Positions 1 through 64,000 of a DNA stretch of 64,000 bases are shown in pieces. Source of the DNA: Pseudobdellovibrionaceae bacterium. GTDB taxonomy: Bacteria > Bdellovibrionota > Bdellovibrionia > Bdellovibrionales > Bdellovibrionaceae. Position numbers and translations under genes: made by a program. Under the pieces are notes generated by a model. It did no database searches. It was not told where the DNA came from and worked only from the letters and a program-made list of their open reading frames with translations. The stretch spans positions 372,001 through 436,000 of the forward strand of contig JAHBUW010000001.1 of assembly GCA_019637875.1 (NCBI GenBank), given 5' to 3'. Numbering within the stretch: the first letter of the stretch is position 1; every line of letters starts with the position of its first letter.

Positions 1-569
1 AGATCGAGTGAAAGTCCGAGCAGGACCGCCACCACGAGAACGCCCAGCATGCTGACGCGCGGGAAGAAACGTTTGCCGATGACGTAGGTCACGAACATCG
101 CGCCGATCAAGTAGGGTTGGGATTTCATCGCCGCGAAAGTCTCGAGTGCGAAGTGCAAAAGAACGCCGGCCAGTAGCGCCGAGGCGAGTGGTACGGGAAT
201 CCGGTTCATGATGCGATCGAAGATGCCGGTGACTCCCGTCAGCAAGATCAAAAGGCTCGAGACCATGAAGGCGCCGACCGCTTCATTCAGTGAAAGCCCT
301 TCCATTCCGGTGACGATCATCGCGGCGCCGGCGGTGGACCAGGCGATCAGGACGGGGGCGCGGTACCACAAACTCAAGCCCAGCGATAAAACGCCGACCG
401 CAAGCGCGAGGCTTCCCAACCAACTTCCCGCTTGGGCCGTCGTCGCGCCCGCGCTGATCGCGGCCTGATAGACGAGGACCGCAGAGCTCGTCACGCCGAC
501 CAGGGTGATCAACAGTCCGGCAACCACCGATTGCAAAGAGAAGTCTTGAAGCCATCGTTTCAGAATCAT
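1..569 (-). CDS. BenE-like benzoate/H+ symporter (3' part cut off)
   Basis: N-terminal 189 residues of an inner-membrane transporter; the rest lies left of the window. The protein starts MILKRWLQDFSLQSVVAG and continues as almost unbroken hydrophobic helices containing conserved small-residue runs such as YRAPVLIAWSTAGAAM and FDRIMNRIPVPLASALLAG, which match the BenE family of benzoate:proton symporters. The ATG at 569 was chosen because it opens the frame that gives this membrane protein; other frames here give Arg-rich nonsense. The gene is divergent from the AbgT-type transporter at 676, so both promoters should lie within about 106 bp. BenE homologues occur outside benzoate degraders, so the substrate is open. 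Confidence 0.82.
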   Translation of the reverse strand, partial: MILKRWLQDFSLQSVVAGLLITLVGVTSSAVLVYQAAISAGATTAQAGSWLGSLALAVGVLSLGLSLWYRAPVLIAWSTAGAAMIVTGMEGLSLNEAVGAFMVSSLLILLTGVTGIFDRIMNRIPVPLASALLAGVLLHFALETFAAMKSQPYLIGAMFVTYVIGKRFFPRVSMLGVLVVAVLLGLSLD

Positions 570-675
570 TGCGATGGATTGTCCTCTTCCCCGTGTGAAG
601 GGTCAATGAAGCCGCGTGCGCCCTTGATTCCGTCACGGAAACGCGGTCGACTGCGGCTTAATAAGGAGACGATCG

Positions 676-2214
676 ATGAAGCGATTGCAAAACATCCTGG
701 CGCGGGTGGAACGCGCCGGAAACGCCCTTCCCCATCCGGCCATCCTGTTTCTGATCCTTTCGGGGGCGGTCATCGTCATGAGCGGCATCGTGAAGTGGTT
801 CGCGATCGAGGCCGTGCATCCCGTCACCAAAGAGGCCATCGTCGCGACGAATCTGCTTTCGCTGGGCGGCCTTCATTTTCTGCTGACCGATCTCGTGAAG
901 AACTTCACCGGCTTCGCGCCGCTGGGCTCGGTCCTGGTCGCGATGCTGGGTTTCGCCATCGCGGAAAAGTCGGGACTGCTCGCGACGCTCCTTCGCTGGA
1001 TGGTGATGAAGGCGGGGCGCAAACTTTTGGTCCCCGCCATTTTGATCGCGGGGATCGTCTCGCATACGGCGGCGGATCTGGGGTACGTGCTTCTGATTCC
1101 GCTGGCGGCGTTGAGCTTTCATGCGGCGGGGATGCATCCGCTCGCGGGTTTGGCGGTGGGTTTTGCGGGCGTCTCGGGGGGCTTTGCGGCGAACTTTCTT
1201 TTGGGCGCCATCGATCCGCTACTCGCGGGGTTGAGCCAAGAGGGCGCGCGCATCCTGGATCCGAACTATACGGTGTCACCGGTTTCGAACTACTACTTCT
1301 TCGCGGCGTCGAGCGTTTTGATCGTCGGGGTGGGAACCCTGATCGCCAATCGCATCACGATTCCTTTTCTGGGAAAATACGGCGGTGAGGCACCGGCTCC
1401 CGTACAGGCCCTCACGTCCCCAGAGAGAAAAGGCTTGATGGCGGCGGGAGTGACCAGTCTGATCCTGCTTGCGATTTTACTTCTGGGCCTCGTTCCCGAG
1501 AGCGGATTTTTGCGCGATCCCGCTTCGGGCAGCGTGATCTCGTCCCCGGCGATGAAGGGCATTGTCGCGATCATCTTTATCTTCGGATCGTTGACGGGCC
1601 TTGCGTACGGTTGGGCGGCGGGCACGATGCGCGGCTCGAATCAGGTCGTCGGCGCGCTCCAGGACGCCATGGTCACGATGGCTCCCTATTTGGTCCTCGT
1701 GTTCTTCGCGGCGCAGTTCATCGCGCTGTTCGCGGCATCCAATGTCGGCTTGATCTTCGCGGTTCACGGTTCGGACGCGCTGAAGGCGCTGAATATCGGC
1801 CCGGTGCCGCTGATGATCGGTTTCATTCTGTTCACCTGTTTGCTCGATCTTTTTGTCGGTAGTGCTTCTGCGAAGTGGGCGATGATGGCGCCGGTGTTCG
1901 TGCCGATGTTCATGTTGTTGGGAATTTCCCCCGAACTTTCGCAAGCCTCCTACCGGGTCGCCGACTCCGTGGTGAATATCATTTCGCCGTTGATGCCCTA
2001 TTTCCCCTTGGTCCTCGCCTTCGCCAATAAGTATGACAAAGACGCGAAGATCGGTACGGTCCTGGCGCTGATGCTCCCGTACTCGCTGGCCTTCCTGCTG
2101 TCGTGGTCGATCATGCTGTTCGTGTGGATGGGTCTGAATCTACCGCTGGGTCCGGGCGCGGGTCTGCGCTACGAAATCCCGGCGGCTCCGGCGGCGGTGG
2201 CGCCAGGGGAGTAG
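676..2214 (+). CDS. abgT: AbgT-family transporter
   Basis: A 512-residue inner-membrane transporter of the AbgT family, whose characterised members import p-aminobenzoyl-glutamate or export sulfonamides, driven by ion gradients. Family-like stretches are the N-terminal NALPHPAILFLILSGAVIV, the loop FAPLGSVLVAMLGFAIAEKS, the SHTAADLGYVLLIPLAAL helix and the late GSASAKWAMMAPVFVPMFM segment. The length is usual (about 500-510). Start: ATG preceded by AAGGAG at 664-669. It faces the BenE-like gene across a short divergent intergenic region, so the two may share control and handle related aromatic compounds. Family assignment is secure; substrate and direction of transport are not. Confidence 0.9.
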   Translation: MKRLQNILARVERAGNALPHPAILFLILSGAVIVMSGIVKWFAIEAVHPVTKEAIVATNLLSLGGLHFLLTDLVKNFTGFAPLGSVLVAMLGFAIAEKSGLLATLLRWMVMKAGRKLLVPAILIAGIVSHTAADLGYVLLIPLAALSFHAAGMHPLAGLAVGFAGVSGGFAANFLLGAIDPLLAGLSQEGARILDPNYTVSPVSNYYFFAASSVLIVGVGTLIANRITIPFLGKYGGEAPAPVQALTSPERKGLMAAGVTSLILLAILLLGLVPESGFLRDPASGSVISSPAMKGIVAIIFIFGSLTGLAYGWAAGTMRGSNQVVGALQDAMVTMAPYLVLVFFAAQFIALFAASNVGLIFAVHGSDALKALNIGPVPLMIGFILFTCLLDLFVGSASAKWAMMAPVFVPMFMLLGISPELSQASYRVADSVVNIISPLMPYFPLVLAFANKYDKDAKIGTVLALMLPYSLAFLLSWSIMLFVWMGLNLPLGPGAGLRYEIPAAPAAVAPGE

Positions 2215-2326
2215 GACGGGGGGCCGTAGGTCGAGGCCATTTAATAAAGATTGAGTTGATAGAGCCAGAGGGGAAGTCCGATCATTTGTCTTGGGTCTCA
2301 GATCTTCGGGACAAAGAGGAGTTCGT

Positions 2327-3244
2327 TTGGCAATTCCGGATTTTCAAACTTTGATGCTGCCGGTTCTAAAATACATAGGCTCTAAAGAGCTTGCGGTGTC
2401 CAAAGATGTCATCGAGGAAATGATAAAGGAATTTCGTTTGACGGATGCGGAGCTGAACGAGCTCCTGCCCAGTCGCACTCAACGCGTGATTGATAATCGC
2501 GTCTATTGGGCGCAAATCTATCTTCAGAAAGCGGGTTTGGTTGAACGGCCGGCAAGAGGTCGCTATCGGATCACGGAGCAAGGTCAGAAAATGCTGGCAT
2601 CCAATCCTACTCGCATCGACATCAAGACGCTGAATCAGTATCCGGAGTTCGTTCGATTCAAAAGTCTTTCCAAGAAAAGCTCGGAGGAAAAATCAAGTTC
2701 CTCGGATATCGATCAAAAAATTGAAGATGCTGATCCTCGAGAAGTGCTCGAAGCCAGTTATGATAAAATGAGAGCATCCGTTTGCGATGAACTACTAAAT
2801 ACGGTTCGGAAAATCGATCCAACCGATTTCGAGCGCTTGGTCGTCGATCTTTTGCAAAAAATGGGATATGGCATTGATCTTCAGTCGGTCGTTCATCGAG
2901 GCCGATCCGGCGACGGCGGTATCGACGGTGAAATCAGCCAAGATCGTCTCGGTCTTGAAATGATCTATATTCAAGCGAAGCGTTACCAAGAGGGGGCGGG
3001 TATCGGGCGGCCTGCTATCCAGCAGTTTGTGGGCAGTTTGAATGAACGAAAGGCGAAGAAAGGTCTTTTCATCACGACGTCTCATTTTTCCGCCGACGCC
3101 TACGAATATGTGAACCGGATCGACGTGCGCATTATTCTGGTCGATGGAGAGAAGCTCGCCGAGCTTATGTTCGATTATGACCTTGGTGTCGCGACGGAGC
3201 AGCGGTATCTAGTTAAGAAGTTAGACCAAGACTATTTCGAGTGA
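2327..3244 (+). CDS. mrr: Mrr-type restriction endonuclease (type IV)
   Basis: A 305-residue Mrr homologue, a methylation-dependent DNA endonuclease that cuts modified foreign DNA. The N-terminal winged-helix domain (about residues 3-90) begins AIPDFQTLMLPVLKY, a typical Mrr start. The C-terminal Mrr_cat fold (about 165-290) has DFERLVVDLLQKMGYG (from D167), GDGGIDG with D200, and IQAKRY with Q216 and K218, the D...QxK nuclease core. The TTG at 2327 was chosen over an in-frame TTG at 2291 because AGAGGAG sits just before it and the protein then starts like known Mrr. The codons are A+T richer than the neighbours (about 42 percent G+C in one 60-bp sample), which suggests acquisition. Confidence 0.9.
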   Translation: MAIPDFQTLMLPVLKYIGSKELAVSKDVIEEMIKEFRLTDAELNELLPSRTQRVIDNRVYWAQIYLQKAGLVERPARGRYRITEQGQKMLASNPTRIDIKTLNQYPEFVRFKSLSKKSSEEKSSSSDIDQKIEDADPREVLEASYDKMRASVCDELLNTVRKIDPTDFERLVVDLLQKMGYGIDLQSVVHRGRSGDGGIDGEISQDRLGLEMIYIQAKRYQEGAGIGRPAIQQFVGSLNERKAKKGLFITTSHFSADAYEYVNRIDVRIILVDGEKLAELMFDYDLGVATEQRYLVKKLDQDYFE

Positions 3245-3491
3245 TCGGGCTGACGGTAAATTTCGATATGAAAAATCTGTTCCTGTTTTCTCATTCTTGA
3301 TTATTTCGTTGACCGGTTTTTCGGCGCGCGAGGATTGGCTGTACGCTGCGATATTCAATGAGATCGAGATTTTCGGATTCGCGCCGATACGAAGCGCACC
3401 AAACGCCTTCTTGAGACGATAGCAAGAATCGAGATTGTGTCCCGTCATCTCGTTAAAAGTTCACTCAAAAAAGCCGTGCTAGATAGAGCTC

Positions 3492-4421
3492 ATGACGAAT
3501 CAAGAGCTGCACCTCAAAATCAAGTCCATCGCGAAAACCTATCTGCAGATCGAAGCAGATCTCGTAGCACTTCTTATCGAGATGGATCGGCGGCGATCAT
3601 TCCGGGATCTTGGGTACGCGAGTCTTTTCCAGTACTGCGTTTTGGAGTTAAAACTGTCCGAAGCGGTCACGTCCGCATTCATCACGGTCTCGAGGAAGGC
3701 GGCGATTGTTCCCGATTTGATGGAAGCCCTCGAAACCCAAAATCTAACTGTTTCCAAAGCGGCGAAGATCACGGCCGCACTGGATATACAGCACGTCGAA
3801 GATGCGAAGAAAATTATCGCGTTCGCCTCCCAGCACTCCTCCGCCGAAACGGAGAAGTGGCTTCGCGAGAAAAAGGGGATCGAAACCCTGCATACGTTAA
3901 AGCTGGACTCGGCCACAATGGCGAAGCTCAAAAAAGCGCGGAACCTCACCAAGCGCGATTTCACCCTTGAGGAGACCCTCGGCCTTGTGCTTGATGAATA
4001 CGTTCAGAAACATGACCCGCTCGAAAAGGCGAAACGCAGCCTCAATAAAGGGCGCTCCCCCGATACGAAATCCACCCGCGAAGACTCAAGGCCACTTCCG
4101 CGAGACGTTGGTTCCTCTCCATCGGTTGGAGGTTCCGTGATGCGCTCCATGTCTAAACCGGTTAAGCGCCGTCCACTCCCGACGTCGGTCAAACATTTCG
4201 TGATCCGCCGAGACCAAAACCGCTGTACCCAAGAGATTCGCCCCGGCGTGCGGTGTCAGCATACGAAATTTCTCGATCTCCATCATCGCCGACCTGTCCA
4301 TGATGGTGGCACCGACGAACCCGCTAATCTCGAGCTCCTTTGTGGCGCGCACCACCGGATGCGGCATGGACTGAATTCGGGAACAACTCCTTGTCCAATC
4401 GGATACCCCCGGCGACAATAA
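3492..4421 (+). CDS. HNH endonuclease-domain protein
   Basis: A 309-residue protein with a C-terminal HNH nuclease module (about residues 240-295). It has C245 and C255 as possible zinc ligands, the catalytic HH pair at 264-265 in DLHHRRPVHDGGTDEPANL, and a closing C284-x2-HH. The N-terminal 170 residues are helical and resemble the DUF222-like regulatory part of other stand-alone HNH proteins; residues 195-235 are a charged linker. The start ATG follows gatagagctc without a strong SD. It lies 247 bp after mrr and 4 bp before the Hsp70-like gene. Such proteins may be homing, phage-derived or defence nucleases; which applies here is not visible. Confidence 0.8.
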   Translation: MTNQELHLKIKSIAKTYLQIEADLVALLIEMDRRRSFRDLGYASLFQYCVLELKLSEAVTSAFITVSRKAAIVPDLMEALETQNLTVSKAAKITAALDIQHVEDAKKIIAFASQHSSAETEKWLREKKGIETLHTLKLDSATMAKLKKARNLTKRDFTLEETLGLVLDEYVQKHDPLEKAKRSLNKGRSPDTKSTREDSRPLPRDVGSSPSVGGSVMRSMSKPVKRRPLPTSVKHFVIRRDQNRCTQEIRPGVRCQHTKFLDLHHRRPVHDGGTDEPANLELLCGAHHRMRHGLNSGTTPCPIGYPRRQ

Positions 4422-4425
4422 CCGA

Positions 4426-5703
4426 ATGACCGCGCCGCTCACGCTCGCCATCGACTTCGGAACTTCCAACTCGCTTGTGGGCGCGGCCCGTGGGGACGAG
4501 CGCATCGAGGCGCTCCCGCTCGATCCGGCGGCGAAAGATCCGAGCCTGATGCGAACGCTGCTTTACTTCGTGAACTCGCGCGAGTGTTACTTCGGTGCGG
4601 ATACGATTCCGAAGTACGTCGAAAACGAAATGGAGGGGCGGCTTTTCCGGTCCTTCAAGTCCCATCTGCCGAATCGGAACTACAGCGGCACCATGGTGGG
4701 CGAGCGGGTGATGTCGCTGGAAAATCTGGTGACGACGTTCCTGCTGGAACTCAAACGCCGCGCCGAAAGCGAGCTGGGCGAAACGGCCGAGCGCGCGGTC
4801 ATCGGTAAACCCGCGCGCTACTCGCTGGACGACGAGGTCGACGCCTTCGCGCTGAAGCGGATGTCCCGCGCGGTGGAAGCCGCCGGCTTCAAAGAGTACG
4901 AGTTCGTGCCCGAGCCCCTCGCAGCCGCGCTGGATTATCGCCGTGGATTGACGGAAGAGAAAATCGTCCTGATCGGTGACTTCGGTGGGGGAACTTCGGA
5001 CTTCACGCTGATGCGTATGGGCCCCTTTGACTATCAGGCGTCGGATGTTTTGGGCATCGACGGTTGCCCACTGGCGGGGGATGCGCTCGATTCGCTTTTC
5101 ATGAGTAAACGCCTGAACAAATTTCTGGGCGCCGAAGTGCAGTACCGCATGTCCATGAGCAACAACTGGTTGACCATGCCGCCCACGGTGACCGAGCGCT
5201 TGAACCAACCCGCGCACATCGTGCATCTGAAAGAGAAGGCGACCTACGAGTTCATCCGCGAGGTCCGCAAGGGCGCACCGAACGAAAAGGACCGCGAAGC
5301 GATCGATCGATTGTTCGCGTTGATCGAAGACCAGCAGATCTTCGCTTTCTTCGAGAAGATCGAGGCCACAAAGCGACGCCTTTCCGACCGCGAGATCGCG
5401 ACTTTTGAGTTCGACTATCCGGACATCGAGATCCGCACGGACTTCCTGCGCGAAGAATTCGATGAATGGTCTGAAGCCACGATCGCCAAAATTTTCGCGT
5501 CCATGGAAGAATGCCTGAAGAAGGGCGGGGTCACCGCCGATCGGGTGGATTTGATTTCGCTGACGGGCGGAAGTTCGCAGGTGCCGAAGATCCGCAAAGA
5601 ATTTGAAAAGCGTTTCGGGGCCGCGAAGCTACAGACCCGGTCGCAGTTCCACTCCGTCTTGAGCGGTTTGATCGAGTCCGCCCGTCTGTTCAATTTGAAG
5701 TGA
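4426..5703 (+). CDS. yegD: YegD-like Hsp70-family protein
   Basis: A 425-residue member of the Hsp70/actin ATPase fold, of the YegD type, which has the nucleotide-binding domain but no substrate-binding lid. Phosphate-1 loop IDFGTSNS at 9-16, phosphate-2 loop DFGGGTSD at 185-192 and adenosine motif TGGSSQVP at 380-387 are intact, so ATP binding is expected. The role is presumed to be chaperone-like and cytoplasmic; YegD itself is poorly understood. It starts 4 bp after the HNH gene stop. Its last 75 bp overlap the 3' end of the convergent trmFO gene, so the two reading frames share DNA on opposite strands. Confidence 0.88.
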   Translation: MTAPLTLAIDFGTSNSLVGAARGDERIEALPLDPAAKDPSLMRTLLYFVNSRECYFGADTIPKYVENEMEGRLFRSFKSHLPNRNYSGTMVGERVMSLENLVTTFLLELKRRAESELGETAERAVIGKPARYSLDDEVDAFALKRMSRAVEAAGFKEYEFVPEPLAAALDYRRGLTEEKIVLIGDFGGGTSDFTLMRMGPFDYQASDVLGIDGCPLAGDALDSLFMSKRLNKFLGAEVQYRMSMSNNWLTMPPTVTERLNQPAHIVHLKEKATYEFIREVRKGAPNEKDREAIDRLFALIEDQQIFAFFEKIEATKRRLSDREIATFEFDYPDIEIRTDFLREEFDEWSEATIAKIFASMEECLKKGGVTADRVDLISLTGGSSQVPKIRKEFEKRFGAAKLQTRSQFHSVLSGLIESARLFNLK

Positions 5704-7077
5704 ATCAACGCGAAGTAGTTCCACGCCATTGGCCTCAAGACCCGCGTCTTGCCAGGCTTTGAAGGCGTCACGCGCGCGCGCCAATTGACGTGCTTTTTTG
5801 TCGGCCTTCTTTTTGATTTTCTTGCCGTTGTCTTCCGACATGGGCGGGAACAGACCGAAGTTGATGTTCGTCGGTTGGAAATTGTCCGCGCGGTCGGTAT
5901 CCAGGATCGCCGCCAGAATGGAGCCCATCGCCGACGCTCGCGGCGGCGCTTGGATGCGTTGGCCCCGCAGCTTCGCGTCCACAAAACGTGCGGCCAGAAG
6001 TCCCATGCAGGTCGATTCGAAGTAGCCCTCGACGCCGGTAATTTGGCCCGCGAAGAAAAGGCCATCGTCTTTCCGGCTGGATAGATCCGGATTCAAAAGC
6101 GAAGGCGAATTCACGAACAGATTGCGGTGAATGCTACCGAGCTTGAGAAATTCGGCGTTTTGCAAACCGGGGATCATGCGGAAGACGCGCGTCTGCTCGC
6201 CGTAGGCCATGCGCGTTTGGAAACCCACCAGGTTGTAAGAGGTGCGATCGCGATTTTCCGCGCGCAGCTGCACGACCGCCCAAGGTTCGCGATCCGTGCG
6301 AGGGTCGCGCAGACCCACGGGTTTCATGGGACCGAAGCGCGGGGTTTCGGGACCGCGATCGAACATCACCTCAATGGGCATGCAGCCTTCGAAGAAGGCG
6401 GTCTTTTCGAAATCCTTCGGCTCGATTTTGCGCGCGGCCATGATCTCGGCGGTGAAGGCCTCGTACTCTTCTTTGGACATCGGGCAGTTCAAATAATCCG
6501 GAGTGCCTTTGTCGTAGCGGTCCGCGGCCCAGACGATATTCATATCCAGGCTGTCGGCGTCGACGATGGGCGCGATGGCGTCGAAGAAGTACAGGAAGTC
6601 GCCGCCGAAATGTGTCCGCAGCGATTCGCTGAGTTCCGGCGAGGTCAAAGGACCCGTCGCGATGATCGCGGGGCGGGGGACGTCGTCGAGGGATTTGATC
6701 TCTTCCGCGCGCACTTCGATGCGGGGATGATTGCGGATGCGTTCGGTCAGATCCTTCGCGAACAGCGCGCGGTCGATGCCCAGCGCTTGGCCCGCGGGAA
6801 CGGCGTTGGCGCGGGCGGCGGCCAGCACGAACGAGTTCAGTTGTTCGGCTTCCCATTTCAGCTGACCGGGCGCGGATTCGGGCGACAGGCTGCCGAAACT
6901 ATTCGAGCAAACGAGCTCGGCGAAATCGCCGGTTTTATGGGCCGGAGTCATGGTCACGGGCCGCATTTCATGGAGGATGACGGAGTGCCCCAAATCAGCC
7001 AATTGGAGGGCGGCTTCGCTGCCCGCCAGGCCAGCTCCCACCACGTGGATTTGGACGTCCGATTTCGCGTTTTGCAT
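5629..7077 (-). CDS. trmFO: tRNA (uracil-54-C5)-methyltransferase, folate/FAD-dependent
   Basis: TrmFO makes ribothymidine at position 54 of tRNA using methylenetetrahydrofolate and FADH2, in the cytoplasm. The 482-residue product opens with an FAD-binding Rossmann motif, VVGAGLAGSEAALQLA (from about residue 13), followed by HEMRPVTMTPAHKTGDFAELVCSNSF-type family sequence, and has FDRGPETPRFGPMKPVGL and GQITGVEGYFESTCMGLLAA. The ATG at 7077 is preferred over an upstream in-frame start at 7113 because AGGAG lies just upstream and the Rossmann motif then sits at the usual distance. The C-terminus is a little longer than usual and runs 75 bp into the convergent yegD gene. Confidence 0.95.
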   Translation of the reverse strand: MQNAKSDVQIHVVGAGLAGSEAALQLADLGHSVILHEMRPVTMTPAHKTGDFAELVCSNSFGSLSPESAPGQLKWEAEQLNSFVLAAARANAVPAGQALGIDRALFAKDLTERIRNHPRIEVRAEEIKSLDDVPRPAIIATGPLTSPELSESLRTHFGGDFLYFFDAIAPIVDADSLDMNIVWAADRYDKGTPDYLNCPMSKEEYEAFTAEIMAARKIEPKDFEKTAFFEGCMPIEVMFDRGPETPRFGPMKPVGLRDPRTDREPWAVVQLRAENRDRTSYNLVGFQTRMAYGEQTRVFRMIPGLQNAEFLKLGSIHRNLFVNSPSLLNPDLSSRKDDGLFFAGQITGVEGYFESTCMGLLAARFVDAKLRGQRIQAPPRASAMGSILAAILDTDRADNFQPTNINFGLFPPMSEDNGKKIKKKADKKARQLARARDAFKAWQDAGLEANGVELLRVDSLQIEQTGGLDQTAQDGVELRPGL

Positions 7078-7122
7078 GACTCTCCTGTTGATTCCGGACC
7101 GGCTTTTGACCATGGTCAGGGC

Positions 7123-7563
7123 ATGGATCCGAAGTTTCCCCTGAAAGGCAGTGACGCCGTCCTACAAGGGCTTTTTGAGAATGGCAACTCTCCGCTCTCG
7201 GCGCCCTTTCAGCGTTGGAAAATGTGGAAACGCTGGCCCGAATTCGTCGGCCCGACGATGGCGGAAGTGACCGAGCCCGTCGGTCTGCAAAAAGGCACGC
7301 TCTACATCTGGGTGAAAAATTCGACGTGGATGCAGCAGGTGTCGTTCTTGAAAGAACAGCTGCGCGTTTCGCTCAATCAAAAGCTCGGTCAGAAAAATAC
7401 GATCCGCCGGATACAGCTGACCTTGAATCGGAACCTGGTGCCCCAAGATCCCGAGGCCCTGGCTCAACTGAAAGAGACGATCCAGAAACTGGGTGCCGAT
7501 CCCGACGCTCCGAAAGCCGACATTCCGCCCGAGGATTTCAATCCCGGCGGCGAGAACCGTTAG
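7123..7563 (+). CDS. DUF721 (DciA-like) protein
   Basis: A 146-residue protein of the DUF721 family, which includes DciA, the ancestral loader of the replicative helicase DnaB. The core KRWPEFVGPTMAEVTEPVG followed by GTLYIWVKNSTWMQQVSFLK has the usual W-x3-VG and V-x-NS-x-W-x-Q pattern. The C-terminal 40 residues are Pro/Asp-rich and probably disordered. ATG 7123 was chosen as the first methionine after the divergent trmFO start; the SD is weak (CAGGG). It is convergent with mlaD, the two stop codons being 3 bp apart. A helicase-loading role is inference from the family only. Confidence 0.8.
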   Translation: MDPKFPLKGSDAVLQGLFENGNSPLSAPFQRWKMWKRWPEFVGPTMAEVTEPVGLQKGTLYIWVKNSTWMQQVSFLKEQLRVSLNQKLGQKNTIRRIQLTLNRNLVPQDPEALAQLKETIQKLGADPDAPKADIPPEDFNPGGENR

Positions 7564-7566
7564 CGT

Positions 7567-8379
7567 CTACTTTCCGTCCGACTTCTCAATCGTTCCGCGA
7601 ATGACCGACTGCATGTACTGACGGCGCGGGCTTTCACCGATCAGCTGCTTCAGCTGCTGGTGCAGCGAAGGATCGTTGATCAGGGCGCCGAGGGTGCCTT
7701 CGCCTTTGTCGACTTTCACCAAAATGGAGTTCAGTCGCGTGAGGGTCTCTTTGATTTTCGCGGGATTGTCGCCGCGAAGTTCTTGCATCAGCTGCCGCGT
7801 TTCTTTCGACATCGCTTTGAGTTCGTTTGTCGATTCGTAAACGTTCGTCATGATCCGGTCCATGCGACCTTCGCCGTTCAGCGCGATCAGAAGCTTCTGC
7901 GTTTCGGCCAGGATGTCGAAGACGCGACCGGCTTCACCGCCGCGTTCACTCAAGACGCCCATGAAGTCCGCGCTCGAGTTCGGCTCCAGATATCCGGCGT
8001 CTTCCAGGCGGGGACCCGCGAGGTCGCCGGGGATGATGTAAACGAATTTGTCGCCCAAGGCCCCTTGCGTGCGGACTTCGATGGTGGAGTTTTTCGGAAT
8101 CCGCGCGAGTGAGGCCTCTTCGATGCGCATGTCGAGGATCAGCGCGTTTTCGCCGTCCGCGAAACGAATCTCTTTCACGTTCCCAATGGTCATGCCGGCC
8201 AGGCTCACGACGGAACCTTTCGCGAGTCCCTGCACCTGCGACATCTTCGAGTGAACCGTAACGTAAGACTTGAAAAGCGCCGAGTCCCCACCCAGGACCA
8301 TGATCGACACCAGAACGGCGAGGAGGCCGAGACCCAAGAAGACGCCGATTTGAACCTGTTGGCTGCGGTTGGATTCCAT
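7567..8379 (-). CDS. mlaD: MlaD-like MCE-domain lipid transport protein
   Basis: A 270-residue periplasmic substrate-binding subunit of an Mla-type retrograde phospholipid transporter. It has one N-terminal membrane anchor (about residues 10-29, VQIGVFLGLGLLAVLVSIMV), then an MCE domain at about 38-115 (VQGLAKGSVVSLAGMTIGNV and TQGALGDKFVYIIPG), and a helical tail that should help form the hexameric channel. The start ATG overlaps the mlaF stop (8379), indicating translational coupling. It is the last gene of the operon lipoprotein-mlaE-mlaF-mlaD. E. coli MlaD is shorter (about 183 residues); the extra C-terminal 90 residues are common in other MCE proteins. Confidence 0.9.
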   Translation of the reverse strand: MESNRSQQVQIGVFLGLGLLAVLVSIMVLGGDSALFKSYVTVHSKMSQVQGLAKGSVVSLAGMTIGNVKEIRFADGENALILDMRIEEASLARIPKNSTIEVRTQGALGDKFVYIIPGDLAGPRLEDAGYLEPNSSADFMGVLSERGGEAGRVFDILAETQKLLIALNGEGRMDRIMTNVYESTNELKAMSKETRQLMQELRGDNPAKIKETLTRLNSILVKVDKGEGTLGALINDPSLHQQLKQLIGESPRRQYMQSVIRGTIEKSDGK

Positions 8380-9119
8380 TACAGCACTTCTCCTTCAGCA
8401 AAATTGCGAATGGGGTGATCCATCTTCGCTTGAATCTCTTGGGGCGTGGCGATGGCCAAAATACGTCCGTTCATGATCATCGCGATCCGGTCGCAGACCG
8501 CGAACGCGACGGGCATGTCGTGCGTGACTAAGATGCCGGTTTTTCCCATACGTTTGAGTTGCAAAATCATCTCGGAAATCCGTTTGGTGTTGTAGGGATC
8601 AAGACCCGCGGTGGGCTCATCGTACAAGATGACTTCGGGATTCATGATGATGGCGCGGGCCAGGCCTAGGCGCTTCTGCATCCCGCCGGAAAGGCTCGAC
8701 GGATAGATCTTTTCGTTACCGGTCAGCCCGAATTCGCCCAAGAGGTGCGTGATCTTCTCGGCGATCTCGGGTTCGCGCAAATTCGTATGTTCGCGCAGCG
8801 GGTAGGCGAGGTTTTCATAAACGGTCATGGAGTCAAAAAGCGCCCCACCCTGAAAGGCGTAGGCGACTTTCTTGCGGATCGGGATCAAATCGCGCTCACG
8901 CAGTCCGGTGATGTCTTGGCCATCGATCAAAATGCGTCCGGCGTCGGGTTTCATCAAACCGATCAACGAGCGAAGCAGAACCGACTTTCCGGTCCCCGAG
9001 CCGCCGATCAGTCCCAGGCATTCGCCTTCGTGGACGTCGAACGAAATATCCCGGTGAACCGTTTTGGTCCCGAAACTTTTCGCAAATTGGACGACCTCGA
9101 TGACCTTGCGCACGCGCAC
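8379..9119 (-). CDS. mlaF: Mla-type ABC transporter ATPase
   Basis: A 246-residue cytoplasmic ATPase that powers MlaE/MlaD lipid transport. Walker A GGSGTGKS at 39-46, Q-loop in AYAFQGGALFDSMTV, signature SSLSGGMQKRLGLARA, Walker B VILYDEPTAGLD and switch histidine in LVTHDM are all present; the phrase QGGALFDSMTV is typical of MlaF. The GTG start at 9119 follows TTTTAGGA, where the mlaE stop codon is part of the SD; a second in-frame GTG lies 6 bp later. The gene sits between mlaE and mlaD with near-zero spacing, so one transcript is very likely. Confidence 0.93.
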   Translation of the reverse strand: MRVRKVIEVVQFAKSFGTKTVHRDISFDVHEGECLGLIGGSGTGKSVLLRSLIGLMKPDAGRILIDGQDITGLRERDLIPIRKKVAYAFQGGALFDSMTVYENLAYPLREHTNLREPEIAEKITHLLGEFGLTGNEKIYPSSLSGGMQKRLGLARAIIMNPEVILYDEPTAGLDPYNTKRISEMILQLKRMGKTGILVTHDMPVAFAVCDRIAMIMNGRILAIATPQEIQAKMDHPIRNFAEGEVL

Positions 9120-9121
9120 TC

Positions 9122-9889
9122 CTAAAACAGCAGGAACAACTTCGTTAAAAAGAAATCACCCACCAAAACCATGATCGACGATACGACGACCGCTTTCGTG
9201 GTGGCCAGTCCGACTTCCTTCGTGCCTTCCTTCACGTTCAGGCCGAAGTAGCAGGCCGTGATGGAAATGAAGATCGAAAAGAAAACGCATTTGCCGATGC
9301 CCGAAAACAAATCCTCGAGCGTGAGGGTCGTCATGACCTTCTGGGCGTAGAAGCCCGCGTCCAGACGCAGCTCGGTCACGCCGATGATCATCCCGCCCAA
9401 AACGCCGATGATGTTCGCGAGCGCGGCGAGCAGCGGCAGGCAGACCAAGCAGCCCAGCACGCGGGGGATGACGATCTTGCGGATGGGCGAGGTGCCCAAA
9501 GCGCGGATCGCATCGACCTGTTGGGTGACGACCATCGAGCCGATCTCCGAGGCCATGCCGGCGCCCACGCGCGCGGCGACCATCAGGCTCGTGAAAACGG
9601 GTCCCATTTCCCGCAGGATCGACAGCGAGACGATCTTCGGGACGTATGGTGCGCCCCCGAATTTCGCTAGGCCGATTCCGAATTGCAGGCTCATCACCAT
9701 GCCGGTGGACAACGCGGTGATCAGAATCAAGGGCATCGAGCGGCTACCGATCTGGAAAATCTGATCGGCGAAAAGACGCCATTCGAGTTTCGTGCGCCAG
9801 AGCTCCGAGACGACTTGTTTCGTCAGCTGGCCGTAGCCACCGATGAAGAGCAAGCTGTCTTCCATGAAGGAGGTCAGGCGGAATTTCAT
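9122..9889 (-). CDS. mlaE: MlaE-like ABC transporter permease
   Basis: A 255-residue inner-membrane permease of the MlaE family. After an amphipathic N-terminal helix it has five to six hydrophobic segments and the conserved block VAARVGAGMASEIGSMVVTQQVDAIRALG, followed by PRVLGCLVCLPLLAALANI. The ATG at 9889 overlaps the upstream lipoprotein stop as TAATG, which implies translational coupling. The frame stays open well upstream but that extension would overlap the lipoprotein gene in another frame and is Arg-rich, so it was rejected. With MlaF and MlaD it should move phospholipids between outer and inner membranes and preserve lipid asymmetry. Confidence 0.93.
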   Translation of the reverse strand: MKFRLTSFMEDSLLFIGGYGQLTKQVVSELWRTKLEWRLFADQIFQIGSRSMPLILITALSTGMVMSLQFGIGLAKFGGAPYVPKIVSLSILREMGPVFTSLMVAARVGAGMASEIGSMVVTQQVDAIRALGTSPIRKIVIPRVLGCLVCLPLLAALANIIGVLGGMIIGVTELRLDAGFYAQKVMTTLTLEDLFSGIGKCVFFSIFISITACYFGLNVKEGTKEVGLATTKAVVVSSIMVLVGDFFLTKLFLLF

Positions 9890-10383
9890 TACGGAGCCTG
9901 GAAGCTTTCCAGAAAGCGCCGGTAGGCGGCGACTTCCTGATCGAAGTTCACGGTCCGGGCGGTGTAGGTGATCAGGTACGAGCAGCCGTTGCGTTTGAAG
10001 ACCAAAGCTTGGGTCTTCATCGCGATGCCGTCGAGCGTGCCGGTGGCGACGGTTTCCAGGGCGGCGCGGGCGTTGAAGAATTTCGTGTCCTGCGAGACGA
10101 CCTCGCGATCGCGCAAGACCGCGAGCGATTCGTTGGTCAGGTTTTCGAGCGACATGGGCGGCTCGGGGCACTCACTCAGGTACGAGATCGTGTTGCCGGT
10201 CTTCGTCGACTGCCAAGCTTGGTCGGCGGCGGTGTCTTTGATCGCGGTGAAAGAGCCATCGGGAACGCCGGCGCGCACGTTTTCGGCGCGACCGGGTTTC
10301 TTCGGACCGATGTTCACGGACACGCACCCCGTAAGGCAGGTCAAAAGCAGGCAGAAAATGGCAAAAACACGCATCCGTTGCAT
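9889..10383 (-). CDS. Lipoprotein at head of Mla operon
   Basis: A 164-residue predicted lipoprotein. The signal sequence MQRMRVFAIFCLLLTCLTGC ends in a lipobox with C20 as the lipidated residue; the mature part has no family I recognise. It is the first gene of the Mla operon and its stop overlaps the mlaE start. In other bacteria this place can be taken by MlaA- or MlaC-like parts, but the sequence does not resemble either. A role in delivering or receiving lipids at the outer membrane is inference from position. GGAG lies about 12 bp upstream of the ATG. Confidence 0.75.
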   Translation of the reverse strand: MQRMRVFAIFCLLLTCLTGCVSVNIGPKKPGRAENVRAGVPDGSFTAIKDTAADQAWQSTKTGNTISYLSECPEPPMSLENLTNESLAVLRDREVVSQDTKFFNARAALETVATGTLDGIAMKTQALVFKRNGCSYLITYTARTVNFDQEVAAYRRFLESFQAP

Positions 10384-10490
10384 GGGTGGTGGTGGCTCCT
10401 GATGTTGCCGATTTTTCGGCAGTTTTTGAGTTTTGCTGCATCCCTTCGACTTGTCGAAATGTTTTTCTATCAGTTCGTCGAGTGTCAGTG

Positions 10491-10510
10491 TTTTGTCGGC
10501 ACCGACAAAA
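10491..10510. promoter_or_regulatory. 9-2-9 palindrome, possible operator
   Basis: TTTTGTCGG and CCGACAAAA are perfect inverted copies separated by CA. No T-run follows on either strand, so a terminator is unlikely. It lies between the divergent Mla and flagellar transcription units, where a repressor or activator site is plausible. Confidence 0.4.
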
Positions 10511-10636
10511 ATGCGTGCACGAAGCCTGGCGCGATTTGCGATCCCTGTTTCATAATCTCGCCCTTCCTCCAGTTTTGATCTTCTGTTTCAGGACCTAACT
10601 CGAGGCCCACGCACGAACCCGACTTGTTGAGGGTGG

Positions 10637-10652
10637 TGGCACCGGAAATGCT
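10637..10652 (+). promoter_or_regulatory. Sigma-54 (-24/-12) promoter of flagellar cluster
   Basis: TGGCAC at 10637-10642 and ATGCT at 10648-10652 place GG and GC exactly 10 bp apart, as in the RpoN consensus TGGCACG-N4-TTGCW; the only deviations are C for G at position 7 and A for T at position 12. Transcription should start near 10663, about 71 bp before the TPR gene. Sigma-54 control of rod, hook and basal-body genes is well known in other flagellated bacteria. Confidence 0.75.
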
Positions 10653-10685
10653 TCTTTCACCACTCAGTACACGAGTGTGAGGGGA

Positions 10686-10717
10686 ACCCGCCGAAAGTCC
10701 ACGGACTGACGGCGGGT
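10686..10717 (+). promoter_or_regulatory. Hairpin in leader of flagellar operon
   Basis: ACCCGCCG (10686-10693) pairs with CGGCGGGT (10710-10717). Inside, AGTC (10696-10699) pairs with GACT (10704-10707) around a CACG loop, with AA/GA opposed. No T-run follows. It ends 6 bp before the SD (GAGGGG, 10724-10729) of the TPR gene, so it could affect translation or RNA stability. Confidence 0.5.
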
Positions 10718-10733
10718 GCTTAAGAGGGGACCG

Positions 10734-13532
10734 ATGCGGACTTGGATTTCATTTTTCCTGATGGTGATGACCGGATTGTCGGCAGCGACCGCTTCGGCCG
10801 CGGGCGTGGATGCCAAGCTGACCCATTTCGGTGAAACCTTGCACCTGGAACTCCGTGGCCGCGATAACTGGGTCTACGACATTCAAAAAGCCGAAGACAA
10901 AGGCAAGGTCGTTTACAGCGTGCAAGTTCCCGCACTCGATGCGGGTTCGATCGCGGCGTTTTCGAAAGTTAAATTTCCCGGTCTGGAATCCGTCGTCGTC
11001 GACGCGGGGACCGACTCGAACCAGGTTCTGAAGTTCACCTTCAATCCGGCCAAAGGCGCGCGGATCGATCATTTCGACTACCTGACCGACAAACCTTCGC
11101 GTTTGATCGTCGACTTCTTCAACGACACATCGGCCGCGAAGAAACCGAAAGCGGCGGAAGCACCGTCGGTCCCCGCGCCGAAAAACGAAAAAATCGTTTC
11201 AAAAAAGGGAGCCCCGGCCGAAGCGGGCCGTAAACCCGCGAACGACGTCCTCGTCATCGGGCCGCAGGGCCCCTTGCAGACCTCGCTCGATCCGTTGATC
11301 GCCACGCCCCAGCCGTTGCAACCCCAGACCGGAATCTTCGACGGAGCCGATCCCGATTTTTCGCGTTTCGCGATCCAGGATTTCGAAGTCAAAGAGTCGG
11401 CGATGATCGCAAGTAAGCAGAAAGTTTACGTCGACTTCCCGATCCTGCATTTGAAGCCCGACGAGCTGAAGCTTTTGCAGTCAAAAGCGCCGGTGTACGA
11501 AATCGACGCGAAGGATAACGACGAAAACAAACAAGCCCGCCTGCTTTTGACCTTGCGTAAGAATAACCGTAGCGAGGTTTTCCAGAAGACCGCGAAGTGG
11601 TTCTTCGACAAATATCCGAAGTCGGACTACGCGGAAATTCTGAAATTCATGTGGGCGGACGTTCTCTATGACCGCTGGAAAGAAACGGGCAAGGCCGAAG
11701 ATCTCGACGTCGCGATTCAAAAATACGAAGAGGCGATGAAAGAGTTCCCGAATTCCGCGTTGAACGAGCGCACGCAGCTTTTGGTGGCGTACTCGCAACT
11801 CGAACGCGGGGACGCGTTGGCCTCGCTGCAAGCCTTCCAGGCCCACTCGCGCAAGTTCCCCGAGTCCGCGAACAAGGACCTGGTCAAAATCGCGATGGCC
11901 GAAGCCTACGCGCAGCTGAATCGTGGCGACGACGCGCTGAAAATCTATGATGACGTGATCAAAAACGCCAAGCGTCCCCAGGACCGTATTCGCGCGTCGT
12001 TCCTGCGCCCGGACATTTTGTTCCAGCAGAAAAAGGATAAAGAGGCCGCGGACGCCTACCGTAAGCTGCGTGATCAGCATCCGAACGAGTACCTGGACTA
12101 TCCGAATGCGGCTTTCAATCTGGCGGCGGCGGAGTTCCGTTTGGGGAACCACCGCGCGAGCTTGGACGCGCATCTCGACTTCGTGAAGAAGTTCCCGACG
12201 AACTCCTATTCCGGTTACGCGCTGACTCGCGTGGGCGAACTGCTCGAGATTCTGGGCGCGGATCCTTCGCGGGTGATGGGCGCTTTTCTCGAGACCTATT
12301 TCCGCTATGGGTCCACTCCGGGGGCGGTGGTCGCGCGTTTACGGATGCTGTCGTCGCGGATGCGCGGCATGAAGCAACAGGAGTTGGAAAAGGCCGTTCA
12401 AGATATCATGAAGCTGGCGCAGGACTCGAAGCTGCCGAAGATGGATCAATTCGCGACCATCATGGTGGCCGACGGATATCACGACCGCGGCGAGTACGAA
12501 AAATCGTTGAACCTGCTGCGCGACTTCTATCAGAAAGATCCGACGACCGCGGACACGGGACTTCTGACCCAGCGGATCGTGCGTAATATCGCCGATGAAA
12601 TCCATTCACAGGTGGAAAAAGGCGAATTCCTGAAGGCGATGAACACGCACCAGAAATATTCGGCGGATTGGCTGCGCAATAGCAACCGCGTGGACGTGCA
12701 GTACGATCTGGCCCGCGCCTTCGAGCAGTCCGGAGTCCAAGACGAAGCCGAAAAGCTTTACCGCGAGTCCTTCAACCGGATTCTGGCTCTGAAGGGAACT
12801 CCGAAAGAAAAAGAAGTGGGCGTTTTCGAGAAGGTGCCTTCGACGGACGAGATCCTGTTGCGGATGGCCGCGGTGAATATGAACCGCGATCAATCGCAGC
12901 TTGCGTTCAACAATCTGAAGGACATCAAAAGTCCCGAAAAGCTGACCGAAACCCAGCAAATCGAGCGTATCTTGCTGGCGGCGAAACTTTACGATCAAAA
13001 GGGTGAACCCGCCACGGCGATCCGTTACCTGACGGAACTGGTGAAAGCGTGGAAGGGGATTCCGGTCCTGGTGGCCGAGCCCTATTACAGCCTGGGACAA
13101 ATGGAAGAAAAGCTCGGTCAAGTGGATGCCGCCATCGCGAGCTATCGCCGCGTCGATGAGCTGATGCGCGATTCGGGAAAGGTTTCCGAGAAGACCCATG
13201 CTCGCGCATTGGAAAATATGGCGCGTTTGCAACAGACGACCAAACAAACGGACGAGGCGATTGCGACCTACAACCGCCTGCTCGAGACCTACGAAACGAA
13301 GATGCCCCTGGATTCTTTGCGCTACAAGTTGGGACGCATCCACTTCGATAAAGGTGAGATGCAAAAGGCGTCTGACGTTTGGGGTAAACTGGATCGCGAT
13401 AAAAGTTCGTTCTGGGCCAAGATGGCCGACGAAAATTTGAAGTCTTCCAAATGGAACGACGACAATAAAAAGTACCTGCGCCGGTTGCCGGCCAGTGCCC
13501 AGTCCGATGGTAGTGCGAAGGAGGTTCCGTGA
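10734..13532 (+). CDS. Large exported TPR protein heading flagellar operon
   Basis: A 932-residue predicted periplasmic or outer-membrane-associated protein. It has a signal peptide (MRTWISFFLMVMTGLSAATASA, about 1-22), then an AMIN-like beta-rich domain (about 24-125, ending DYLTDKPSRLIVDFFND), a Pro/Ala-rich linker, and from about residue 220 to the end many degenerate TPR helix pairs with repeated phrases such as KYEEAMKEFPNSALNER and ATYNRLLETYE. ATG 10734 was chosen because GAGGGG precedes it; an in-frame GTG at 10716 lies inside the leader hairpin. Its stop overlaps the flgB start (GTGA), so it is co-translated with the flagellar genes. A role as scaffold for envelope assembly of the basal body is inferred from position. 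Confidence 0.85.
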   Translation: MRTWISFFLMVMTGLSAATASAAGVDAKLTHFGETLHLELRGRDNWVYDIQKAEDKGKVVYSVQVPALDAGSIAAFSKVKFPGLESVVVDAGTDSNQVLKFTFNPAKGARIDHFDYLTDKPSRLIVDFFNDTSAAKKPKAAEAPSVPAPKNEKIVSKKGAPAEAGRKPANDVLVIGPQGPLQTSLDPLIATPQPLQPQTGIFDGADPDFSRFAIQDFEVKESAMIASKQKVYVDFPILHLKPDELKLLQSKAPVYEIDAKDNDENKQARLLLTLRKNNRSEVFQKTAKWFFDKYPKSDYAEILKFMWADVLYDRWKETGKAEDLDVAIQKYEEAMKEFPNSALNERTQLLVAYSQLERGDALASLQAFQAHSRKFPESANKDLVKIAMAEAYAQLNRGDDALKIYDDVIKNAKRPQDRIRASFLRPDILFQQKKDKEAADAYRKLRDQHPNEYLDYPNAAFNLAAAEFRLGNHRASLDAHLDFVKKFPTNSYSGYALTRVGELLEILGADPSRVMGAFLETYFRYGSTPGAVVARLRMLSSRMRGMKQQELEKAVQDIMKLAQDSKLPKMDQFATIMVADGYHDRGEYEKSLNLLRDFYQKDPTTADTGLLTQRIVRNIADEIHSQVEKGEFLKAMNTHQKYSADWLRNSNRVDVQYDLARAFEQSGVQDEAEKLYRESFNRILALKGTPKEKEVGVFEKVPSTDEILLRMAAVNMNRDQSQLAFNNLKDIKSPEKLTETQQIERILLAAKLYDQKGEPATAIRYLTELVKAWKGIPVLVAEPYYSLGQMEEKLGQVDAAIASYRRVDELMRDSGKVSEKTHARALENMARLQQTTKQTDEAIATYNRLLETYETKMPLDSLRYKLGRIHFDKGEMQKASDVWGKLDRDKSSFWAKMADENLKSSKWNDDNKKYLRRLPASAQSDGSAKEVP

Positions 13533-13906
13533 GTCTATTCGATAAAACGTCACTGGCGCTGCAGACCGCAACGAATTTGCGCAAGCTGCGGCAAGAGCTG
13601 ATCTCTTCGAACATCGCCAATGCCGAGACTCCGGGTTTTCACGCGAAGAAGATGGACTTCGAGGCGGCGCTGGACAGCGCGGTGAACGGCATCGGCGGGG
13701 CGGGCGGTCACGAGTCGGCGATTAAAAACGTACGTCCCGACATTTACGACAATCCCGAGGCCATCACTTCGAACGACGGCAACACCGTGAACATTGAAAA
13801 AGAGATGGCGGCCCTCGCCGAGAACACCGTTCTTTATAAGGCGGCGATTCAGCTCATGAACAAAAAACTCGCGGCCTTGCGGTACGCGGTCACGGAAGGA
13901 CGATAA
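13529..13906 (+). CDS. flgB: Flagellar proximal rod protein FlgB
   Basis: A 125-residue rod subunit exported by the flagellar type III system to form the proximal rod. It contains the rod/hook signature ELISSNIANAETPGFHAKKMDF near the N-terminus and the C-terminal coiled segment LAENTVLYKAAIQLMNKKLAALRYAV, both diagnostic of FlgB. The length is typical. The GTG start at 13529 shares 4 bp with the TPR gene stop. flgC follows 3 bp after its stop codon. Confidence 0.95.
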   Translation: MSLFDKTSLALQTATNLRKLRQELISSNIANAETPGFHAKKMDFEAALDSAVNGIGGAGGHESAIKNVRPDIYDNPEAITSNDGNTVNIEKEMAALAENTVLYKAAIQLMNKKLAALRYAVTEGR

Positions 13907-13909
13907 GCG

Positions 13910-14353
13910 ATGTCGCAGTTCTTTTCGGGTTTTCGGGTCAGTAGTTCGGGGATGGCGGCGCAACGGATGCGCCTCAATACGATTTCTTCCAATATTGCGA
14001 ATATCAATACGACGAAAACCCCGGAAGGTGGCGCCTACCGCCGCAAGGACGTGGTTTTCCAGTCGATGCCGGACGCGAAATCTTTCGGTGAAATTTTAAC
14101 CGATTCGAACCCACGTTCCGACGTCCAGAGAGTCCAGGTCACCGACGTGATCTCGGATACGCGGGCGCCCTTGCGTAAGCACGAGCCCGGGCACCCCGAC
14201 GCGGACGAGGAAGGCTACGTTTCATACCCGAACATCAATCTGATGGAAGAGATGACCAATATGATCCAGGCCACCCGCGCTTACGAGGCCAACGTCTCGG
14301 CGATGCAGGCGGCGAAAGATATTGCACTCTCTAGCCTAGAGATTGGTCGATAG
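13910..14353 (+). CDS. flgC: Flagellar proximal rod protein FlgC
   Basis: A 147-residue rod protein, partner of FlgB in the proximal rod. The N-terminal GFRVSSSGMAAQRMRLNTIS and SNIANINTTKTPEGG regions and the C-terminal EEMTNMIQATRAYEANVSAM helix are typical FlgC features. It has the usual length. ATG follows GGAAGGACGATAAGCG, giving a moderate SD. A 54-bp gap with an isolated TATAAT separates it from fliE. Confidence 0.95.
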   Translation: MSQFFSGFRVSSSGMAAQRMRLNTISSNIANINTTKTPEGGAYRRKDVVFQSMPDAKSFGEILTDSNPRSDVQRVQVTDVISDTRAPLRKHEPGHPDADEEGYVSYPNINLMEEMTNMIQATRAYEANVSAMQAAKDIALSSLEIGR

Positions 14354-14381
14354 GGTCTTTTGTAGGATCGAGTCTTAGGAC

Positions 14382-14387
14382 TATAAT
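14382..14387 (+). promoter_or_regulatory. Possible internal -10 box before fliE
   Basis: A perfect TATAAT sits 21 bp upstream of the fliE ATG in the flgC-fliE gap. The best -35 at a 16-bp spacing is TTGTAG, which matches TTGACA only in its first three bases. An internal housekeeping promoter is possible but weakly supported. Confidence 0.3.
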
Positions 14388-14407
14388 AGGGAATAGGAGT
14401 TTTGACC

Positions 14408-14779
14408 ATGGACGGTCTCACTTTTAAGAACACGCAAATCCCCGCGGGGGGCAATGGAATTTCCGATTCGAAATCGATGGAAATTTCCGGCTCCCAACGT
14501 CGGTCACTGCAAAATGAAATTTCGGCCGCGCCCTCTCTTTCTTCGAGCGCCGCTCCGGGAGCGAGTTTCGCGGATACCCTCGGCCAAGCCGTGCAGCAAG
14601 TGAATCAGCTGCAGAAAAACGCCGACACCGCGATCACGAATCTGGCGACCGGTAAGACGGACAACATCGCCGACGTCATGGTCCAAACCGAACAAGCGGA
14701 TATCGCGCTCAAATTGATGATGCAAGTCCGCAACAAGATCATCGACGCGTATTCCGAAGTCATGAAAATGCAGGTTTGA
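14408..14779 (+). CDS. fliE: Flagellar hook-basal body protein FliE
   Basis: A 123-residue protein that joins the MS ring to the rod and gates export. The C-terminal half carries the family pattern SFADTLGQAVQQVNQLQKNA, ATGKTDNIADVMVQTEQADI and ALKLMMQVRNKIIDAYSEVM, ending MKMQV as FliE proteins usually do. ATG 14408 was preferred over the in-frame TTG at 14402 because AGGAG at 14395-14399 is correctly spaced only for the ATG. The first 45 residues are Ser-rich and variable. Confidence 0.95.
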   Translation: MDGLTFKNTQIPAGGNGISDSKSMEISGSQRRSLQNEISAAPSLSSSAAPGASFADTLGQAVQQVNQLQKNADTAITNLATGKTDNIADVMVQTEQADIALKLMMQVRNKIIDAYSEVMKMQV

Positions 14780-14808
14780 TTGTTAGTTAGATCCCCGGGG
14801 GGAATGGG

Positions 14809-16461
14809 TTGAACACGTTTTTTGCTAGTCTTTCAAATCAGTTTCGTGAGTTCTTTCGTGGCTTGGGTCCGACCAAACGGATGTCCATTATCGCCGCGAC
14901 GCTGGTCTTTTTCTTAGCCGGCGTCGTGATGACGGTGATGGTTTCGGGACGTGACTACGTGACTCTGCTCACGAATGTTCCTTCCGATCAAGTCGCGCTC
15001 ATCGCGCAGAAACTGAACGAAAAGAACGTCCCCTTCCAACTCCGTGATGAGGGGAAAACAGTCGCGGTTCCGGCGGAGCTTTTGCACTCCACGCAGATGG
15101 CGTTGATGGCGGAAGTGGGTTCGGCGAAACTGGGCACGATCGGTCTGGAAGTCTTCGATAAACAAGACTTCTCGATGAACTCTTACGCCCAGCGCGTGAA
15201 CTACCAACGCGCCCTGCAGGGTGAATTGATCCGTTCCATCAACACGTTGACCAGCGTTCGCCAATCGAAAGTTCTTTTGGCGTTGCCGGCGAAGAAGACC
15301 TTCCTCGAGGATTCAGGGCAAGCGACGGCGTCGGTCGTGGTGGAGCTTCACCCCGGGAAATCCCTCAGCGCGGACCAAGTGCGGGGGATTCAGTTCTTGG
15401 TGGCCAGTTCCGTGGAAGGTCTGAACGCCGAAAAGGTCACGGTCGTCGATGACCGCGGCAAAATGCTGACCCGGTCGGGCGATATCACGACTTCGGGCAC
15501 CAGCGAAATCTTGGATTTGAAGCGCAAAATCGAATCCGATCTGGAAGAGCGTATCGAGGCGCTGCTTGCCAAAGTGGTCGGGCAAGCGAAAGTGGTCGCC
15601 CGTGTGGATGCGACCTTGAACAACAAAATCATCAGCGCGATCGAAGAGTCCGTCGACCCGGAGCAGACCGCGATCCGTAGCCAGCAAACGGAAGAGGAAT
15701 CTTCGGAAGGTTCGCGCGCGAATCCCACCGGCGTGCCTGGATCACGGAACAATATTCCCGGCGCGGGCGCCGAGGGCGAAGCCGTGAGCTTCCGTCAGGG
15801 CGTGCGCAAGGAAGTGAAGAACACCGCTTTCGAAGTGCCGAAAACCGTGAAGAATATCCGCGAGATGGCGGGTAACCTGGAGCGCATCAGTGTCGCGGTC
15901 CTGGTCGACGGCGTTCAGCAGAATATCACGAAGGAAGACGGCACCATCGAGAACAAGTGGGTGGCGCGCTCTCCGGAAGAGATCACCAAATACGAAGCAT
16001 TGGTGCGTAACGCGATCGGTTTCAGCCAGCAACGTGGCGACTCCGTGAAAATCGAGAACATCCAGTTCATCGCCGAGGACTTCAGCGAAGCCGATCGGCT
16101 GCTAACGTCGCTGGAGCGTCGCAAGCTGCTGCACGCGTTGCTGAAATGGGCGCTTTTGGGTTTCAGCTTGGCGCTCTTCTTCTTCATCGTCGTTCGTCCC
16201 TTCATGCAGTGGATCACCGACAGCTTCCAGGACTCGGTCGAAGAAATGCTTCCCCGCACCATCGAAGAGCTCGAAGAGCTTCAGGCGGTGGACAATACTT
16301 TGCCCGGTATGAGCTCCGCGCTGCCGATCCTCGAAGAGTCGATCGATCCGGACAAGGCCGAAACCGAGCTGCTTAAAGACCGCATTTTGGCCATCATGGA
16401 ACGCGATGACGAAAAAGCATCCAGTGCGTTCGGCATGTGGCTAGTCAGAAAGGACGGCTAA
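14809..16461 (+). CDS. fliF: Flagellar MS-ring protein FliF
   Basis: A 550-residue inner-membrane protein that polymerises into the MS ring. There are two transmembrane helices, one at about residues 24-45 (SIIAATLVFFLAGVVMTVMV) and one near 445-465 (WALLGFSLALFFFIVVRPF). Between them are the ring-building motifs and family sequence such as YQRALQGELIRSINTLTSV. The C-terminal 80 residues are acidic and should bind FliG. The start is TTG 14809 (MNTFFASLSNQFREFF) after a G-rich SD; the nearby ATG at 14804 runs into a stop at once. fliG starts 3 bp after the stop. Confidence 0.96.
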   Translation: MNTFFASLSNQFREFFRGLGPTKRMSIIAATLVFFLAGVVMTVMVSGRDYVTLLTNVPSDQVALIAQKLNEKNVPFQLRDEGKTVAVPAELLHSTQMALMAEVGSAKLGTIGLEVFDKQDFSMNSYAQRVNYQRALQGELIRSINTLTSVRQSKVLLALPAKKTFLEDSGQATASVVVELHPGKSLSADQVRGIQFLVASSVEGLNAEKVTVVDDRGKMLTRSGDITTSGTSEILDLKRKIESDLEERIEALLAKVVGQAKVVARVDATLNNKIISAIEESVDPEQTAIRSQQTEEESSEGSRANPTGVPGSRNNIPGAGAEGEAVSFRQGVRKEVKNTAFEVPKTVKNIREMAGNLERISVAVLVDGVQQNITKEDGTIENKWVARSPEEITKYEALVRNAIGFSQQRGDSVKIENIQFIAEDFSEADRLLTSLERRKLLHALLKWALLGFSLALFFFIVVRPFMQWITDSFQDSVEEMLPRTIEELEELQAVDNTLPGMSSALPILEESIDPDKAETELLKDRILAIMERDDEKASSAFGMWLVRKDG

Positions 16462-16464
16462 TCC

Positions 16465-17499
16465 GTGAAGCTGACGAAACCCGAAAATTTAGAATACGAA
16501 CAGCTTCGCGGCTTCGAAAAGGCCGCCATCCTGATGAACTATCTGGGACCCAACGCGCTGAAAACGCTGTTGAAGGGACTGGACGACGGGGACATCCGTA
16601 AGCTTTTGAACGTGATGCCCAAATACCGGGTCGTGTCGGTCAACGTGACGAAGAAGGTCCTCGAAGAGTTCTTCGAACTCATCAACGAAACCGAAGACTA
16701 CATCTTTTCGGAAGTTTCCTCCTCGAAAGACGCGATCGTCGCCGCCTTGGGTGAAGAGCGCGCGCGCGGTATCCTGGGTGGTATCAACGTCGTGACCGGC
16801 GGCGGTCGCACCCTGGAATCGCTCGAGATGGTCGATGCGAAATCGCTTTCGAACTTCCTGGTCAACGAACATCCCCAGACGGTCGCGGTCATCCTGGCGC
16901 ACCTCGAGCCCGAGAAGAAGGGTGAGGTTCTGAAGCGTCTGCCCGAAGCCCTGCAGGCCGAGGTCGTTCTGCGTATGGCGAACTTGGACCACGTCGCGCC
17001 CGAACTCATCGCCGAGATCGATTCCGTCCTGAAGAAAGAACTGGCGTCCATGAGCTCGGTCGAGCAGACCGCGCTTGGCGGCGTGCAACCCGTGGCCGAA
17101 ATGCTCAACGTCATGGATAAGAACACGGAAAGTTCGATCATGTCGCGCCTGGAAGAGAAGGACCCGCTCTTGGCGGAAGAGATCCGCAAGCTGATGTTCG
17201 TCTTCGACGATATCGTGAAAATCGACGATCGCGGAATCCAGACGCTGCTCAAGGAAGTGCCGAACGATCGCCTGCTGCTGGCGCTCAAGACGGCCAGCGA
17301 AGAGATCAAAACAAAGGTCTTCAAAAACTTGTCGCAACGTGCGGCGGACATGCTGCGCGACGATCTTTCGAATATGGGCCCGGCCCGTCTTTCGGACGTC
17401 GAATCCGCGCAACAGGAAGTCGTCAACGCCGCCCGCCGCCTCGAGGCGGAAGGCAAGATCCTGATCGCACGCGGTGGCTCGGAGGACGCGCTTGTCTAA
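16465..17499 (+). CDS. fliG: Flagellar motor switch protein FliG
   Basis: A 344-residue cytoplasmic C-ring protein that couples the stator to rotor torque. The middle domain has the EHPQTVAVILAHL motif with LPEALQAEVVLRMA, and the C-terminal torque domain has FVFDDIVKIDDRGIQTLLKE with the charged residues that contact MotA. The start is GTG 16465, 3 bp after fliF. Its last 8 bp overlap fliH. Sequence and length are ordinary for FliG. Confidence 0.97.
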   Translation: MKLTKPENLEYEQLRGFEKAAILMNYLGPNALKTLLKGLDDGDIRKLLNVMPKYRVVSVNVTKKVLEEFFELINETEDYIFSEVSSSKDAIVAALGEERARGILGGINVVTGGGRTLESLEMVDAKSLSNFLVNEHPQTVAVILAHLEPEKKGEVLKRLPEALQAEVVLRMANLDHVAPELIAEIDSVLKKELASMSSVEQTALGGVQPVAEMLNVMDKNTESSIMSRLEEKDPLLAEEIRKLMFVFDDIVKIDDRGIQTLLKEVPNDRLLLALKTASEEIKTKVFKNLSQRAADMLRDDLSNMGPARLSDVESAQQEVVNAARRLEAEGKILIARGGSEDALV

Positions 17500-18259
17500 A
17501 CCGATTCGTTTTTCCGAAACGAGCGCTAAAGTCATGGCTTTCGAGCCTCCGGTATTCGAGCTGGGAATCCCCCAGGTCGCGCTAGATACGGCCGAGCGCC
17601 AGCAGCAGGGCTCGCGTTTTCGCCTGTCCGAGCTGACCCGGCAGCAAACGGGACTTCACGATCTCGAAAGGGCGCAGTTCGAAGAACTCGTGGAAACCCG
17701 CGCCGCGGAACGTTTAAAGGAAATCCAGGAAGCCGCCTATCGCGAAGCCTTCGATCTGGGAATGGTCGAGGGTCGCAAAGAGGCCTTCCAGCAGAACGAA
17801 GTGATCATCAAAGAAAAACTCGCTCATCTGGACATGTTGATGGTCTCTTTCGAACGCATCAAAACCGAGATGATGGAATACAACGAAGCGCATCTGGTGC
17901 AGTTGGCGTTCCACATCGCGAAGCGTTTAGCGAGTCACGAGATTTCCGTCACTCCCGAGGCGACGCTGAATATCTTGCGCCAGGCCGTGGAAGTCGCGCA
18001 AAGCGAGGAAGAGCTGACCGTCATGGTGGCTCCGGACCAGCTCGCGTTCCTGGAAGAACTGAAGACCCAAACCGGGCGTGAGCTCGAGTTCATGAAAAAG
18101 CTGAAGTTCGAGCCCGATCCCTCCGTCGGTCATGGCGGCTGCGTGATCCGCAACAACTACGGTGAAATCGACAGTCGCTTCGAAGAGCGCGTCGGTAAAC
18201 TGTGGGATGCGCTGAAAGAGTCACTGATCAACGTCAAACCCGAGTTGAAAACGGCATGA
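17492..18259 (+). CDS. fliH: Flagellar export stator protein FliH
   Basis: A 255-residue peripheral stator of the export ATPase. It has a long charged coiled coil (about residues 35-110) and a C-terminal FliH/HrpE-like domain containing HIAKRLASHEISVTPEATLN and DPSVGHGGCVIRNNYGEIDS. TTG 17492 was chosen: GGAGG at 17481-17485 is well spaced, and the start lies inside the last codons of fliG, with the fliG stop inside the second fliH codon region. Its stop overlaps the fliI ATG (ATGA). It should form a complex with FliI and FliN. Confidence 0.92.
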   Translation: MSKPIRFSETSAKVMAFEPPVFELGIPQVALDTAERQQQGSRFRLSELTRQQTGLHDLERAQFEELVETRAAERLKEIQEAAYREAFDLGMVEGRKEAFQQNEVIIKEKLAHLDMLMVSFERIKTEMMEYNEAHLVQLAFHIAKRLASHEISVTPEATLNILRQAVEVAQSEEELTVMVAPDQLAFLEELKTQTGRELEFMKKLKFEPDPSVGHGGCVIRNNYGEIDSRFEERVGKLWDALKESLINVKPELKTA

Positions 18260-19587
18260 CCGGTTACGAATTGAACCTGCGCAAATACACCGATCTTGTG
18301 GACTCGATCCACCTGTCGAAGGACAGCGGTAAGGTCACGGAAGTGACCGGCATGATGGTGAAGGGCTTTTTGCCCGGTGCGAGCGTGGGTTCAATTTGCC
18401 GGATCACGCCGACCGGCACCGAAAAGCATTTTCTGGCCGAGGTGGTCGGTTTCAAAGACCAAAGCGTGCTGATGATGCCCCTTCACGAAATGCGGGGCGT
18501 GGGTTTGGGATCACGCATCACCCTTGTGCAGCAAAGTGCCTTGGTGCGGGTCAGCGATGCCCTCTTGGGCCGCGTGGTGAATGGGCTGGGGCAAACGATC
18601 GACGGCGGCGAGCCGATCGAGTTTAGTCGCGAAGTTCCCCTTTACAGCGAAGTTCGTAACCCTCTCGAACGTCGTCCGATCCGTCAAAGTCTGGATCTGG
18701 GGGTGCGCGCGATCAATGCGGCCCTCACTATCGGACAGGGGCAACGGATCGGCATTATGGCCGGCTCGGGCGTCGGTAAGTCCGTCTTGATGGGGATGAT
18801 GGCGCGGAATTCGAAAGCCGACGTCAACGTCATCGCCCTCATCGGCGAGCGTGGACGTGAGGTTCGTGAGTTCATTGAAAATGATCTGGGCGCAGAAGGT
18901 ATGGCAAGATCCGTCGTCGTCTGCGTGACGTCCGACCAATCGCCGCTGCTGCGCATGCGGGGCGCGTTCGTCGCGACCGCGATGGCGGAATACTTCTCGG
19001 CCCAAGGTAAAAACGTCCTCCTGATGATGGATTCGGCGACACGTTTCGCCATGGCCCAACGGGAAATCGGTCTTTCCGCCGGTGAGCCGCCCGCCTCGAA
19101 AGGTTATACGCCGTCGGTCTTCGCGACGCTGCCGAAGCTCTTGGAGCGGGCGGGTTCGTTCGAAGGTGAAGGATCGATCACGGGGCTTTATACGGTGCTT
19201 GTCGAAGGTGACGACATGGACGATCCGATCGGGGATTCCGTACGTTCCATCGTCGACGGGCACATCGTTTTGTCGCGTAAACTCGCGCACAAGGCGCATT
19301 TTCCCTCTATCGACGTTTTGCAGTCCGCATCCCGGGTCATGTCGGCAGTCGCCGGCAAAGATCACATCAAGCTCGCCCAAAAGCTGCGCGAGGCCTTGGC
19401 CGTTTACCGGGACGCGGAAGATCTGATCAACATCGGTGCGTACAAACCCGGCGCGAATCCCAAGATCGACAAGTCGGTGAAGGTCATCGACCAACTCAAC
19501 GCCTTCTTGAAGCAAGGCGTGGACGAAAAAACGGACATGACGAAAACTCTGCGCGAGCTGCAGGGAATCCTCGTGAATTTCAACTAG
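18256..19587 (+). CDS. fliI: Flagellar export ATPase FliI
   Basis: A 443-residue F1-beta-like ATPase that energises substrate unfolding at the flagellar export gate. Walker A GSGVGKS at 170-176, GERGREVREFIENDLG, Walker B NVLLMMDSATRFA and the alpha/beta signature PPASKGYTPSVFATLPKL are present. ATG 18256 overlaps the fliH stop; a longer open frame upstream lies wholly within fliH and was rejected. Length and motifs are standard for FliI. Confidence 0.97.
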   Translation: MTGYELNLRKYTDLVDSIHLSKDSGKVTEVTGMMVKGFLPGASVGSICRITPTGTEKHFLAEVVGFKDQSVLMMPLHEMRGVGLGSRITLVQQSALVRVSDALLGRVVNGLGQTIDGGEPIEFSREVPLYSEVRNPLERRPIRQSLDLGVRAINAALTIGQGQRIGIMAGSGVGKSVLMGMMARNSKADVNVIALIGERGREVREFIENDLGAEGMARSVVVCVTSDQSPLLRMRGAFVATAMAEYFSAQGKNVLLMMDSATRFAMAQREIGLSAGEPPASKGYTPSVFATLPKLLERAGSFEGEGSITGLYTVLVEGDDMDDPIGDSVRSIVDGHIVLSRKLAHKAHFPSIDVLQSASRVMSAVAGKDHIKLAQKLREALAVYRDAEDLINIGAYKPGANPKIDKSVKVIDQLNAFLKQGVDEKTDMTKTLRELQGILVNFN

Positions 19588-19597
19588 GGGACTTTGA

Positions 19598-20065
19598 GTG
19601 AAGGGCTTTCGCTTCAACCTCGAAAACGTGCTGAATGTCCGGCGCACGGCTGAAAACATGGCCCAGCGGGACTTTCAACTGGCCCAGGCCGCCCTCCAAG
19701 AAGAGGTCGATCGCCTGCAGCGGATGTTCGACGAAAAAACTCAAGCGTTTCAAGAACGTCACTCGCTGACCACCTCCGGAGGCACGGCCAGCGCAGGTTT
19801 GGGGCAGATCCAAGACTTTCTGGTGGGCCAGGAAATTTTGATCAAAAGACAGCAGGCCAAGATCCAGGAATTCGAGACTCAAGTCGAACGTTTGCGGGAA
19901 ATTTTGCGAGAACGCGCAATTGAAACTAAAATAATTGAGAAGCTGAAAGAAAAACGCCGCGAAGAGTATCTTCAAGAGCGTAATCGTCGGGAAGTTAAAG
20001 AAGCCGACGATCAGGCAAGTATGCGTTTCCGTTTCGGTCGGGAGGACGATGAAACCGGGTTATGA
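19598..20065 (+). CDS. fliJ: Flagellar export protein FliJ
   Basis: A 155-residue, almost wholly helical coiled-coil protein in the FliJ position, directly after fliI. It starts MKGFRFNLENVLNVRRTAEN, a typical FliJ beginning, and continues with heptad-rich charged helices to the end. FliJ is the central stalk of the FliI ring and escorts chaperones. Start GTG 19598 follows AGGGGAC. Its 3' end overlaps the next gene by 17 bp. Confidence 0.9.
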   Translation: MKGFRFNLENVLNVRRTAENMAQRDFQLAQAALQEEVDRLQRMFDEKTQAFQERHSLTTSGGTASAGLGQIQDFLVGQEILIKRQQAKIQEFETQVERLREILRERAIETKIIEKLKEKRREEYLQERNRREVKEADDQASMRFRFGREDDETGL

Positions 20066-20921
20066 CGACTTTTTTCGCAAAGCGCGCGTGAACGCGGGCG
20101 TCTCGAAGGAGTCCACCAAGGCGCGTTTCGCGCTGGATGAAAACCCGTCGCGCGGTGCTGAGAAACGCAGTGATTCGCGTGGGCAGAGCGCGATGAGTCG
20201 TCCGAAAGTGGCGGCCGGTTCCGATCGCGAGCGCCTGGCGATCTTGCGCGATAAAGTGCGCAGTACCCGCAAAGCGAAGCGTCGCAAGTTTCCGTTCAAA
20301 CTCGTGCTGAGCTCGATGATCGGTTTGCTGGCGGCGGGTGCGGGGCTTCACTATCACGAAGACATCGACAAGTTCCTCAGCCGCGTCGAAATCGGCGCCA
20401 TGAATACGGCGGTCGCTTCCGAGAAGAAGGCCGCTCCCGCGACTCCCGCGGCGGGCGTGGCGGCGGGCACCGGCGAACGGGCTCCCGCCGCGATCGATCC
20501 GAAGGCCACTCGTAAAGAGTGGACCGAAGAAGAAATGAACCATCTGCAGAAACTCGTGCAGCGCAAAGAACAGCTGGATGCGCGTGAAGCCGAACTCAGT
20601 CGCCTCGAGGCGGAACTGACCGCGCAAAAGGAAGAACTGGAAAAGAAACTGAAGTCCATGGACGAAACCCGCGTCGGCATCTCGAACATGCTTCAAGAGC
20701 GTTCGACTCAAGATGCCGAGAAGGTCGACACCCTGGTGCAAGTGTACTCGAACATGAAGCCCTCCAACGCCGCGAAGGTTTTGGAAACCATGGACGAGGA
20801 TTTGGCGGTAGAGATCATCGGTCGCATGAAGCGTAAGAACGCGGCCGAAGTTTTGAATTTGATGAAACCCGAAAAGGCGCAGGTCTTCTCGGAAAAGTTT
20901 GCGGGTTACCGCAAGAAGTAA
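20049..20921 (+). CDS. MotE-like protein with MgtE-N-type C-terminal domain
   Basis: A 290-residue bitopic membrane protein. It has a basic cytoplasmic N-terminus (1-80), one membrane helix (about 83-101), an Ala-rich linker, a coiled coil (about 165-215, EAELSRLEAELTAQKEELEK) and a C-terminal MgtE_N-like module (about 225-290, MKPSNAAKVLETMDEDLAVE and IIGRMKRKNAAEVLNLMKPE). This architecture matches MotE, a periplasmic factor that in some bacteria chaperones MotC/stator assembly. It sits between fliJ and fliK with an overlap of 17 bp to fliJ. The MotE call rests on architecture and location, not on a database match. Confidence 0.75.
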   Translation: MKPGYDDFFRKARVNAGVSKESTKARFALDENPSRGAEKRSDSRGQSAMSRPKVAAGSDRERLAILRDKVRSTRKAKRRKFPFKLVLSSMIGLLAAGAGLHYHEDIDKFLSRVEIGAMNTAVASEKKAAPATPAAGVAAGTGERAPAAIDPKATRKEWTEEEMNHLQKLVQRKEQLDAREAELSRLEAELTAQKEELEKKLKSMDETRVGISNMLQERSTQDAEKVDTLVQVYSNMKPSNAAKVLETMDEDLAVEIIGRMKRKNAAEVLNLMKPEKAQVFSEKFAGYRKK

Positions 20922-20941
20922 ATCCACAAGGAGGTGGAATT

Positions 20942-22708
20942 TTGGAAATTCTCGGGACACGGATGGGCCCGAGTTCAGCGCAGGAGGGGACGGCCCTCAA
21001 AGAGACGAAAGAATCGCGTCTCCCGAATCTTTCACCGATCGAGAAGCCCGCAAGCTTCGAGAAGGTGCTAGAAGGCCGGAAAGCTCCGCAAGAACTTCGC
21101 CCCGCAGAAACGCGGCGGTCGGAGAAGCAGGAAGTCAGGGAGCGTCTTGAGGTGGCGGAGAAGCCCGCACCGAAAGCGCGAAAGACGAACGAACGTGAAA
21201 CGGCGATGCTGCAGTTCATGGACTCCATGGAGAGTGAATTTGGCATCACTCCAGCCCGAATGCTGGAGGCAATGGCCGACCTCGATCAAGAGGCACTCGC
21301 TCGTTCCCCCGAAGACACCGCTTCCGATCTGATCGCAAATTTGGAACTCCCGGCTGAGGAAGAACCTCAGGCGATGGAGATGTATTTGCAGTTCCTTCAG
21401 CAGTGGAAAGACATGCGTGCCGCAAATGAGGCCGCCGACCCGAAGACCGCGAAATCCGTCGCGGGATTGATGGCGGGTGGAGCGATTTTGCATGCGGGTC
21501 TTGACGTGAAGCAGGGAGCCGCGCCGGTCGCCGCTGGCGAGCGCCGCGCGATCTTGAATCAGAGCCTGGATCGCATGAACGACAAGTTCTTCATGCGCGG
21601 CCCCGTGGCCGAGACGGGCATCGATTCGACGAAGACGGCCGACACACTGTCGCGTCTGTCGGAGCTCGGCTTCGAGCGCGTGGAACCCCAGCTGGTCACG
21701 GATCCGCAAATGGCGAAACAGGCGCTGATCGGCAAAGCGCAGGACCTGAAACAAGCGCAGGGCGCGGAAGCTTGGCTCACGGCGAACGAAGCGCCGGTGG
21801 TGAGCGACGCCGGGGCGACCTCCGAGCTTGAAGGACTGCTGCGTCAGCTGAACGCCGATCCGATGGCCTTCCGGGCCGAGGTGGCGCAAGCGAACGCGAA
21901 TCCCGCCGTCTTGAAGCCCGCGTCGGAACCGAAGATCCTCGACATCTCGGCGCTGCAAGTTCCCGGTTTCGGGGCGGCGGCCGCGATCGCGAAGCCGGAA
22001 GGCCTGGGCGACTCTTCGCTCGGCGCGGACACCGGTGATGCCGAGGGCGACGCTTCAGGTGGTGGACTGGCCGACGGGCGTGCGGACGCGCAGCTTTTGG
22101 GAGCGGACTTCGCGCAGATGTTGCGCACCGAACCCGGAGCCAAAGCGGCCGTCACCGCGGGAACCGGAGTCGCGGGCGCCTTCGCGCTCAATGACACCGA
22201 AGCCCAAGGACAACTCGAAGCTTTGAAAGACCAAACCCAGATCATCGCGGCGAAAGGTGGGGGCGAAGCCCGCATCAAGCTGAATCAAGAAGGCCTGGGT
22301 GAGGTGCAGTTGAAAGTTCTCGTCCACGACGGAAAAGTGAACGTCGAGATGAAGACGGACAACGCCGAAGCGAAGAAGCTCTTGGAAGGCTCCATCGCGG
22401 ATCTGAAGCAAAGCCTGTCGTCACACAAGTTGTCGGTGGACAACGTGAAAGTCGACGTGGGCACTTCGGATGCGGGCCAGCAGCAGCGGCAGATGGACTT
22501 CCAGCAGGATATGGGCCGCCAGCAAGCGCGTCAGATGATGGAACAATTCCGTCAAGACAGTGCTTCGCGCCGCGATCCGTTCTTCGAGATGTCGGGCATC
22601 AAGGCCTACGGACGTAAACGTGCGGAGCTCGATCCCATCGCACCCGCGGGCCCTTCGGCGCCGCGAGTGATGTCGGGACGGGGCGAGCGCATGAATCTCG
22701 TGGCCTGA
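20942..22708 (+). CDS. fliK: Flagellar hook-length control protein FliK
   Basis: A 588-residue molecular ruler secreted during hook assembly. The first 450 residues are low-complexity, Ala/Glu-rich and poorly conserved. The C-terminal Flg_hook domain (about 465-545) contains GEARIKLNQEGLGEVQLKV, VNVEMKTDNAEAKKLLEG and LKQSLSSHKLSVDNVKVDV, which is diagnostic and carries the substrate-specificity switch. TTG 20942 is supported by a near-perfect SD, AAGGAGGTG at 20928-20936. The tail is Gln/Arg-rich. Confidence 0.92.
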   Translation: MEILGTRMGPSSAQEGTALKETKESRLPNLSPIEKPASFEKVLEGRKAPQELRPAETRRSEKQEVRERLEVAEKPAPKARKTNERETAMLQFMDSMESEFGITPARMLEAMADLDQEALARSPEDTASDLIANLELPAEEEPQAMEMYLQFLQQWKDMRAANEAADPKTAKSVAGLMAGGAILHAGLDVKQGAAPVAAGERRAILNQSLDRMNDKFFMRGPVAETGIDSTKTADTLSRLSELGFERVEPQLVTDPQMAKQALIGKAQDLKQAQGAEAWLTANEAPVVSDAGATSELEGLLRQLNADPMAFRAEVAQANANPAVLKPASEPKILDISALQVPGFGAAAAIAKPEGLGDSSLGADTGDAEGDASGGGLADGRADAQLLGADFAQMLRTEPGAKAAVTAGTGVAGAFALNDTEAQGQLEALKDQTQIIAAKGGGEARIKLNQEGLGEVQLKVLVHDGKVNVEMKTDNAEAKKLLEGSIADLKQSLSSHKLSVDNVKVDVGTSDAGQQQRQMDFQQDMGRQQARQMMEQFRQDSASRRDPFFEMSGIKAYGRKRAELDPIAPAGPSAPRVMSGRGERMNLVA

Positions 22709-22756
22709 TGCACGTCACCGCTTCACGGTCGATAGTTCCTTGGCCCAGTTGAGGTC

Positions 22757-22783
22757 GGGGCTGGGACGGAAAGTCCTGGCCCC
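22757..22783 (+). other. Strong hairpin in fliK-flgD gap
   Basis: GGGGCTGGGAC (22757-22767) pairs with GTCCTGGCCCC (22773-22783) over 11 positions, nine Watson-Crick and two G-U, with a GGAAA loop. No T-run follows, so it is more likely an RNA-stability or processing element, or a Rho-related pause, than an intrinsic terminator. It lies in the only gap over 100 bp inside the main flagellar block before flgE. Confidence 0.55.
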
Positions 22784-22817
22784 GTGATAAACTAAAACCA
22801 ATTCCAGGAGTGCGTGT

Positions 22818-23849
22818 ATGAGCCAAGTGGGCATGAAGCTCGGGACAAAGAATTGGAGCGAAGCGAGTCCGAACACCATCACGAAGAGTGACGGTCTGAA
22901 GAATCTCGGCGCGAACGAGCTGACGAAACTCGGCGGTGACAACATCGGCGAAGTTCTGAACCGCGTGGCGGATCCGAACTGGATCGATCCCTCGAAGAAG
23001 GCCCGTGCGGTCGGCAGCGACAAACTCGATAAAGACGCGTTCATGAAACTCATGATGGCGCAGTTGAAAAACCAAGATCCCACGAATCCGTTGAAGTCGC
23101 ACGAGATGGCGGCGCAGCTCGCGCAGTTCTCATCCCTCGAGCAGCTGCAGAACGTGAATACCTCTCTCGATGACATGAAGGCGCAAGCGAAACCCACCGA
23201 AACCTATCAGTCATTGAACTTCATCGGCAAAGCGGTTTCGGGCGACGCTTCGAAAGTCTCCCGTCTGAAGGGCGACAAGTATCACGATTTCTCTTTCACG
23301 CTTCCTGAGAAGGCGACGACCGCGACGATCCAAGTGAAAAACGAAAACGGCGAAGTCGTACGCAAGGTGGAATTGCGCGATCTCAAGCCGGGCGCGAATT
23401 CGTGGACGTGGAACGGGCAGAACGATCACGGCCAAGTGCAAACCGTCGGCGAATATCGCTTCGACATTGATGCGAAAAACGAGTTCGATAAGAAGATGGA
23501 TATCAAAACCGACTTCGAAGGGATTATCAGCGGCGTGAACTATACGCCGGAAGGACCCGTACTTTTGATCGGCAATATGTCGGTGAAACTCAGCGACGTT
23601 CGTCAGATCGTGGATCCGTCGATGATCCAGTCTAAGTCGCAGAAAGACCAGAATTCGAAAAATGTTGAAGCTGGACTCTTGAAAAATGCGGACGGCGTCA
23701 AGCAGAATAATAATCAAGAGATCGTGCAGACCGATGACGTACAAGGCGCTCCTGATAAGGACGAGAAGCCGGTCGGAAATGTGATGGGGCTGCCGATGTC
23801 GCGAGAGTTTCAAGCTAAGCTTGAGGCCGAAACGAAGTTGAGTAAGTAA
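22818..23849 (+). CDS. flgD: Flagellar hook-cap scaffold FlgD
   Basis: A 343-residue hook-capping protein that lets FlgE subunits polymerise. The N-terminal signature DKDAFMKLMMAQLKNQDPTN with EMAAQLAQFSSLEQLQNVNT is diagnostic. An Ig-like/Tudor region follows (about 130-255; LRDLKPGANSWTWNGQNDHG). About 90 extra C-terminal residues, polar and probably disordered, make it longer than the 230-residue enteric form. AGGAG lies 7 bp before the ATG. Confidence 0.95.
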   Translation: MSQVGMKLGTKNWSEASPNTITKSDGLKNLGANELTKLGGDNIGEVLNRVADPNWIDPSKKARAVGSDKLDKDAFMKLMMAQLKNQDPTNPLKSHEMAAQLAQFSSLEQLQNVNTSLDDMKAQAKPTETYQSLNFIGKAVSGDASKVSRLKGDKYHDFSFTLPEKATTATIQVKNENGEVVRKVELRDLKPGANSWTWNGQNDHGQVQTVGEYRFDIDAKNEFDKKMDIKTDFEGIISGVNYTPEGPVLLIGNMSVKLSDVRQIVDPSMIQSKSQKDQNSKNVEAGLLKNADGVKQNNNQEIVQTDDVQGAPDKDEKPVGNVMGLPMSREFQAKLEAETKLSK

Positions 23850-23868
23850 GCAGGAGATCGAGTAAGTC

Positions 23869-24312
23869 ATGAAAGTCGATAACGGAACTTTGAACAACCA
23901 GATCGCGGGCGTCGGAGGAGTCGGACAGACTCAACCGAAAACCGAACGCGTTGGTGGCAAAGGTCCGAGCTTTCAAGACACTCTGACCGCGCTGGAAGGT
24001 CTTCAGTACAACCGCCCGGCGGCAGCGCCCACGGCGGTGGCTCCGGGGCTGCAACCGGGTGCGGTGAAATTCTCGAATCACGCGGTCGACCGCATGGTCA
24101 GTCGGGGGATTTCGTTCACTCCGGAAGACCTGCAGAAACTCAACGAAGCGGTGGATAAGGCCGCGGCGAAGGGTTCGAAGAACTCGCTCGTGCTGATGGA
24201 CAATTCGGCTTTGATCGTGAGTGTGAATAACAAAACGGTCGTGACGGTGATGGATAAGACGGCGATGAAAGAAAACGTCTTCACCAACATCGATTCGACG
24301 GTGGTGATGTAA
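23869..24312 (+). CDS. Flagellar operon protein, TIGR02530 type
   Basis: A 147-residue cytoplasmic protein of the conserved flagellar-operon family TIGR02530, usually found between flgD and flgE. The C-terminal domain carries VKFSNHAVDRMVSRGISFTP and NSLVLMDNSALIVSVNNKTV followed by a TVMDK motif, the family core. The N-terminal 60 residues are low complexity. Its exact function is not established; location suggests a role in hook formation. A small terminator follows at once. Confidence 0.88.
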   Translation: MKVDNGTLNNQIAGVGGVGQTQPKTERVGGKGPSFQDTLTALEGLQYNRPAAAPTAVAPGLQPGAVKFSNHAVDRMVSRGISFTPEDLQKLNEAVDKAAAKGSKNSLVLMDNSALIVSVNNKTVVTVMDKTAMKENVFTNIDSTVVM

Positions 24313-24328
24313 GAACCCGTTTGAAAGC

Positions 24329-24348
24329 GTCCGCGTGACGGACTTTTT
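24329..24348 (+). terminator. Intrinsic terminator after TIGR02530 gene
   Basis: GTCCG-CGTGA-CGGAC followed by TTTTT. The stem is short (5 bp), so read-through into flgE is possible, but it splits the operon here and implies that flgE has its own promoter. Confidence 0.6.
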
Positions 24349-24462
24349 CATACGAGTTTTGGTTTAAGGTTTAGGAAGGGCTGGTCCTCCTTGAGGGGGC
24401 CCTCCATATAAACTCGGGAGTTGTTTGCTCCTGGGTCAACATAAGTAAGACATGGAGGTCTT
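24349..24462 (+). promoter_or_regulatory. Leader and probable promoter region of flgE
   Basis: The stretch between the terminator and flgE has an imperfect hairpin (AGGGC and GCCCT arms around CCTC-CTT-GAGG) and a second stem CGGGAG-TTGTTTG-CTCCTG just before the gene. I found no acceptable -24/-12 or -35/-10 pair; one TTTGCT has a GG 9 bp away instead of the required 10. The SD is GGAGG just before the ATG. Confidence 0.4.
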
Positions 24463-25746
24463 ATGAGCGTTCTGTCGTCACTGTATACTGGCGTTTCGGG
24501 TCTGTCTGCGCACGGTCAAGCATTGGGCGTTACTGCCGATAACATCGCCAACGCGGGAACCACGGGTTTCAAAGCGTCACGCGCGGAATTCCAAGATATT
24601 ATCGCAAAAAACTTGAAAGGGATCCTGGGCGGTAACCAGATCGGACGCGGTGTTAAAATCGGCGCGGTCAACCCCATGATCAACCAAGGTAACATCGACT
24701 CCACTGAAAAAGCGACGGACCTCGCGATCTCGGGTGAAGGTTACTTCAAAGTTAAAGGTACTGACGGCGAATCGTATACACGCGATGGCTCGTTCAAATT
24801 CGACCGCGAAGGTTTCTTGATCACGAACGACGGTCAACGCGTTCAAGGTTTCGAAGCCGATGAGCAAGGCAAGATCATGAACAAAGTGGGCGACATCCGT
24901 TTCCCGCGCGCGCTCATCCCCGCCAAAGCCACTCAAGAGATCAAGCTGGATCTGAACTTGGATTCACGTGAAGAGCCCACGCGGAAGTTCGATCCTAAAG
25001 ATCCCTATGCGACTTCGCACTACTCGACCGGCCTGGAAGTTTTCGACTCCCAAGGTAACAAACATTTGATGACCATGTTCTTCAACAAGACCGCGGATCG
25101 TCAATGGCAGTGGAGAGGTATGGTTGACGGTAAGAACGTCACCGGCGGTGACGAGGGCGAAATGTCGGAAGTCGCGACCGGAACGCTGAAGTTCACCGTC
25201 GACGGGAAGTTGGACTCGCAGGAAGTCACGAACTTGAACATGAACTTCAAGGGCGGCGCGCTCCAGAACCAACAAATCAAATTCAACTTCGGCGACGATA
25301 TCCAGTCGGGCGGCAAAGGCCTGATCGGCTCGAAGCAGTACGGTAAAGAGTCGGACCTGATGTCGTGGAGCCAGAACGGTGCCGCGGCGGGAACGATCCA
25401 GAACATGTCCTTCAACGACGAAGGCGTTCTGACCGCGCTGTACACCAACGGCGAAGCCCGGGATCTTTCGCAAATCGCGATGGCGAAATTCGAAAACCCC
25501 GAGTCGATGTACAAAGTCGGTAACAACCGTTTCAAAGAGTCGCGTGACTCCGGATCGCCCGCACTGGGCGCGGCCGGCCGCGCGGGTCGCGGTAAGATCT
25601 TCGCGAAGTCGCTCGAGCGCTCGACGGTCGATCTCGCCAGCGAATTCGTCCAGATGATCCAAGGTCAGCGTAACTTCCAAGCCAACGCCAAGACCATTAC
25701 GACAACCGACGAAATGCTCAACGAAGTCATCCAACTGAAACGCTAA
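24463..25746 (+). CDS. flgE: Flagellar hook protein FlgE
   Basis: A 427-residue hook subunit. The N-terminus SLYTGVSGLSAHGQALGVTA then DNIANAGTTGFKASRAEFQD is the standard rod/hook signature. The centre has the FlgE hook domain (YSTGLEVFDSQGNKHLMTMF), and the C-terminus ends ASEFVQMIQGQRNFQANAKT and DEMLNEVIQLKR, as in true FlgE. Length is typical. SD GGAGG lies upstream of ATG 24463. Its own leader and the preceding terminator suggest separate, high-level expression. Confidence 0.97.
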   Translation: MSVLSSLYTGVSGLSAHGQALGVTADNIANAGTTGFKASRAEFQDIIAKNLKGILGGNQIGRGVKIGAVNPMINQGNIDSTEKATDLAISGEGYFKVKGTDGESYTRDGSFKFDREGFLITNDGQRVQGFEADEQGKIMNKVGDIRFPRALIPAKATQEIKLDLNLDSREEPTRKFDPKDPYATSHYSTGLEVFDSQGNKHLMTMFFNKTADRQWQWRGMVDGKNVTGGDEGEMSEVATGTLKFTVDGKLDSQEVTNLNMNFKGGALQNQQIKFNFGDDIQSGGKGLIGSKQYGKESDLMSWSQNGAAAGTIQNMSFNDEGVLTALYTNGEARDLSQIAMAKFENPESMYKVGNNRFKESRDSGSPALGAAGRAGRGKIFAKSLERSTVDLASEFVQMIQGQRNFQANAKTITTTDEMLNEVIQLKR

Positions 25747-25764
25747 TAGGTAAGTGATACCTCT

Positions 25765-25787
25765 CGGAAAGTACCATGTACTTTCCG
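25765..25787. repeat. Perfect 10-bp inverted repeat
   Basis: CGGAAAGTAC and GTACTTTCCG flank CAT. It is 18 bp downstream of flgE. In RNA it would be a stable hairpin, but no T-run follows. Confidence 0.6.
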
Positions 25788-26051
25788 GAAGGTAGCAGCT
25801 ACCGCTCCGGGAGTGTCCGGCGTTCGGATCGGCTTTTCTATTCTTGCACAGTTTAATACTGTGGGCGTTCGGAAGCGCCTTTAGGGTCGGAACCAAAAAC
25901 TGACCGCAAGGCCTTCCCATGTTCGCGGACCTTTCAGATACCTCGGCTGCGCAGGGCCTCCAACCCCGCGCGGTGCGGTCGCTCACGGCCTCCATCCGTG
26001 CGCGATCGTCCGGGGTGCGTGCCTCCATCACCCACTTCGGATCGAAAACGC

Positions 26052-26086
26052 AAAAAGCCCGGCGCTGACAGAACGCCGGGCTTTTT
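26052..26086. terminator. Bidirectional intrinsic terminator
   Basis: AAAAAGCCCGGCG, a 9-base loop and CGCCGGGCTTTTT form an 8-bp GC stem with A/T tracts on both sides, so it can stop the flgE transcript from the left and the acyltransferase-like transcript from the right. Confidence 0.9.
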
Positions 26087-26091
26087 CTTTG

Positions 26092-26142
26092 GGTACCACG
26101 TACCGCGTGCGGTAGATGGTACCGCACGCGGTACGTGGTACC
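26092..26142. repeat. 23-bp perfect inverted repeat
   Basis: The arms at 26092-26114 and 26120-26142 are exact reverse complements, separated by GATGG. They are built from repeated GGTACC, GTACC and CGCGTGCGG elements. The repeat ends 1 bp before the stop codon end of the minus-strand gene. It resembles extragenic palindromes (REP/BIME-like), but no second copy was seen in the window. Confidence 0.75.
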
Positions 26143-26904
26143 TTATGCGAGCGAGTCGAAGAGTTCCTGCATGCGGGTGCGTAGACGATCGGCTTCGAGT
26201 TGGAGTTGGGCGCGGCGCTCGGTGAGATCTTCGGCCAGGTCCGACGCTTTGAGCTCGGGCACGTATTTTTGGACGCGCATGCGGAAGTTCGGAACTTTGC
26301 GCAGGCGCACGGGCAAATTGATTTGCGCGTCCTCTTGGAGTTTGGCGCCGAAGAATTTCGAGAACATCGAGACCGTCTGGATCAGCTCCAGCGGCAAAGG
26401 CAGGCGCAGATTCCACTCTTCGGTTCCGCGGTGGATGGCGACCAAAAGCGGCGCTTCGGCACGAATCGCGATCTCGAGAAAGCGCGGGCTCCGGAACGGC
26501 TGAATCTCGCTGACGTCACCGAAGAACGTCATCGCACCCTCTGGAAAGACGACGAGGTCGGTCCGCTCCACCGAGCGAAACTGCTCGAGCAGTTCGTCAA
26601 AAGATTGCGGAGTCGGGGACTGCGTGACGTATTCGGCGATCGGCTGGGTGATCGGATTCGAGTAGAAGAATTTGTCGATGATTCCACGGGAAATACGGTC
26701 GTCGCCGCCATGATCCACCGCTTTTTCGGTCAGCAGACAGATGGGCGGCACCCAACTGATCGGTGTGCCGTGATTCAGGACCACCATCAGCCGCGGTTCC
26801 CGCATGAGCTCAGTCATGTCGTCATCGCTTTGGAACTCGAAGCGTTCGACCATGCTGCGAAGGAGCGCTGACAGAAAACCCTGATATTCACCCAGTCTCT
26901 TCAT
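26143..26904 (-). CDS. Lysophospholipid acyltransferase-like protein, atypical motif I
   Basis: A 253-residue protein resembling glycerolipid acyltransferases (PlsC superfamily). Motif III VVFPEG is present at 118-123 with following AMTFFG. Motif I is VLNHGTPISW: the catalytic His45 is kept but the usual Asp of NHx4D is Ser50. The C-terminal 60 residues are a charged coiled helix. There is no clear membrane anchor. The altered motif means it could use a different catalytic partner, another substrate, or be inactive. It ends against the large inverted repeat and has a weak SD. Confidence 0.6.
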   Translation of the reverse strand: MKRLGEYQGFLSALLRSMVERFEFQSDDDMTELMREPRLMVVLNHGTPISWVPPICLLTEKAVDHGGDDRISRGIIDKFFYSNPITQPIAEYVTQSPTPQSFDELLEQFRSVERTDLVVFPEGAMTFFGDVSEIQPFRSPRFLEIAIRAEAPLLVAIHRGTEEWNLRLPLPLELIQTVSMFSKFFGAKLQEDAQINLPVRLRKVPNFRMRVQKYVPELKASDLAEDLTERRAQLQLEADRLRTRMQELFDSLA

Positions 26905-27057
26905 GGGCTTGGGTCTGCCAGAAACCCGGACCCATTGAAAGTAAAAGTTAAGTTTGTGCTAGGGTTGGCGCGACCCCCTGGACGAAGGTTTCCCCCGGAC
27001 TGCCGCTGGGCCCTCGCCTATGGGATTCTGTGGGGGTACAAAACCAAGGAGAATTTC

Positions 27058-27519
27058 GTGTCGCAACATCTGAGCGGTGTTTACCTCTTCAAAGAATTGA
27101 CCCCTGACGAACTGAAAATCGTGGCCCACGCCGCGTCCGAGCGTCATTTGAGCCCCGGTGAGGAGGTCTTCATGACCGGCGAAGCGGCGAAATCGTTCTT
27201 CGTCATCACCTTGGGGTCAGTGAAAATCTATTCGAACTCATCGAAAGGTGACGCGATGGGAATCGCGAACCTGGGATCGGGCGCCCACTTCGGCGAGATG
27301 CCCTTCTTCGATCAAGGAAATCGCTCCGCGACCGCGCAAACTCTTGAGCCCACGCATATGCTGGAGATCGCGTACGCGGACCTTGAGGCTCTTTTCGCCG
27401 CGCACCCGTTAATCGCGTTGAAGGTCTACCGCACGGCCGCGCGTTTCATGGCGACTCGTCTGCGCAATACTTTGGGGGACCTCAATCAGGCGAAAGAGTC
27501 GAAACTCAAAGCGGGTTGA
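27058..27519 (+). CDS. Cyclic-nucleotide-binding domain protein
   Basis: A 153-residue stand-alone cNMP-binding protein. The domain spans about residues 8-125, with a phosphate-binding cassette FGEMPFFDQGNRSATAQT that keeps the Glu and Arg needed for cyclic-nucleotide phosphate and ribose contacts. There is no HTH, so it is not a Crp-type regulator; it may be a sensor subunit acting by protein contacts. GTG 27058 was chosen because AAGGAG (27046-27051) precedes it; the longer frame from 26935 adds an unlikely Arg/Pro-rich head. A strong terminator follows. Confidence 0.82.
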   Translation: MSQHLSGVYLFKELTPDELKIVAHAASERHLSPGEEVFMTGEAAKSFFVITLGSVKIYSNSSKGDAMGIANLGSGAHFGEMPFFDQGNRSATAQTLEPTHMLEIAYADLEALFAAHPLIALKVYRTAARFMATRLRNTLGDLNQAKESKLKAG

Positions 27520-27541
27520 TACGATTCGAGCTCGGAGAAAC

Positions 27542-27573
27542 AAAAAAGGGATGGCACCAAGCCATCCCTTTTT
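27542..27573. terminator. Bidirectional intrinsic terminator
   Basis: An A-run, GGGATGGC, loop ACCAA, GCCATCCC and TTTTT. It lies between the converging cNMP-binding gene and livF and serves both. Confidence 0.92.
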
Positions 27574-27598
27574 ATTTTCCATAGGACAGATCCGAGAA

Positions 27599-28312
27599 TT
27601 AGATTCCGAGATAAGATCGGCGAACGGCGTCGTCGTTCAACAGGTCTTCACCACGACCCGACAGGGTGATCTTCCCGGTCTCGATGACGTAAGCGCGGTG
27701 CGAGACCTGAAGCGCCATGCGGGCATTCTGCTCGACGAGCAAGACGGTGACGCCCTCTTTGTTCAGCTGCTTCACGATATCGAAAATCTGCGCCACGATG
27801 AGCGGAGCCAACCCCAGCGAGGGCTCGTCCAGCAGAAGCAGATCGGGCTTCGACATCATGGCGCGCGAAATCGCGACCATCTGCTGCTCACCGCCCGACA
27901 AGGTGCCGGTCATTTGCGCTTTGCGCTCGCGCAGACGCGGGAACAGCTGAAAACAGTGCTCCATGTCCTTGGCGATCTGTTCTTTGTCCTTACGGGTGAA
28001 GGCGCCCATCTGCAGATTCTCGAGTACACTCATCTGCGGGAAGATCCCGCGGCCTTCCGGCGACTGCGCCAAGCCCATGGGCACGCGCAAGTGAGCGGGA
28101 ACGTCGTTGATCGCTTTTCCTTTGAAGGCGATCGTGCCACGGGCGGGAACCATGCCCGACAGCGCCCGCAGAGTCGTCGTCTTGCCGGCCCCGTTCGCAC
28201 CGATCAACGAGACGACCTCGCCCTTACGAACTTCGAAGCTGATCCCTTTCAGGGCCTGAATCGAGCCATAGAACACTTCCAGATTGTCGACTTTCAATAA
28301 CGTCTCGGACAT
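27599..28312 (-). CDS. livF: Branched-chain amino-acid ABC transporter ATPase LivF
   Basis: A 237-residue ATPase of the HAAT family importer for Leu, Ile, Val or related amino acids. Walker A GANGAGKTTT, signature TLSGGEQQMVAISRAMM and Walker B LLLLDEPSLGLAPLI are intact, and the ending SYLGI is typical of LivF. Its ATG overlaps the livG stop (TAATG). It is the last gene of a livK-livH-livM-livG-livF operon on the minus strand. Confidence 0.95.
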   Translation of the reverse strand: MSETLLKVDNLEVFYGSIQALKGISFEVRKGEVVSLIGANGAGKTTTLRALSGMVPARGTIAFKGKAINDVPAHLRVPMGLAQSPEGRGIFPQMSVLENLQMGAFTRKDKEQIAKDMEHCFQLFPRLRERKAQMTGTLSGGEQQMVAISRAMMSKPDLLLLDEPSLGLAPLIVAQIFDIVKQLNKEGVTVLLVEQNARMALQVSHRAYVIETGKITLSGRGEDLLNDDAVRRSYLGI

Positions 28313-29097
28313 TAGTGTCCCCCTTCCGCGGCGCCGGCGCCGAGGTAGGCTTCGATGACGGCGGCGGATTTTTGAATCACATCCGGCGTGCCTTCTTCGA
28401 TTTTGGTGCCGTGATCCAGAACGACGATACGTTCGCAGATTCCCATGACGAGCTTCATATCATGCTCGATCAACATCACGGTCAGGTTAAACTCTTTGCG
28501 GATTTTCGCGATGGTGTGCATGAGGTCCTCGGTTTCCGAGTGGTTCATGCCCGCCGCGGGCTCATCCAGACAGATCATCTTCGGGCGGGTCGCCAAGGCA
28601 CGCACGATTTCGAGTTTCCGCTGCTCACCGTAGGGGAGCGAGGTCGACTCTTCATGCGCCTTCTTTTCGAGTCCGAAGATCGAAAGCAAAGACATGGCTT
28701 CATCACGCAGCTTCTTCTCTTGTTCGAAGTAAGACTTCGACTGCACGACGGGATGGGCGATGCCGTAGGACAAGTGCTGCGTGCCCGCGACCATGACGTT
28801 TTCGACGACGTTCAAATCACGGAAAAGGCGGATATTCTGGAAGGTACGAGTCATGCCCAAGCGCGAAACTTGATAAGGCTTCAGACCCTTGATCGATTGA
28901 CCGTTGAAGTACACTTCACCTTCGGTGGGTTGGTACACGCCGGTCAGCATGTTGAAGCAAGTGGTCTTGCCGGCGCCGTTCGGGCCGATCAATCCCATGA
29001 GTTCACCCTGACGGACCGCGAACTCCAAAGAGTCCACGGCTTTCAAACCACCGAACTGAATCGAAATTTTACGGGCTTCAAGTAGATTTGCGGACAT
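28312..29097 (-). CDS. livG: Branched-chain amino-acid ABC transporter ATPase LivG
   Basis: A 261-residue ATPase. Walker A GPNGAGKTTCFNMLTG, the LivG-typical TRTFQNIRLF, signature SLPYGEQRKLEIVRALAT and Walker B MICLDEPAAGMNHSE are present. It pairs with LivF as the ATPase heterodimer. The start overlaps livM by 20 bp, and its stop is fused with the livF start. Confidence 0.95.
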   Translation of the reverse strand: MSANLLEARKISIQFGGLKAVDSLEFAVRQGELMGLIGPNGAGKTTCFNMLTGVYQPTEGEVYFNGQSIKGLKPYQVSRLGMTRTFQNIRLFRDLNVVENVMVAGTQHLSYGIAHPVVQSKSYFEQEKKLRDEAMSLLSIFGLEKKAHEESTSLPYGEQRKLEIVRALATRPKMICLDEPAAGMNHSETEDLMHTIAKIRKEFNLTVMLIEHDMKLVMGICERIVVLDHGTKIEEGTPDVIQKSAAVIEAYLGAGAAEGGH

Positions 29098-30100
29098 ACT
29101 TCCTCAGAATCTCGCTCAGTTCCTGGCTGCCGAAAAGGCCGCGCGGGCGCAGAATCATCATCAAGATGAGTAACAGGGCGTAAATCAACATCCGCAGGTC
29201 GATCCCGATGATCTCCTGCAGGGGGCGAAGCAGTTCGGGAATGACGGTGACGATGGCCGCCGCGAACAGCGAGCCCGACAGACTTCCCATTCCGCCCAAA
29301 ACCACGATGATCACCGCGTCGACGGACTTCGTGAAAACGAAGGTCTGCGGATTCAGGTAGTTCATATAGTGCGCGAAGATCGAGCCCGCGATACCGGCAA
29401 AGAAGCTCGAGATCGCGAAGGCTTGGACCTTGGCGCGGACGGTATTGATCCCCATCGCTTCCGCCGCGATTTCGTCATCGCGGACGCTCAGGAACGCGCG
29501 GCCGTGACCCGAACGAACCACGCGCCAGATCACGTAGAAAGTGACCAGGACCCAGAAGAGCGCCAGCCCGTACGAAGTCAAAAAGCGCGAGACCTCGATC
29601 GGTCCGAGCATCCAGTTGTCGGGACCTTTCACGTCGTAGAAGCCGCGGGCGGCGCCGACCGCTTCGGTGTTCAGTAAGGTCACGCGGATGATCTCGGCAA
29701 AACCCAAAGTGACGATGGCCAAGTAGTCCCCGCGCAGACGCAGCGAAGGCAGGCCGACCAAGAGGCCCGCCAAGGCCGCCATCAAGCCCGCGCAAACACC
29801 GAACAGGGGGAACATCACAAGCTGCATGGCGCCGGTGATGGGGCCGACGTGAGTGAACCACTGCTCGGCAAGGTAGGCCGAGGTGTAGGCGCCCACCGCC
29901 ATGAATCCCGCATGGCCCAGCGAGAACTGGCCGGTGAATCCATTCACGAGGTTCAGCGACATTCCCAAGATCATATTGATCATGATGACGATCATCGTGA
30001 ACTGGATGAACGAATCGAGGGCGAAGTCGGTCACGAAGCCCAGGACCAGAAGGAATAAGAATACGACGAGGGGACGTCTCCAGATGGATTCGGTCGGCAT
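29078..30100 (-). CDS. livM: Branched-chain amino-acid ABC transporter permease LivM
   Basis: A 340-residue inner-membrane permease with about ten hydrophobic segments. Typical LivM sequence includes LNLVNGFTGQFSLGHAGFMA, PSLRLRGDYLAIVTLGFAEI and VVLGGMGSLSGSLFAAAIVT. TAATG couples it to livH upstream, and it overlaps livG downstream by 20 bp. It forms the membrane channel with LivH. Confidence 0.95.
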   Translation of the reverse strand: MPTESIWRRPLVVFLFLLVLGFVTDFALDSFIQFTMIVIMINMILGMSLNLVNGFTGQFSLGHAGFMAVGAYTSAYLAEQWFTHVGPITGAMQLVMFPLFGVCAGLMAALAGLLVGLPSLRLRGDYLAIVTLGFAEIIRVTLLNTEAVGAARGFYDVKGPDNWMLGPIEVSRFLTSYGLALFWVLVTFYVIWRVVRSGHGRAFLSVRDDEIAAEAMGINTVRAKVQAFAISSFFAGIAGSIFAHYMNYLNPQTFVFTKSVDAVIIVVLGGMGSLSGSLFAAAIVTVIPELLRPLQEIIGIDLRMLIYALLLILMMILRPRGLFGSQELSEILRKYVRKST

Positions 30101-31002
30101 TAGACTTTCTCCGTGGTGGAGCGACCCATCAGGCCCGCCGGTTTGAAGATCAGGATGACGATCAAGATCCCGAACGCCAAAGCGTCACGGTAAGTCGAGG
30201 ACCAGTAAGCGACGACCATTTCCTCGGAAAAGCCCATCAGGAGTCCACCCAGAACCGCGCCGGGCAAATTCCCGATGCCGCCCAAGACCGCGGCGACGAA
30301 CGCCTTCAGGCCGATCATCGTTCCCATCAAGGGATCGATTTTGGGGTACTTCATTCCCACGAGCACCGAGCCGACACCGGCCAAGGCCGAGCCGACCATG
30401 AACGTGATCGAGATCACGCGGTTCGGATTCACGCCCATCAAGGCGGCGACCCGCATGTTTTGCGCCACCGCGCGCATCGCCTGTCCCATCTTCGTGCGGT
30501 AGATCACGAAGTTCAGGACCACCATCGTGATGATGGTGACCGCGAAGACGGCGACGTCGAGCGTTTTCACTTCGACCGCCGCGATGTTGAAGAGCGTTTC
30601 GTTATGCAGAACTTGCGGGAACACTTTCGGGTCCGCGCCGAACACCGCTTGCGCGAAGTACTGCAGGAAAAGGCTGACCCCGATCGCCGTGATCAGGATA
30701 TTCAACTTCGGCGCGTTCCGCAGGGGGCGGTAAGCCAGGCGTTCGATCGTCAGTCCGATCAGCGCGCAGACAAGCATCGCCGAGCCCAGCAGGATCGCGA
30801 GTGTCGACAAACCGGGTTGGCGGTCGATACCCAAATACATCGCGACGTAGTAGGAGCCGAAAGCTCCCATCATGTAGACGTCCGAGTGGGCGAAGTTGAT
30901 GAGCTGCAAGATGCCGTAGACCATGGTGTAGCCCAGAGCGATGAGAGCGTAGATGCTTCCCAGACTCAGGCCGTTCAGGATGTGCTGGATAAAATCATTC
31001 AT
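30100..31002 (-). CDS. livH: Branched-chain amino-acid ABC transporter permease LivH
   Basis: A 300-residue permease. The start IQHILNGLSLGSIYALIALG with YTMVYGILQLINFAHSDVYM is the LivH signature, followed by VLGGIGNLPGAVLGGLLMGF. Length is standard. It begins 18 bp after the binding-protein gene and has no strong SD of its own, which suggests coupling. Confidence 0.95.
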   Translation of the reverse strand: MNDFIQHILNGLSLGSIYALIALGYTMVYGILQLINFAHSDVYMMGAFGSYYVAMYLGIDRQPGLSTLAILLGSAMLVCALIGLTIERLAYRPLRNAPKLNILITAIGVSLFLQYFAQAVFGADPKVFPQVLHNETLFNIAAVEVKTLDVAVFAVTIITMVVLNFVIYRTKMGQAMRAVAQNMRVAALMGVNPNRVISITFMVGSALAGVGSVLVGMKYPKIDPLMGTMIGLKAFVAAVLGGIGNLPGAVLGGLLMGFSEEMVVAYWSSTYRDALAFGILIVILIFKPAGLMGRSTTEKV

Positions 31003-31020
31003 GAGTTTTAGTTCGGACGA

Positions 31021-32157
31021 TTAAGGGTTGATGGTCGTGATGTACTTGTTGGTGGTCCCTTGGACTTGAACCACCACCGCGCTCTTCACGGCGTTCCGTT
31101 GCTGATTAATGGTAATGGTTCCGGTGACCCCGGGGTAATCCTTTGTTGCGGCGATCGCGTCACGGATCGCGGGGCCCGAAAGATCGGGGGCTTTCTCCAT
31201 CGCGGCGAAAAGCACCTTCGCGGCGTCGTAGCCCGCCGCCGACAGTCCGTCGGGCGACTTGTTGAAACGTTTTTTGAACGACTCCATGAACGCCACCGCG
31301 ACGGGATCGCTCGATTCGTTGGAGTAGTGGTTCGAGAAGTAGTTCCCGTTAATGGTTTCTTGACCGATTTCGAAGAGCTTCGGGGAGTCCCATCCGTCGC
31401 CGCCCATGAGGGGGATTTTCAGACCGAGCTCTGCGGCTTGGCGGGCGATCAGTCCGATTTCGGTGTAGTAGCCCGGAATGAAGATCCCTTCGGGACCGGC
31501 GGACTTGATTTGGGTCAATTGGGCTTTGAAGTCGACGTCCTGGGATTGGTAGCTCGTGTCCGCGACGATTTGCCCGCCCATCTCCGTGAACTTTTCGACG
31601 AAGACTTTCGAAAGTCCCATCGAGTAATCCGAGTTCACCGCGCGCAGAACCGCGACTTTGCGGAGCTTCAGGTTCTCGTACGCGAATTTCGCCATGACGA
31701 GCCCCTGGAACGGATCGATGAAGCAGGTCCGGAAGATGTAGTCGCCCATTTCGGTCACGCGCGGATTCGTCGACGAGGGCGTGATCATCGGAACTTTCTT
31801 TTTCTGCGCGATCGGCGCGACGGCCAGCGAGCGCGAACTTGCGACTTCGCCGAGCAGCGCGGTGACTTTTTCTTGCTCGATCAGACGGGTGGCCACGGCG
31901 GCGGCCTCTTCGGCTTTCCCTTGGTTGTCCATGGTGATCAGGCGAATCTGTTTGCCTTTGATCCCGCCGGCGGCGTTCGTCTCTTCGACGGCCAAACGGA
32001 TGCCTTCGTCGGTGGACTTGCCGAACGTGGCTTCCGCACCGGTCATCGAGCCGAAGTGGCCGATGACGATTTCATTTTTGTTGCGTTTGGTGCAGCCGGT
32101 AGCGAGTGCAAGAGTGGCTGAAAGGACGACAAAACCGAGGGACCGCCGAGTGATCAT
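31021..32157 (-). CDS. livK: Branched-chain amino-acid binding lipoprotein (LivK/LivJ type)
   Basis: A 378-residue periplasmic-binding protein of the Leu/Ile/Val-binding (type I) fold. Unlike E. coli LivJ/LivK it is a lipoprotein: lipobox LATGC, C22. The body has IVIGHFGSMTGAEATFGKST, VTALLGEVASSRSLAVAPIA and SAAGYDAAKVLFAAM. It should capture amino acids in the periplasm and dock onto LivHM. It is the first gene of the operon; the SD is GGAG 9 bp before the ATG. Abundant amino-acid import would suit an organism that feeds on protein. Confidence 0.93.
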   Translation of the reverse strand: MITRRSLGFVVLSATLALATGCTKRNKNEIVIGHFGSMTGAEATFGKSTDEGIRLAVEETNAAGGIKGKQIRLITMDNQGKAEEAAAVATRLIEQEKVTALLGEVASSRSLAVAPIAQKKKVPMITPSSTNPRVTEMGDYIFRTCFIDPFQGLVMAKFAYENLKLRKVAVLRAVNSDYSMGLSKVFVEKFTEMGGQIVADTSYQSQDVDFKAQLTQIKSAGPEGIFIPGYYTEIGLIARQAAELGLKIPLMGGDGWDSPKLFEIGQETINGNYFSNHYSNESSDPVAVAFMESFKKRFNKSPDGLSAAGYDAAKVLFAAMEKAPDLSGPAIRDAIAATKDYPGVTGTITINQQRNAVKSAVVVQVQGTTNKYITTINP

Positions 32158-32279
32158 GCCTTAAGTCTCCAAAACATTTCTGAAGCGAGTCTTAAGGGTT
32201 ATCAATCGCCGGTCCGAAGGGCAAGGATTAGGCAGTTTTCCTGAGTGAAGCCGGACCTCTACGGGAAACTTTGGTCGAT

Positions 32280-33269
32280 TTACAGTGCCAAAGTGGACGC
32301 AAGCTGAAGATATTCTTTGGGGGCTAACTTTTTGTTTTTGAGAGCGGACTCAAAGGGAACGGTCACTAGGTTGAGTCCATCGAGTCCGATGTAGACGCCG
32401 CATTTGCCCTCGAGAAGGGTTTGGACCGCGGCCGCCCCCATACGAGTCGCGAGAATACGATCGGTCGCGCTGGGCGAGCCTCCGCGCTGCTGATGGCCCA
32501 GAATACAAACTTTCGGGTCGACGTTCATTTTCTTGCGGATCTGCTCGGCCAGGTCGTAGGCGCGTCCGGGTTTTTGTCCTTCGGCCATGACGATGATCGA
32601 GCTGCGCTTGCCGCGCGCGAGACTTGCTTTGATCTTTTCCACGACTTTATCCACCGGCACCGGATATTCGGGAGCCAGAATCTCTTCCGCGCCGCCCGCG
32701 ATACCCACCGACGCGGCGATGAAGCCCGTATCGCGACCCATGACCTCCACGATGAAAAGGCGGTCGTGCGAGGTGGCCGTGTCGCGAATGCGGTCGATCG
32801 CATCTAATGCGGTATTCAGGGCGGTATCGAAACCGATGGTCGAATCCGTACCGTAGATGTCGTTGTCGATCGTGCCGGGAACGCCGACGACGGGAAATTT
32901 GTGTTCCGCGAACAGGGCCATGGCGCCATTGAAGCTGCCATCCCCGCCGATGCAGACGGCGGCATCGATGCCCGCACGCCGCAGTTTTTGGTAAGCGTCG
33001 GCGCGCACTTCGGGGCGGTGGAACTCCAAGCAGCGACCGGTTTTCAGGATCGTACCGCCGCGCTGGATGATGTTGGCGAGGTCGCGTGATTTCAGGGCTT
33101 CAAACTGCTCACCGAGGATGCCGGCGTAACCGCCAATGATACCGACGACTTCGATCTCACGACTCAGAGCCATCCGGGCGGCCGCGCGGATCGCGGCGTT
33201 CATGCCGGGGGCATCGCCGCCGCTCGTGTAAATCGCAACTTTGTTCACGGGAGTCGTAAAGGTCAGCAT
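32280..33269 (-). CDS. pfkA: 6-phosphofructokinase
   Basis: A 329-residue glycolytic enzyme that phosphorylates fructose 6-phosphate. The motifs are TSGGDAPGMNAAIRA (from residue 15), GGDGSFNGA for ATP binding, VPGTIDNDIYGTDSTIGFDT with the catalytic Asp, VEVMGRDTGFIA, and LGHQQRGGSPSATDR. GGDG rather than GGDD at the nucleotide site favours ATP over pyrophosphate. The start is uncertain: ATG 33269 has no SD, and a GTG 21 bp later would give the more common MNKVAIYTSGG beginning. Confidence 0.93.
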   Translation of the reverse strand: MLTFTTPVNKVAIYTSGGDAPGMNAAIRAAARMALSREIEVVGIIGGYAGILGEQFEALKSRDLANIIQRGGTILKTGRCLEFHRPEVRADAYQKLRRAGIDAAVCIGGDGSFNGAMALFAEHKFPVVGVPGTIDNDIYGTDSTIGFDTALNTALDAIDRIRDTATSHDRLFIVEVMGRDTGFIAASVGIAGGAEEILAPEYPVPVDKVVEKIKASLARGKRSSIIVMAEGQKPGRAYDLAEQIRKKMNVDPKVCILGHQQRGGSPSATDRILATRMGAAAVQTLLEGKCGVYIGLDGLNLVTVPFESALKNKKLAPKEYLQLASTLAL

Positions 33270-33335
33270 GGCGAAACATTAACACTCGAAAAGGAGGAAC
33301 GTCGACCGTGGAGCGAGGGCGTGCACATAGCGCAT

Positions 33336-33360
33336 AAAAAAAGGGCCCCGTGGGGCCCTT
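33336..33360 (-). terminator. Terminator of hup
   Basis: On the minus strand, GGGCCCC and GGGGCCC arms are followed by a run of seven T. It lies 33 bp after the hup stop codon and upstream of pfkA. Confidence 0.85.
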
Positions 33361-33392
33361 GATGGAATCGATGCTTCCGAAGAAGCGTCAGA

Positions 33393-33665
33393 TTACTTCA
33401 CCATCATTTTGAATTCAGCACCGGGGCGGAACTTGGGTGCCCACGAAGCCGGGATCTTGATGGTTTTGCCAGTCTGGGGGTTACGGCCAGTGCGGGCTTT
33501 GCGCTTCGCTTTAGTGAAAGTACCGAAGCCGACGATTTTCACATCGTCACCTTTTTTAACGGTCTTTTTGATTGTTTCGAAGCATGTGTTCAGCAGGTTT
33601 TCGCACTGAGCTTTGGGCAGGTTTGCTTCAGCAGCGATTTTTTCGATCAGTTGTTGCTTGTTCAT
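33393..33665 (-). CDS. hup: HU-family nucleoid protein
   Basis: A 90-residue histone-like DNA-bending protein. MNKQQLIEKIAAEANLPKAQ, VKIVGFGTFTKAKRKARTGR, NPQTGKTIKIPAS and the arm-to-end KFRPGAEFKMMVK are standard HU. It binds and compacts DNA as a dimer. It has its own terminator and a 160-bp upstream region with an inverted repeat, so it is probably monocistronic. Confidence 0.96.
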   Translation of the reverse strand: MNKQQLIEKIAAEANLPKAQCENLLNTCFETIKKTVKKGDDVKIVGFGTFTKAKRKARTGRNPQTGKTIKIPASWAPKFRPGAEFKMMVK

Positions 33666-33730
33666 CTCTCGAACTCCTTGTTCGTTGTTGATTGTCCGAT
33701 TCTTTGGACGTTACAGGACGATCAGAAGGT

Positions 33731-33768
33731 ATTTTCCAAACATCGTCAAAAGTTTTTTCTTGGAAAAT
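33731..33768. repeat. 9-bp inverted repeat upstream of hup
   Basis: ATTTTCCAA (33731-33739) and TTGGAAAAT (33760-33768) are perfect inverted copies with a 20-bp spacer, about 65 bp upstream of hup. It could be a bipartite operator for hup or a weak end-of-transcript hairpin for yacG. Confidence 0.45.
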
Positions 33769-33826
33769 CCGCATCAGAAGGCGTTTTTGAGCATTGTGGA
33801 CTGTTTTGATGGCGAGTTTCCTTTAC

Positions 33827-34033
33827 TCAATCATCATACTGCTCATCGGCAGGGACGTTTTGTTTGTCGACATCGATCTTCTGAGTCTCGTCGGGAACTT
33901 TGTAGCTCTCGTCCGCCCACGCACCGAGATCGAGCAAACGGCATCGTTCACTGCAAAAGGGGCGGAATGGATTTTTGTCGGAGTAGACGGTTTGATTTCC
34001 GCAGTGCGGGCAGCGGACTTTGCGTTCCTTCAT
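33827..34033 (-). CDS. yacG: YacG-like DNA gyrase inhibitor (zinc protein)
   Basis: A 68-residue protein of the YacG family. The zinc site is C8-x2-C11 and C27-x3-C31 in RCPHCG and PFCSERC, followed by RLLDLGAWADESYKVP, the conserved YacG stretch. The E. coli protein binds GyrB and blocks DNA binding. The tail is acidic. It is a small independent gene between hup and a lipoprotein gene. Confidence 0.92.
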   Translation of the reverse strand: MKERKVRCPHCGNQTVYSDKNPFRPFCSERCRLLDLGAWADESYKVPDETQKIDVDKQNVPADEQYDD

Positions 34034-34098
34034 GAAGGGGAAGCTAACCGCGATGTCGAGTGGAAAACAAGACGGCGGGTGTTAACCCGCCGCGAGGA

Positions 34099-34851
34099 TC
34101 AAAGGCCGCAGGTCGGAGTCTGACAGCGGACGAGCGTGCCGATCGCGATCTTGTCGCCGTTCCAGAAGAGCTCGTAGTTGAAGTTCTGGTCTTCGATTTT
34201 ACCCACGGGAACTTGCAGTTGCAGGAGTTTGTTGTAACCCGCCGAAACCTGGGGTCCGTAGGTGCGGATCTCGAAGCCCTGACTGTTGTTCACCGGGTGA
34301 ATGGTGGAGGTCAGGATCATCGGATTGAACGTCCCTTGCGGATTCATCGCGACCGGCCATCCCATCAGGCTCATGAAGAACTGATCCCAACGGGGGAGGT
34401 TGTACGTGTACGACTGCTGTTGCGGATAGGCGCGGAAGATCACCGTCACTTGGTTCGGATTTTGGGGATTCACCAAGAACACAAGGTCATAGATCCCGTT
34501 CACCCAGTTCTGGCAATCGGCGTAGCCGCCGTTGTAGTAGCCACGGTTACAGACGCCCATCGCATCTTGCAGAATATTGACGACCGCACCTTGGGGCTGC
34601 AGCACCGATCCGTTATTCATGAACAGACCCGACGGGAAGTTCGCGCTTTGCGAGTAGAATCCGATGACCGAGTTCGGAGTTTGATAGACGCAGTTGTTAC
34701 CCAAACAAGGAGTCTGGGGGACGACCGTAATCGGGGGAGTCGCCGGACTACCGCCCGAGCTCGAGGATCCGCAGCCCGACAGAATCATCATTCCAGCGCC
34801 CATGACGGCCACGGCCATCAGCTTCAGGGGTTTCAGGTTGATGTATTTCAT
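34099..34851 (-). CDS. Lipoprotein of unknown function
   Basis: A 250-residue predicted lipoprotein: signal MKYINLKPLKLMAVAVMGAG, lipobox LSGC with C27, then a Ser/Gly-rich tether and Pro-rich segment. The mature part is rich in Asn, Gln, Tyr and Phe, with no family I know. ATG 34851 was chosen because AAGGAG lies correctly upstream; the frame continues open to 34908 without a signal sequence. A palindrome TGTCTCG-TTT-CGAGACA (34867-34883) lies just upstream and could be an operator. Confidence 0.78.
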   Translation of the reverse strand: MKYINLKPLKLMAVAVMGAGMMILSGCGSSSSGGSPATPPITVVPQTPCLGNNCVYQTPNSVIGFYSQSANFPSGLFMNNGSVLQPQGAVVNILQDAMGVCNRGYYNGGYADCQNWVNGIYDLVFLVNPQNPNQVTVIFRAYPQQQSYTYNLPRWDQFFMSLMGWPVAMNPQGTFNPMILTSTIHPVNNSQGFEIRTYGPQVSAGYNKLLQLQVPVGKIEDQNFNYELFWNGDKIAIGTLVRCQTPTCGL

Positions 34852-34866
34852 GACGCTTCTCCTTGG

Positions 34867-34883
34867 TGTCTCGTTTCGAGACA
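34867..34883. promoter_or_regulatory. 7-3-7 palindrome upstream of lipoprotein gene
   Basis: TGTCTCG and CGAGACA flank TTT, 16 bp before the start codon of the minus-strand lipoprotein gene. The position fits a regulator site or a leader hairpin; nothing more can be read. Confidence 0.35.
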
Positions 34884-35051
34884 GATTGTCCACCGATCCG
34901 ACACACAAGAGTTCATTTCACTAAGGGTGCCAGCGCACTCGACACTCTTCAGGTTATGGGTGCGAAAAGAAGGGCCTTTCAGGAGCTTTTCACACCCCGA
35001 AAGTGTCTACTTTCAGAACAGGGGCGCCCAATTGGGGCCCTGTTGGTGTTG

Positions 35052-35828
35052 CTACTTCTTTCGCGTGCGCAGGGTTTTCAGGCGGGGCGCCCAAAGGAAA
35101 AACAATCCGGCGAGGGCGCCGCTCAAGAGCACGAGCGAAAGCCAGGTCGAGATGCTCGTACCCGAGAGCATCGGGCCGCGGAAGTCTTCGCGGTAGTGCT
35201 CCATGACCAAGCGTCCGATCGCGTGCAACGCGAACCACGTCAGAGTGAGCGCGCCCACGGGCCAGCGTTTCTTCGCGTCCCTTTCGGAGTGGTTGCGAAG
35301 CGCCGTGCGCGCGAGGAAAAACGCGAAACCGACCTCCAGCAACAGGGCGTAGATCTGCGTCGGGTGACGACCGTTCACGGCCCACGGCAGATCGCAGAAG
35401 CCGCCGTAGCAGCAGCCCGCCAGGAAGCACGAGAAGCGGCCCAAGCCGTAGCCCAAGGCCAGGACGGGGGTCAGCAGATCGAACCAACTCCAGAACGGCT
35501 GGCCGATTTTCTTGAGGTAAAGAAATCCCGCCAAGGTCGCGAGCGCCATGCCGCCGAAAAAAACGTAGCCGCCCATCCAGAACATGAAGATGGCCTGCGG
35601 GAAGCGGCGATAGTAGTCCGGGGCCTCGTAGATCACGTGAAAGAGTCGACCGCCGACGAAGCCCGTGACGACGATGATCATCGCGAGATTCAGCGCGACG
35701 GTCGAGTTCTTGTCCATCATCGCGGCCCACTTCCAGATCAGGAAGAACAGCAACGAGACGAGCAGACTCAACGAAACGAAATAGGTCGGCAGCGTGACGA
35801 AGGATCCGAGCGAAAACTCAGGAAGCAT
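35052..35828 (-). CDS. lgt: Prolipoprotein diacylglyceryl transferase (divergent)
   Basis: A 258-residue inner-membrane enzyme that attaches diacylglycerol to the lipobox Cys. It has about seven membrane segments, the GR motif in LGYGLGRFSCFLAGCCYGG (R131), NGRHPTQIYALLLEVGF and HAIGRLVMEHYRED. It belongs to the divergent Lgt class: the enteric FHGG motif reads VFFGG here, so the His is replaced. ATG 35828 overlaps the lspA end by 11 bp; the longer frame would run deep into lspA. Pairing with lspA supports a lipoprotein-maturation unit. Confidence 0.85.
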   Translation of the reverse strand: MLPEFSLGSFVTLPTYFVSLSLLVSLLFFLIWKWAAMMDKNSTVALNLAMIIVVTGFVGGRLFHVIYEAPDYYRRFPQAIFMFWMGGYVFFGGMALATLAGFLYLKKIGQPFWSWFDLLTPVLALGYGLGRFSCFLAGCCYGGFCDLPWAVNGRHPTQIYALLLEVGFAFFLARTALRNHSERDAKKRWPVGALTLTWFALHAIGRLVMEHYREDFRGPMLSGTSISTWLSLVLLSGALAGLFFLWAPRLKTLRTRKK

Positions 35829-36342
35829 GGGGCTTGGACCCCTCGGCCGCGTCCGCGCGTCGGCCTTCCAGGAACATAAGGACGAGCAGGAGCATGACCC
35901 CACCCACGATCGCCATATCCGCGATGTTGAAGGCGGGCCAAGTGTACTTTTCCTGCAAATGGAAATCGAGGAAGTCGATCACGTAGCGGAACTGCAAGCG
36001 GTCGATGTAGTTGCCGATCGCTCCGCCGAAAACGCTCGAGAGCGCGAAGATCTGCCAGTTGTCGTCGTCCGCCACGCCTTTCAGGATCAGCAAAATGATC
36101 ACGAGCGCGATGGGTGGCATGATCAGGAAGAAGTTCTCGCGGAAGATCGCGGGCGCGCTCGCCAGGAAACCGAAAGCGGCGCCGGGGTTACGCACGTAGG
36201 TGATGTTAAAAAAGCCGGGGATCACGGGGATGGATTCGCCAAGTTGGAAGTGCAAGTGCACATACATCTTCACGAGTTGATCCATCGCGACCAGAAGTGC
36301 CGAAAACGAAACCAGGATGATGTACTTCTTTTGAATCTTCAT
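35818..36342 (-). CDS. lspA: Lipoprotein signal peptidase (signal peptidase II)
   Basis: A 174-residue inner-membrane aspartyl protease that cuts prolipoproteins before the lipidated Cys. Four hydrophobic helices are seen, with D21 in AMDQLVK, ITYVRNPGAAFGFLA, and the two catalytic Asp in GAIGNYIDRL and FNIADMAI. The C-terminus is charged. It is translationally overlapped with lgt. The window encodes several lipoproteins that this pair would process. Confidence 0.95.
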   Translation of the reverse strand: MKIQKKYIILVSFSALLVAMDQLVKMYVHLHFQLGESIPVIPGFFNITYVRNPGAAFGFLASAPAIFRENFFLIMPPIALVIILLILKGVADDDNWQIFALSSVFGGAIGNYIDRLQFRYVIDFLDFHLQEKYTWPAFNIADMAIVGGVMLLLVLMFLEGRRADAAEGSKPHAS

Positions 36343-36412
36343 GCAGTCCCGAGTCTGGCGGGACGGTCGCGAGATGTAAAGCCGCGACGGGGTGTGACTG
36401 CGTCAAATGAAT

Positions 36413-36994
36413 CTAACGTTTGGGGAAAAGTTCGCTCAGCCGACCGTAGCCGACCGAAACGGCCAGGCGCAAGGCCTCGGCGGGGGATTCCAAGTTGAGC
36501 TCACGCTGGATCTCCTCGAGCCAAGCTTGGCTTTTCGGGTCCAGGACGAGGTTCACGTTCGGCGCCGCCGGACGGGTCGCCATATTGAGCGAGATCTGCC
36601 CTTGAGCGGGCGGAGCCGCCGTGGGGAGCGGTGTCGGCGCGGTCGCGACCGGGGCCGTGACGGGGGGCTTGGGTGTCGCCATCGGCGGTGCCGTCGCGGC
36701 GCCCGTCATCGTTGCGGCCGGTGAAGGCGTGGCGATCGGGGCCGCCGGAGCGGCCTCTTCCTCGAACTTGCCCATCTGTCCCGCGAGTGAACGCAGCTCG
36801 TTCTTAAAGCTCGCAAGTTGGGGCAGCTCCAACGCGTCTTTTCCCTGCATCTGAGATTTGGTGAACAAGCTGATCAAGAGATCGTTGGTCGTAGCGAGTT
36901 CGCGGACTTGCGGACTTTGAGTCTGCAGCCATTCGAACGCTTTGATCAACGTATCCCGCGTGTAAGCCTGCGGGGGAAAGGGATTGGTCGCCAT
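36413..36994 (-). CDS. Unknown protein with Pro/Ala linker
   Basis: A 193-residue cytoplasmic-looking protein with no recognised family. It has a helical N-terminus (1-75; DTLIKAFEWLQTQSPQVREL), a disordered Ala/Pro/Thr-rich middle (about 80-140), and a short C-terminal region (about 150-190; SQAWLEEIQRELNLESPAEA) that looks like a ribbon-helix-helix or capping helix pair. It follows the sigma-54 regulator by 68 bp on the same strand, so it may be co-transcribed. Function is unknown. Confidence 0.7.
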   Translation of the reverse strand: MATNPFPPQAYTRDTLIKAFEWLQTQSPQVRELATTNDLLISLFTKSQMQGKDALELPQLASFKNELRSLAGQMGKFEEEAAPAAPIATPSPAATMTGAATAPPMATPKPPVTAPVATAPTPLPTAAPPAQGQISLNMATRPAAPNVNLVLDPKSQAWLEEIQRELNLESPAEALRLAVSVGYGRLSELFPKR

Positions 36995-37062
36995 TAGAGC
37001 CCGGAAAAGTAAATGTGTTGGGAACTCAGTTCAATCATTGTTTGCGAATTTCTTCGCCGATA

Positions 37063-38604
37063 TTACGTCGCGAAATCTTTGGCGTTGATGCCGTATTTCT
37101 CGATCTTCCGCAGCAGCGTCTTTTTCGGAATATTCGCGTGCAGTGCGGTCTGATTGATGCGTCCCTTGAACGTTTTCAGGGCTTTGATGATGAATTCCTT
37201 CTCGAAGGCCTCTTTTTGGGCGTTGAAATCGAGCGCGCCACCAAGATCCGTTTTGACGCTCGAATCCAGGTTGACATCGCTGTCATCGTCTTCGTCCGCC
37301 GAAAGATCCATCAAGTCATCGTCTTCTTCGGCGCTCGTCGAGGGCGTCAGCGGCGGCTGCGCGCCCGTCAGGCCACGCAACGTGATCTCATGCATCGGCA
37401 TTTCCGCGAGCACGGTTCCCGTTTTCGCGAGGACCGATTCCGGCAGCGCGCGCAAGGTCAGCACCGTCGAGTTTTCCATGATGAAGGAGTGCTCCACCAC
37501 GTTTTCGAGCTCGCGGATATTTCCCGGCCAATCGTAACGCTTCAGGACCGCCATCGCGTCGGGCGCGATTCCGGTGATACGTTTGCCGTGCACCTGATTG
37601 AACTTCTTGATGAACATGTTCAGCAGGTTTTCGATGTCGTCTTTACGGTCGACGAGCGAGGGCAGATAGATCGGGATGACGTTCAGGCGATAGAAAAGAT
37701 CCTCGCGGAACTGACCGGTCTTCATCATCTCTTCCAGCGGACGGTTGGTCGCGGCGACGATGCGGACGTTGGTTTCGATTTCGCGGTTCGCGCCCACGGG
37801 CACGAAGACCTTCTCTTGCAGGACGCGCAGGAGTTTCACCTGCATGAGCTGCGGCATATCGCCGACCTCATCGAGGAAGAGCGTTCCGCCCTCGGCGAAT
37901 TGGAATTTTCCGATTTTACGTTGATCGGCGCCGGTGAACGAGCCCTTCTCGTGACCGAAAAGTTCGGACTCGAAAAGATTCTCGGGGATCGCCGAGCAGT
38001 TGATCGCGACGAACTTGCCGTCTTTGCGGGCCGAGTTGAAGTGGATCGCGCGGGCGACCAACTCTTTCCCGGTTCCCGAGGCGCCGCGGATCAAAACGGG
38101 CGTGTCGACTTTCGACAGACGCTGGATCACGCCGAAGACCTTTTGCATCTGCTGGTTCTGGCCGATGAATTTGCGGCCTTCCTCCATCAGGACGGGCGCC
38201 GAAGCGGCGACCGAGGACATGAGGTTCTGCGCTTGCAACGCACGCTCGACGACCTTCAAAAGGTCTTCGGACTGCACGGGCTTGGAAAGGTAATTGTAGG
38301 CGCCGTCCTTCACCGCTTGGATGGCGGTGTCGATCGAGGCGTAGGCGGTCAGCATGATGACCACGGTGCCGGGATTGTGTTCTTTGATGATCTTCAGGCA
38401 CTCGAGGCCCGTCATCCGCGGCATATCGACGTCGAGGATCGCGACGTTGACCTCTTGGTCTTTGATTTTTTCGCAGGCATTCACGCCGTCAAAGGCCTCG
38501 ATCACTTGGAAGCGACCTTGAGCGGACTCCAGCGCGGAACGAACCGCCAAGCGCAAACCTTGGTCGTCGTCGGCCACCAGAACTTTGATCGGATTTTGAC
38601 TCAT
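37063..38604 (-). CDS. Sigma-54-dependent response regulator (NtrC family)
   Basis: A 513-residue regulator with three parts. The receiver (about 6-120) has DDD at 12-14 and phospho-acceptor D58 in ILDVDMPRMTG. The AAA+ domain has Walker A GASGTGKE (174-181), the sigma-54 loop written GSFTGA (221-226) instead of GAFTGA, and FLDEVGDMPQ. After an unusually acidic Ser/Asp-rich linker comes a Fis-type HTH at the C-terminus (IKALKTFKGRINQTALHANI). ATG 38604 is supported by GGAGGGG upstream. It should activate RpoN promoters when phosphorylated, probably by the CHASE2 kinase encoded just upstream. Candidate targets include the two -24/-12 promoters found here. Confidence 0.92.
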   Translation of the reverse strand: MSQNPIKVLVADDDQGLRLAVRSALESAQGRFQVIEAFDGVNACEKIKDQEVNVAILDVDMPRMTGLECLKIIKEHNPGTVVIMLTAYASIDTAIQAVKDGAYNYLSKPVQSEDLLKVVERALQAQNLMSSVAASAPVLMEEGRKFIGQNQQMQKVFGVIQRLSKVDTPVLIRGASGTGKELVARAIHFNSARKDGKFVAINCSAIPENLFESELFGHEKGSFTGADQRKIGKFQFAEGGTLFLDEVGDMPQLMQVKLLRVLQEKVFVPVGANREIETNVRIVAATNRPLEEMMKTGQFREDLFYRLNVIPIYLPSLVDRKDDIENLLNMFIKKFNQVHGKRITGIAPDAMAVLKRYDWPGNIRELENVVEHSFIMENSTVLTLRALPESVLAKTGTVLAEMPMHEITLRGLTGAQPPLTPSTSAEEDDDLMDLSADEDDDSDVNLDSSVKTDLGGALDFNAQKEAFEKEFIIKALKTFKGRINQTALHANIPKKTLLRKIEKYGINAKDFAT

Positions 38605-38777
38605 GCGAACCCCTCCGCGGGTCAAAGACGTCCCGGAACATACTCGACACCGGGAAGAAACGCCAAAGATTTACCGCGTTGCGGCAAAATTTGTCTTTTT
38701 GTCAAAAGGACGGACGGGGGTGGGCCGGAACCTGAGCCGTCCCGCGAGCTTAGGTGAGGGGTTGCGCCGCCCCGGTT

Positions 38778-40715
38778 CTAGGGTTGGAGGGGGAGTTCGA
38801 CGGTGAAGGTGGAGCCTTGGCCGATCTGGGATTCGACGTGGATGCGCCCTTGATGGAGCTCCACGAAGTATTTCGCGAGGTAAAGACCCAGGCCCGAGCC
38901 TTTGATGGGCGAGGCCTTAGCGTTCCGGCTACGGAAGAACTTCATGAAGATGTTGGCGAGTTCGTCCTGGGGAATGCCGGGGCCCTGGTCGGCCACCTGG
39001 ACGACGACGTGGCCATCGCGCTCTTCGGACGTGATCAGGATCTTCGACCCCTCGGGGCTGTACTTGATCGCGTTCTCGACCAGATTCGAGAACACCTGCT
39101 TCATGAGCTCGGGGTCGATGCGGATCGAAAAGAGCGGCTCGAGCTCCGGCAGCAGCTCGATGTTTTTCACTTTCGCGAGGAACTCGTTTTTACGGATGAC
39201 CGAGGTCAGAAGCTCGTTCACGTCGCGGCTTTCGGTGTGCAGCTCGACGCCTTCGGATTCGATCTTCGCGTAGTTGAGGATCGCGTTGATGAAGCGAAGC
39301 AGATCGTCGCCGCTGTTCTTGATGTGGTCGATGGCTTCGCGCTGTCCGGTCGTCAGCGGCGTCGGCGAGTCCTTCAGGATGACGTCGGTCATCCCTTGAA
39401 TACGCGCGATGGGCGTCTTCAGGTCGTGCGACATCATCGAGATGAAGTTGGTCTTCAGCACTTCCACCTGCTGGAGCAGTTGGTGCTTCTGGTAGTATTC
39501 CCAGCTGCGCCGGTTCTCGATGATCAGGCGGTAGGGGATGAAGAAGTAGTAGCAGATGAAAATCGCGAGCAGCGGGTGCGCGAGCGGGAGCCAAACTCCG
39601 AACGGCATGAAGAAGATCCCGCTCAGCGCGACGACGCCGCCGAGAGTGCCCAGCAGCACCAGGAGCCCTTTCGCGGGCCGCATGGTCAGGACCGCGACGA
39701 TGGTGATCAGCGAGACGATCGAAGTGATCAGGAAATCGAACCAGCTGGGGGACTTGATGGGCGCCGAGTTGCGGATGAAGGTTTCGACCATGTTCGCGTG
39801 CATGTCGAGATAGGTCATCGCGACGGGCGAGCGGTTGAACGGCGTCCGGATCATGTTGGCGAGATTTTTCTGGAAGTCGTCGCCGATCATCACGAGTTTT
39901 CCCGTGAACGTCTCGGCCGGTACTTTGCCGTCGAGGATGTCTTCGAACTTCACCGTCTTGATGGAGCCCGGGCGACCGTAGTCGATATAGGCTTGGCGCG
40001 TTCCGAGAACGTCGAAGGTGTAGCGCAGCGGCTCTTCGCCATCGAGCTTGGGATTGAACATCTGCGCGAGCTTCACGTGCCCGAGAAGCTCGTTTTCGAA
40101 ATCCACCGCGACCCGACGGGTGACCCGGTCTTTCGCGAACTGCTCATTGTCCGCGGTCTTGGGAGCCGACAGGACTTTGACGAACGAGAAGGGCGCGGGG
40201 AGCTGAGGTTTGGCTTCGTCCTTCGAGGCGACCGTATCGGTTAGCTGGTAGACCTCTTCGAATTTACGGAGTTCATCCGCGAAGGCGATCTTTTGATCGT
40301 CGTCTCCGGTCGGTGAGGCGGCCGCGCGATCTTCTTCGGAGCCTCCGAGGGCCACGGGCATGATGGGAGTGACGTAGGCGATGGCGCGCGGATTCGCGCG
40401 CATGATGTTTTTGAAAACTTCCGTATGCGGGACGAACTTTGGGACTTCGAGAAAGCGATCGAGCGTCTTTCCGTCCATGAGGACGAGCACGACGTTTCCA
40501 CTCGGTGTGGGCGAAGGCCGTAAGCGATAGTGAAGATCGTAGAGGTAGTATTCGAAGAAGCTGAGATCGATGAGGCGGACGGCGAAGCTCAAGAAAAGAG
40601 CGGCCACAATGAGGAGCGTAGAACGGGTCACCTTATTCAGGCGAAACAAATGGGACGGCGGTCGGATTCTCGAGGGCTTTGAGCCCTTCGGCGTTCCCGC
40701 CGTCTTCTCGGACAT
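38778..40715 (-). CDS. CHASE2-domain sensor histidine kinase
   Basis: A 645-residue membrane sensor. TM1 (about 31-49) is followed by a periplasmic CHASE2 domain (about 50-300; FFEYYLYDLHYRLRPSPTPS), a cluster of three membrane helices (about 315-385), and then the kinase. HisKA has phosphorylatable H430 in MMSHDLKTPIARIQG; the HATPase has NLVENAIKYSPEGSKILI, VADQGPGIP and GSGLGLYLAKYFVELHQGR. The start has no SD but lies 11 bp after the stop of a 42-codon ORF, suggesting coupling. It probably pairs with the sigma-54 regulator 173 bp downstream. Confidence 0.9.
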   Translation of the reverse strand: MSEKTAGTPKGSKPSRIRPPSHLFRLNKVTRSTLLIVAALFLSFAVRLIDLSFFEYYLYDLHYRLRPSPTPSGNVVLVLMDGKTLDRFLEVPKFVPHTEVFKNIMRANPRAIAYVTPIMPVALGGSEEDRAAASPTGDDDQKIAFADELRKFEEVYQLTDTVASKDEAKPQLPAPFSFVKVLSAPKTADNEQFAKDRVTRRVAVDFENELLGHVKLAQMFNPKLDGEEPLRYTFDVLGTRQAYIDYGRPGSIKTVKFEDILDGKVPAETFTGKLVMIGDDFQKNLANMIRTPFNRSPVAMTYLDMHANMVETFIRNSAPIKSPSWFDFLITSIVSLITIVAVLTMRPAKGLLVLLGTLGGVVALSGIFFMPFGVWLPLAHPLLAIFICYYFFIPYRLIIENRRSWEYYQKHQLLQQVEVLKTNFISMMSHDLKTPIARIQGMTDVILKDSPTPLTTGQREAIDHIKNSGDDLLRFINAILNYAKIESEGVELHTESRDVNELLTSVIRKNEFLAKVKNIELLPELEPLFSIRIDPELMKQVFSNLVENAIKYSPEGSKILITSEERDGHVVVQVADQGPGIPQDELANIFMKFFRSRNAKASPIKGSGLGLYLAKYFVELHQGRIHVESQIGQGSTFTVELPLQP

Positions 40716-40726
40716 AAATCAATGGG

Positions 40727-40855
40727 TCATGTAAACGGAGGCTTCGTGCCTCCACCGCCATTACCATTGGGATCCAGGTTGAATGGAGGTTTACCGTTTC
40801 CGTTCCAAGATTGCGCGAAACTAGGTGCCTGATTTTCTTGATTCATTTTTTTCAT
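40727..40855 (-). CDS. Small 42-residue protein coupled to CHASE2 kinase
   Basis: A short ORF with a good SD (GAGGAG, 5 bp before the ATG) whose stop is 11 bp upstream of the kinase start. The product begins MKKMNQENQAPSFAQSWNGN and ends in a Pro/Asn/Gly-rich tail with a run of four Gly and KPPF repeated (GKPPF, TKPPF). It has no signal sequence or membrane helix. It may be a real small protein or a leader whose translation sets kinase expression. Evidence is the SD, the spacing and the repeated KPPF pattern; function is unknown. Confidence 0.55.
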   Translation of the reverse strand: MKKMNQENQAPSFAQSWNGNGKPPFNLDPNGNGGGGTKPPFT

Positions 40856-40924
40856 CCTAACTCCTCTATCTGCCTATGTTAAGCCCCATCAGGTTCGATC
40901 AAAAATGATCTAGGCATAAGCATA

Positions 40925-40950
40925 TAGGTGCGGTCTGACACCGACACCTA
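40925..40950. repeat. Imperfect palindrome
   Basis: Outer arms TAGGTG and CACCTA (6 bp) and inner arms GGT and ACC (3 bp) enclose a CTGAC loop. Short GGTG/CACC palindromes of this kind are often dispersed extragenic elements; no second copy was seen in the window. Confidence 0.4.
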
Positions 40951-40969
40951 CGTCGATACATGGTAGTGC

Positions 40970-40985
40970 AATTGGTTGGCCAATT
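40970..40985. promoter_or_regulatory. 6-4-6 palindrome, possible operator
   Basis: AATTGG and CCAATT flank TTGG. It sits in the divergent region between the kinase operon and the ferredoxin gene and could bind a dimeric regulator. Confidence 0.35.
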
Positions 40986-41194
40986 CTTGATGTGATTTCT
41001 TTGAAGGTAGTTTGAGCTCGATATTTGGCGAAATCGAGTGATTATAGGTATTTAATTAAATGGTACCGAAAAGTGGACGTGGTGTCATTAGGTCACCATT
41101 ACATTCAACAATGGCAAATAGGATAAAACGAACCGTTAGGCTTGCAGCGCAGCGTCGTGATTGGGGCTCGCCACGGCAGCTATGTTCCCTGCCT

Positions 41195-41479
41195 ATGTCG
41201 CAACTGACTCTCACACTCTCTGGTGAAACTTTGACTGTCCCGATGACCCATGGAGAATCCGTTTTGGATGCCGCTCTTCGTGCCGGCCTCGATGCTCCCT
41301 ATTCGTGTATGGAAGGTGTCTGCACGGCATGTATGGCACAGATCAAAGAGGGAGAGGTCGATTTCCCGGACGATACGATTCTCGATGATCGAGATAAAGC
41401 TGACGGAAAAACGCTGACCTGCCAAGCGAAGCTTAAGGTCGGTTGTGCCAAGATAGTTATCGATTACGACGCTGTTTAG
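41195..41479 (+). CDS. 2Fe-2S ferredoxin (plant type)
   Basis: A 94-residue electron carrier. The cluster ligands are C38, C43, C46 and C76 in YSCMEGVCTACMAQ and TLTCQAK, the plant-type C-x4-C-x2-C pattern; C84 is extra. ATG 41195 was chosen because the protein then begins MSQLTLTLSGETLTVPMTHG at the first beta strand, as usual. No SD is visible, so translation may be leaderless or weak. Its stop overlaps the convergent CHASE2 hybrid kinase by 3 bp. No obvious partner reductase or oxygenase lies nearby, so its electron acceptor is unknown. Confidence 0.88.
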   Translation: MSQLTLTLSGETLTVPMTHGESVLDAALRAGLDAPYSCMEGVCTACMAQIKEGEVDFPDDTILDDRDKADGKTLTCQAKLKVGCAKIVIDYDAV

Positions 41480-43698
41480 TCTATTCGTAGCTTAGGAATC
41501 GTAGCTTTATCTATTACGGAAATATTCGATTTTGCGGCCAGTGATAGAACCGAGTTTTCAGACCCTAATGTCGTAAATAAATACTTGGTCGAGTTTGAGG
41601 GAGCCGCGCGTAGGATATCGAACCCAACGACCTGAGAGTTCGGGAAAATTAGATCAGAAATTACAGTCATCGGTCCGCGATATTTATTGAGATAGTCTAT
41701 TGCCGTAGAGGGATCGCTCGTAATCAGTTTAGGTTCGTAATCTTCGAGCTGTTTCGAAAACATCTCTAATACATCGGAGTCATCATCTACGACGATGACT
41801 CTACCTCGGACTGAGATCTCGAATTGGTTTTTGTTAGAAGGGATCGACACCTCAACACGGCAGCCCTCATTGGTCGTGTTGATTGAAATAGAGCCTCCGA
41901 TTCCCGATAGAAATTCTTTTGCGCTGGAAAGGCCGATTCCATTTCCGTTCACCTTTCCAAAGGTAGTGCCTCGAACAAAGATTCGTTCCGATATTTCTTT
42001 AGGAATGCCAGGCCCGTTGTCGAAGATGCCGATTTTGTAATTCGACTCCAGTTGTGCCAACTCAATGACAATTTTTGGCTGGAGAGTGTTTGTAGACCGT
42101 AAGGATTCAATTGCATTGTTGATGAGGTTTATCAAATGTCGTTCCAATTCGTCCTTGGCGAATGTTGAGATGGCTCTTTCAATCGCGATGCTCTTCACCA
42201 CTTCAATTTCCGGAGCAACTGTATTCACATAACTAGCGAGGTCTTCGACTAAACTCACTAAATCGAAATGAACCCTTTGTTTCGAGCCAAATTGATCGCC
42301 CATTCTGTGTGTAGCGAGCAGTGAATCCGCAATTGTTGTCAGGCGATCTATTGATTTCACGGCGAGTGCTTTGGGTTTCGCAGATCCTTCCAATGAGCGA
42401 AGAGCGATATTCAGCGCGCTAAGAGGGCCTCGGATGTCATGAGCCAAGCGAACAGCAATACGAAAGGAAGCGTCGGCCTGGGCACTTCGTGAAACCACGA
42501 TTCCTTCCTGCTTAAGTTGTTGAATCGATTGCTCAGCGCTGATTTTCGCGATCGCCGCATTCTTTTGTGACCGATACAGGATGAATGGCAGGACTAGGTA
42601 CGGCGTGATAATCGATGAAATTAACGTCGGAATTGAGAACAGAAACATGTCGCCAAAATGGTACGCAAGAAACGGAACGGCATTCACCGTGAGAATCCAA
42701 ATAAAGGCAAAAAGGCTTGTTTTGACGTTTGAGATGTTCAGAAGGACCAGCGCGAGAACGAACGTTACCGAAAACAGATATGCTGTTGACCATCGTTCGG
42801 GCAGAGTTTTCACGTATCTGCGCTCTGATAAGTTCGTAAATAAGTTAGCAATGTATTCCTGATCCCAAAGTGCTCCGCGCTGGAGTGTTGAGTTCGAGCT
42901 TCCGGATTCGGATTTGGATTCTATGGGCGTGTTGGCGATTGATCCGTTCATCGAGTCAGCAAATCCAACTAATATCAATTTGTCTTGATAACGTTCGGTT
43001 TCCGAGACGCCAAAATCTTCGTCAAAACTTCCCGGTGCGAAGTACTTGATCATGATTTGGGTTGTGCCCATGTGGTCAAATGAATATTTAAAATCCGTTG
43101 GGGCGATCGAATGCCCGTGGTCGTTTAAGAACGTAATCAAGTTCGAGACGAATCCGCTATCGTGTACCCGGAGGTTTATGTAGCGAGATTTTCGATCCCC
43201 AGGTGGTTTCATGAGATCCGAAGTCCTATCCCAGTGATCAATAACAGGTAAAAGTTCTCGGAAAAATTTGATTGATCCGATATGGCGTTCGCCATTGTCG
43301 CGATATAGAAATAGTTTCGGAATTTTTGATAACTCAGCGGCGAAATCGGCCATCGCTTTCGATGTGACATTGTCTCGCCAAGTCAGACTTTCTTCAAACA
43401 GAACGATCGCTCGCGGGCTGTAGCGTGAGATATCTTCTAACGCTTTGATGATTGCCACTCGATCCACAAGAAAGTACTCTTCCGGATTAACGCCTAATCT
43501 GCGAGTCGGTAGATTTACGACGACAAAGTCCGTACTGGGGGCGCGTTCGTTGCTTATCCTTTGCTTGATGTCGAGTGTTAGCACTTCGACACCTCGGATC
43601 GGTATTAGGTGAATTCCGAGGGAAATCGTTGCGCCGATTGTCAGGGCGATGACCAATCGATTGGCCCAGTGTTTGGCTTGAACTTTCGTGAATATCAC
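41476..43698 (-). CDS. CHASE2 hybrid sensor histidine kinase with receiver
   Basis: A 740-residue membrane sensor. TM1 (about 13-30), a CHASE2 periplasmic domain (about 35-290), a three-helix membrane cluster (about 300-375), HisKA-like domain with H420 in RLAHDIRGPLSAL, HATPase with NLINNAIESLRS, GIFDNGPGIP and GNGIGLSSAKEFL, and a C-terminal receiver (from about 630) with VVDDDSDV, phospho-acceptor D682 in VISDLIFP, TT in LFTTLGS and K in IDKA. GTG 43698 is the only usable start, with GGAG very close. Base composition is clearly lower in G+C (about 40-48 percent in two 60-bp samples), suggesting acquisition. No partner gene is adjacent. Confidence 0.88.
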   Translation of the reverse strand: MIFTKVQAKHWANRLVIALTIGATISLGIHLIPIRGVEVLTLDIKQRISNERAPSTDFVVVNLPTRRLGVNPEEYFLVDRVAIIKALEDISRYSPRAIVLFEESLTWRDNVTSKAMADFAAELSKIPKLFLYRDNGERHIGSIKFFRELLPVIDHWDRTSDLMKPPGDRKSRYINLRVHDSGFVSNLITFLNDHGHSIAPTDFKYSFDHMGTTQIMIKYFAPGSFDEDFGVSETERYQDKLILVGFADSMNGSIANTPIESKSESGSSNSTLQRGALWDQEYIANLFTNLSERRYVKTLPERWSTAYLFSVTFVLALVLLNISNVKTSLFAFIWILTVNAVPFLAYHFGDMFLFSIPTLISSIITPYLVLPFILYRSQKNAAIAKISAEQSIQQLKQEGIVVSRSAQADASFRIAVRLAHDIRGPLSALNIALRSLEGSAKPKALAVKSIDRLTTIADSLLATHRMGDQFGSKQRVHFDLVSLVEDLASYVNTVAPEIEVVKSIAIERAISTFAKDELERHLINLINNAIESLRSTNTLQPKIVIELAQLESNYKIGIFDNGPGIPKEISERIFVRGTTFGKVNGNGIGLSSAKEFLSGIGGSISINTTNEGCRVEVSIPSNKNQFEISVRGRVIVVDDDSDVLEMFSKQLEDYEPKLITSDPSTAIDYLNKYRGPMTVISDLIFPNSQVVGFDILRAAPSNSTKYLFTTLGSENSVLSLAAKSNISVIDKATIPKLRID

Positions 43699-43901
43699 AT
43701 CTCCATAGTCGGTCTCACATCTTCAATGGAAAATGAAATTTGGACTGAATTAGTAAAAATGAAGGCGTAAAGTCGGCATTAACCTACGCATCACCCGAAA
43801 GACGTGAATTACGATGCAACCTAGACCTCGCCCCTAGACCAAGACAGGGGCGGCGCAAACGTTCTTTGCCGCCGCGCCGGAGCCACGTCATCCTGAGAGA
43901 T

Positions 43902-44882
43902 ATGTCGGCGCTTGTTAAATTTTGGGGAGTTCGGGGATCGATTCCGAGCGCGCCCCAGCCCACGCAATGGGTGAAAGATTTTGAAGAGTTGATGCGCGGA
44001 TTTTTCCGCGCGGGCTTCCATAAGCCGGAGCAGATCTCGGAGTATCTCGGGGGACTGTCCGTGCCCGAGGTTGGCGGTTTTGGGACCGCGACGACCTGCG
44101 TGGAAGTGACGACGCCCAACGCCTCGATCATCCTTGATGGCGGGAGCGGTATCCGCAACTACAGCGAGGCGACTCTCCGCGCGCGAGACCGCAAGGAATA
44201 CCACATCCTGATGACCCACTTTCATTGGGATCACTTGATCGGACTTCCGTTCTTCGCGCCGCACTTCATTCCCGGATTCAAGGTGAATTACTACGCGGTT
44301 CAGGACGATCTCGAACACATGATTCGGGGCAAGTTCAAAAAGCCTTACTTCCCGGTGCCGTTCGAGGCGCTCGGTGCGGACATTCAGTTTCATCGCCTGG
44401 AGCCCCGCAAGACCTTCAAGATCGGCGATCTCGATATCACGCCCTACGAGCTTGATCATCCAGATCCCTGTTGGGGCTTTCGCGTGGAAACCCACGGCAA
44501 AGTGTACTCGCATTGCGTGGACACCGAGGCGACACGCACGACGCGTGAATCTCTCGGTCCGGATTTGCCGCTCTACCAAAACGTGGACGTGATGTACTTC
44601 GATGCCCAATACACGTTGCCCGAGCTGGCCGAGAAAGCGAATTGGGGACACGGGGCCGCGCAGCTGGGCCTGGATATCGCGTTCCGTGAAAATATCCGTC
44701 ACATGATCTTCGCGCATCACGATCCCGGCGCGACGACGCAGCAACTTTTTGAGCTCAAAACTCAGACTCGCGAATATTACGAGTGGCGTCTGAAAACCGC
44801 CGAAACCAATCGGTTGCGCCTTCCCGAAGTGAAGTGGCGTTACGCCCATGAAGGACTTGAAATCGATCTCACCAAGGTCTAA
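43902..44882 (+). CDS. Metallo-beta-lactamase-fold hydrolase
   Basis: A 326-residue cytoplasmic hydrolase of the MBL superfamily, closest in pattern to the RNase Z / PhnP-like branch. The start MSALVKFWGVRGSIPS is a common opening for this group. The zinc motif THFHWDH has H106, H108, D110 and H111; further ligands are likely the His and Asp of HCVDTEA and the His pair in FAHHDPG. Some relatives are cyclic phosphodiesterases. ATG 43902 replaces an earlier in-frame start that adds 12 unrelated residues. It is followed 10 bp later by the DUF1287 gene. Confidence 0.85.
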   Translation: MSALVKFWGVRGSIPSAPQPTQWVKDFEELMRGFFRAGFHKPEQISEYLGGLSVPEVGGFGTATTCVEVTTPNASIILDGGSGIRNYSEATLRARDRKEYHILMTHFHWDHLIGLPFFAPHFIPGFKVNYYAVQDDLEHMIRGKFKKPYFPVPFEALGADIQFHRLEPRKTFKIGDLDITPYELDHPDPCWGFRVETHGKVYSHCVDTEATRTTRESLGPDLPLYQNVDVMYFDAQYTLPELAEKANWGHGAAQLGLDIAFRENIRHMIFAHHDPGATTQQLFELKTQTREYYEWRLKTAETNRLRLPEVKWRYAHEGLEIDLTKV

Positions 44883-44892
44883 TCCGCCTCCA

Positions 44893-45561
44893 ATGAGGCG
44901 CACCTTTCGCGTCGCGCTTCTCGCCAGCCTCGTGCTGTCGGGAGCCGCGGTCTTTTATCTTTCCTATCTCAGTCCGCGTGCGCTCCGCTCACAGTGGGTC
45001 GAGCAGTTCGTGCGACATTATCAATCGAACCTCGCGCCTCGCCGCATGAAAGCGGCGGATTGTGATCGCCTGCTCGCGCGGGCACGACTCATGGTCGAAA
45101 GCGAAATTCGCTATGTCGCCGATTACGTGGAAATCCCGTTCCCGGAGGGCGACGTCGCGCCCGACACCGGTGTCTGCGCCGACGTTGTCGTACGCTCCTT
45201 TCGCGAAATTGGAATCGACCTTCAAGAGCGCGTGAACCGGGAGCTGAAACGGGATTTTGCCAGTTCGCCGCAGATCTGGGGCCTGGAAGGTCCCGATACG
45301 AACATCGACCACCGACGTGTGCCGAATCTGATGTGGTACTTTACCCGTGAATGGTCGCGGCGCCCGCTCTCGGAAGACAACCAAGACTACCGACGTTGCG
45401 ATGTCGTCGCGTGGGATCTCGGGGGCGGGGTGACGCATATCGGGATCGTGAGTGGCGTCGATGCCAATGGCGAGACGCAACTGATCCATCACCTTGCCGA
45501 GCATCCGCAAGAGCAAGCCGTCCTGCGCCGCTGGCGAATCATCGGACATTTCGCTTACTGA
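44893..45561 (+). CDS. DUF1287 exported protein
   Basis: A 222-residue protein of the DUF1287 family (YijX-like), exported by an N-terminal hydrophobic segment (about 4-26; FRVALLASLVLSGAAVFYLS). Family markers are YVEIPFPEGDVAPDTGVCAD with the conserved Cys, LMWYFTR, and CDVVAWDLGGGVTHIGIV with the conserved His. The Cys/His pattern resembles NlpC/P60-like hydrolases, so a cell-wall role is possible, but this is inference. ATG 44893 was chosen to put the signal at the N-terminus; the SD is poor. Confidence 0.82.
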   Translation: MRRTFRVALLASLVLSGAAVFYLSYLSPRALRSQWVEQFVRHYQSNLAPRRMKAADCDRLLARARLMVESEIRYVADYVEIPFPEGDVAPDTGVCADVVVRSFREIGIDLQERVNRELKRDFASSPQIWGLEGPDTNIDHRRVPNLMWYFTREWSRRPLSEDNQDYRRCDVVAWDLGGGVTHIGIVSGVDANGETQLIHHLAEHPQEQAVLRRWRIIGHFAY

Positions 45562-45586
45562 GAATTGGACGTCAGGCGAGGTCGGA

Positions 45587-47881
45587 TCAGAAGCGCGGAT
45601 CTTTTTCGACGCCTTCCGCGCGCATCATCACGATCGAAGGATCCGTGTCGGGCGGAATGACGACCTCTTCGGGTCGCAGCGACGCGGGGAAGATGAAGTC
45701 TTCGGTCGGACGATGCTCTGAAAATTCACGCATGACCTGAAGCCAAACCGGAAGGGCGCCGCCACCGCCGGTCAAACCGTGGGACTGCGGCTGATCGTAG
45801 CCGACCCACACCAGCGTCAGATCGTAGGGCGTGAAGCCCGCGAACCAGGCGTCTTTGTAGTCCGAGGTCGTGCCGGTCTTTCCGGCGGACACCCACTTGA
45901 AACCCGACGCTTTGACGGCGCGGCCCGTGCCGCTGCGATTGGTTTCTTTCATGATGCCGAGGACCATACCCGCGGCATCCGCATCGTAGATTTTTTCGGG
46001 CTCTTCGAGCGGCAGAGTTTCGCTGGTGCCGTCGGCGAAAACCAAAGCCTCGAGCAGGCGCGGACGCAGGCGTTCGCCCATCCGCGCGAGGGCGATGTAG
46101 GCTTCGGCGATTTCGATGGGGCGCAGATCCATCGCGCCCAAAAGCAGGCTGGGGACTTTCGGAATTTCGCTTTGCACGCCCGCCGCGTGGAAGCGCTCGA
46201 TGACGTCGTCCAGATCGCCACGCATGCCGAGAATGGCGGTCGACGCGTTCAAGCTGTTCTTCAACGCGTAGTTGAGCGTCACTTCGCCATGGAACTTTTT
46301 GTCGTAGTTCTCGGGACTCCAGGATTTTTTGTAGATGGGAAAGCTGACTTTTTCGTCGTTGATCAGGCTCAGCGGATTCAGCGACGCATCCTTTTCGAAG
46401 GCATTCAAGTAAACGAAAGGTTTGGCGAGCGAGCCGACCTGGCGTTGCGCGTCCCAGATGCGGTTGAACGGACTTTTCCGAAAGCCGCGTCCGGCGACGG
46501 CGTTCGTGATGTTGCCGGTTGCGAGATCGATGGTCAGAACCAAACCTTCGAGCCCCACGCCCTTTTCCTTCAGCGCCTTGATCTTGGGGTTCTTTTCCTC
46601 CAACGAAGCCAAGTGCTCGTTCAACGCGTTCTGCGCGCGTTCTTGGCGGCGGGGGCGCATCGTCGTGAAGACGTTCGTGCCTTCGAGCGCGTAACCCGCG
46701 CGTTTCAGCTCGCGCTCGGCGACTTCGATGAAGTAGGGAGCCGAGTCCGAGATGGCGGGCCGAGAATTCTTCGGCAGCGGAAGGGCGAGCGCCGCGGTCT
46801 TTTCGTCGGCCGAGATGAAGTCGTGTTCAACCATCTTGTCGAGCACGATCTCGAGACGTTTCGCCGCGTTTTCGGGTTGGCGGAAGATATCGAATTTACC
46901 GGGCGAGTTGAGCACCGTCGCGAGCAGCGCGCACTCTTGGACGTTCAAATCCACGAGGCGTTTCTGGAAGTAGTACTGCGAAGCGGCCTGGTAACCGCGC
47001 ACCTGGAAGGGGCCGCTCTGACCGAGATAGATGATGTTCAGATAGATCTCGAAAATACGATCTTTCGAAAGATTCGATTCGAGGATCAAGGCCATCGCGA
47101 ACTCTTTCAGTTTGCGCTTCATGGTCTTTTCGGAGTTCAGGAAGAAGTTTTTCACCATCTGCTGCGTGATGGTGGAGCCGCCTTGCGCGAAACGTCCGCG
47201 CGAGACGTTCACGATCACCGCGCGGGTCAGGGCTTTCCAGTTCACGCCGGAGTGTTCAAGGAAGCGGGGGTCTTCAATCGCGAGCACGGCATTCAGGCAC
47301 GAGGTCGGGATTTCGCCCAGCGGAGCCCACTCTTGCAGAAGGGGTTCTCCTTCCACGAACTGCGCGATGCGTGTCGGTTCGCGCAGGGCTTTGTTGCGCG
47401 GTTGCCATGTGGCGTCCTCGCGCTCTTGCGCCCAGACATCGAGGATCACGTTCTCGGCATTGAGAACTAAAGATTGTGTTCGCAATTTCACGATTTCGGG
47501 ATGCAAACTTTCGCCAACACGAAAGTTGAAACAGCGCACGCTGGGGCCACCGCTTTCGCCCTCAAAGTCCGAACTGTCGTAGGTTTGCGGCAAATGTGTG
47601 CAATCGCTTTCCGCGAAAGTCTTCGGCGGAAGTTCGAGGGCGTTCGCCGCAGGTTGATATCCGGTGCGGCGCAAGAATTCGGTGAGCTGTGGGATTGTCC
47701 ACACATCGCCGCGATCGAAAGCTTCGGGTGGGGACCAGAAGGTGGTGGGTGCCAGAAACTCGCGGTTTTCGAGACGATTCTGCATCTCGCGATCGAGTCG
47801 AACGTAACCCCACACCGCACCGGCTAAAAGAACCACACTCAGACTGCTCGCGACAATCGCGACAAGGCGCCACGTTTTCAT
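45587..47881 (-). CDS. Bifunctional penicillin-binding protein (PBP1b-like)
   Basis: A 764-residue class A PBP that polymerises glycan strands and cross-links peptides in the periplasm. TM helix at about 5-25. The N-terminal UvrB-like/UB2H-type region is followed by the GT51 domain with AIEDPRFLEHSGVNW and GGSTITQQMVKNFFL. The transpeptidase has S484-x2-K487 (GSLAKP), S543-L-N545 and K668-TG (AGKTGTTSDYKDAWFAG), all intact. The order and spacing fit E. coli PBP1b. It is convergent with the DUF1287 gene and divergent from the DUF507 pair. Confidence 0.93.
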   Translation of the reverse strand: MKTWRLVAIVASSLSVVLLAGAVWGYVRLDREMQNRLENREFLAPTTFWSPPEAFDRGDVWTIPQLTEFLRRTGYQPAANALELPPKTFAESDCTHLPQTYDSSDFEGESGGPSVRCFNFRVGESLHPEIVKLRTQSLVLNAENVILDVWAQEREDATWQPRNKALREPTRIAQFVEGEPLLQEWAPLGEIPTSCLNAVLAIEDPRFLEHSGVNWKALTRAVIVNVSRGRFAQGGSTITQQMVKNFFLNSEKTMKRKLKEFAMALILESNLSKDRIFEIYLNIIYLGQSGPFQVRGYQAASQYYFQKRLVDLNVQECALLATVLNSPGKFDIFRQPENAAKRLEIVLDKMVEHDFISADEKTAALALPLPKNSRPAISDSAPYFIEVAERELKRAGYALEGTNVFTTMRPRRQERAQNALNEHLASLEEKNPKIKALKEKGVGLEGLVLTIDLATGNITNAVAGRGFRKSPFNRIWDAQRQVGSLAKPFVYLNAFEKDASLNPLSLINDEKVSFPIYKKSWSPENYDKKFHGEVTLNYALKNSLNASTAILGMRGDLDDVIERFHAAGVQSEIPKVPSLLLGAMDLRPIEIAEAYIALARMGERLRPRLLEALVFADGTSETLPLEEPEKIYDADAAGMVLGIMKETNRSGTGRAVKASGFKWVSAGKTGTTSDYKDAWFAGFTPYDLTLVWVGYDQPQSHGLTGGGGALPVWLQVMREFSEHRPTEDFIFPASLRPEEVVIPPDTDPSIVMMRAEGVEKDPRF

Positions 47882-47935
47882 CAGTTCCCTTGACTTTAAG
47901 AGGGTCCGGTCAAAGAGTCAAAGCCGAGGAAAATC

Positions 47936-48214
47936 ATGAAATTGACGCCTTTGCAGATGCAAAAGTTGGCTGAAAAGGTACTGGCTGCCTGGAAGGCGAA
48001 CAAGGTCGTGACTTTGAAGGTTGATGAACCCGAAGTCCTCCGGGCCGCGGTCGCGGCGGTGCAACTCGACTATCAGCGCGAGGCCGCGTTGGACGTCGAG
48101 GTGAACAAGATGCTGGATCAGCTCGAACGCTCGAATCCTGGTGAATTCCAGCGCTTCAAAATGTTTCCCATGATCAAGCAGAAGCTCGCGAAGGAAAGGA
48201 AGATCGTTTTATGA
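47936..48214 (+). CDS. DUF507 protein, first copy
   Basis: A 92-residue, mostly helical protein of the DUF507 family, beginning MKLTPLQMQKLAEKVLAAWK and containing RAAVAAVQLDYQREAALDVE. The family has no known function. SD GAGGAAAA precedes the ATG. Its stop overlaps the start of a second DUF507 gene (ATGA), so the two are translated together and may form a heterodimer. Confidence 0.85.
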   Translation: MKLTPLQMQKLAEKVLAAWKANKVVTLKVDEPEVLRAAVAAVQLDYQREAALDVEVNKMLDQLERSNPGEFQRFKMFPMIKQKLAKERKIVL

Positions 48215-48486
48215 TCATTTCCGAAGATCGCCAAAGTCACCTCGCGCACATGATCACCGACAAAGTTTACGACGACGATCTCGTCGATTTCAGTGATGAC
48301 GAACTGGCACTCCGTATCGCGAAGAAGGCGATCGCCGAATTCGTGAAAGAAGATGTCGACATCGACCTCGCCGCGCGCGAGAAGGTCGCTTCGCTCAAAC
48401 GCGGAGTCGTCGAGAACAGCCCGGAGTGGGACGTCCTCTACAAGAAATATTACGAAGAAGAGAGAAATCGTCGTGGCCAAGGCTAA
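48211..48486 (+). CDS. DUF507 protein, second copy
   Basis: A 91-residue DUF507 protein: MIISEDRQSHLAHMITDKVY, a central acidic segment and a C-terminal SLKRGVVENSPEWDVLYKKY. It is a diverged tandem copy of the preceding gene. The last 14 bp overlap the start of the GroES-domain gene. Tandem DUF507 pairs are seen in related genomes; their role is unknown. Confidence 0.85.
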   Translation: MIISEDRQSHLAHMITDKVYDDDLVDFSDDELALRIAKKAIAEFVKEDVDIDLAAREKVASLKRGVVENSPEWDVLYKKYYEEERNRRGQG

Positions 48487-49045
48487 ACCGGCAAAACAGA
48501 AGAACAAAAAAACAGCGGCCCCCAAAGCCGCGAAAAAGACCGCGCCCAAAGCGGCGAAAAAAGTCGCGGCCAAACCCGCGAAGAAAGCCGTGAAAAAAGC
48601 GGCGGCTCCCAAAGGAGCGAAGGTCATCAAGCTCCCGGTGAAGAAAAAAGCCGCCGCGCCCGCACCGGCCAAAACGCCGGCTCCGAAGGGCCCGCATTTG
48701 AAGCTCGTTGTCGACAACGCGAAGAAGCCGGCGCCCAAAGGCGATTGGTCGAAAATTCTGACTCCCCTGGACGACCGTGTTTTGGTTTTGGTTGAAGCCG
48801 GTGAACGGGTGACCCCGGGAGGTCTTTTCATTCCCGATACGGCATCGATGACGGGGAATCACCGCGGTACGGTCGTGAGCGTGGGCTCGGGTCACCGCAC
48901 GAAGAAGGGCCAGTTGCGCCCCCTCGAATTGAAAGTCGGCGACCAGGTGTTGTTCAGCGAATACGCGGGCACCGAAGTGAGCCTTGAAAATCAGAACTTT
49001 AAAATCCTGCGCGAGACCGACATCCTCGGACTGGTCACGAAGTAA
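48473..49045 (+). CDS. GroES-domain protein with Lys/Ala-rich N-terminal tail
   Basis: A 190-residue protein in two parts. Residues 1 to about 85 are a tail of Lys, Ala and Pro with KAAKK-type repeats (KKTAAPKAAKKTAPKAAKK), resembling histone H1-like bacterial proteins. Residues about 95-190 are a GroES/Cpn10 fold with LTPLDDRVLVLVEA, TPGGLFIPDTASM, GTVVSVGSGHRTKKG and LKVGDQVLFSEYAGTEV. GTG 48473 starts MAKAKPAKQK and overlaps the second DUF507 gene by 14 bp. No groEL is adjacent. The tail could bind DNA, RNA or polyanions, or target the co-chaperonin; this is inference. Confidence 0.85.
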   Translation: MAKAKPAKQKNKKTAAPKAAKKTAPKAAKKVAAKPAKKAVKKAAAPKGAKVIKLPVKKKAAAPAPAKTPAPKGPHLKLVVDNAKKPAPKGDWSKILTPLDDRVLVLVEAGERVTPGGLFIPDTASMTGNHRGTVVSVGSGHRTKKGQLRPLELKVGDQVLFSEYAGTEVSLENQNFKILRETDILGLVTK

Positions 49046-49060
49046 AGAGGAGTGCAAAAG

Positions 49061-50482
49061 ATGAAGACACAAACCTGGTTCCGGAACTCTCTTTTGGCTC
49101 TGTTGACGATGGCGACGACGACGGCGCAGGCCCTCTCGCTCGATTGGACCGGTCACTACCGTTTCGAATACACGCAGATCGAATCGACGACGCTCGGAAA
49201 TCCGAAAAATCCGAAAGCCTATTTCCTGCATAACCTGGTGCTCTCCCCCCGCGTGATCGCGGCGGACGGCATCGAGGTGGTTGCGCAGTTCTCGGTGCTG
49301 GGGAATGCGAACTATCCCGGCTCGATGGCGGGCCAATCGTTCGGGATCGCGGCGCCCACGGCTCCGGCCGGATCGAGTGTCATGGGACGTAACGCCGGTG
49401 TATCCAATCTGGAAGTGCGCCAATTGTACCTTTCGTACAACCAAGAGTACGGTCAGTTGATCGCGGGCCGCGCGCCCGTCGAGTTCGGCCTGGGCATGAC
49501 CTACAACGCGGGCAACGGTCCGTTTGACGTCTGGGGCGATACGCACGATCTCGTCGGTTACAAGTTTGTCGTTGGCAACCTCTCGTTCATGCCGATGATC
49601 GGTAAACCCTACGACCCCTCGCTTTCCGCGGGCGGCGACGTGACCGATGTCATGCTCGATATCACCTACAACAACGAAGAGACCGAATCCTTGTTCGCGA
49701 TTTTCTCGCAGCAGCGGACGTCGGGTGATCAGTCGAACGATGCGGGCAGCTATCTTGCGGGCACGCAAACCCGCGCTTACAACGTGCGGAACGTGAATCT
49801 GCTGATCGGTCGCGGTTGGGAAAGCTTCAAGTTCAAACTCGAAGCGGGCTTTGCGGACGGCGGAACCGGCATGGACATCGGCGGCGAAGAGCAAAAGGCG
49901 AACGGTTACGGCATCGTGACCGAGCTTGAGTTCCCGCGCCAGAACAGCAACTGGGATTGGAAGCTTCGTGCGGGCGTCGTCAGCGGCGACAACCCGACTT
50001 CGAACAACTTCGAAGGCTACGCGCTTCATCGCAACTACAACGTCGCGTTCCTGATGTTCAATCACCCCATGGGCGGTTACGATTTGTTCCGTTCGTACTT
50101 CCAGCGTCAGCGCAGCCCCGCGTGCACGACCGCGCCTTGCGCTCCCTATGCGAACGACAACGCGCTCGACGAAGAAGTGGTTTCGAACACGATCTTCCTG
50201 AACCCGTCGGTGAACTACAAACTCGGCGACCGTTGGAGCCTGCATAACAACTTCGTGTACGCTCAGTTGCAGGTGAACTCCTCGACCGTCGCGGGGAACG
50301 ATATCAGCAAGGATTTGGGTTTCGAATGGGACATCGCGGCCGTATATCAGCCGCACCCGCGTTTCCAATGGGTGAACCAAGTGGGACTGTTGTTCCCGGG
50401 TTCGGCTTGGAAAGAGGGCAACGTCGATCGTGACGCCGCCTTCACTTATGGATTTCAGACGAAAGCCGCGATCAGTTTTTAA
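49061..50482 (+). CDS. Predicted outer-membrane beta-barrel protein
   Basis: A 473-residue exported protein. Signal peptide MKTQTWFRNSLLALLTMATT (cleavage near AQA, about residue 24), then alternating aromatic strands, many Tyr, Asn and Gly residues, and a C-terminal YGFQTKAAISF ending in Phe, as outer-membrane barrels do. No porin family is recognised with certainty; alginate-export-like or hydrocarbon-type barrels are possible. ATG 49061 has AGAGGAG upstream (49046-49052). It is followed by a very strong terminator. Confidence 0.8.
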   Translation: MKTQTWFRNSLLALLTMATTTAQALSLDWTGHYRFEYTQIESTTLGNPKNPKAYFLHNLVLSPRVIAADGIEVVAQFSVLGNANYPGSMAGQSFGIAAPTAPAGSSVMGRNAGVSNLEVRQLYLSYNQEYGQLIAGRAPVEFGLGMTYNAGNGPFDVWGDTHDLVGYKFVVGNLSFMPMIGKPYDPSLSAGGDVTDVMLDITYNNEETESLFAIFSQQRTSGDQSNDAGSYLAGTQTRAYNVRNVNLLIGRGWESFKFKLEAGFADGGTGMDIGGEEQKANGYGIVTELEFPRQNSNWDWKLRAGVVSGDNPTSNNFEGYALHRNYNVAFLMFNHPMGGYDLFRSYFQRQRSPACTTAPCAPYANDNALDEEVVSNTIFLNPSVNYKLGDRWSLHNNFVYAQLQVNSSTVAGNDISKDLGFEWDIAAVYQPHPRFQWVNQVGLLFPGSAWKEGNVDRDAAFTYGFQTKAAISF

Positions 50483-50554
50483 TCGCATCAATACGACATC
50501 ACGTCCGGCAACTTTGACGGCAACTTGATTTCAACTCGTTAGCGGCGAGCAGGG

Positions 50555-50588
50555 CCCGGAGGATCGCAAGATCCTCCGGGATTTTTTT
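50555..50588 (+). terminator. Strong intrinsic terminator
   Basis: CCCGGAGGATC, loop GCAA (a GNRA tetraloop), GATCCTCCGGG, then ATTTTTTT. An 11-bp perfect stem closes the DUF507-GroES-barrel transcript. Confidence 0.95.
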
Positions 50589-50609
50589 AACGTCGGCCAC
50601 AGAAATGGA

Positions 50610-50632
50610 AATCCCCGCACGAGGCGGGGATT
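50610..50632 (-). terminator. Hairpin at end of secreted-protein gene
   Basis: AATCCCCGC and GCGGGGATT form a 9-bp stem with a 5-base loop. It lies 43 bp after the stop of the minus-strand gene at 50676. The T-tract is poor, so termination is likely but not certain. Confidence 0.6.
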
Positions 50633-50675
50633 GATTTGCCGGACTTGCGTCCGTTTTGTTTTTAAAGGAAGTGGC

Positions 50676-52175
50676 TTACATCCGGCCCTGGCGTTGTGCC
50701 GGAGAGAGCGGGAAGTTGCCGTTGATCCCGTTCGGAGTTCCGACCGGAGCCATCGGGTTGTAAACGCCGGGCTGCGTGCCGAAGGGACTTGCGGTCATGG
50801 TTTGACCGGGAACCAGCGGCGAGAGCGCTCCGGGAACGGCACCCATATTGGCGGGCGCGGTGTGGCCGGGAACCCAGATCTGTCCCGACGGAGCGGGCAG
50901 ACCGTGAGTCAAAGAGACCGGGCCTTGGCCCGTGCCGGGAACGGGTTGAGCGTTGTTACGGACGCCTTGAGTGCGCGCCGCGAGCAGATCCGCGGGAACG
51001 GTTGCGCCGAGCTGCGGGATTCCCGCGTCGAATTCACCGTTGATCACCGCTTCGAAGGGCAAAGTCGTTCCTTGGTGAGTCGCGACCTGACGCAGGCGGG
51101 TTTCGAAGTTTTCGGTGAACATACGGAAGTTCGAGTTCGAAGACTCCAGCATGGTCCGTTGCATGGGGTTGTTCAAAGCCATCATGCAGTTCTCGCCCGA
51201 GAGCGAAGCGCACAGACGCTGTCCGGTCGCGCCGTAGGTTTCGTTCAAGATGAAGGTCTTCGCGGCGTTCGCGGCCGTGGTTTGGTCCTTCGACATGTTC
51301 AAAACCGCATTGTAACGATCACGAGCGCGGGCAACGATGCCTTGAGCCGTCGTGGTCACGAGGTCTTTCTTGATCGTGTTGTCGAATTTCTTCGGCATTT
51401 CGCTCAAGAGCGAGTCGCGGGCTTCGATGGCGGCGGCGTACTCGTCCGTGTTCGTGCCGGCCGACAGACCTTCTTTGATGGATTTCTGCAGGAACTTTTT
51501 GTAGTAAGCGTGGGCCTTCTTCACGCAAGCCTCGCGACGGGTCGAACGCTCTTCGCGTTTACGACGACGCGATCCGGTTTCTTCGTCATCAACCGAGCTC
51601 GAGCAGTTGTCCATGATCGCTTGCAGTTCGTCTTTTTCGCAGGCGATCTGGTCCGAAGTTTCGTCTTCGTCGCACTCGGAAGTGACTTCGGGAGCGCGGC
51701 GACGCTTGGGCTTATCTTCTTTGTTCTTGTCTTTGTCCTTGTCCGCGGCGGCGACATCCGCACCAGGAGTCGCGCGGCCTTTTTTGACTTCGGCGATCGC
51801 GGCTTCCGCCAGCGCGCGCTGCAAGAGCTCCATATTTTGGAAGTTGTCTTGGCTGATCGCGGGAGCTTGGATCTTCCAGCAATCCGAGCAGACGTTACCT
51901 TTCAGGTAGTAGCGGACCGATTTATTTCCGTCGCGGTCGATGATCGTGTAATCGACTTTCACGCCTTCCATCGAACGGTCGTAGCGGCTCAGATCGACTT
52001 CACCCGTGGCATTGGGGGCCGCCGTATCGGTCGAGGCGAACTGCAACTCTTGGGTCAGACCCATTGTCTTATAGTCTTCCCGCGAAATCAGGAAGAGCTC
52101 CGGATTCCAGCTCAGGTTCGCGCCCAAAGCGCCCATCAATCCGAGCATCAGAAAGTAACGAGTTGAGTTTTTCAT
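50676..52175 (-). CDS. Exported protein of unknown function
   Basis: A 499-residue protein with an N-terminal hydrophobic segment (MKNSTRYFLMLGLMGALGAN). The mature part has a CSDC motif (C96, C99), a charged low-complexity stretch (about 125-145, DKDKDKNKEDKPKRRR), a C-rich region with CDEDET and IACEKDE, a helical middle (about 195-330) and a Pro/Gly-rich tail. I do not recognise a family. ATG 52175 was chosen because AGGGAGG precedes it; the upstream open frame is not protein-like. The Cys pattern suggests disulfides or a metal site outside the cytoplasm. Confidence 0.72.
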   Translation of the reverse strand: MKNSTRYFLMLGLMGALGANLSWNPELFLISREDYKTMGLTQELQFASTDTAAPNATGEVDLSRYDRSMEGVKVDYTIIDRDGNKSVRYYLKGNVCSDCWKIQAPAISQDNFQNMELLQRALAEAAIAEVKKGRATPGADVAAADKDKDKNKEDKPKRRRAPEVTSECDEDETSDQIACEKDELQAIMDNCSSSVDDEETGSRRRKREERSTRREACVKKAHAYYKKFLQKSIKEGLSAGTNTDEYAAAIEARDSLLSEMPKKFDNTIKKDLVTTTAQGIVARARDRYNAVLNMSKDQTTAANAAKTFILNETYGATGQRLCASLSGENCMMALNNPMQRTMLESSNSNFRMFTENFETRLRQVATHQGTTLPFEAVINGEFDAGIPQLGATVPADLLAARTQGVRNNAQPVPGTGQGPVSLTHGLPAPSGQIWVPGHTAPANMGAVPGALSPLVPGQTMTASPFGTQPGVYNPMAPVGTPNGINGNFPLSPAQRQGRM

Positions 52176-52457
52176 ATATGCCTCCCTGGATTTCTCCAGC
52201 GGTCTGTTTCCAACACCCTTCCCTAGGGCAAGTCCGGGGCCAGCGGCCAATGGGTGGACAGCGATCGAGCTAACTGCGCGGGACGACGGGATAATCCCGC
52301 CCTGAGACATTCGAGAATCCCTGCCCAAACTGTGGACGGGGGTTCGCGCTGTCTAACAATTTACAGCCCGGGGCCCCTGATTCGGGGAAGAGTGACATTT
52401 CTGGCAGAGAGGTAGGCTCCGCTGGACGAACAGCCAAACAGGGCTTAGATCAAAACG

Positions 52458-53681
52458 GTGAAATTCGTTTTCCCGCGCGCCCCGCGCCCCCAGAACCTGA
52501 CCGATGAGTCGTGGAACGCATGGACCTGGCAGCTCCAAAACGCCAGCAAAAGCCGCGAGCATTTCGAAGCGCGCTTCGTTTTGACCGATTCCGAGAAGCG
52601 CGGTTTCGACGAGGGGCGCGAGCTGTTCCAAGTCCGCGCGACACCCTACTACCTAAGCCTGATCGGTGATGACGTCGACGATCCCGTCCGCCGCATGATC
52701 TTCCCGCAAGCCGCCGAGCTTGAGGTCGGCGCGCAAAGCGAAGCCGATCCTCTGGGCGAAAAGCGCAATAGCCCCGTAGCGCGCATCCTGCACCGCTACC
52801 CGGACCGCGTACTTTTTTTGGTGACGGACCTCTGTTCGGTTTACTGCCGCTACTGCACGCGCAAACACTTCACCGGCCAAGACCAGGCGATGCCCAAGGC
52901 CGACGAATACGCCCGCGCGCTTGACTACATCCGCACGCATCCCGGAATTCGCGAAGTGATCCTGTCCGGCGGCGATCCGCTGACGTTAGGGGACAAACAT
53001 CTTGAGCGCATCCTGACCGATCTGCGCGCCATCGAACATGTCGAGATCATCCGCGTGGGGACGCGGATGCCCGTCGTCTGTCCGATGCGCGTGACGCCGG
53101 AGCTGGTGCGTATTCTGCGCGCCGCGCGTCCGGTCTATTTGATGACCCACTTCAACCACCCGCGTGAACTGACCGAAGAGGCCGTCACCGCGCTCGAACG
53201 TTTGGTTGACCACGGAATTCCGGTGATGAACCAAATGGTGCTTCTGAACGGCGTGAACAATCATCCCGCCATCGTGCAGGCGTTGGCCCGCCGGCTGCTG
53301 TTTTTGCGCGTGAAGCCCTACTATATGTTCCAGTGCGATCCTTCGCGCGGCACCGATCACTTGCGGACCTCGGTGGACGAGTCGCTCACGATTCAGCGTG
53401 AATTGTGGGGTACGCTTTCGGGGCTGGCGATGCCGACCTTGTCGCTCGATATCCCGAACGGCGGTGGCAAGACAACATTGGCCCCGAACTTTCTGGTCGA
53501 ACAGGAAGAGGGACGCCGCGTTTACCGGGGCTGGGACGGCGTCACCGGCGAATACGTGAATCCCGATCCCGCAGGTCACCGTCTGCCTGCGGATTGGCGT
53601 GACTACGATCCGGAATGGCAGCGCACGCGCGACGCCAAAAACTGGACGACCGCCAACCGCGATCCCGAAGCCGAGATCTAA
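52458..53681 (+). CDS. KamA-family radical SAM aminomutase
   Basis: A 407-residue enzyme of the lysine 2,3-aminomutase family, which interconverts alpha- and beta-amino acids with SAM, a 4Fe-4S cluster and PLP. The cluster motif is C126-x3-C130-x2-C133 in CSVYCRYCTRKHF. Other conserved parts are VILSGGDPL, RVGTRMPVV, MTHFNHPREL, FQCDPSRGTDHLRTSV and LDIPNGGGK, the last near the PLP Lys. GTG 52458 lacks a clear SD. It may be KamA or a relative used for EF-P modification (EpmB) or another amino acid; no efp or epmA gene is adjacent. Confidence 0.88.
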   Translation: MKFVFPRAPRPQNLTDESWNAWTWQLQNASKSREHFEARFVLTDSEKRGFDEGRELFQVRATPYYLSLIGDDVDDPVRRMIFPQAAELEVGAQSEADPLGEKRNSPVARILHRYPDRVLFLVTDLCSVYCRYCTRKHFTGQDQAMPKADEYARALDYIRTHPGIREVILSGGDPLTLGDKHLERILTDLRAIEHVEIIRVGTRMPVVCPMRVTPELVRILRAARPVYLMTHFNHPRELTEEAVTALERLVDHGIPVMNQMVLLNGVNNHPAIVQALARRLLFLRVKPYYMFQCDPSRGTDHLRTSVDESLTIQRELWGTLSGLAMPTLSLDIPNGGGKTTLAPNFLVEQEEGRRVYRGWDGVTGEYVNPDPAGHRLPADWRDYDPEWQRTRDAKNWTTANRDPEAEI

Positions 53682-54634
53682 TTGTTCGCTAAATAGTTCT
53701 GCGCTCGCGATTTTTCTTCGGCGAGTTCGCGTCCGAAAACCTCGTTCAGCACGCGCGCCAGTTCCTCGGCGCCGGCCAAGGGTGTCGCCTTCAAGACTTC
53801 GTCGAGCTCATCGGCCATCGTTTGCGCATTCGGATAACGCAGATCGCGCGCGACCGCGAGGGCGTTGTCCAAAACCCAATCGAGCTTCGCCTGTGCCGGA
53901 TCGGGCAGCGCGTGCAAACGCGGAAGCTCTGCGCGCGCATTGAGCTGGAAGGTCTCCATGTCGGTGGCCCCCAGAAATGCGGGGCGACCGCTCAGCATCT
54001 CGCGCAGCACGAGTCCCAAAGAGTAAACATCCGAGCGTTGATCGAGCGGCTCCATGCGCGCCTGTTCGGGGCTCATGTACGAGAACTTGCCTTTGATCGT
54101 TCCGGGCTGGGTCTGTTCCAGCTGGGCTGCGGATTTTGCGACCCCAAGGCCCATCATCTTCACGCGACCGTCGCTGGTCAGGAAGATGTCGTTCGGCGAA
54201 AGATCGCGTTTGATGATGTTCAGGGGCGCGCCGCCTTCGCTGGCCTGGTGCAAACTCACCAAGGCGCGGGCGAGTTCGCGGGCGATGTAAATCGCGAGCG
54301 GCGCGGGAAGGGGCTCGGACTCGCGCTCGTCCAGCAGGCGTTCCAGCGAGCGGCCGTGCAGATACTCGGTCACGATGTACATGCGACCGTCGATTTCACC
54401 GTCCTCGACGAAGCTTTCCAGATTGGGATGATTCAGATTGCGCGCGATCGCGCATTCGTGGCGGAACATCTTTCGGAAGTCCGGCACCTCGGCCAGATTG
54501 GGATGCATCCGTTTTACGGCGTAAAGTTTCGGGACGCCGGTCTCACGTTGGGCGATGGCCAGGAAGATTTCCGCCATCGCCGAGGTGACTAATTTTTCGA
54601 GCAGAACATAAGGTCCAAAGATTTGCGCGGCCAT
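53678..54634 (-). CDS. Ser/Thr kinase-fold protein, probable pseudokinase
   Basis: A 318-residue protein with the Hanks-type kinase fold. K41 (YAVKRM), alphaC E60 (RHE) and activation-segment YMSPEQ are kept. The Gly-loop is gone (LEKLVTSAMAEIFLA). The catalytic loop reads KRDLSPND, so HRD His becomes Lys and the Mg-binding Asn becomes Asp149. DFG is replaced by G162-L-G. The missing Mg-binding Asp makes a classical kinase activity doubtful. The C-terminal 100 residues are helical. Cytoplasmic; no membrane segment is present. It is convergent with kamA (4-bp overlap). Confidence 0.82.
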   Translation of the reverse strand: MAAQIFGPYVLLEKLVTSAMAEIFLAIAQRETGVPKLYAVKRMHPNLAEVPDFRKMFRHECAIARNLNHPNLESFVEDGEIDGRMYIVTEYLHGRSLERLLDERESEPLPAPLAIYIARELARALVSLHQASEGGAPLNIIKRDLSPNDIFLTSDGRVKMMGLGVAKSAAQLEQTQPGTIKGKFSYMSPEQARMEPLDQRSDVYSLGLVLREMLSGRPAFLGATDMETFQLNARAELPRLHALPDPAQAKLDWVLDNALAVARDLRYPNAQTMADELDEVLKATPLAGAEELARVLNEVFGRELAEEKSRAQNYLANN

Positions 54635-54673
54635 GCCTCAACAGCCTGGGCGCCGGACCATGGATTGTCGAGT

Positions 54674-54937
54674 CTAGATCTTATCTTCATCGGGTTCGCG
54701 GGGAGCCGGGGCCGGGGGTGCGGTAGGCACTTCGGGTTTGCAGACCTCGTCGTACTCTTCCCACGAGTCGAAGCACATATTGGAGTCCACGGGGTCGGGC
54801 GAGGTGCAGCAGTTGCCGTCCCAGTCATCGCCCTCGCGCTCGTAATTGAAGGCCTGACGGGCGGAGGCATTGAAGCTTTGGGTCCAACCGGGGATCGCGG
54901 CAAGAATCAGGATCAACGACAATGACAGGGCTTTCAT
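54674..54937 (-). CDS. Small secreted Cys-containing protein
   Basis: An 87-residue exported protein. Signal peptide MKALSLSLILILAAIPGWTQ, then a mature part of about 67 residues with four Cys (C43, C44, C55, C66) in an acidic, Asp/Glu-rich setting and a Pro-rich end. SD AGGAGG precedes ATG 54937. Family unknown. It lies between uvrD and the pseudokinase gene on the same strand with gaps of 88 and 39 bp. Confidence 0.7.
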   Translation of the reverse strand: MKALSLSLILILAAIPGWTQSFNASARQAFNYEREGDDWDGNCCTSPDPVDSNMCFDSWEEYDEVCKPEVPTAPPAPAPREPDEDKI

Positions 54938-55025
54938 GGGGCCTCCTGCGCACGGAGTTAACGAAGCCCCGGTCCTGAGGCAAGGGGTCGGACAAGAGTG
55001 GCGCGTCAATTCACGAACAAGTGAA

Positions 55026-57314
55026 TTAAACGCGCTCCAAGCGTGCATATTTTGCGACGAACTTCTTGATGGTTTGGTCCGCGAACAAAACGCTGACCTT
55101 CATCTGCTCGCCCATGCCTTCGGTTTGGTAGATGGTACCCACCCCGAAGGTGGGGTGGCGAACGCGCATCCCATTCGTCAGCGGCGCGCCCGCATCGGCG
55201 TCGTCCGAGAAGCTCTGCGCCTCGAAACCGCGGTCGTTCTCGCGTCCCGGCGTGCGCATCTTGCTGCGGAAGCTGTTGTCGGACACGGCAGAAGACCCGG
55301 CGTAAGAGCCGGCGCCGCCACCATATCGATCCAGGAATTTCGGCGTTTCGACCCCCGTTTGGAAGTCGAGCGCGTCCTTCGGAATCTCGTTGAGGAAGCG
55401 CGACGGGGGATTCATCTGCTCTTGGCCCCAGACGCGGCGACTGCGTGCATACGAGAGATGGAGCTTCTTGCGCGCGCGGGTCATGCCCACGTACGCCAAG
55501 CGGCGCTCTTCCTCGATGTTTTTATCCTCGCCGTCATCGGACTGCATTGACGAGGGGAACAGGTTCTCTTCCCAGCCCACGACGAAGACGTGGTTGTACT
55601 CCAGCCCCTTCGAAAGGTGCAGGGTCATCAGCGTCACCGCGCGATCATCTTGCTGAACCGAATCCAGATCCGAAACCAAGGCCATCTCTTCCAGGAAGGT
55701 CTGCAACGAAGCGTCCGTGCGTTCCTTCTGGAACTGCGCCATGGCGTTGCCGAGTTCCTCTAAGTTGCTGATGCGGGCGTCGGCTTCGACGCTCTCTTCG
55801 GTTTTCAGGCGCTGCACGTACTCGGTCTTGTCGATGACCGTGGTGTACAGATCAAGAAGCGTGAGTTGTTCGGCCAAGCCGGTCATCTCGTCGATCAGAT
55901 TCAGGAAGCCGCGCAGTTTGGAGGTCGTCCCCGCGTTGAACTCGCGGTGATCGACCGCATGGCGGGCGGCGTTCATCAGGGTCATCTTGCCCTGGAAGGC
56001 CATGGCCTCGAGCTTTTCGATAGTGGTCTTCCCGATCCCGCGCGCGGGGGAGTTCACCGCTCTTTTGAACGAGATATCGTCCGCCGGATTCAGGATGAGC
56101 TTCAGGTAAGCGAGGATGTCCTTCACTTCCGCGCGGTCGTAGAAGCGCACGCCGCCCACGATCTTGTAGGGGATCGAGTTCATGCGCAGATGTTCTTCAA
56201 GGACGCGCGACTGCGCGTTGGTGCGGTAGAAAACCGCGACCTCTTCGTAAGAGGTTTCGCCGTTCGCGATCAGGCGCTGGATTTCGCGCACGACCCAGCG
56301 GGCTTCGTCGTAGTCCGTGCGCTCTTCGCGCAGCACGATCTTTTCGCCCGGGTCATTTTCGGTGAACAGTGTCTTGTCTTTGCGTTCGGTGTTGTTGCGA
56401 ATCACGCTCGAGGCCGCCGAAACGATGGTATTCGTCGAACGGTAGTTCTGTTCGAGCTTCACGACCTTCGCTTCGGGGAAGTCCTTTTCGAAGTCCAGGA
56501 TGTTCGAGATGTCCGCGCCCCGCCAGCTGTAGATCGACTGGTCCTCGTCCCCGACGACGCACAGGTTGCGGTGCTGCTCGGACAGCAGTTTGATGATCCG
56601 GTATTGAAGGTTGTTGGTGTCTTGATACTCGTCGACCAGAACGTAACGGAATTTTTGCCGGTATTGCTGAAGAACGTCGGGATACATCCGGAAAAGCTCG
56701 TAGACCTTCAGAAGCAAATCGCCGAAATCCAGCGAGTTCGCTTTTTTCATTTCGGCTTCGTAGTGGCGGTAGACATCCAGCGTTTGGTTGTCGATGTAGA
56801 CCTTCGAGGACTTCTCGGCTTCTTGCGGCCCGTACCCCAGCATCTTCAAGTTGTTGATGCGATTTTTGAAGGTCTTCGCGGGCGTGATTTTGTCCGAGAT
56901 GTTCAGCGCGTTCATGACCCGCTTGATCTGGGCGAGCTGATCGCTGTCGTCATAGATGACGAAGCCGCGTTTGTAATCCAGTAGCTCGATCGTCTGGCGC
57001 AGGATCCGCACGCAGGCACTGTGGAAGGTCGTGATCCACAGCGGTTCGTAAAGCTGCGGGCGCATATCGGTCATCAGGTCGAAGACCCGCGACTCCATTT
57101 CGCGCGCGGCTTTATTCGTGAACGTGACGGCCAGGATTTCCGAGGGCGCGGCCTTGCGCAGCTGAATCATGCGGGCGATCCGGTGGGTCAGCACGCGCGT
57201 TTTCCCCGATCCTGCTCCGGCCAGGATCAAAAGCGGTCCGTCGATGGTTTGGACGGCTTCGGCTTGGGGGGGATTCATGCCCCGCAGAAGGGGGTCGCTG
57301 CCATTTTGTGTCAC
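55026..57314 (-). CDS. pcrA: UvrD/PcrA-type DNA helicase
   Basis: A 762-residue superfamily 1A helicase for repair and conflict resolution at replication. Walker A AGAGSGKTR (GAGSGKT 33-39), DEYQDTNNLQYRI, VGDEDQSIYSWRGA, NYRSTNTI, LMTLHLSKGLEYNHVFVVGW and VGMTRARKKL are all present. The C-terminal RHPTFGVGTI and VLFADQTIKKF segment is the Tudor-like tail typical of PcrA. GTG 57314 has an AGAAGG-type SD. The divergent gene is a lipoprotein metallopeptidase. Confidence 0.96.
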   Translation of the reverse strand: MTQNGSDPLLRGMNPPQAEAVQTIDGPLLILAGAGSGKTRVLTHRIARMIQLRKAAPSEILAVTFTNKAAREMESRVFDLMTDMRPQLYEPLWITTFHSACVRILRQTIELLDYKRGFVIYDDSDQLAQIKRVMNALNISDKITPAKTFKNRINNLKMLGYGPQEAEKSSKVYIDNQTLDVYRHYEAEMKKANSLDFGDLLLKVYELFRMYPDVLQQYRQKFRYVLVDEYQDTNNLQYRIIKLLSEQHRNLCVVGDEDQSIYSWRGADISNILDFEKDFPEAKVVKLEQNYRSTNTIVSAASSVIRNNTERKDKTLFTENDPGEKIVLREERTDYDEARWVVREIQRLIANGETSYEEVAVFYRTNAQSRVLEEHLRMNSIPYKIVGGVRFYDRAEVKDILAYLKLILNPADDISFKRAVNSPARGIGKTTIEKLEAMAFQGKMTLMNAARHAVDHREFNAGTTSKLRGFLNLIDEMTGLAEQLTLLDLYTTVIDKTEYVQRLKTEESVEADARISNLEELGNAMAQFQKERTDASLQTFLEEMALVSDLDSVQQDDRAVTLMTLHLSKGLEYNHVFVVGWEENLFPSSMQSDDGEDKNIEEERRLAYVGMTRARKKLHLSYARSRRVWGQEQMNPPSRFLNEIPKDALDFQTGVETPKFLDRYGGGAGSYAGSSAVSDNSFRSKMRTPGRENDRGFEAQSFSDDADAGAPLTNGMRVRHPTFGVGTIYQTEGMGEQMKVSVLFADQTIKKFVAKYARLERV

Positions 57315-57446
57315 CGATGTCTACCTTCTGGTTACAGGGGTTTAGGTCAGGTCGAAGACCGGGCCGTTCAGGGCTAAAAAAAGCCGAAAACGGTGGCCAA
57401 CATTTTGCTGAAAGGGCTGCGGAGTCAAGCTTCGACTGGAGGACCC

Positions 57447-58811
57447 ATGAGACGGCCCACATTCTACGGAATCACATTGATTCTGTGCCTGTATGCCAGC
57501 CTCATGACCGCGTGCTCTTTCGTTGCCACCGAGCAGGGTTCGCAAGGCGGACACCGGGTTCTCATCCCGTGGTCATCGGACGGGCAGTATAAGTTCCAGT
57601 CCGTGACCCTCAATTACCTTCTGAATTTGCCGAGCCTGACCGGAAAGTCCGCGCTCTTCATGTTGAGCCCCAGCGTTGTCGATAGCCGCCTGGCGGGCTT
57701 TCAGCCCCGCGTGCGCACCTTCCGTGATGGCGACGGGGTTTACGTCCCCACGGACGAGCTCAGCCTGCATTTGCTGACCCTTTATGCGCACATCGAAAAG
57801 CTCCAGGATCTCGATGCGGCCGTCGGTTTGGGAGATCTGCTCCCGAAGCCCCGCATCGTGGGCGTCGAAGTCCGCATTCCGCAGAAGCAACGCGGGCAGG
57901 TGGAAAACAATGCGCTCTACAGTCCGCAACTCGATGCGCTGCTGTTCGTTCCGTACAAAGGCGACGACTTGCCGCTGACCGTGAACGCGGGTGTCGTCGC
58001 GCACGAGCACTTCCACTCGCTTTTCAATTACCTCGTCTTGAAGCCCGCGAAGGCGAAAATCAAAGCGATCCGCGCGGCGCAGGTTCACCCCGGCGAAGAG
58101 AAAATCCTGCGGGAAGTTTTCGAGGACATTCCTGAAAACGCGCGCGTCACCGACGGCACGGTCAGCGTGGGAACGGAAAGCGTCGGTCAAACGAAACCCG
58201 GCGTCGTCCCCGGCGAAGAGGACATCGGTAAAGAGATTGGTCCGACGAGCATCGGCCAAGAGTCGGTCGGTCTCGAGGACTGGGAAGTGTACCACGTGAA
58301 CTTGTTGCGCGCGATGAACGAGGGACTCGCCGACGTTTGGGGTTGGATCTACTCGGGAGACAACATCTTCGTCCGTCGCTCCATCCCGGTCGTGCAGAAG
58401 ACGCGCGATCTCGAGCTGAGCGGTCAGCAGCGTCTGTACTCCATGGAGAGTTTCCGTCAGATGACTTTGGCGGCCTCGATCGCGGGCGATGAGTCCGTTC
58501 GCGCCTACGAGCTGGGTACGATCTACGCGCGCGCCGTGAAGAACGTTTTCGAGCCCGAAATGAAGAAGGCCGGACGCACGCGTTTGGATCTGGCCAAGAT
58601 CGTGGTGAAGGTGCTGCCGAAGTTGAAGGACGGCATCGAAGCACTTGATAAATCGCAGTGGATGAAACCCGGCGCGCTCATGGAGATGTTCGCGCGCGAA
58701 CTTCCCGCCGATCAGCGCGAGCTCTGCGCGCCGCTGCTCCGTGCGGACGCGGAGATGGGCGAAGCCACGATCACCGAAATGTGCGAGAAGCTCGCGAAGG
58801 AGGCTCCGTGA
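57447..58811 (+). CDS. Lipoprotein zinc metallopeptidase-like protein
   Basis: A 454-residue predicted lipoprotein (signal MRRPTFYGITLILCLYASLM, C23). It has a gluzincin motif HEHFH at 186-190 (VVAHEHFHSLFNYLV) and a possible third-ligand helix NEGLADVWGW (E292, D296), similar to thermolysin-like peptidases. The two motifs are about 100 residues apart, much more than the usual 20-25, with an inserted Gly/Val/Glu-rich stretch containing repeated VGTESVGQ and SIGQESVG phrases. SD GGAGG precedes ATG 57447. Its stop overlaps the next gene (GTGA). Confidence 0.78.
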   Translation: MRRPTFYGITLILCLYASLMTACSFVATEQGSQGGHRVLIPWSSDGQYKFQSVTLNYLLNLPSLTGKSALFMLSPSVVDSRLAGFQPRVRTFRDGDGVYVPTDELSLHLLTLYAHIEKLQDLDAAVGLGDLLPKPRIVGVEVRIPQKQRGQVENNALYSPQLDALLFVPYKGDDLPLTVNAGVVAHEHFHSLFNYLVLKPAKAKIKAIRAAQVHPGEEKILREVFEDIPENARVTDGTVSVGTESVGQTKPGVVPGEEDIGKEIGPTSIGQESVGLEDWEVYHVNLLRAMNEGLADVWGWIYSGDNIFVRRSIPVVQKTRDLELSGQQRLYSMESFRQMTLAASIAGDESVRAYELGTIYARAVKNVFEPEMKKAGRTRLDLAKIVVKVLPKLKDGIEALDKSQWMKPGALMEMFARELPADQRELCAPLLRADAEMGEATITEMCEKLAKEAP

Positions 58812-59635
58812 AGAGCCTGATCGTCGTGGCTTTGTCTTTAGGCTTGTCTTCCCACGCGCTGGCGCAGGGACGAATCAGCGTTCGCCCGGCGTCGGCGCCC
58901 GCGCACCGTGCCGCGAAGATTGTCGACCCGTCGACATTGACCTCGGAGGCGCCCGTTCACCGCTCCTCACTGGTGGCGATGAATCCCGGTCGCGCGACCC
59001 GCGCGAAGAACGTTCGTTCGCGTTCGGCGAAGTCCGCACCACGTTTGGCGACTCAAGCGAAACGCCCGCTGATGATCGCGGCAACCAGTGTGACCGAAAG
59101 CACTCCGGACGTGGCGAAAGCGCCGACCGAGCGTCGGGCCGCGGCTCCGCAACGGGATTTCACCGCGCTCGTTTCGGTGGGTCTTGATATGCGTGGCGAA
59201 CGCGATCAGCAGCAGTCCACCATCCCGCGCTCGTGGCCCACGTTGACTCTCGGTTTGGGCGTGAAACCTTGGATGGGACTTCTGGAGTACGCGAGCTTCA
59301 GCGAAAACTCCGGCAACAACGCGCTGAACGTGCAACGCAAAGTCGAAACTTTACTCTTGTGGGGCCACTGGGCGCCGGATGAAGAGTGGGTCGTGCAACC
59401 CTATATGGGAATCGGCTTCGGCGGTTACCGCACGAGCGCCGAGATGACTTTGTATTCGGAGCGGACGGGTTCACAAGGCAAATGGATCGAGCACGGCGCG
59501 GGTGCGCTGGGCCTGCGTTTAGCGCAACTGAGCCCCTTCTTGCTGGCCGTCGAGGGTCGCGTGCACATGAACCGTGAACTGGATCCCAGTCCCACCTTGA
59601 GCGGCATGCTCAAAATCGGATTCATTCTGGAATAA
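58808..59635 (+). CDS. Exported, barrel-like partner protein
   Basis: A 275-residue exported protein. Signal peptide MKSLIVVALSLGLSSHALAQ, a basic Ala/Arg-rich linker (about 20-120), then a C-terminal half of alternating strands (FTALVSVGLDMRGERDQQQS, LTLGLGVKPWMGLLEYASFS) ending GMLKIGFILE, which resembles a small outer-membrane beta-barrel or OmpA-like fold without the peptidoglycan domain. GTG 58808 is coupled to the metallopeptidase stop, so the two probably work together at the outer membrane. Confidence 0.75.
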   Translation: MKSLIVVALSLGLSSHALAQGRISVRPASAPAHRAAKIVDPSTLTSEAPVHRSSLVAMNPGRATRAKNVRSRSAKSAPRLATQAKRPLMIAATSVTESTPDVAKAPTERRAAAPQRDFTALVSVGLDMRGERDQQQSTIPRSWPTLTLGLGVKPWMGLLEYASFSENSGNNALNVQRKVETLLLWGHWAPDEEWVVQPYMGIGFGGYRTSAEMTLYSERTGSQGKWIEHGAGALGLRLAQLSPFLLAVEGRVHMNRELDPSPTLSGMLKIGFILE

Positions 59636-59636
59636 A

Positions 59637-59663
59637 AAAACCCGCCGTATCCGGGCGGGTTTT
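59637..59663. terminator. Bidirectional intrinsic terminator
   Basis: AAAACCCGCC and GGCGGGTTTT around a GTATCCG loop. It separates the barrel gene from the converging SPOR gene. Confidence 0.9.
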
Positions 59664-59716
59664 CATCACGTCGAAATTTTGACGGCAATTTACTTCGTGA
59701 TCTGCCTACTGGAAAA

Positions 59717-60595
59717 TCACTTCGTGATTTTCTGAACAATCGCCGAGCTGACTTTCGAACGGCTGAGCAGGTCCGCTTTGTAGGCGTCGGCTTCTTTTTG
59801 CGATTGGAACAGACCGACGCTCACGCGGTACCAGGTTTTGGTCGCCGCGGTCTTTTTGTCGGTGATGTCGGCTTTGACGTAGAAAGCGCCGAAGCCCTGG
59901 CCTTTCAAATTCTCGGTCATCTTGGTCGCTTCCGCCTCGGTGGGGTATGAGGCGACCTGCACCGTGAACTTACCGATCGCCGAAGCCGCGACGTCTTCCG
60001 GCAGCGACGAGGGCACGGGCTTTTTCTCGGTGTCGGGTTTCAGTGTGACCTTCGCATCTGTCGAAGCGGGAGCTTTGGGCGCGGGCTTCGCCGCATGCGT
60101 GTCCGCCGCGTGGCCTTGCGCCAATTTTTCGGCGACGGGCTGCGGAGCGGGCTTCGCCACGGGAGCGGCGTGCGCGGCCGGTTTCGCCTCGGCAACGTTC
60201 CGTACGGGAGCGGGCGGAGTGTGCGTGTCGGCTTTCGCGGTTTCAACTTTTGCGGGAGCGGCGTCGTGCGCTGCGGTCTTCGCAGGTGCGGCATGAACGT
60301 CCGCGGCCTGTTCGGTCTTGGCGACCGCGTGCCCGTCGTCTTCATTCACGAATTCTTCGGCCAGCTTCGCGATTTCGTCATCGGAAAGAGTATCGCCGGG
60401 TTTGGTGGTCGCTTCCGTCGTGGAGGCGACTTCACGCTCCGTGGAAGCAGGTTCGAACTGAGCCAAACGATGCTGGTTGTCACTGAAGGTCTTGCCCACA
60501 AAAGTGCCTACCGAAAACGACAGCAAGCAGACGAAGAACACCAGAACCAGCTTCACGACCACGTCCGTCTTGGAACCATATCTTTCGATCGCCAT
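59717..60595 (-). CDS. SPOR-domain membrane protein
   Basis: A 292-residue bitopic protein: short cytoplasmic head, TM helix (about 13-33; VVKLVLVFFVCLLSFSVGTF), a long Ala/Pro/Lys-rich periplasmic linker (about 70-205), and a C-terminal SPOR domain (about 215-290; GKFTVQVASYPTEAEATKMT, WYRVSVGLFQSQKEADAYKA). SPOR binds denuded peptidoglycan at the division septum, so it may be FtsN- or DedD-like. ATG 60595 was chosen over an in-frame TTG at 60613; GAGGGG lies upstream. Confidence 0.9.
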   Translation of the reverse strand: MAIERYGSKTDVVVKLVLVFFVCLLSFSVGTFVGKTFSDNQHRLAQFEPASTEREVASTTEATTKPGDTLSDDEIAKLAEEFVNEDDGHAVAKTEQAADVHAAPAKTAAHDAAPAKVETAKADTHTPPAPVRNVAEAKPAAHAAPVAKPAPQPVAEKLAQGHAADTHAAKPAPKAPASTDAKVTLKPDTEKKPVPSSLPEDVAASAIGKFTVQVASYPTEAEATKMTENLKGQGFGAFYVKADITDKKTAATKTWYRVSVGLFQSQKEADAYKADLLSRSKVSSAIVQKITK

Positions 60596-60732
60596 AGATC
60601 TACTACCCCTCAAAAAACCAGATCCTCTGGTTTGAATTTCAGACTTCCTTTATGCTAACGTCCGCGCGGAAACGGGGTCAATCGGGACCCGACTCTTTTC
60701 AGCCCTGGTTTTCAGCGCCAGCAAGGATTTCC

Positions 60733-61584
60733 ATGTCGTCGCAGAACTTCGAAATTCAGTCAAACCTCAATGATATCCTCTATAAAGCGTTGAAAGCGGC
60801 GCGCCTCGGTCGTGAGGTCCTGCTGCACTATTCAGGACGTCTGAAAAACGTTCAGGAGAAGTTCCAGGCGGGCCTCGTGAGCGAAGCCGACGTCGAGTCC
60901 GAGCGCGTGATTAAGGCCGAACTTGCGCGCCAGTTCCCGACCTTCGAATTTTTAGGTGAGGAGTCCGCGACGAAATCCGATCTCGCGCGCGTCAAAAGTG
61001 AAAATCCGCGCTGGATTTTGGACCCGCTCGACGGCACGACCAACTACGTTCACGGCTTGCCGATTTATGGAGTCAGCCTTGGACTTGAGTACCAGGGCCA
61101 GACTTGGGTCGGGGTCGTGGATTGCCCGGCGCTCGGTGAAGTTTACTGCGCTTCACGAGGGGGTGGCGCGTTCATGAACGGACAACCCATCCGCGTGAGC
61201 CAGCGTCTTGAGCTGAAGAACGCGCTCCTCGCCACGGGTTTCATCTCGGACATCGAGCCGAATCTTGTCGAGCAGCTTCGCGTGTTCAACAAGATCGTCC
61301 GCCGCTCACGGGGCGTGCGTCGCGCGGGGGCCGCGGCTCTTGATTTGTGCTGGGTCGCGCGCGGAGTTTTCGACGGCTACTGGGAGAAGAATCTGCAGCC
61401 GTGGGACGTGTGCGCGGGATCGCTCATCGTGCAAGAAGCGGGCGGTGTCGTGACGACCTATCGCGGGCGTAAGCACTCTCCGTTTGCCGATTCGACGATC
61501 GCGGGAAATCCCGAAGTCGCACGTCAACTGCGCGAAGAAATGGCGTCGGAAATTTCCGCTGAAACCGACACGCGTGAGTTCTAA
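60733..61584 (+). CDS. suhB: Inositol monophosphatase family protein (SuhB-like)
   Basis: A 283-residue Mg-dependent phosphatase of the IMPase superfamily. FLGEES, RWILDPLDGTTNYVHGLP and NLQPWDVCAGSLIVQEAGGV carry the metal-binding Glu and Asp residues. Length is normal. ATG 60733 has AAGGA upstream; the longer frame adds 27 residues without homology. It is divergent from the SPOR gene and ends before a terminator ahead of the fliL operon. Confidence 0.92.
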   Translation: MSSQNFEIQSNLNDILYKALKAARLGREVLLHYSGRLKNVQEKFQAGLVSEADVESERVIKAELARQFPTFEFLGEESATKSDLARVKSENPRWILDPLDGTTNYVHGLPIYGVSLGLEYQGQTWVGVVDCPALGEVYCASRGGGAFMNGQPIRVSQRLELKNALLATGFISDIEPNLVEQLRVFNKIVRRSRGVRRAGAAALDLCWVARGVFDGYWEKNLQPWDVCAGSLIVQEAGGVVTTYRGRKHSPFADSTIAGNPEVARQLREEMASEISAETDTREF

Positions 61585-61619
61585 ATTCCTCGACCGACTT
61601 TCGTATTGATGTCAGTGAA

Positions 61620-61655
61620 TTGACTGTCGCACCCGGGGCGGCAGTCAAAATTTCG
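61620..61655 (+). terminator. Terminator after suhB
   Basis: TTGACTGTCGC and GCGGCAGTCAA pair over 11 positions (one G-U) around ACCCGGG, followed by AATTTCGTTT. The T-tract is interrupted, but the stem is strong. Confidence 0.7.
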
Positions 61656-61705
61656 TTTCACAGTTTACATCTTCCTTCCTAAGTCCTTGATCCCACTTAT
61701 GCGTC

Positions 61706-61719
61706 CCGACCGAGGTCGG
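61706..61719. promoter_or_regulatory. Palindrome next to sigma-54 promoter
   Basis: CCGACC-GA-GGTCGG ends 2 bp upstream of the -24 element of the fliL promoter. It may be a regulator site, though enhancer sites for RpoN activators usually lie farther upstream. Confidence 0.4.
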
Positions 61720-61720
61720 C

Positions 61721-61737
61721 TTGGCACTGCTGTTGCT
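61721..61737 (+). promoter_or_regulatory. Sigma-54 (-24/-12) promoter of fliL operon
   Basis: TTGGCACTGCTGTTGCT matches TTGGCACG-N4-TTGCW at every conserved position but one (T for G at position 7). GG (61723-61724) and GC (61735-61736) are 10 bp apart. Start of transcription is expected near 61748. An inverted pair GACCAA (61768-61773) and TTGGTC (61785-61790) could form a hairpin in the leader. Confidence 0.88.
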
Positions 61738-61817
61738 CTTAACTCTTAATGCACACATATGACTAAAGACCAATGAACTGAAAGTTGGTCGATGACCAGT
61801 GACCCATGGAGGGGACA

Positions 61818-62348
61818 GTGGCGGAAGAAAACGCAGCGGCGAAAGAAGCGTCCGCAGCACCCGGTGGTGGTGGAAAATCCAGTCTCTTGCTGATCGCCCT
61901 CGCCGTGATCAATATGCTCGCCGTCGGTGGCGTCGGCTTCATGCTTTACTCTTCGAAGCAGAAAGAAGCCAAAGAGAACACGATCGATCAAGTGATCGAA
62001 GGGGAGGCTCACGCACAGCATGCGGAAGCCAACACGGAAGCGATCAAGGCTCCCGTCGTCCCTTTGGAAACCTTCATCGTGAATTTGGCCGGCTCGAAAG
62101 GTCGCCGCATCCTGCGCGTCGATTTGGAGCTGGAAGTTTCGGATACCAAGGTCGTCGCCGAGATCGAGCAGCGTAAAGCGCAGATCCGCGACATCATCAT
62201 CATCATGCTCTCGGGTCGCACCTACGATCAGATCTCGGCGAAAGAGGGCAAAAACGAGCTCCGCGACGATATTAAGGGCACGCTCAACGCCTTTCTGACC
62301 AAAGGCAAGGTCTCGAACGTCTTCTTCACCAACCTGCTCTACAACTAA
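61818..62348 (+). CDS. fliL: Flagellar basal body-associated protein FliL
   Basis: A 176-residue single-pass inner-membrane protein that supports stator function. TM helix about 22-43 (SLLLIALAVINMLAVGGVGF), then a periplasmic stomatin-like domain with VPLETFIVNLAGSKGRRILR and a C-terminal KGKVSNVFFTNLLYN, typical FliL. GTG 61818 is preferred because GGAGGGG (61808-61814) lies just upstream; ATG 61806 would overlap that SD and adds only MEGT. It is the first gene of fliL-fliM-fliN-fliO. Confidence 0.93.
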   Translation: MAEENAAAKEASAAPGGGGKSSLLLIALAVINMLAVGGVGFMLYSSKQKEAKENTIDQVIEGEAHAQHAEANTEAIKAPVVPLETFIVNLAGSKGRRILRVDLELEVSDTKVVAEIEQRKAQIRDIIIIMLSGRTYDQISAKEGKNELRDDIKGTLNAFLTKGKVSNVFFTNLLYN

Positions 62349-62360
62349 GGAAAACCGCGA

Positions 62361-63386
62361 ATGAATCAGGTCCTTTCACAGAGCGAAGTCGATGCCCTCC
62401 TGGCGGCCGTTTCCGACGGCGACGCTGGCGGTGGCGATACGGGGGCCGCGAGTGGCGGTGGCTCCGGCGGCGGGGGCGGCGGTCGCGCGGGCGCGGCGGA
62501 AGATAAAGTCGTTGTTACCTATGACCTGACCAGCCAGGACCGCATTATCCGCGGTCGTCTGCCCCAGCTTGAAGTCATCTACGAGAAGTTCATGCGCTCT
62601 TTCCGGGTTTCGCTTTCGGGCGCGCTCCGGAAAATCGCTTCGATCACGCTGGCTTCAACGGATTTTCTGAAATTCGGTGAATTCATCAATACGCTTCCCA
62701 TGCCCACCTGCATGTCGGTCCTGCGTTTCCATAATCTGCGCGGCTCGGCCCTGTTGGTTATTGAATCGAAACTGGCCTACGCCCTGGTCGACAGCTTCTT
62801 TGGCGGCGCGGATCGTCCTTACACAAAAATTGAAGGAAAAGACTTTACCCAAATCGAGCTCCAGATTGTCCAAAAGGTAGTGGGACTAGCGATCGACGAC
62901 TTGGAAGTGGCGTGGGAATCGGTCGAGAAAATCGGCTGTTCGTTCGTCCGTACCGAGGTCAACCCTCAGTTCGTCGGTATCGTGCCCCCCACGGATGTCG
63001 TGATCGCTTCGACTTTTGACGTCGAGCTTGAAAACGCGAACGGCACCATCACCATCGTCATCCCTTATTCCACGATCGAGCCGATTAAGCAGAAACTGCA
63101 AAGCGGTTTCCAAATCGAGTCGGACCAGACGGACAAGAAGATGTGGACCGCGATCATCCGCGAACAGCTGATGGAAACCGCGATGAATCTGCAAGTCTTC
63201 CTGGGTGCTTCCGAGATTTCCCTGGGCGATTTGATGAGACTGAAGGTCGGCGACGTGATCCCGCTCGACCAGGACGCGACGGGCGAGTTCGACATCCAGG
63301 TCGAGGGCGTCAAGAAGTTCAAAGGTTACATGGGCATCCACCACGGTTCGGTGGCGATGCAGGTCACACGGCAGATTGATAAATAA
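62361..63386 (+). CDS. fliM: Flagellar motor switch protein FliM
   Basis: A 341-residue C-ring protein. The N-terminal peptide LSQSEVDALLAAV is the CheY-P binding motif. It is followed by an unusually Gly-rich linker (about 20-42), the CheC-like middle domain (LVDSFFGGADRPYTKIEGKD with FTQIELQIVQKVV) and a SpoA domain at the C-terminus (LMRLKVGDVIPLDQ). SD AAGGA lies upstream. It forms the C ring with FliG and FliN and sets rotation direction. Confidence 0.97.
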   Translation: MNQVLSQSEVDALLAAVSDGDAGGGDTGAASGGGSGGGGGGRAGAAEDKVVVTYDLTSQDRIIRGRLPQLEVIYEKFMRSFRVSLSGALRKIASITLASTDFLKFGEFINTLPMPTCMSVLRFHNLRGSALLVIESKLAYALVDSFFGGADRPYTKIEGKDFTQIELQIVQKVVGLAIDDLEVAWESVEKIGCSFVRTEVNPQFVGIVPPTDVVIASTFDVELENANGTITIVIPYSTIEPIKQKLQSGFQIESDQTDKKMWTAIIREQLMETAMNLQVFLGASEISLGDLMRLKVGDVIPLDQDATGEFDIQVEGVKKFKGYMGIHHGSVAMQVTRQIDK

Positions 63387-63414
63387 GAACTCACCAAGTT
63401 TGAAGAGGTAGAAA

Positions 63415-63789
63415 ATGGCAGCAGATCAATTTGACAACCTGGCCAACCAACTTGCCGAAGGCGCGGATGGCGCCGACGGCGCGAAGAAGGAAAGCGAAGC
63501 CGCGGCGAGCCCGGAGGACGAGAATCATGATCGCAACTTGGCGATGATCCTCGACATCCCTTTGCGCGTCACCGTCGAGCTGGGTCGCACGAAGATGCCC
63601 GTCTCGGAACTCCTGAATTTGGCGCAAGGTTCGGTCATCGAACTGAATAAGCTGGCCGGCGAACCCATGGAAGTTTTCGTCAACGACAAGCTCATCGCCC
63701 GCGGCGAGGCCGTGGTCGTCAACGAAAAGTTCGGTGTGCGTTTGACGGACATCATCTCGACTCGTGAACGTGTGGAGCAACTGAAATGA
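63415..63789 (+). CDS. fliN: Flagellar motor switch protein FliN
   Basis: A 124-residue C-ring protein. An acidic, variable N-terminus (1-40) precedes the SpoA domain: MILDIPLRVTVELGRTKMPV, LLNLAQGSVIELNKLAGEPM, VFVNDKLIARGEAVVVNEKF and GVRLTDIIS. This is standard FliN. SD GAGGT precedes the ATG; the stop overlaps the next start (ATGA). Confidence 0.97.
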   Translation: MAADQFDNLANQLAEGADGADGAKKESEAAASPEDENHDRNLAMILDIPLRVTVELGRTKMPVSELLNLAQGSVIELNKLAGEPMEVFVNDKLIARGEAVVVNEKFGVRLTDIISTRERVEQLK

Positions 63790-64000
63790 AGTTACGCATC
63801 GTCTGGTCGGTTCTCGGTATCCTCTGCGTGACGTTCGTCGTCGCCGGTTTTGCGCATGCGCAAACTCGTGCTTTGCCTCCCATCACGGAAGTGGGCGATG
63901 CGGGAACGTCCGAGCTGGAATTCCAGACGGAACTTCAAGTCGCGGCGAAAGACTCGACGACGACCGTGGCCGCCGTGATCGGTACGCAAACGGGAACCGC
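63786..64000 (+). CDS. fliO: FliO-like flagellar protein (5' part only)
   Basis: The first 71 residues of an exported or membrane protein, cut by the window end. It starts MKLRIVWSVLGILCVTFVVA with a signal-like helix ending near AHAQ, then a polar Thr-rich stretch. Overlap with fliN and the usual order fliL-fliM-fliN-fliO support FliO, a scaffold for FliP assembly. FliO has little sequence conservation, and FliP can also begin with a signal peptide, so the call rests on position. Confidence 0.65.
   Translation, partial: MKLRIVWSVLGILCVTFVVAGFAHAQTRALPPITEVGDAGTSELEFQTELQVAAKDSTTTVAAVIGTQTGT

Follow-up and report, generated by a model that had tools for sequence, protein, structure and literature searches.

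Alternative lids that serve a shared chaperonin through an altered architecture, as we propose below for GroES2, are known from the chloroplast (Cpn20/Cpn23) and from T4 (gp31), and in these it is the ring or the roof that has changed, by tandem domains or by a roof loop that is altered or missing; we know of no Lys-rich tail on any of them. Tails of that composition belong instead to H1-like proteins. In Pseudomonas, AlgP and PhaF use K/A/P tails to bind DNA and position polyphosphate (polyP) or PHA granules, with AlgP associating with polyP granules and needing its tail for their spacing (PMC9239181). Chlamydia Hc2 (PMC2848022) and other H1-like proteins also have Lys-rich regions of variable length, as does the protein described here, but they are stand-alone DNA-binding proteins whereas our tail is fused to a co-chaperonin. 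In B. bacteriovorus, groES2 (bd3349) was assigned by Lambert et al. 2012 to an internal Met rather than to the start of its 224-aa ORF because the region before that Met was repetitive (PMC3464611).

Similar to Bd3349, the gene analysed here is a second groES that lies away from groEL. Its product carries a tail which resembles those of AlgP and PhaF in being Lys/Ala/Pro-rich, strongly positive and predicted to be disordered, although the latter are C-terminal (in AlgP, KPAA repeats behind a helical domain) and the GroES2 tail is N-terminal on the GroES domain. The published form of Bd3349 leaves the tail out, whereas we find it to be part of the protein throughout the order. We found no described case of a Lys-rich GroES extension in the literature, nor, in the literature searched, a tethered co-chaperonin of the sort considered below.

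The groES2 gene and its operon

The window (the whole 64,000-nucleotide stretch of DNA analysed) contains the following features at this locus.

45587..47881, minus strand: penicillin-binding protein (transglycosylase/transpeptidase), divergent conserved neighbour (profile search; synteny)
47936..48214, plus strand: DUF507a, N-terminal half of DUF507, upstream operon gene (Pfam profile; synteny)
48211..48486, plus strand: DUF507b, C-terminal half of DUF507, with a 14-nt overlap with groES2 (Pfam profile, overlap measurement; synteny)
48454..48464, plus strand: Shine-Dalgarno (SD)-like GAAGAAGAGAG of groES2, within the end of DUF507b (sequence; anti-SD duplex energies; conserved in relatives)
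48473..49045, plus strand: groES2, co-chaperonin with a Lys/Ala/Pro-rich N-terminal tail, 190 aa, GTG start at 48473, TAA at 49043-49045 (Pfam match; start and frame backed by selection and SD analyses)
48473..48751, plus strand: N-terminal tail, ~93 residues, predicted disordered (composition; pLDDT ~50 without secondary structure; purifying selection on homologous tails)
48758..49042, plus strand: GroES (Cpn10) domain, residues 96-190 (Pfam PF00166; PDB sequence matches; fold match to GroES structures)
48818..48835, plus strand: mobile-loop motif GGLFIP at the position of the GroEL-binding tripeptide (alignments, column comparison)
48890..48922, plus strand: roof hairpin GHRTKKGQLRP, with K-K in place of the GroES1 E-D at E. 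coli positions 50-51
49061..50482, plus strand: TIGR04551-like protein, a weak match below the family cut-off, directly downstream of groES2 (profile search; neighbour of groES2 in relatives)

The original prediction for this locus was a full GroES fold behind about 85 Lys/Ala/Pro residues, without a groEL beside it and overlapped with two DUF507 genes, and all three of these points hold. Pfam Cpn10 matches residues 96-187 of the groES2 product (E 1.3e-26; 92.9 bits, cut-off 21.1) after a tail of ~93 residues; no groEL adjoins the gene, the single groEL of this genome being on another contig beside an ordinary groES; and the overlaps measure 4 nt between DUF507a and DUF507b and 14 nt between DUF507b and groES2. 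In a 95-residue count the tail is 32% K, 27% A and 14% P with 2 acidic residues and a net charge of +28, and nowhere else in the 64-kb window is there a comparable acid-poor, Lys-rich stretch. By composition, and by disorder in the structural model, it groups with the H1-like K/A/P tail proteins (AlgP/PhaF, Hc2), but no Pfam family matches it significantly and so homology to them is not indicated. When the tail was used to search its own genome the sole match was groES2 itself, a weak test for low-complexity sequence.

The gene order of divergent penicillin-binding protein, DUF507a, DUF507b, groES2 and downstream gene is common among relatives; the TIGR04551-like gene follows in 47/47 GroES2 loci, and an overlap of 8-17 nt between DUF507b and groES2 is kept in 35/36 of the loci tested. 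The TIGR04551-like gene also adjoins DUF507 where groES2 is absent. DUF507a and DUF507b each match one half of the DUF507 profile. At locus L209 (G115) the two form one continuous frame, with 181 profile positions in one ORF, so the pair seen elsewhere has the look of a full-length DUF507 that was split. The partnership with DUF507 that the overlap had implied fared less well. The genus Bdellovibrio has no DUF507 match among those listed, though it has kept the tailed GroES2, and DUF507 is present in many genomes without groES2; because of these two observations the two are separable, and DUF507 is weakened as an obligate partner. One member of the order (G039; 99% complete, 2.1 Mb) has no GroES or GroEL match, yet has DUF507 and the downstream protein.

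A divergent GroES lineage in the Bdellovibrionales

GroES2 was found in 47/60 relatives, most of which are metagenome assemblies. The original prediction had named absence of the tail from close homologues as evidence that would count against a fusion, and instead all 46 GroES2 genes with an intact 5' end encode one. With the window gene included these tails span 48-193 residues (median 94), and their medians are 33% Lys, 19% Ala, 6% Pro, a net charge of +31 and one acidic residue. A search for the same fusion in other Bdellovibrionota, as had been proposed, succeeded throughout the Bdellovibrionales relatives that have GroES2 and failed in the other classes of the phylum, where the GroES proteins listed are about 100-130 residues long and the second copies 97-132; among these proteins we therefore rejected a wider spread of tailed GroES in the phylum. 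Outside Bdellovibrionota no Lys-rich GroES tail was seen among the best 80 loci, such tails occurring only on contigs of Bdellovibrionota type. Provisionally, the tailed GroES2 is restricted to the order Bdellovibrionales.

In our tree the GroES2 sequences make up one clade (99/93); GroES1 lies outside it, among the ordinary bacterial GroES. The window gene is very probably the Bdellovibrionales ortholog of Bdellovibrio groES2 (Bd3349), an assignment made from the length and internal-Met description of that gene (PMC3464611) and from closely related Bdellovibrio genomes rather than from the HD100 record. It falls in the GroES2 clade and has neighbours in common with G006-like genomes, and loci of the genus Bdellovibrio share with it the same downstream and divergent neighbours as well as the same Lys-rich upstream frame.

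Similar to other GroES/Cpn10 proteins (PF00166), GroES2 has the full domain, above the curated Pfam score, with a mobile loop of Gly-Gly followed by the hydrophobic GroEL-binding tripeptide, and the motif GG[LI][YIF][IL] is present in nearly all of 71 GroES2 sequences. The AlphaFold model, of modest quality overall (pTM 0.45), renders the GroES fold with confidence and leaves the tail unstructured (pLDDT ~50), and Foldseek matched it to GroES and Hsp10 structures. The roof β-hairpin is also present and aligned, but its charge is reversed: E. coli positions 50-51 are acidic (E/D) in 28/28 GroES1 and are K in 60/71 and 69/71 GroES2, respectively, and position 55, for the most part Leu in GroES1, is R/K in GroES2. 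Charges beside the mobile loop also differ between the two. NCBIfam equivalog and subfamily cut-offs for GroES are missed (best scores 91.7 against 136 and 90.6 against 96). Unlike ordinary GroES, then, GroES2 has an N-terminal tail and a basic roof hairpin, lies in a separate clade and away from groEL, and scores below the NCBIfam cut-offs; as judged from its sequence, it is a divergent paralogue outside the curated GroES equivalogs.

Possible roles of a tailed lid

From its conserved residues GroES2 is most likely a lid, and the likeness in composition to AlgP and PhaF makes a tether the most likely role for its tail. We give about an even chance to the combined reading, that GroES2 serves the only GroEL of the cell as a second, specialised lid and that its tails, together with the basic roof, hold some chaperonins on a polyanion. 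Seven subunits would form a GroES-type ring and bind GroEL via the conserved mobile loop, with seven disordered Lys-rich tails hanging outside the dome. GroEL has a cavity that holds ~60 kDa, and since the seven tails of the window protein amount to 66 kDa (7 x 9.5 kDa), and to about twice this in the longest homologues, they should be outside. Tails and a roof changed from acidic to basic could then bind nucleoid DNA, RNA or polyphosphate granules, so that a subset of GroEL folding chambers would be tethered there. A tether to nucleic acid or polyphosphate, as originally predicted, is plausible by analogy and fits the basic roof. The more specific version, in which the lid docks chambers on the nucleoid or on polyphosphate granules via its seven H1-like tails and splits the GroEL pool into free and tethered fractions, we hold more tentatively, at somewhat under even chances. 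Disordered Lys-rich segments are not peculiar to nucleic-acid binding, and the H1/AlgP likeness is one of composition with no tail family match behind it; moreover, because the domain scores below the NCBIfam cut-offs, lid function could itself be altered.

As for polyphosphate among the possible ligands, PPK1 is present in 55/60 relatives, the genome of the window included. However, no PPK1 match was found in G004 and G042, which are 98-99% complete and have GroES2, and if these absences are real polyP is not the sole ligand, which opposes a polyP-only model. The proposed tether would act at about the time of septation and of nucleoid or granule partition, since the Bdellovibrio ortholog comes on late during growth within the prey. 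Its expression at 2-4 h of predation, seen by RT-PCR only (PMC3464611), suggests a late-growth role. One GroEL with two lids, one of them bearing seven tails, would make a testable case of a chaperonin localised by its own lid, and if this is true the tails could hold GroEL on DNA, RNA or polyphosphate.

The best-surviving alternative, which we nevertheless consider unlikely, keeps the tail at the chaperonin: it would tune the machine by binding to the acidic exterior of GroEL, or by altering lid affinity, cycling or substrate capture, with no polyanion tether. A single GroEL common to two lids (nearly all genomes surveyed have just one groEL), the differing charges that flank the mobile loop and a tail whose length varies freely while its charge is kept are all consistent with this, but tails of up to 193 residues far exceed the apparent need of such a contact, and tuning predicts no particular Lys/Ala/Pro composition independent of length. 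G067 was the only surveyed genome with two full-length GroEL copies. Less probable again, to the point of being doubtful, is that GroES2 caps another machine, or is an H1-like nucleoid protein for which the GroES ring is just a means of multimerisation. Capping of ClpP by co-chaperonins has precedent (the PDB sequence and fold matches include 7ekq, Clp protease with Cpn11/20/23), and both the shortfall against NCBIfam and the divergent loops of some GroES2 (for example L066) could be read this way; against it, the GroEL-binding loop is kept in nearly all members and the operon holds no second partner machine.

Start site of groES2 and selection on the tail

Tethering and tuning both presuppose that the tail is made. 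Across 10 close GroES2 gene pairs the tail has a dN/dS of 0.06-0.26 and the GroES domain one of 0-0.05, values from a counting method applied to low-complexity sequence with some pairs near saturation, and changes in the tail fall at third codon positions 316 times versus 121 and 100 at the others. The start GTG-GCN-AAR and its SD (of GAAAGGA or GAAAGGG type) are conserved in 24 genomes of the genus Bdellovibrio, where no such conservation is seen for internal starts; the G006-type internal Met is missing from the near relative L082. Over 63 loci the median anti-SD energy is -6.0 kcal/mol at the upstream start compared with -1.3 at internal candidates and -1.2 at all tail codons, and the upstream start has the best energy in 58/63. 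Loci that lack an upstream DUF507 (e.g. L066, L077 and L078) have a different SD, yet have it ahead of the same Lys-rich start, and the tail is therefore not a by-product of the overlapping DUF507b. In 17 genomes, of which 3 belong to another family within the class, the downstream gene comes immediately after DUF507b and both the tail and the GroES domain are missing, and no tailless GroES2 or orphan tail was found among the relatives examined.

Taken together, selection and the conserved start indicate translation, so groES2 is not a chance ORF; on the same grounds the full-length tailed protein is its real product, and tail and GroES domain are inherited as one unit. A functionless tail arising by neutral low-complexity expansion would account for its repeat-like sequence and variable length but is very improbable, given its presence in all intact members across the order, its near lack of acidic residues, its low dN/dS and the want of any tailless form. 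Least credible of all is an untailed product from an internal start with the repetitive frame upstream left untranslated, as Lambert et al. 2012 chose for Bd3349, or two separate proteins with a start at the GroES domain, the other outcome that the original prediction had named as counting against a fusion: G006-like Bdellovibrio do have an internal ATG after a weak SD, but the tail frame is under purifying selection, upstream start and SD are conserved, that ATG is missing from L082 and most others, any ATG within the 25 codons ahead of the domain occurs in only 13/63 loci, and the window gene has none before its domain. This reverses the published choice of start, which had removed the most distinctive part of the Bdellovibrio GroES2.

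Bdellovibrio HD100 is genetically tractable. Most tails of its genus (L080-L103) have an HL(V/L)K motif ~17 residues ahead of the GroES domain, possibly a short linear motif, and two others (L116:3575-4297 and L132:3303-3908) differ from the rest in having a hydrophobic, Ala/Val-rich segment close to the domain, which might make a membrane or helix contact.
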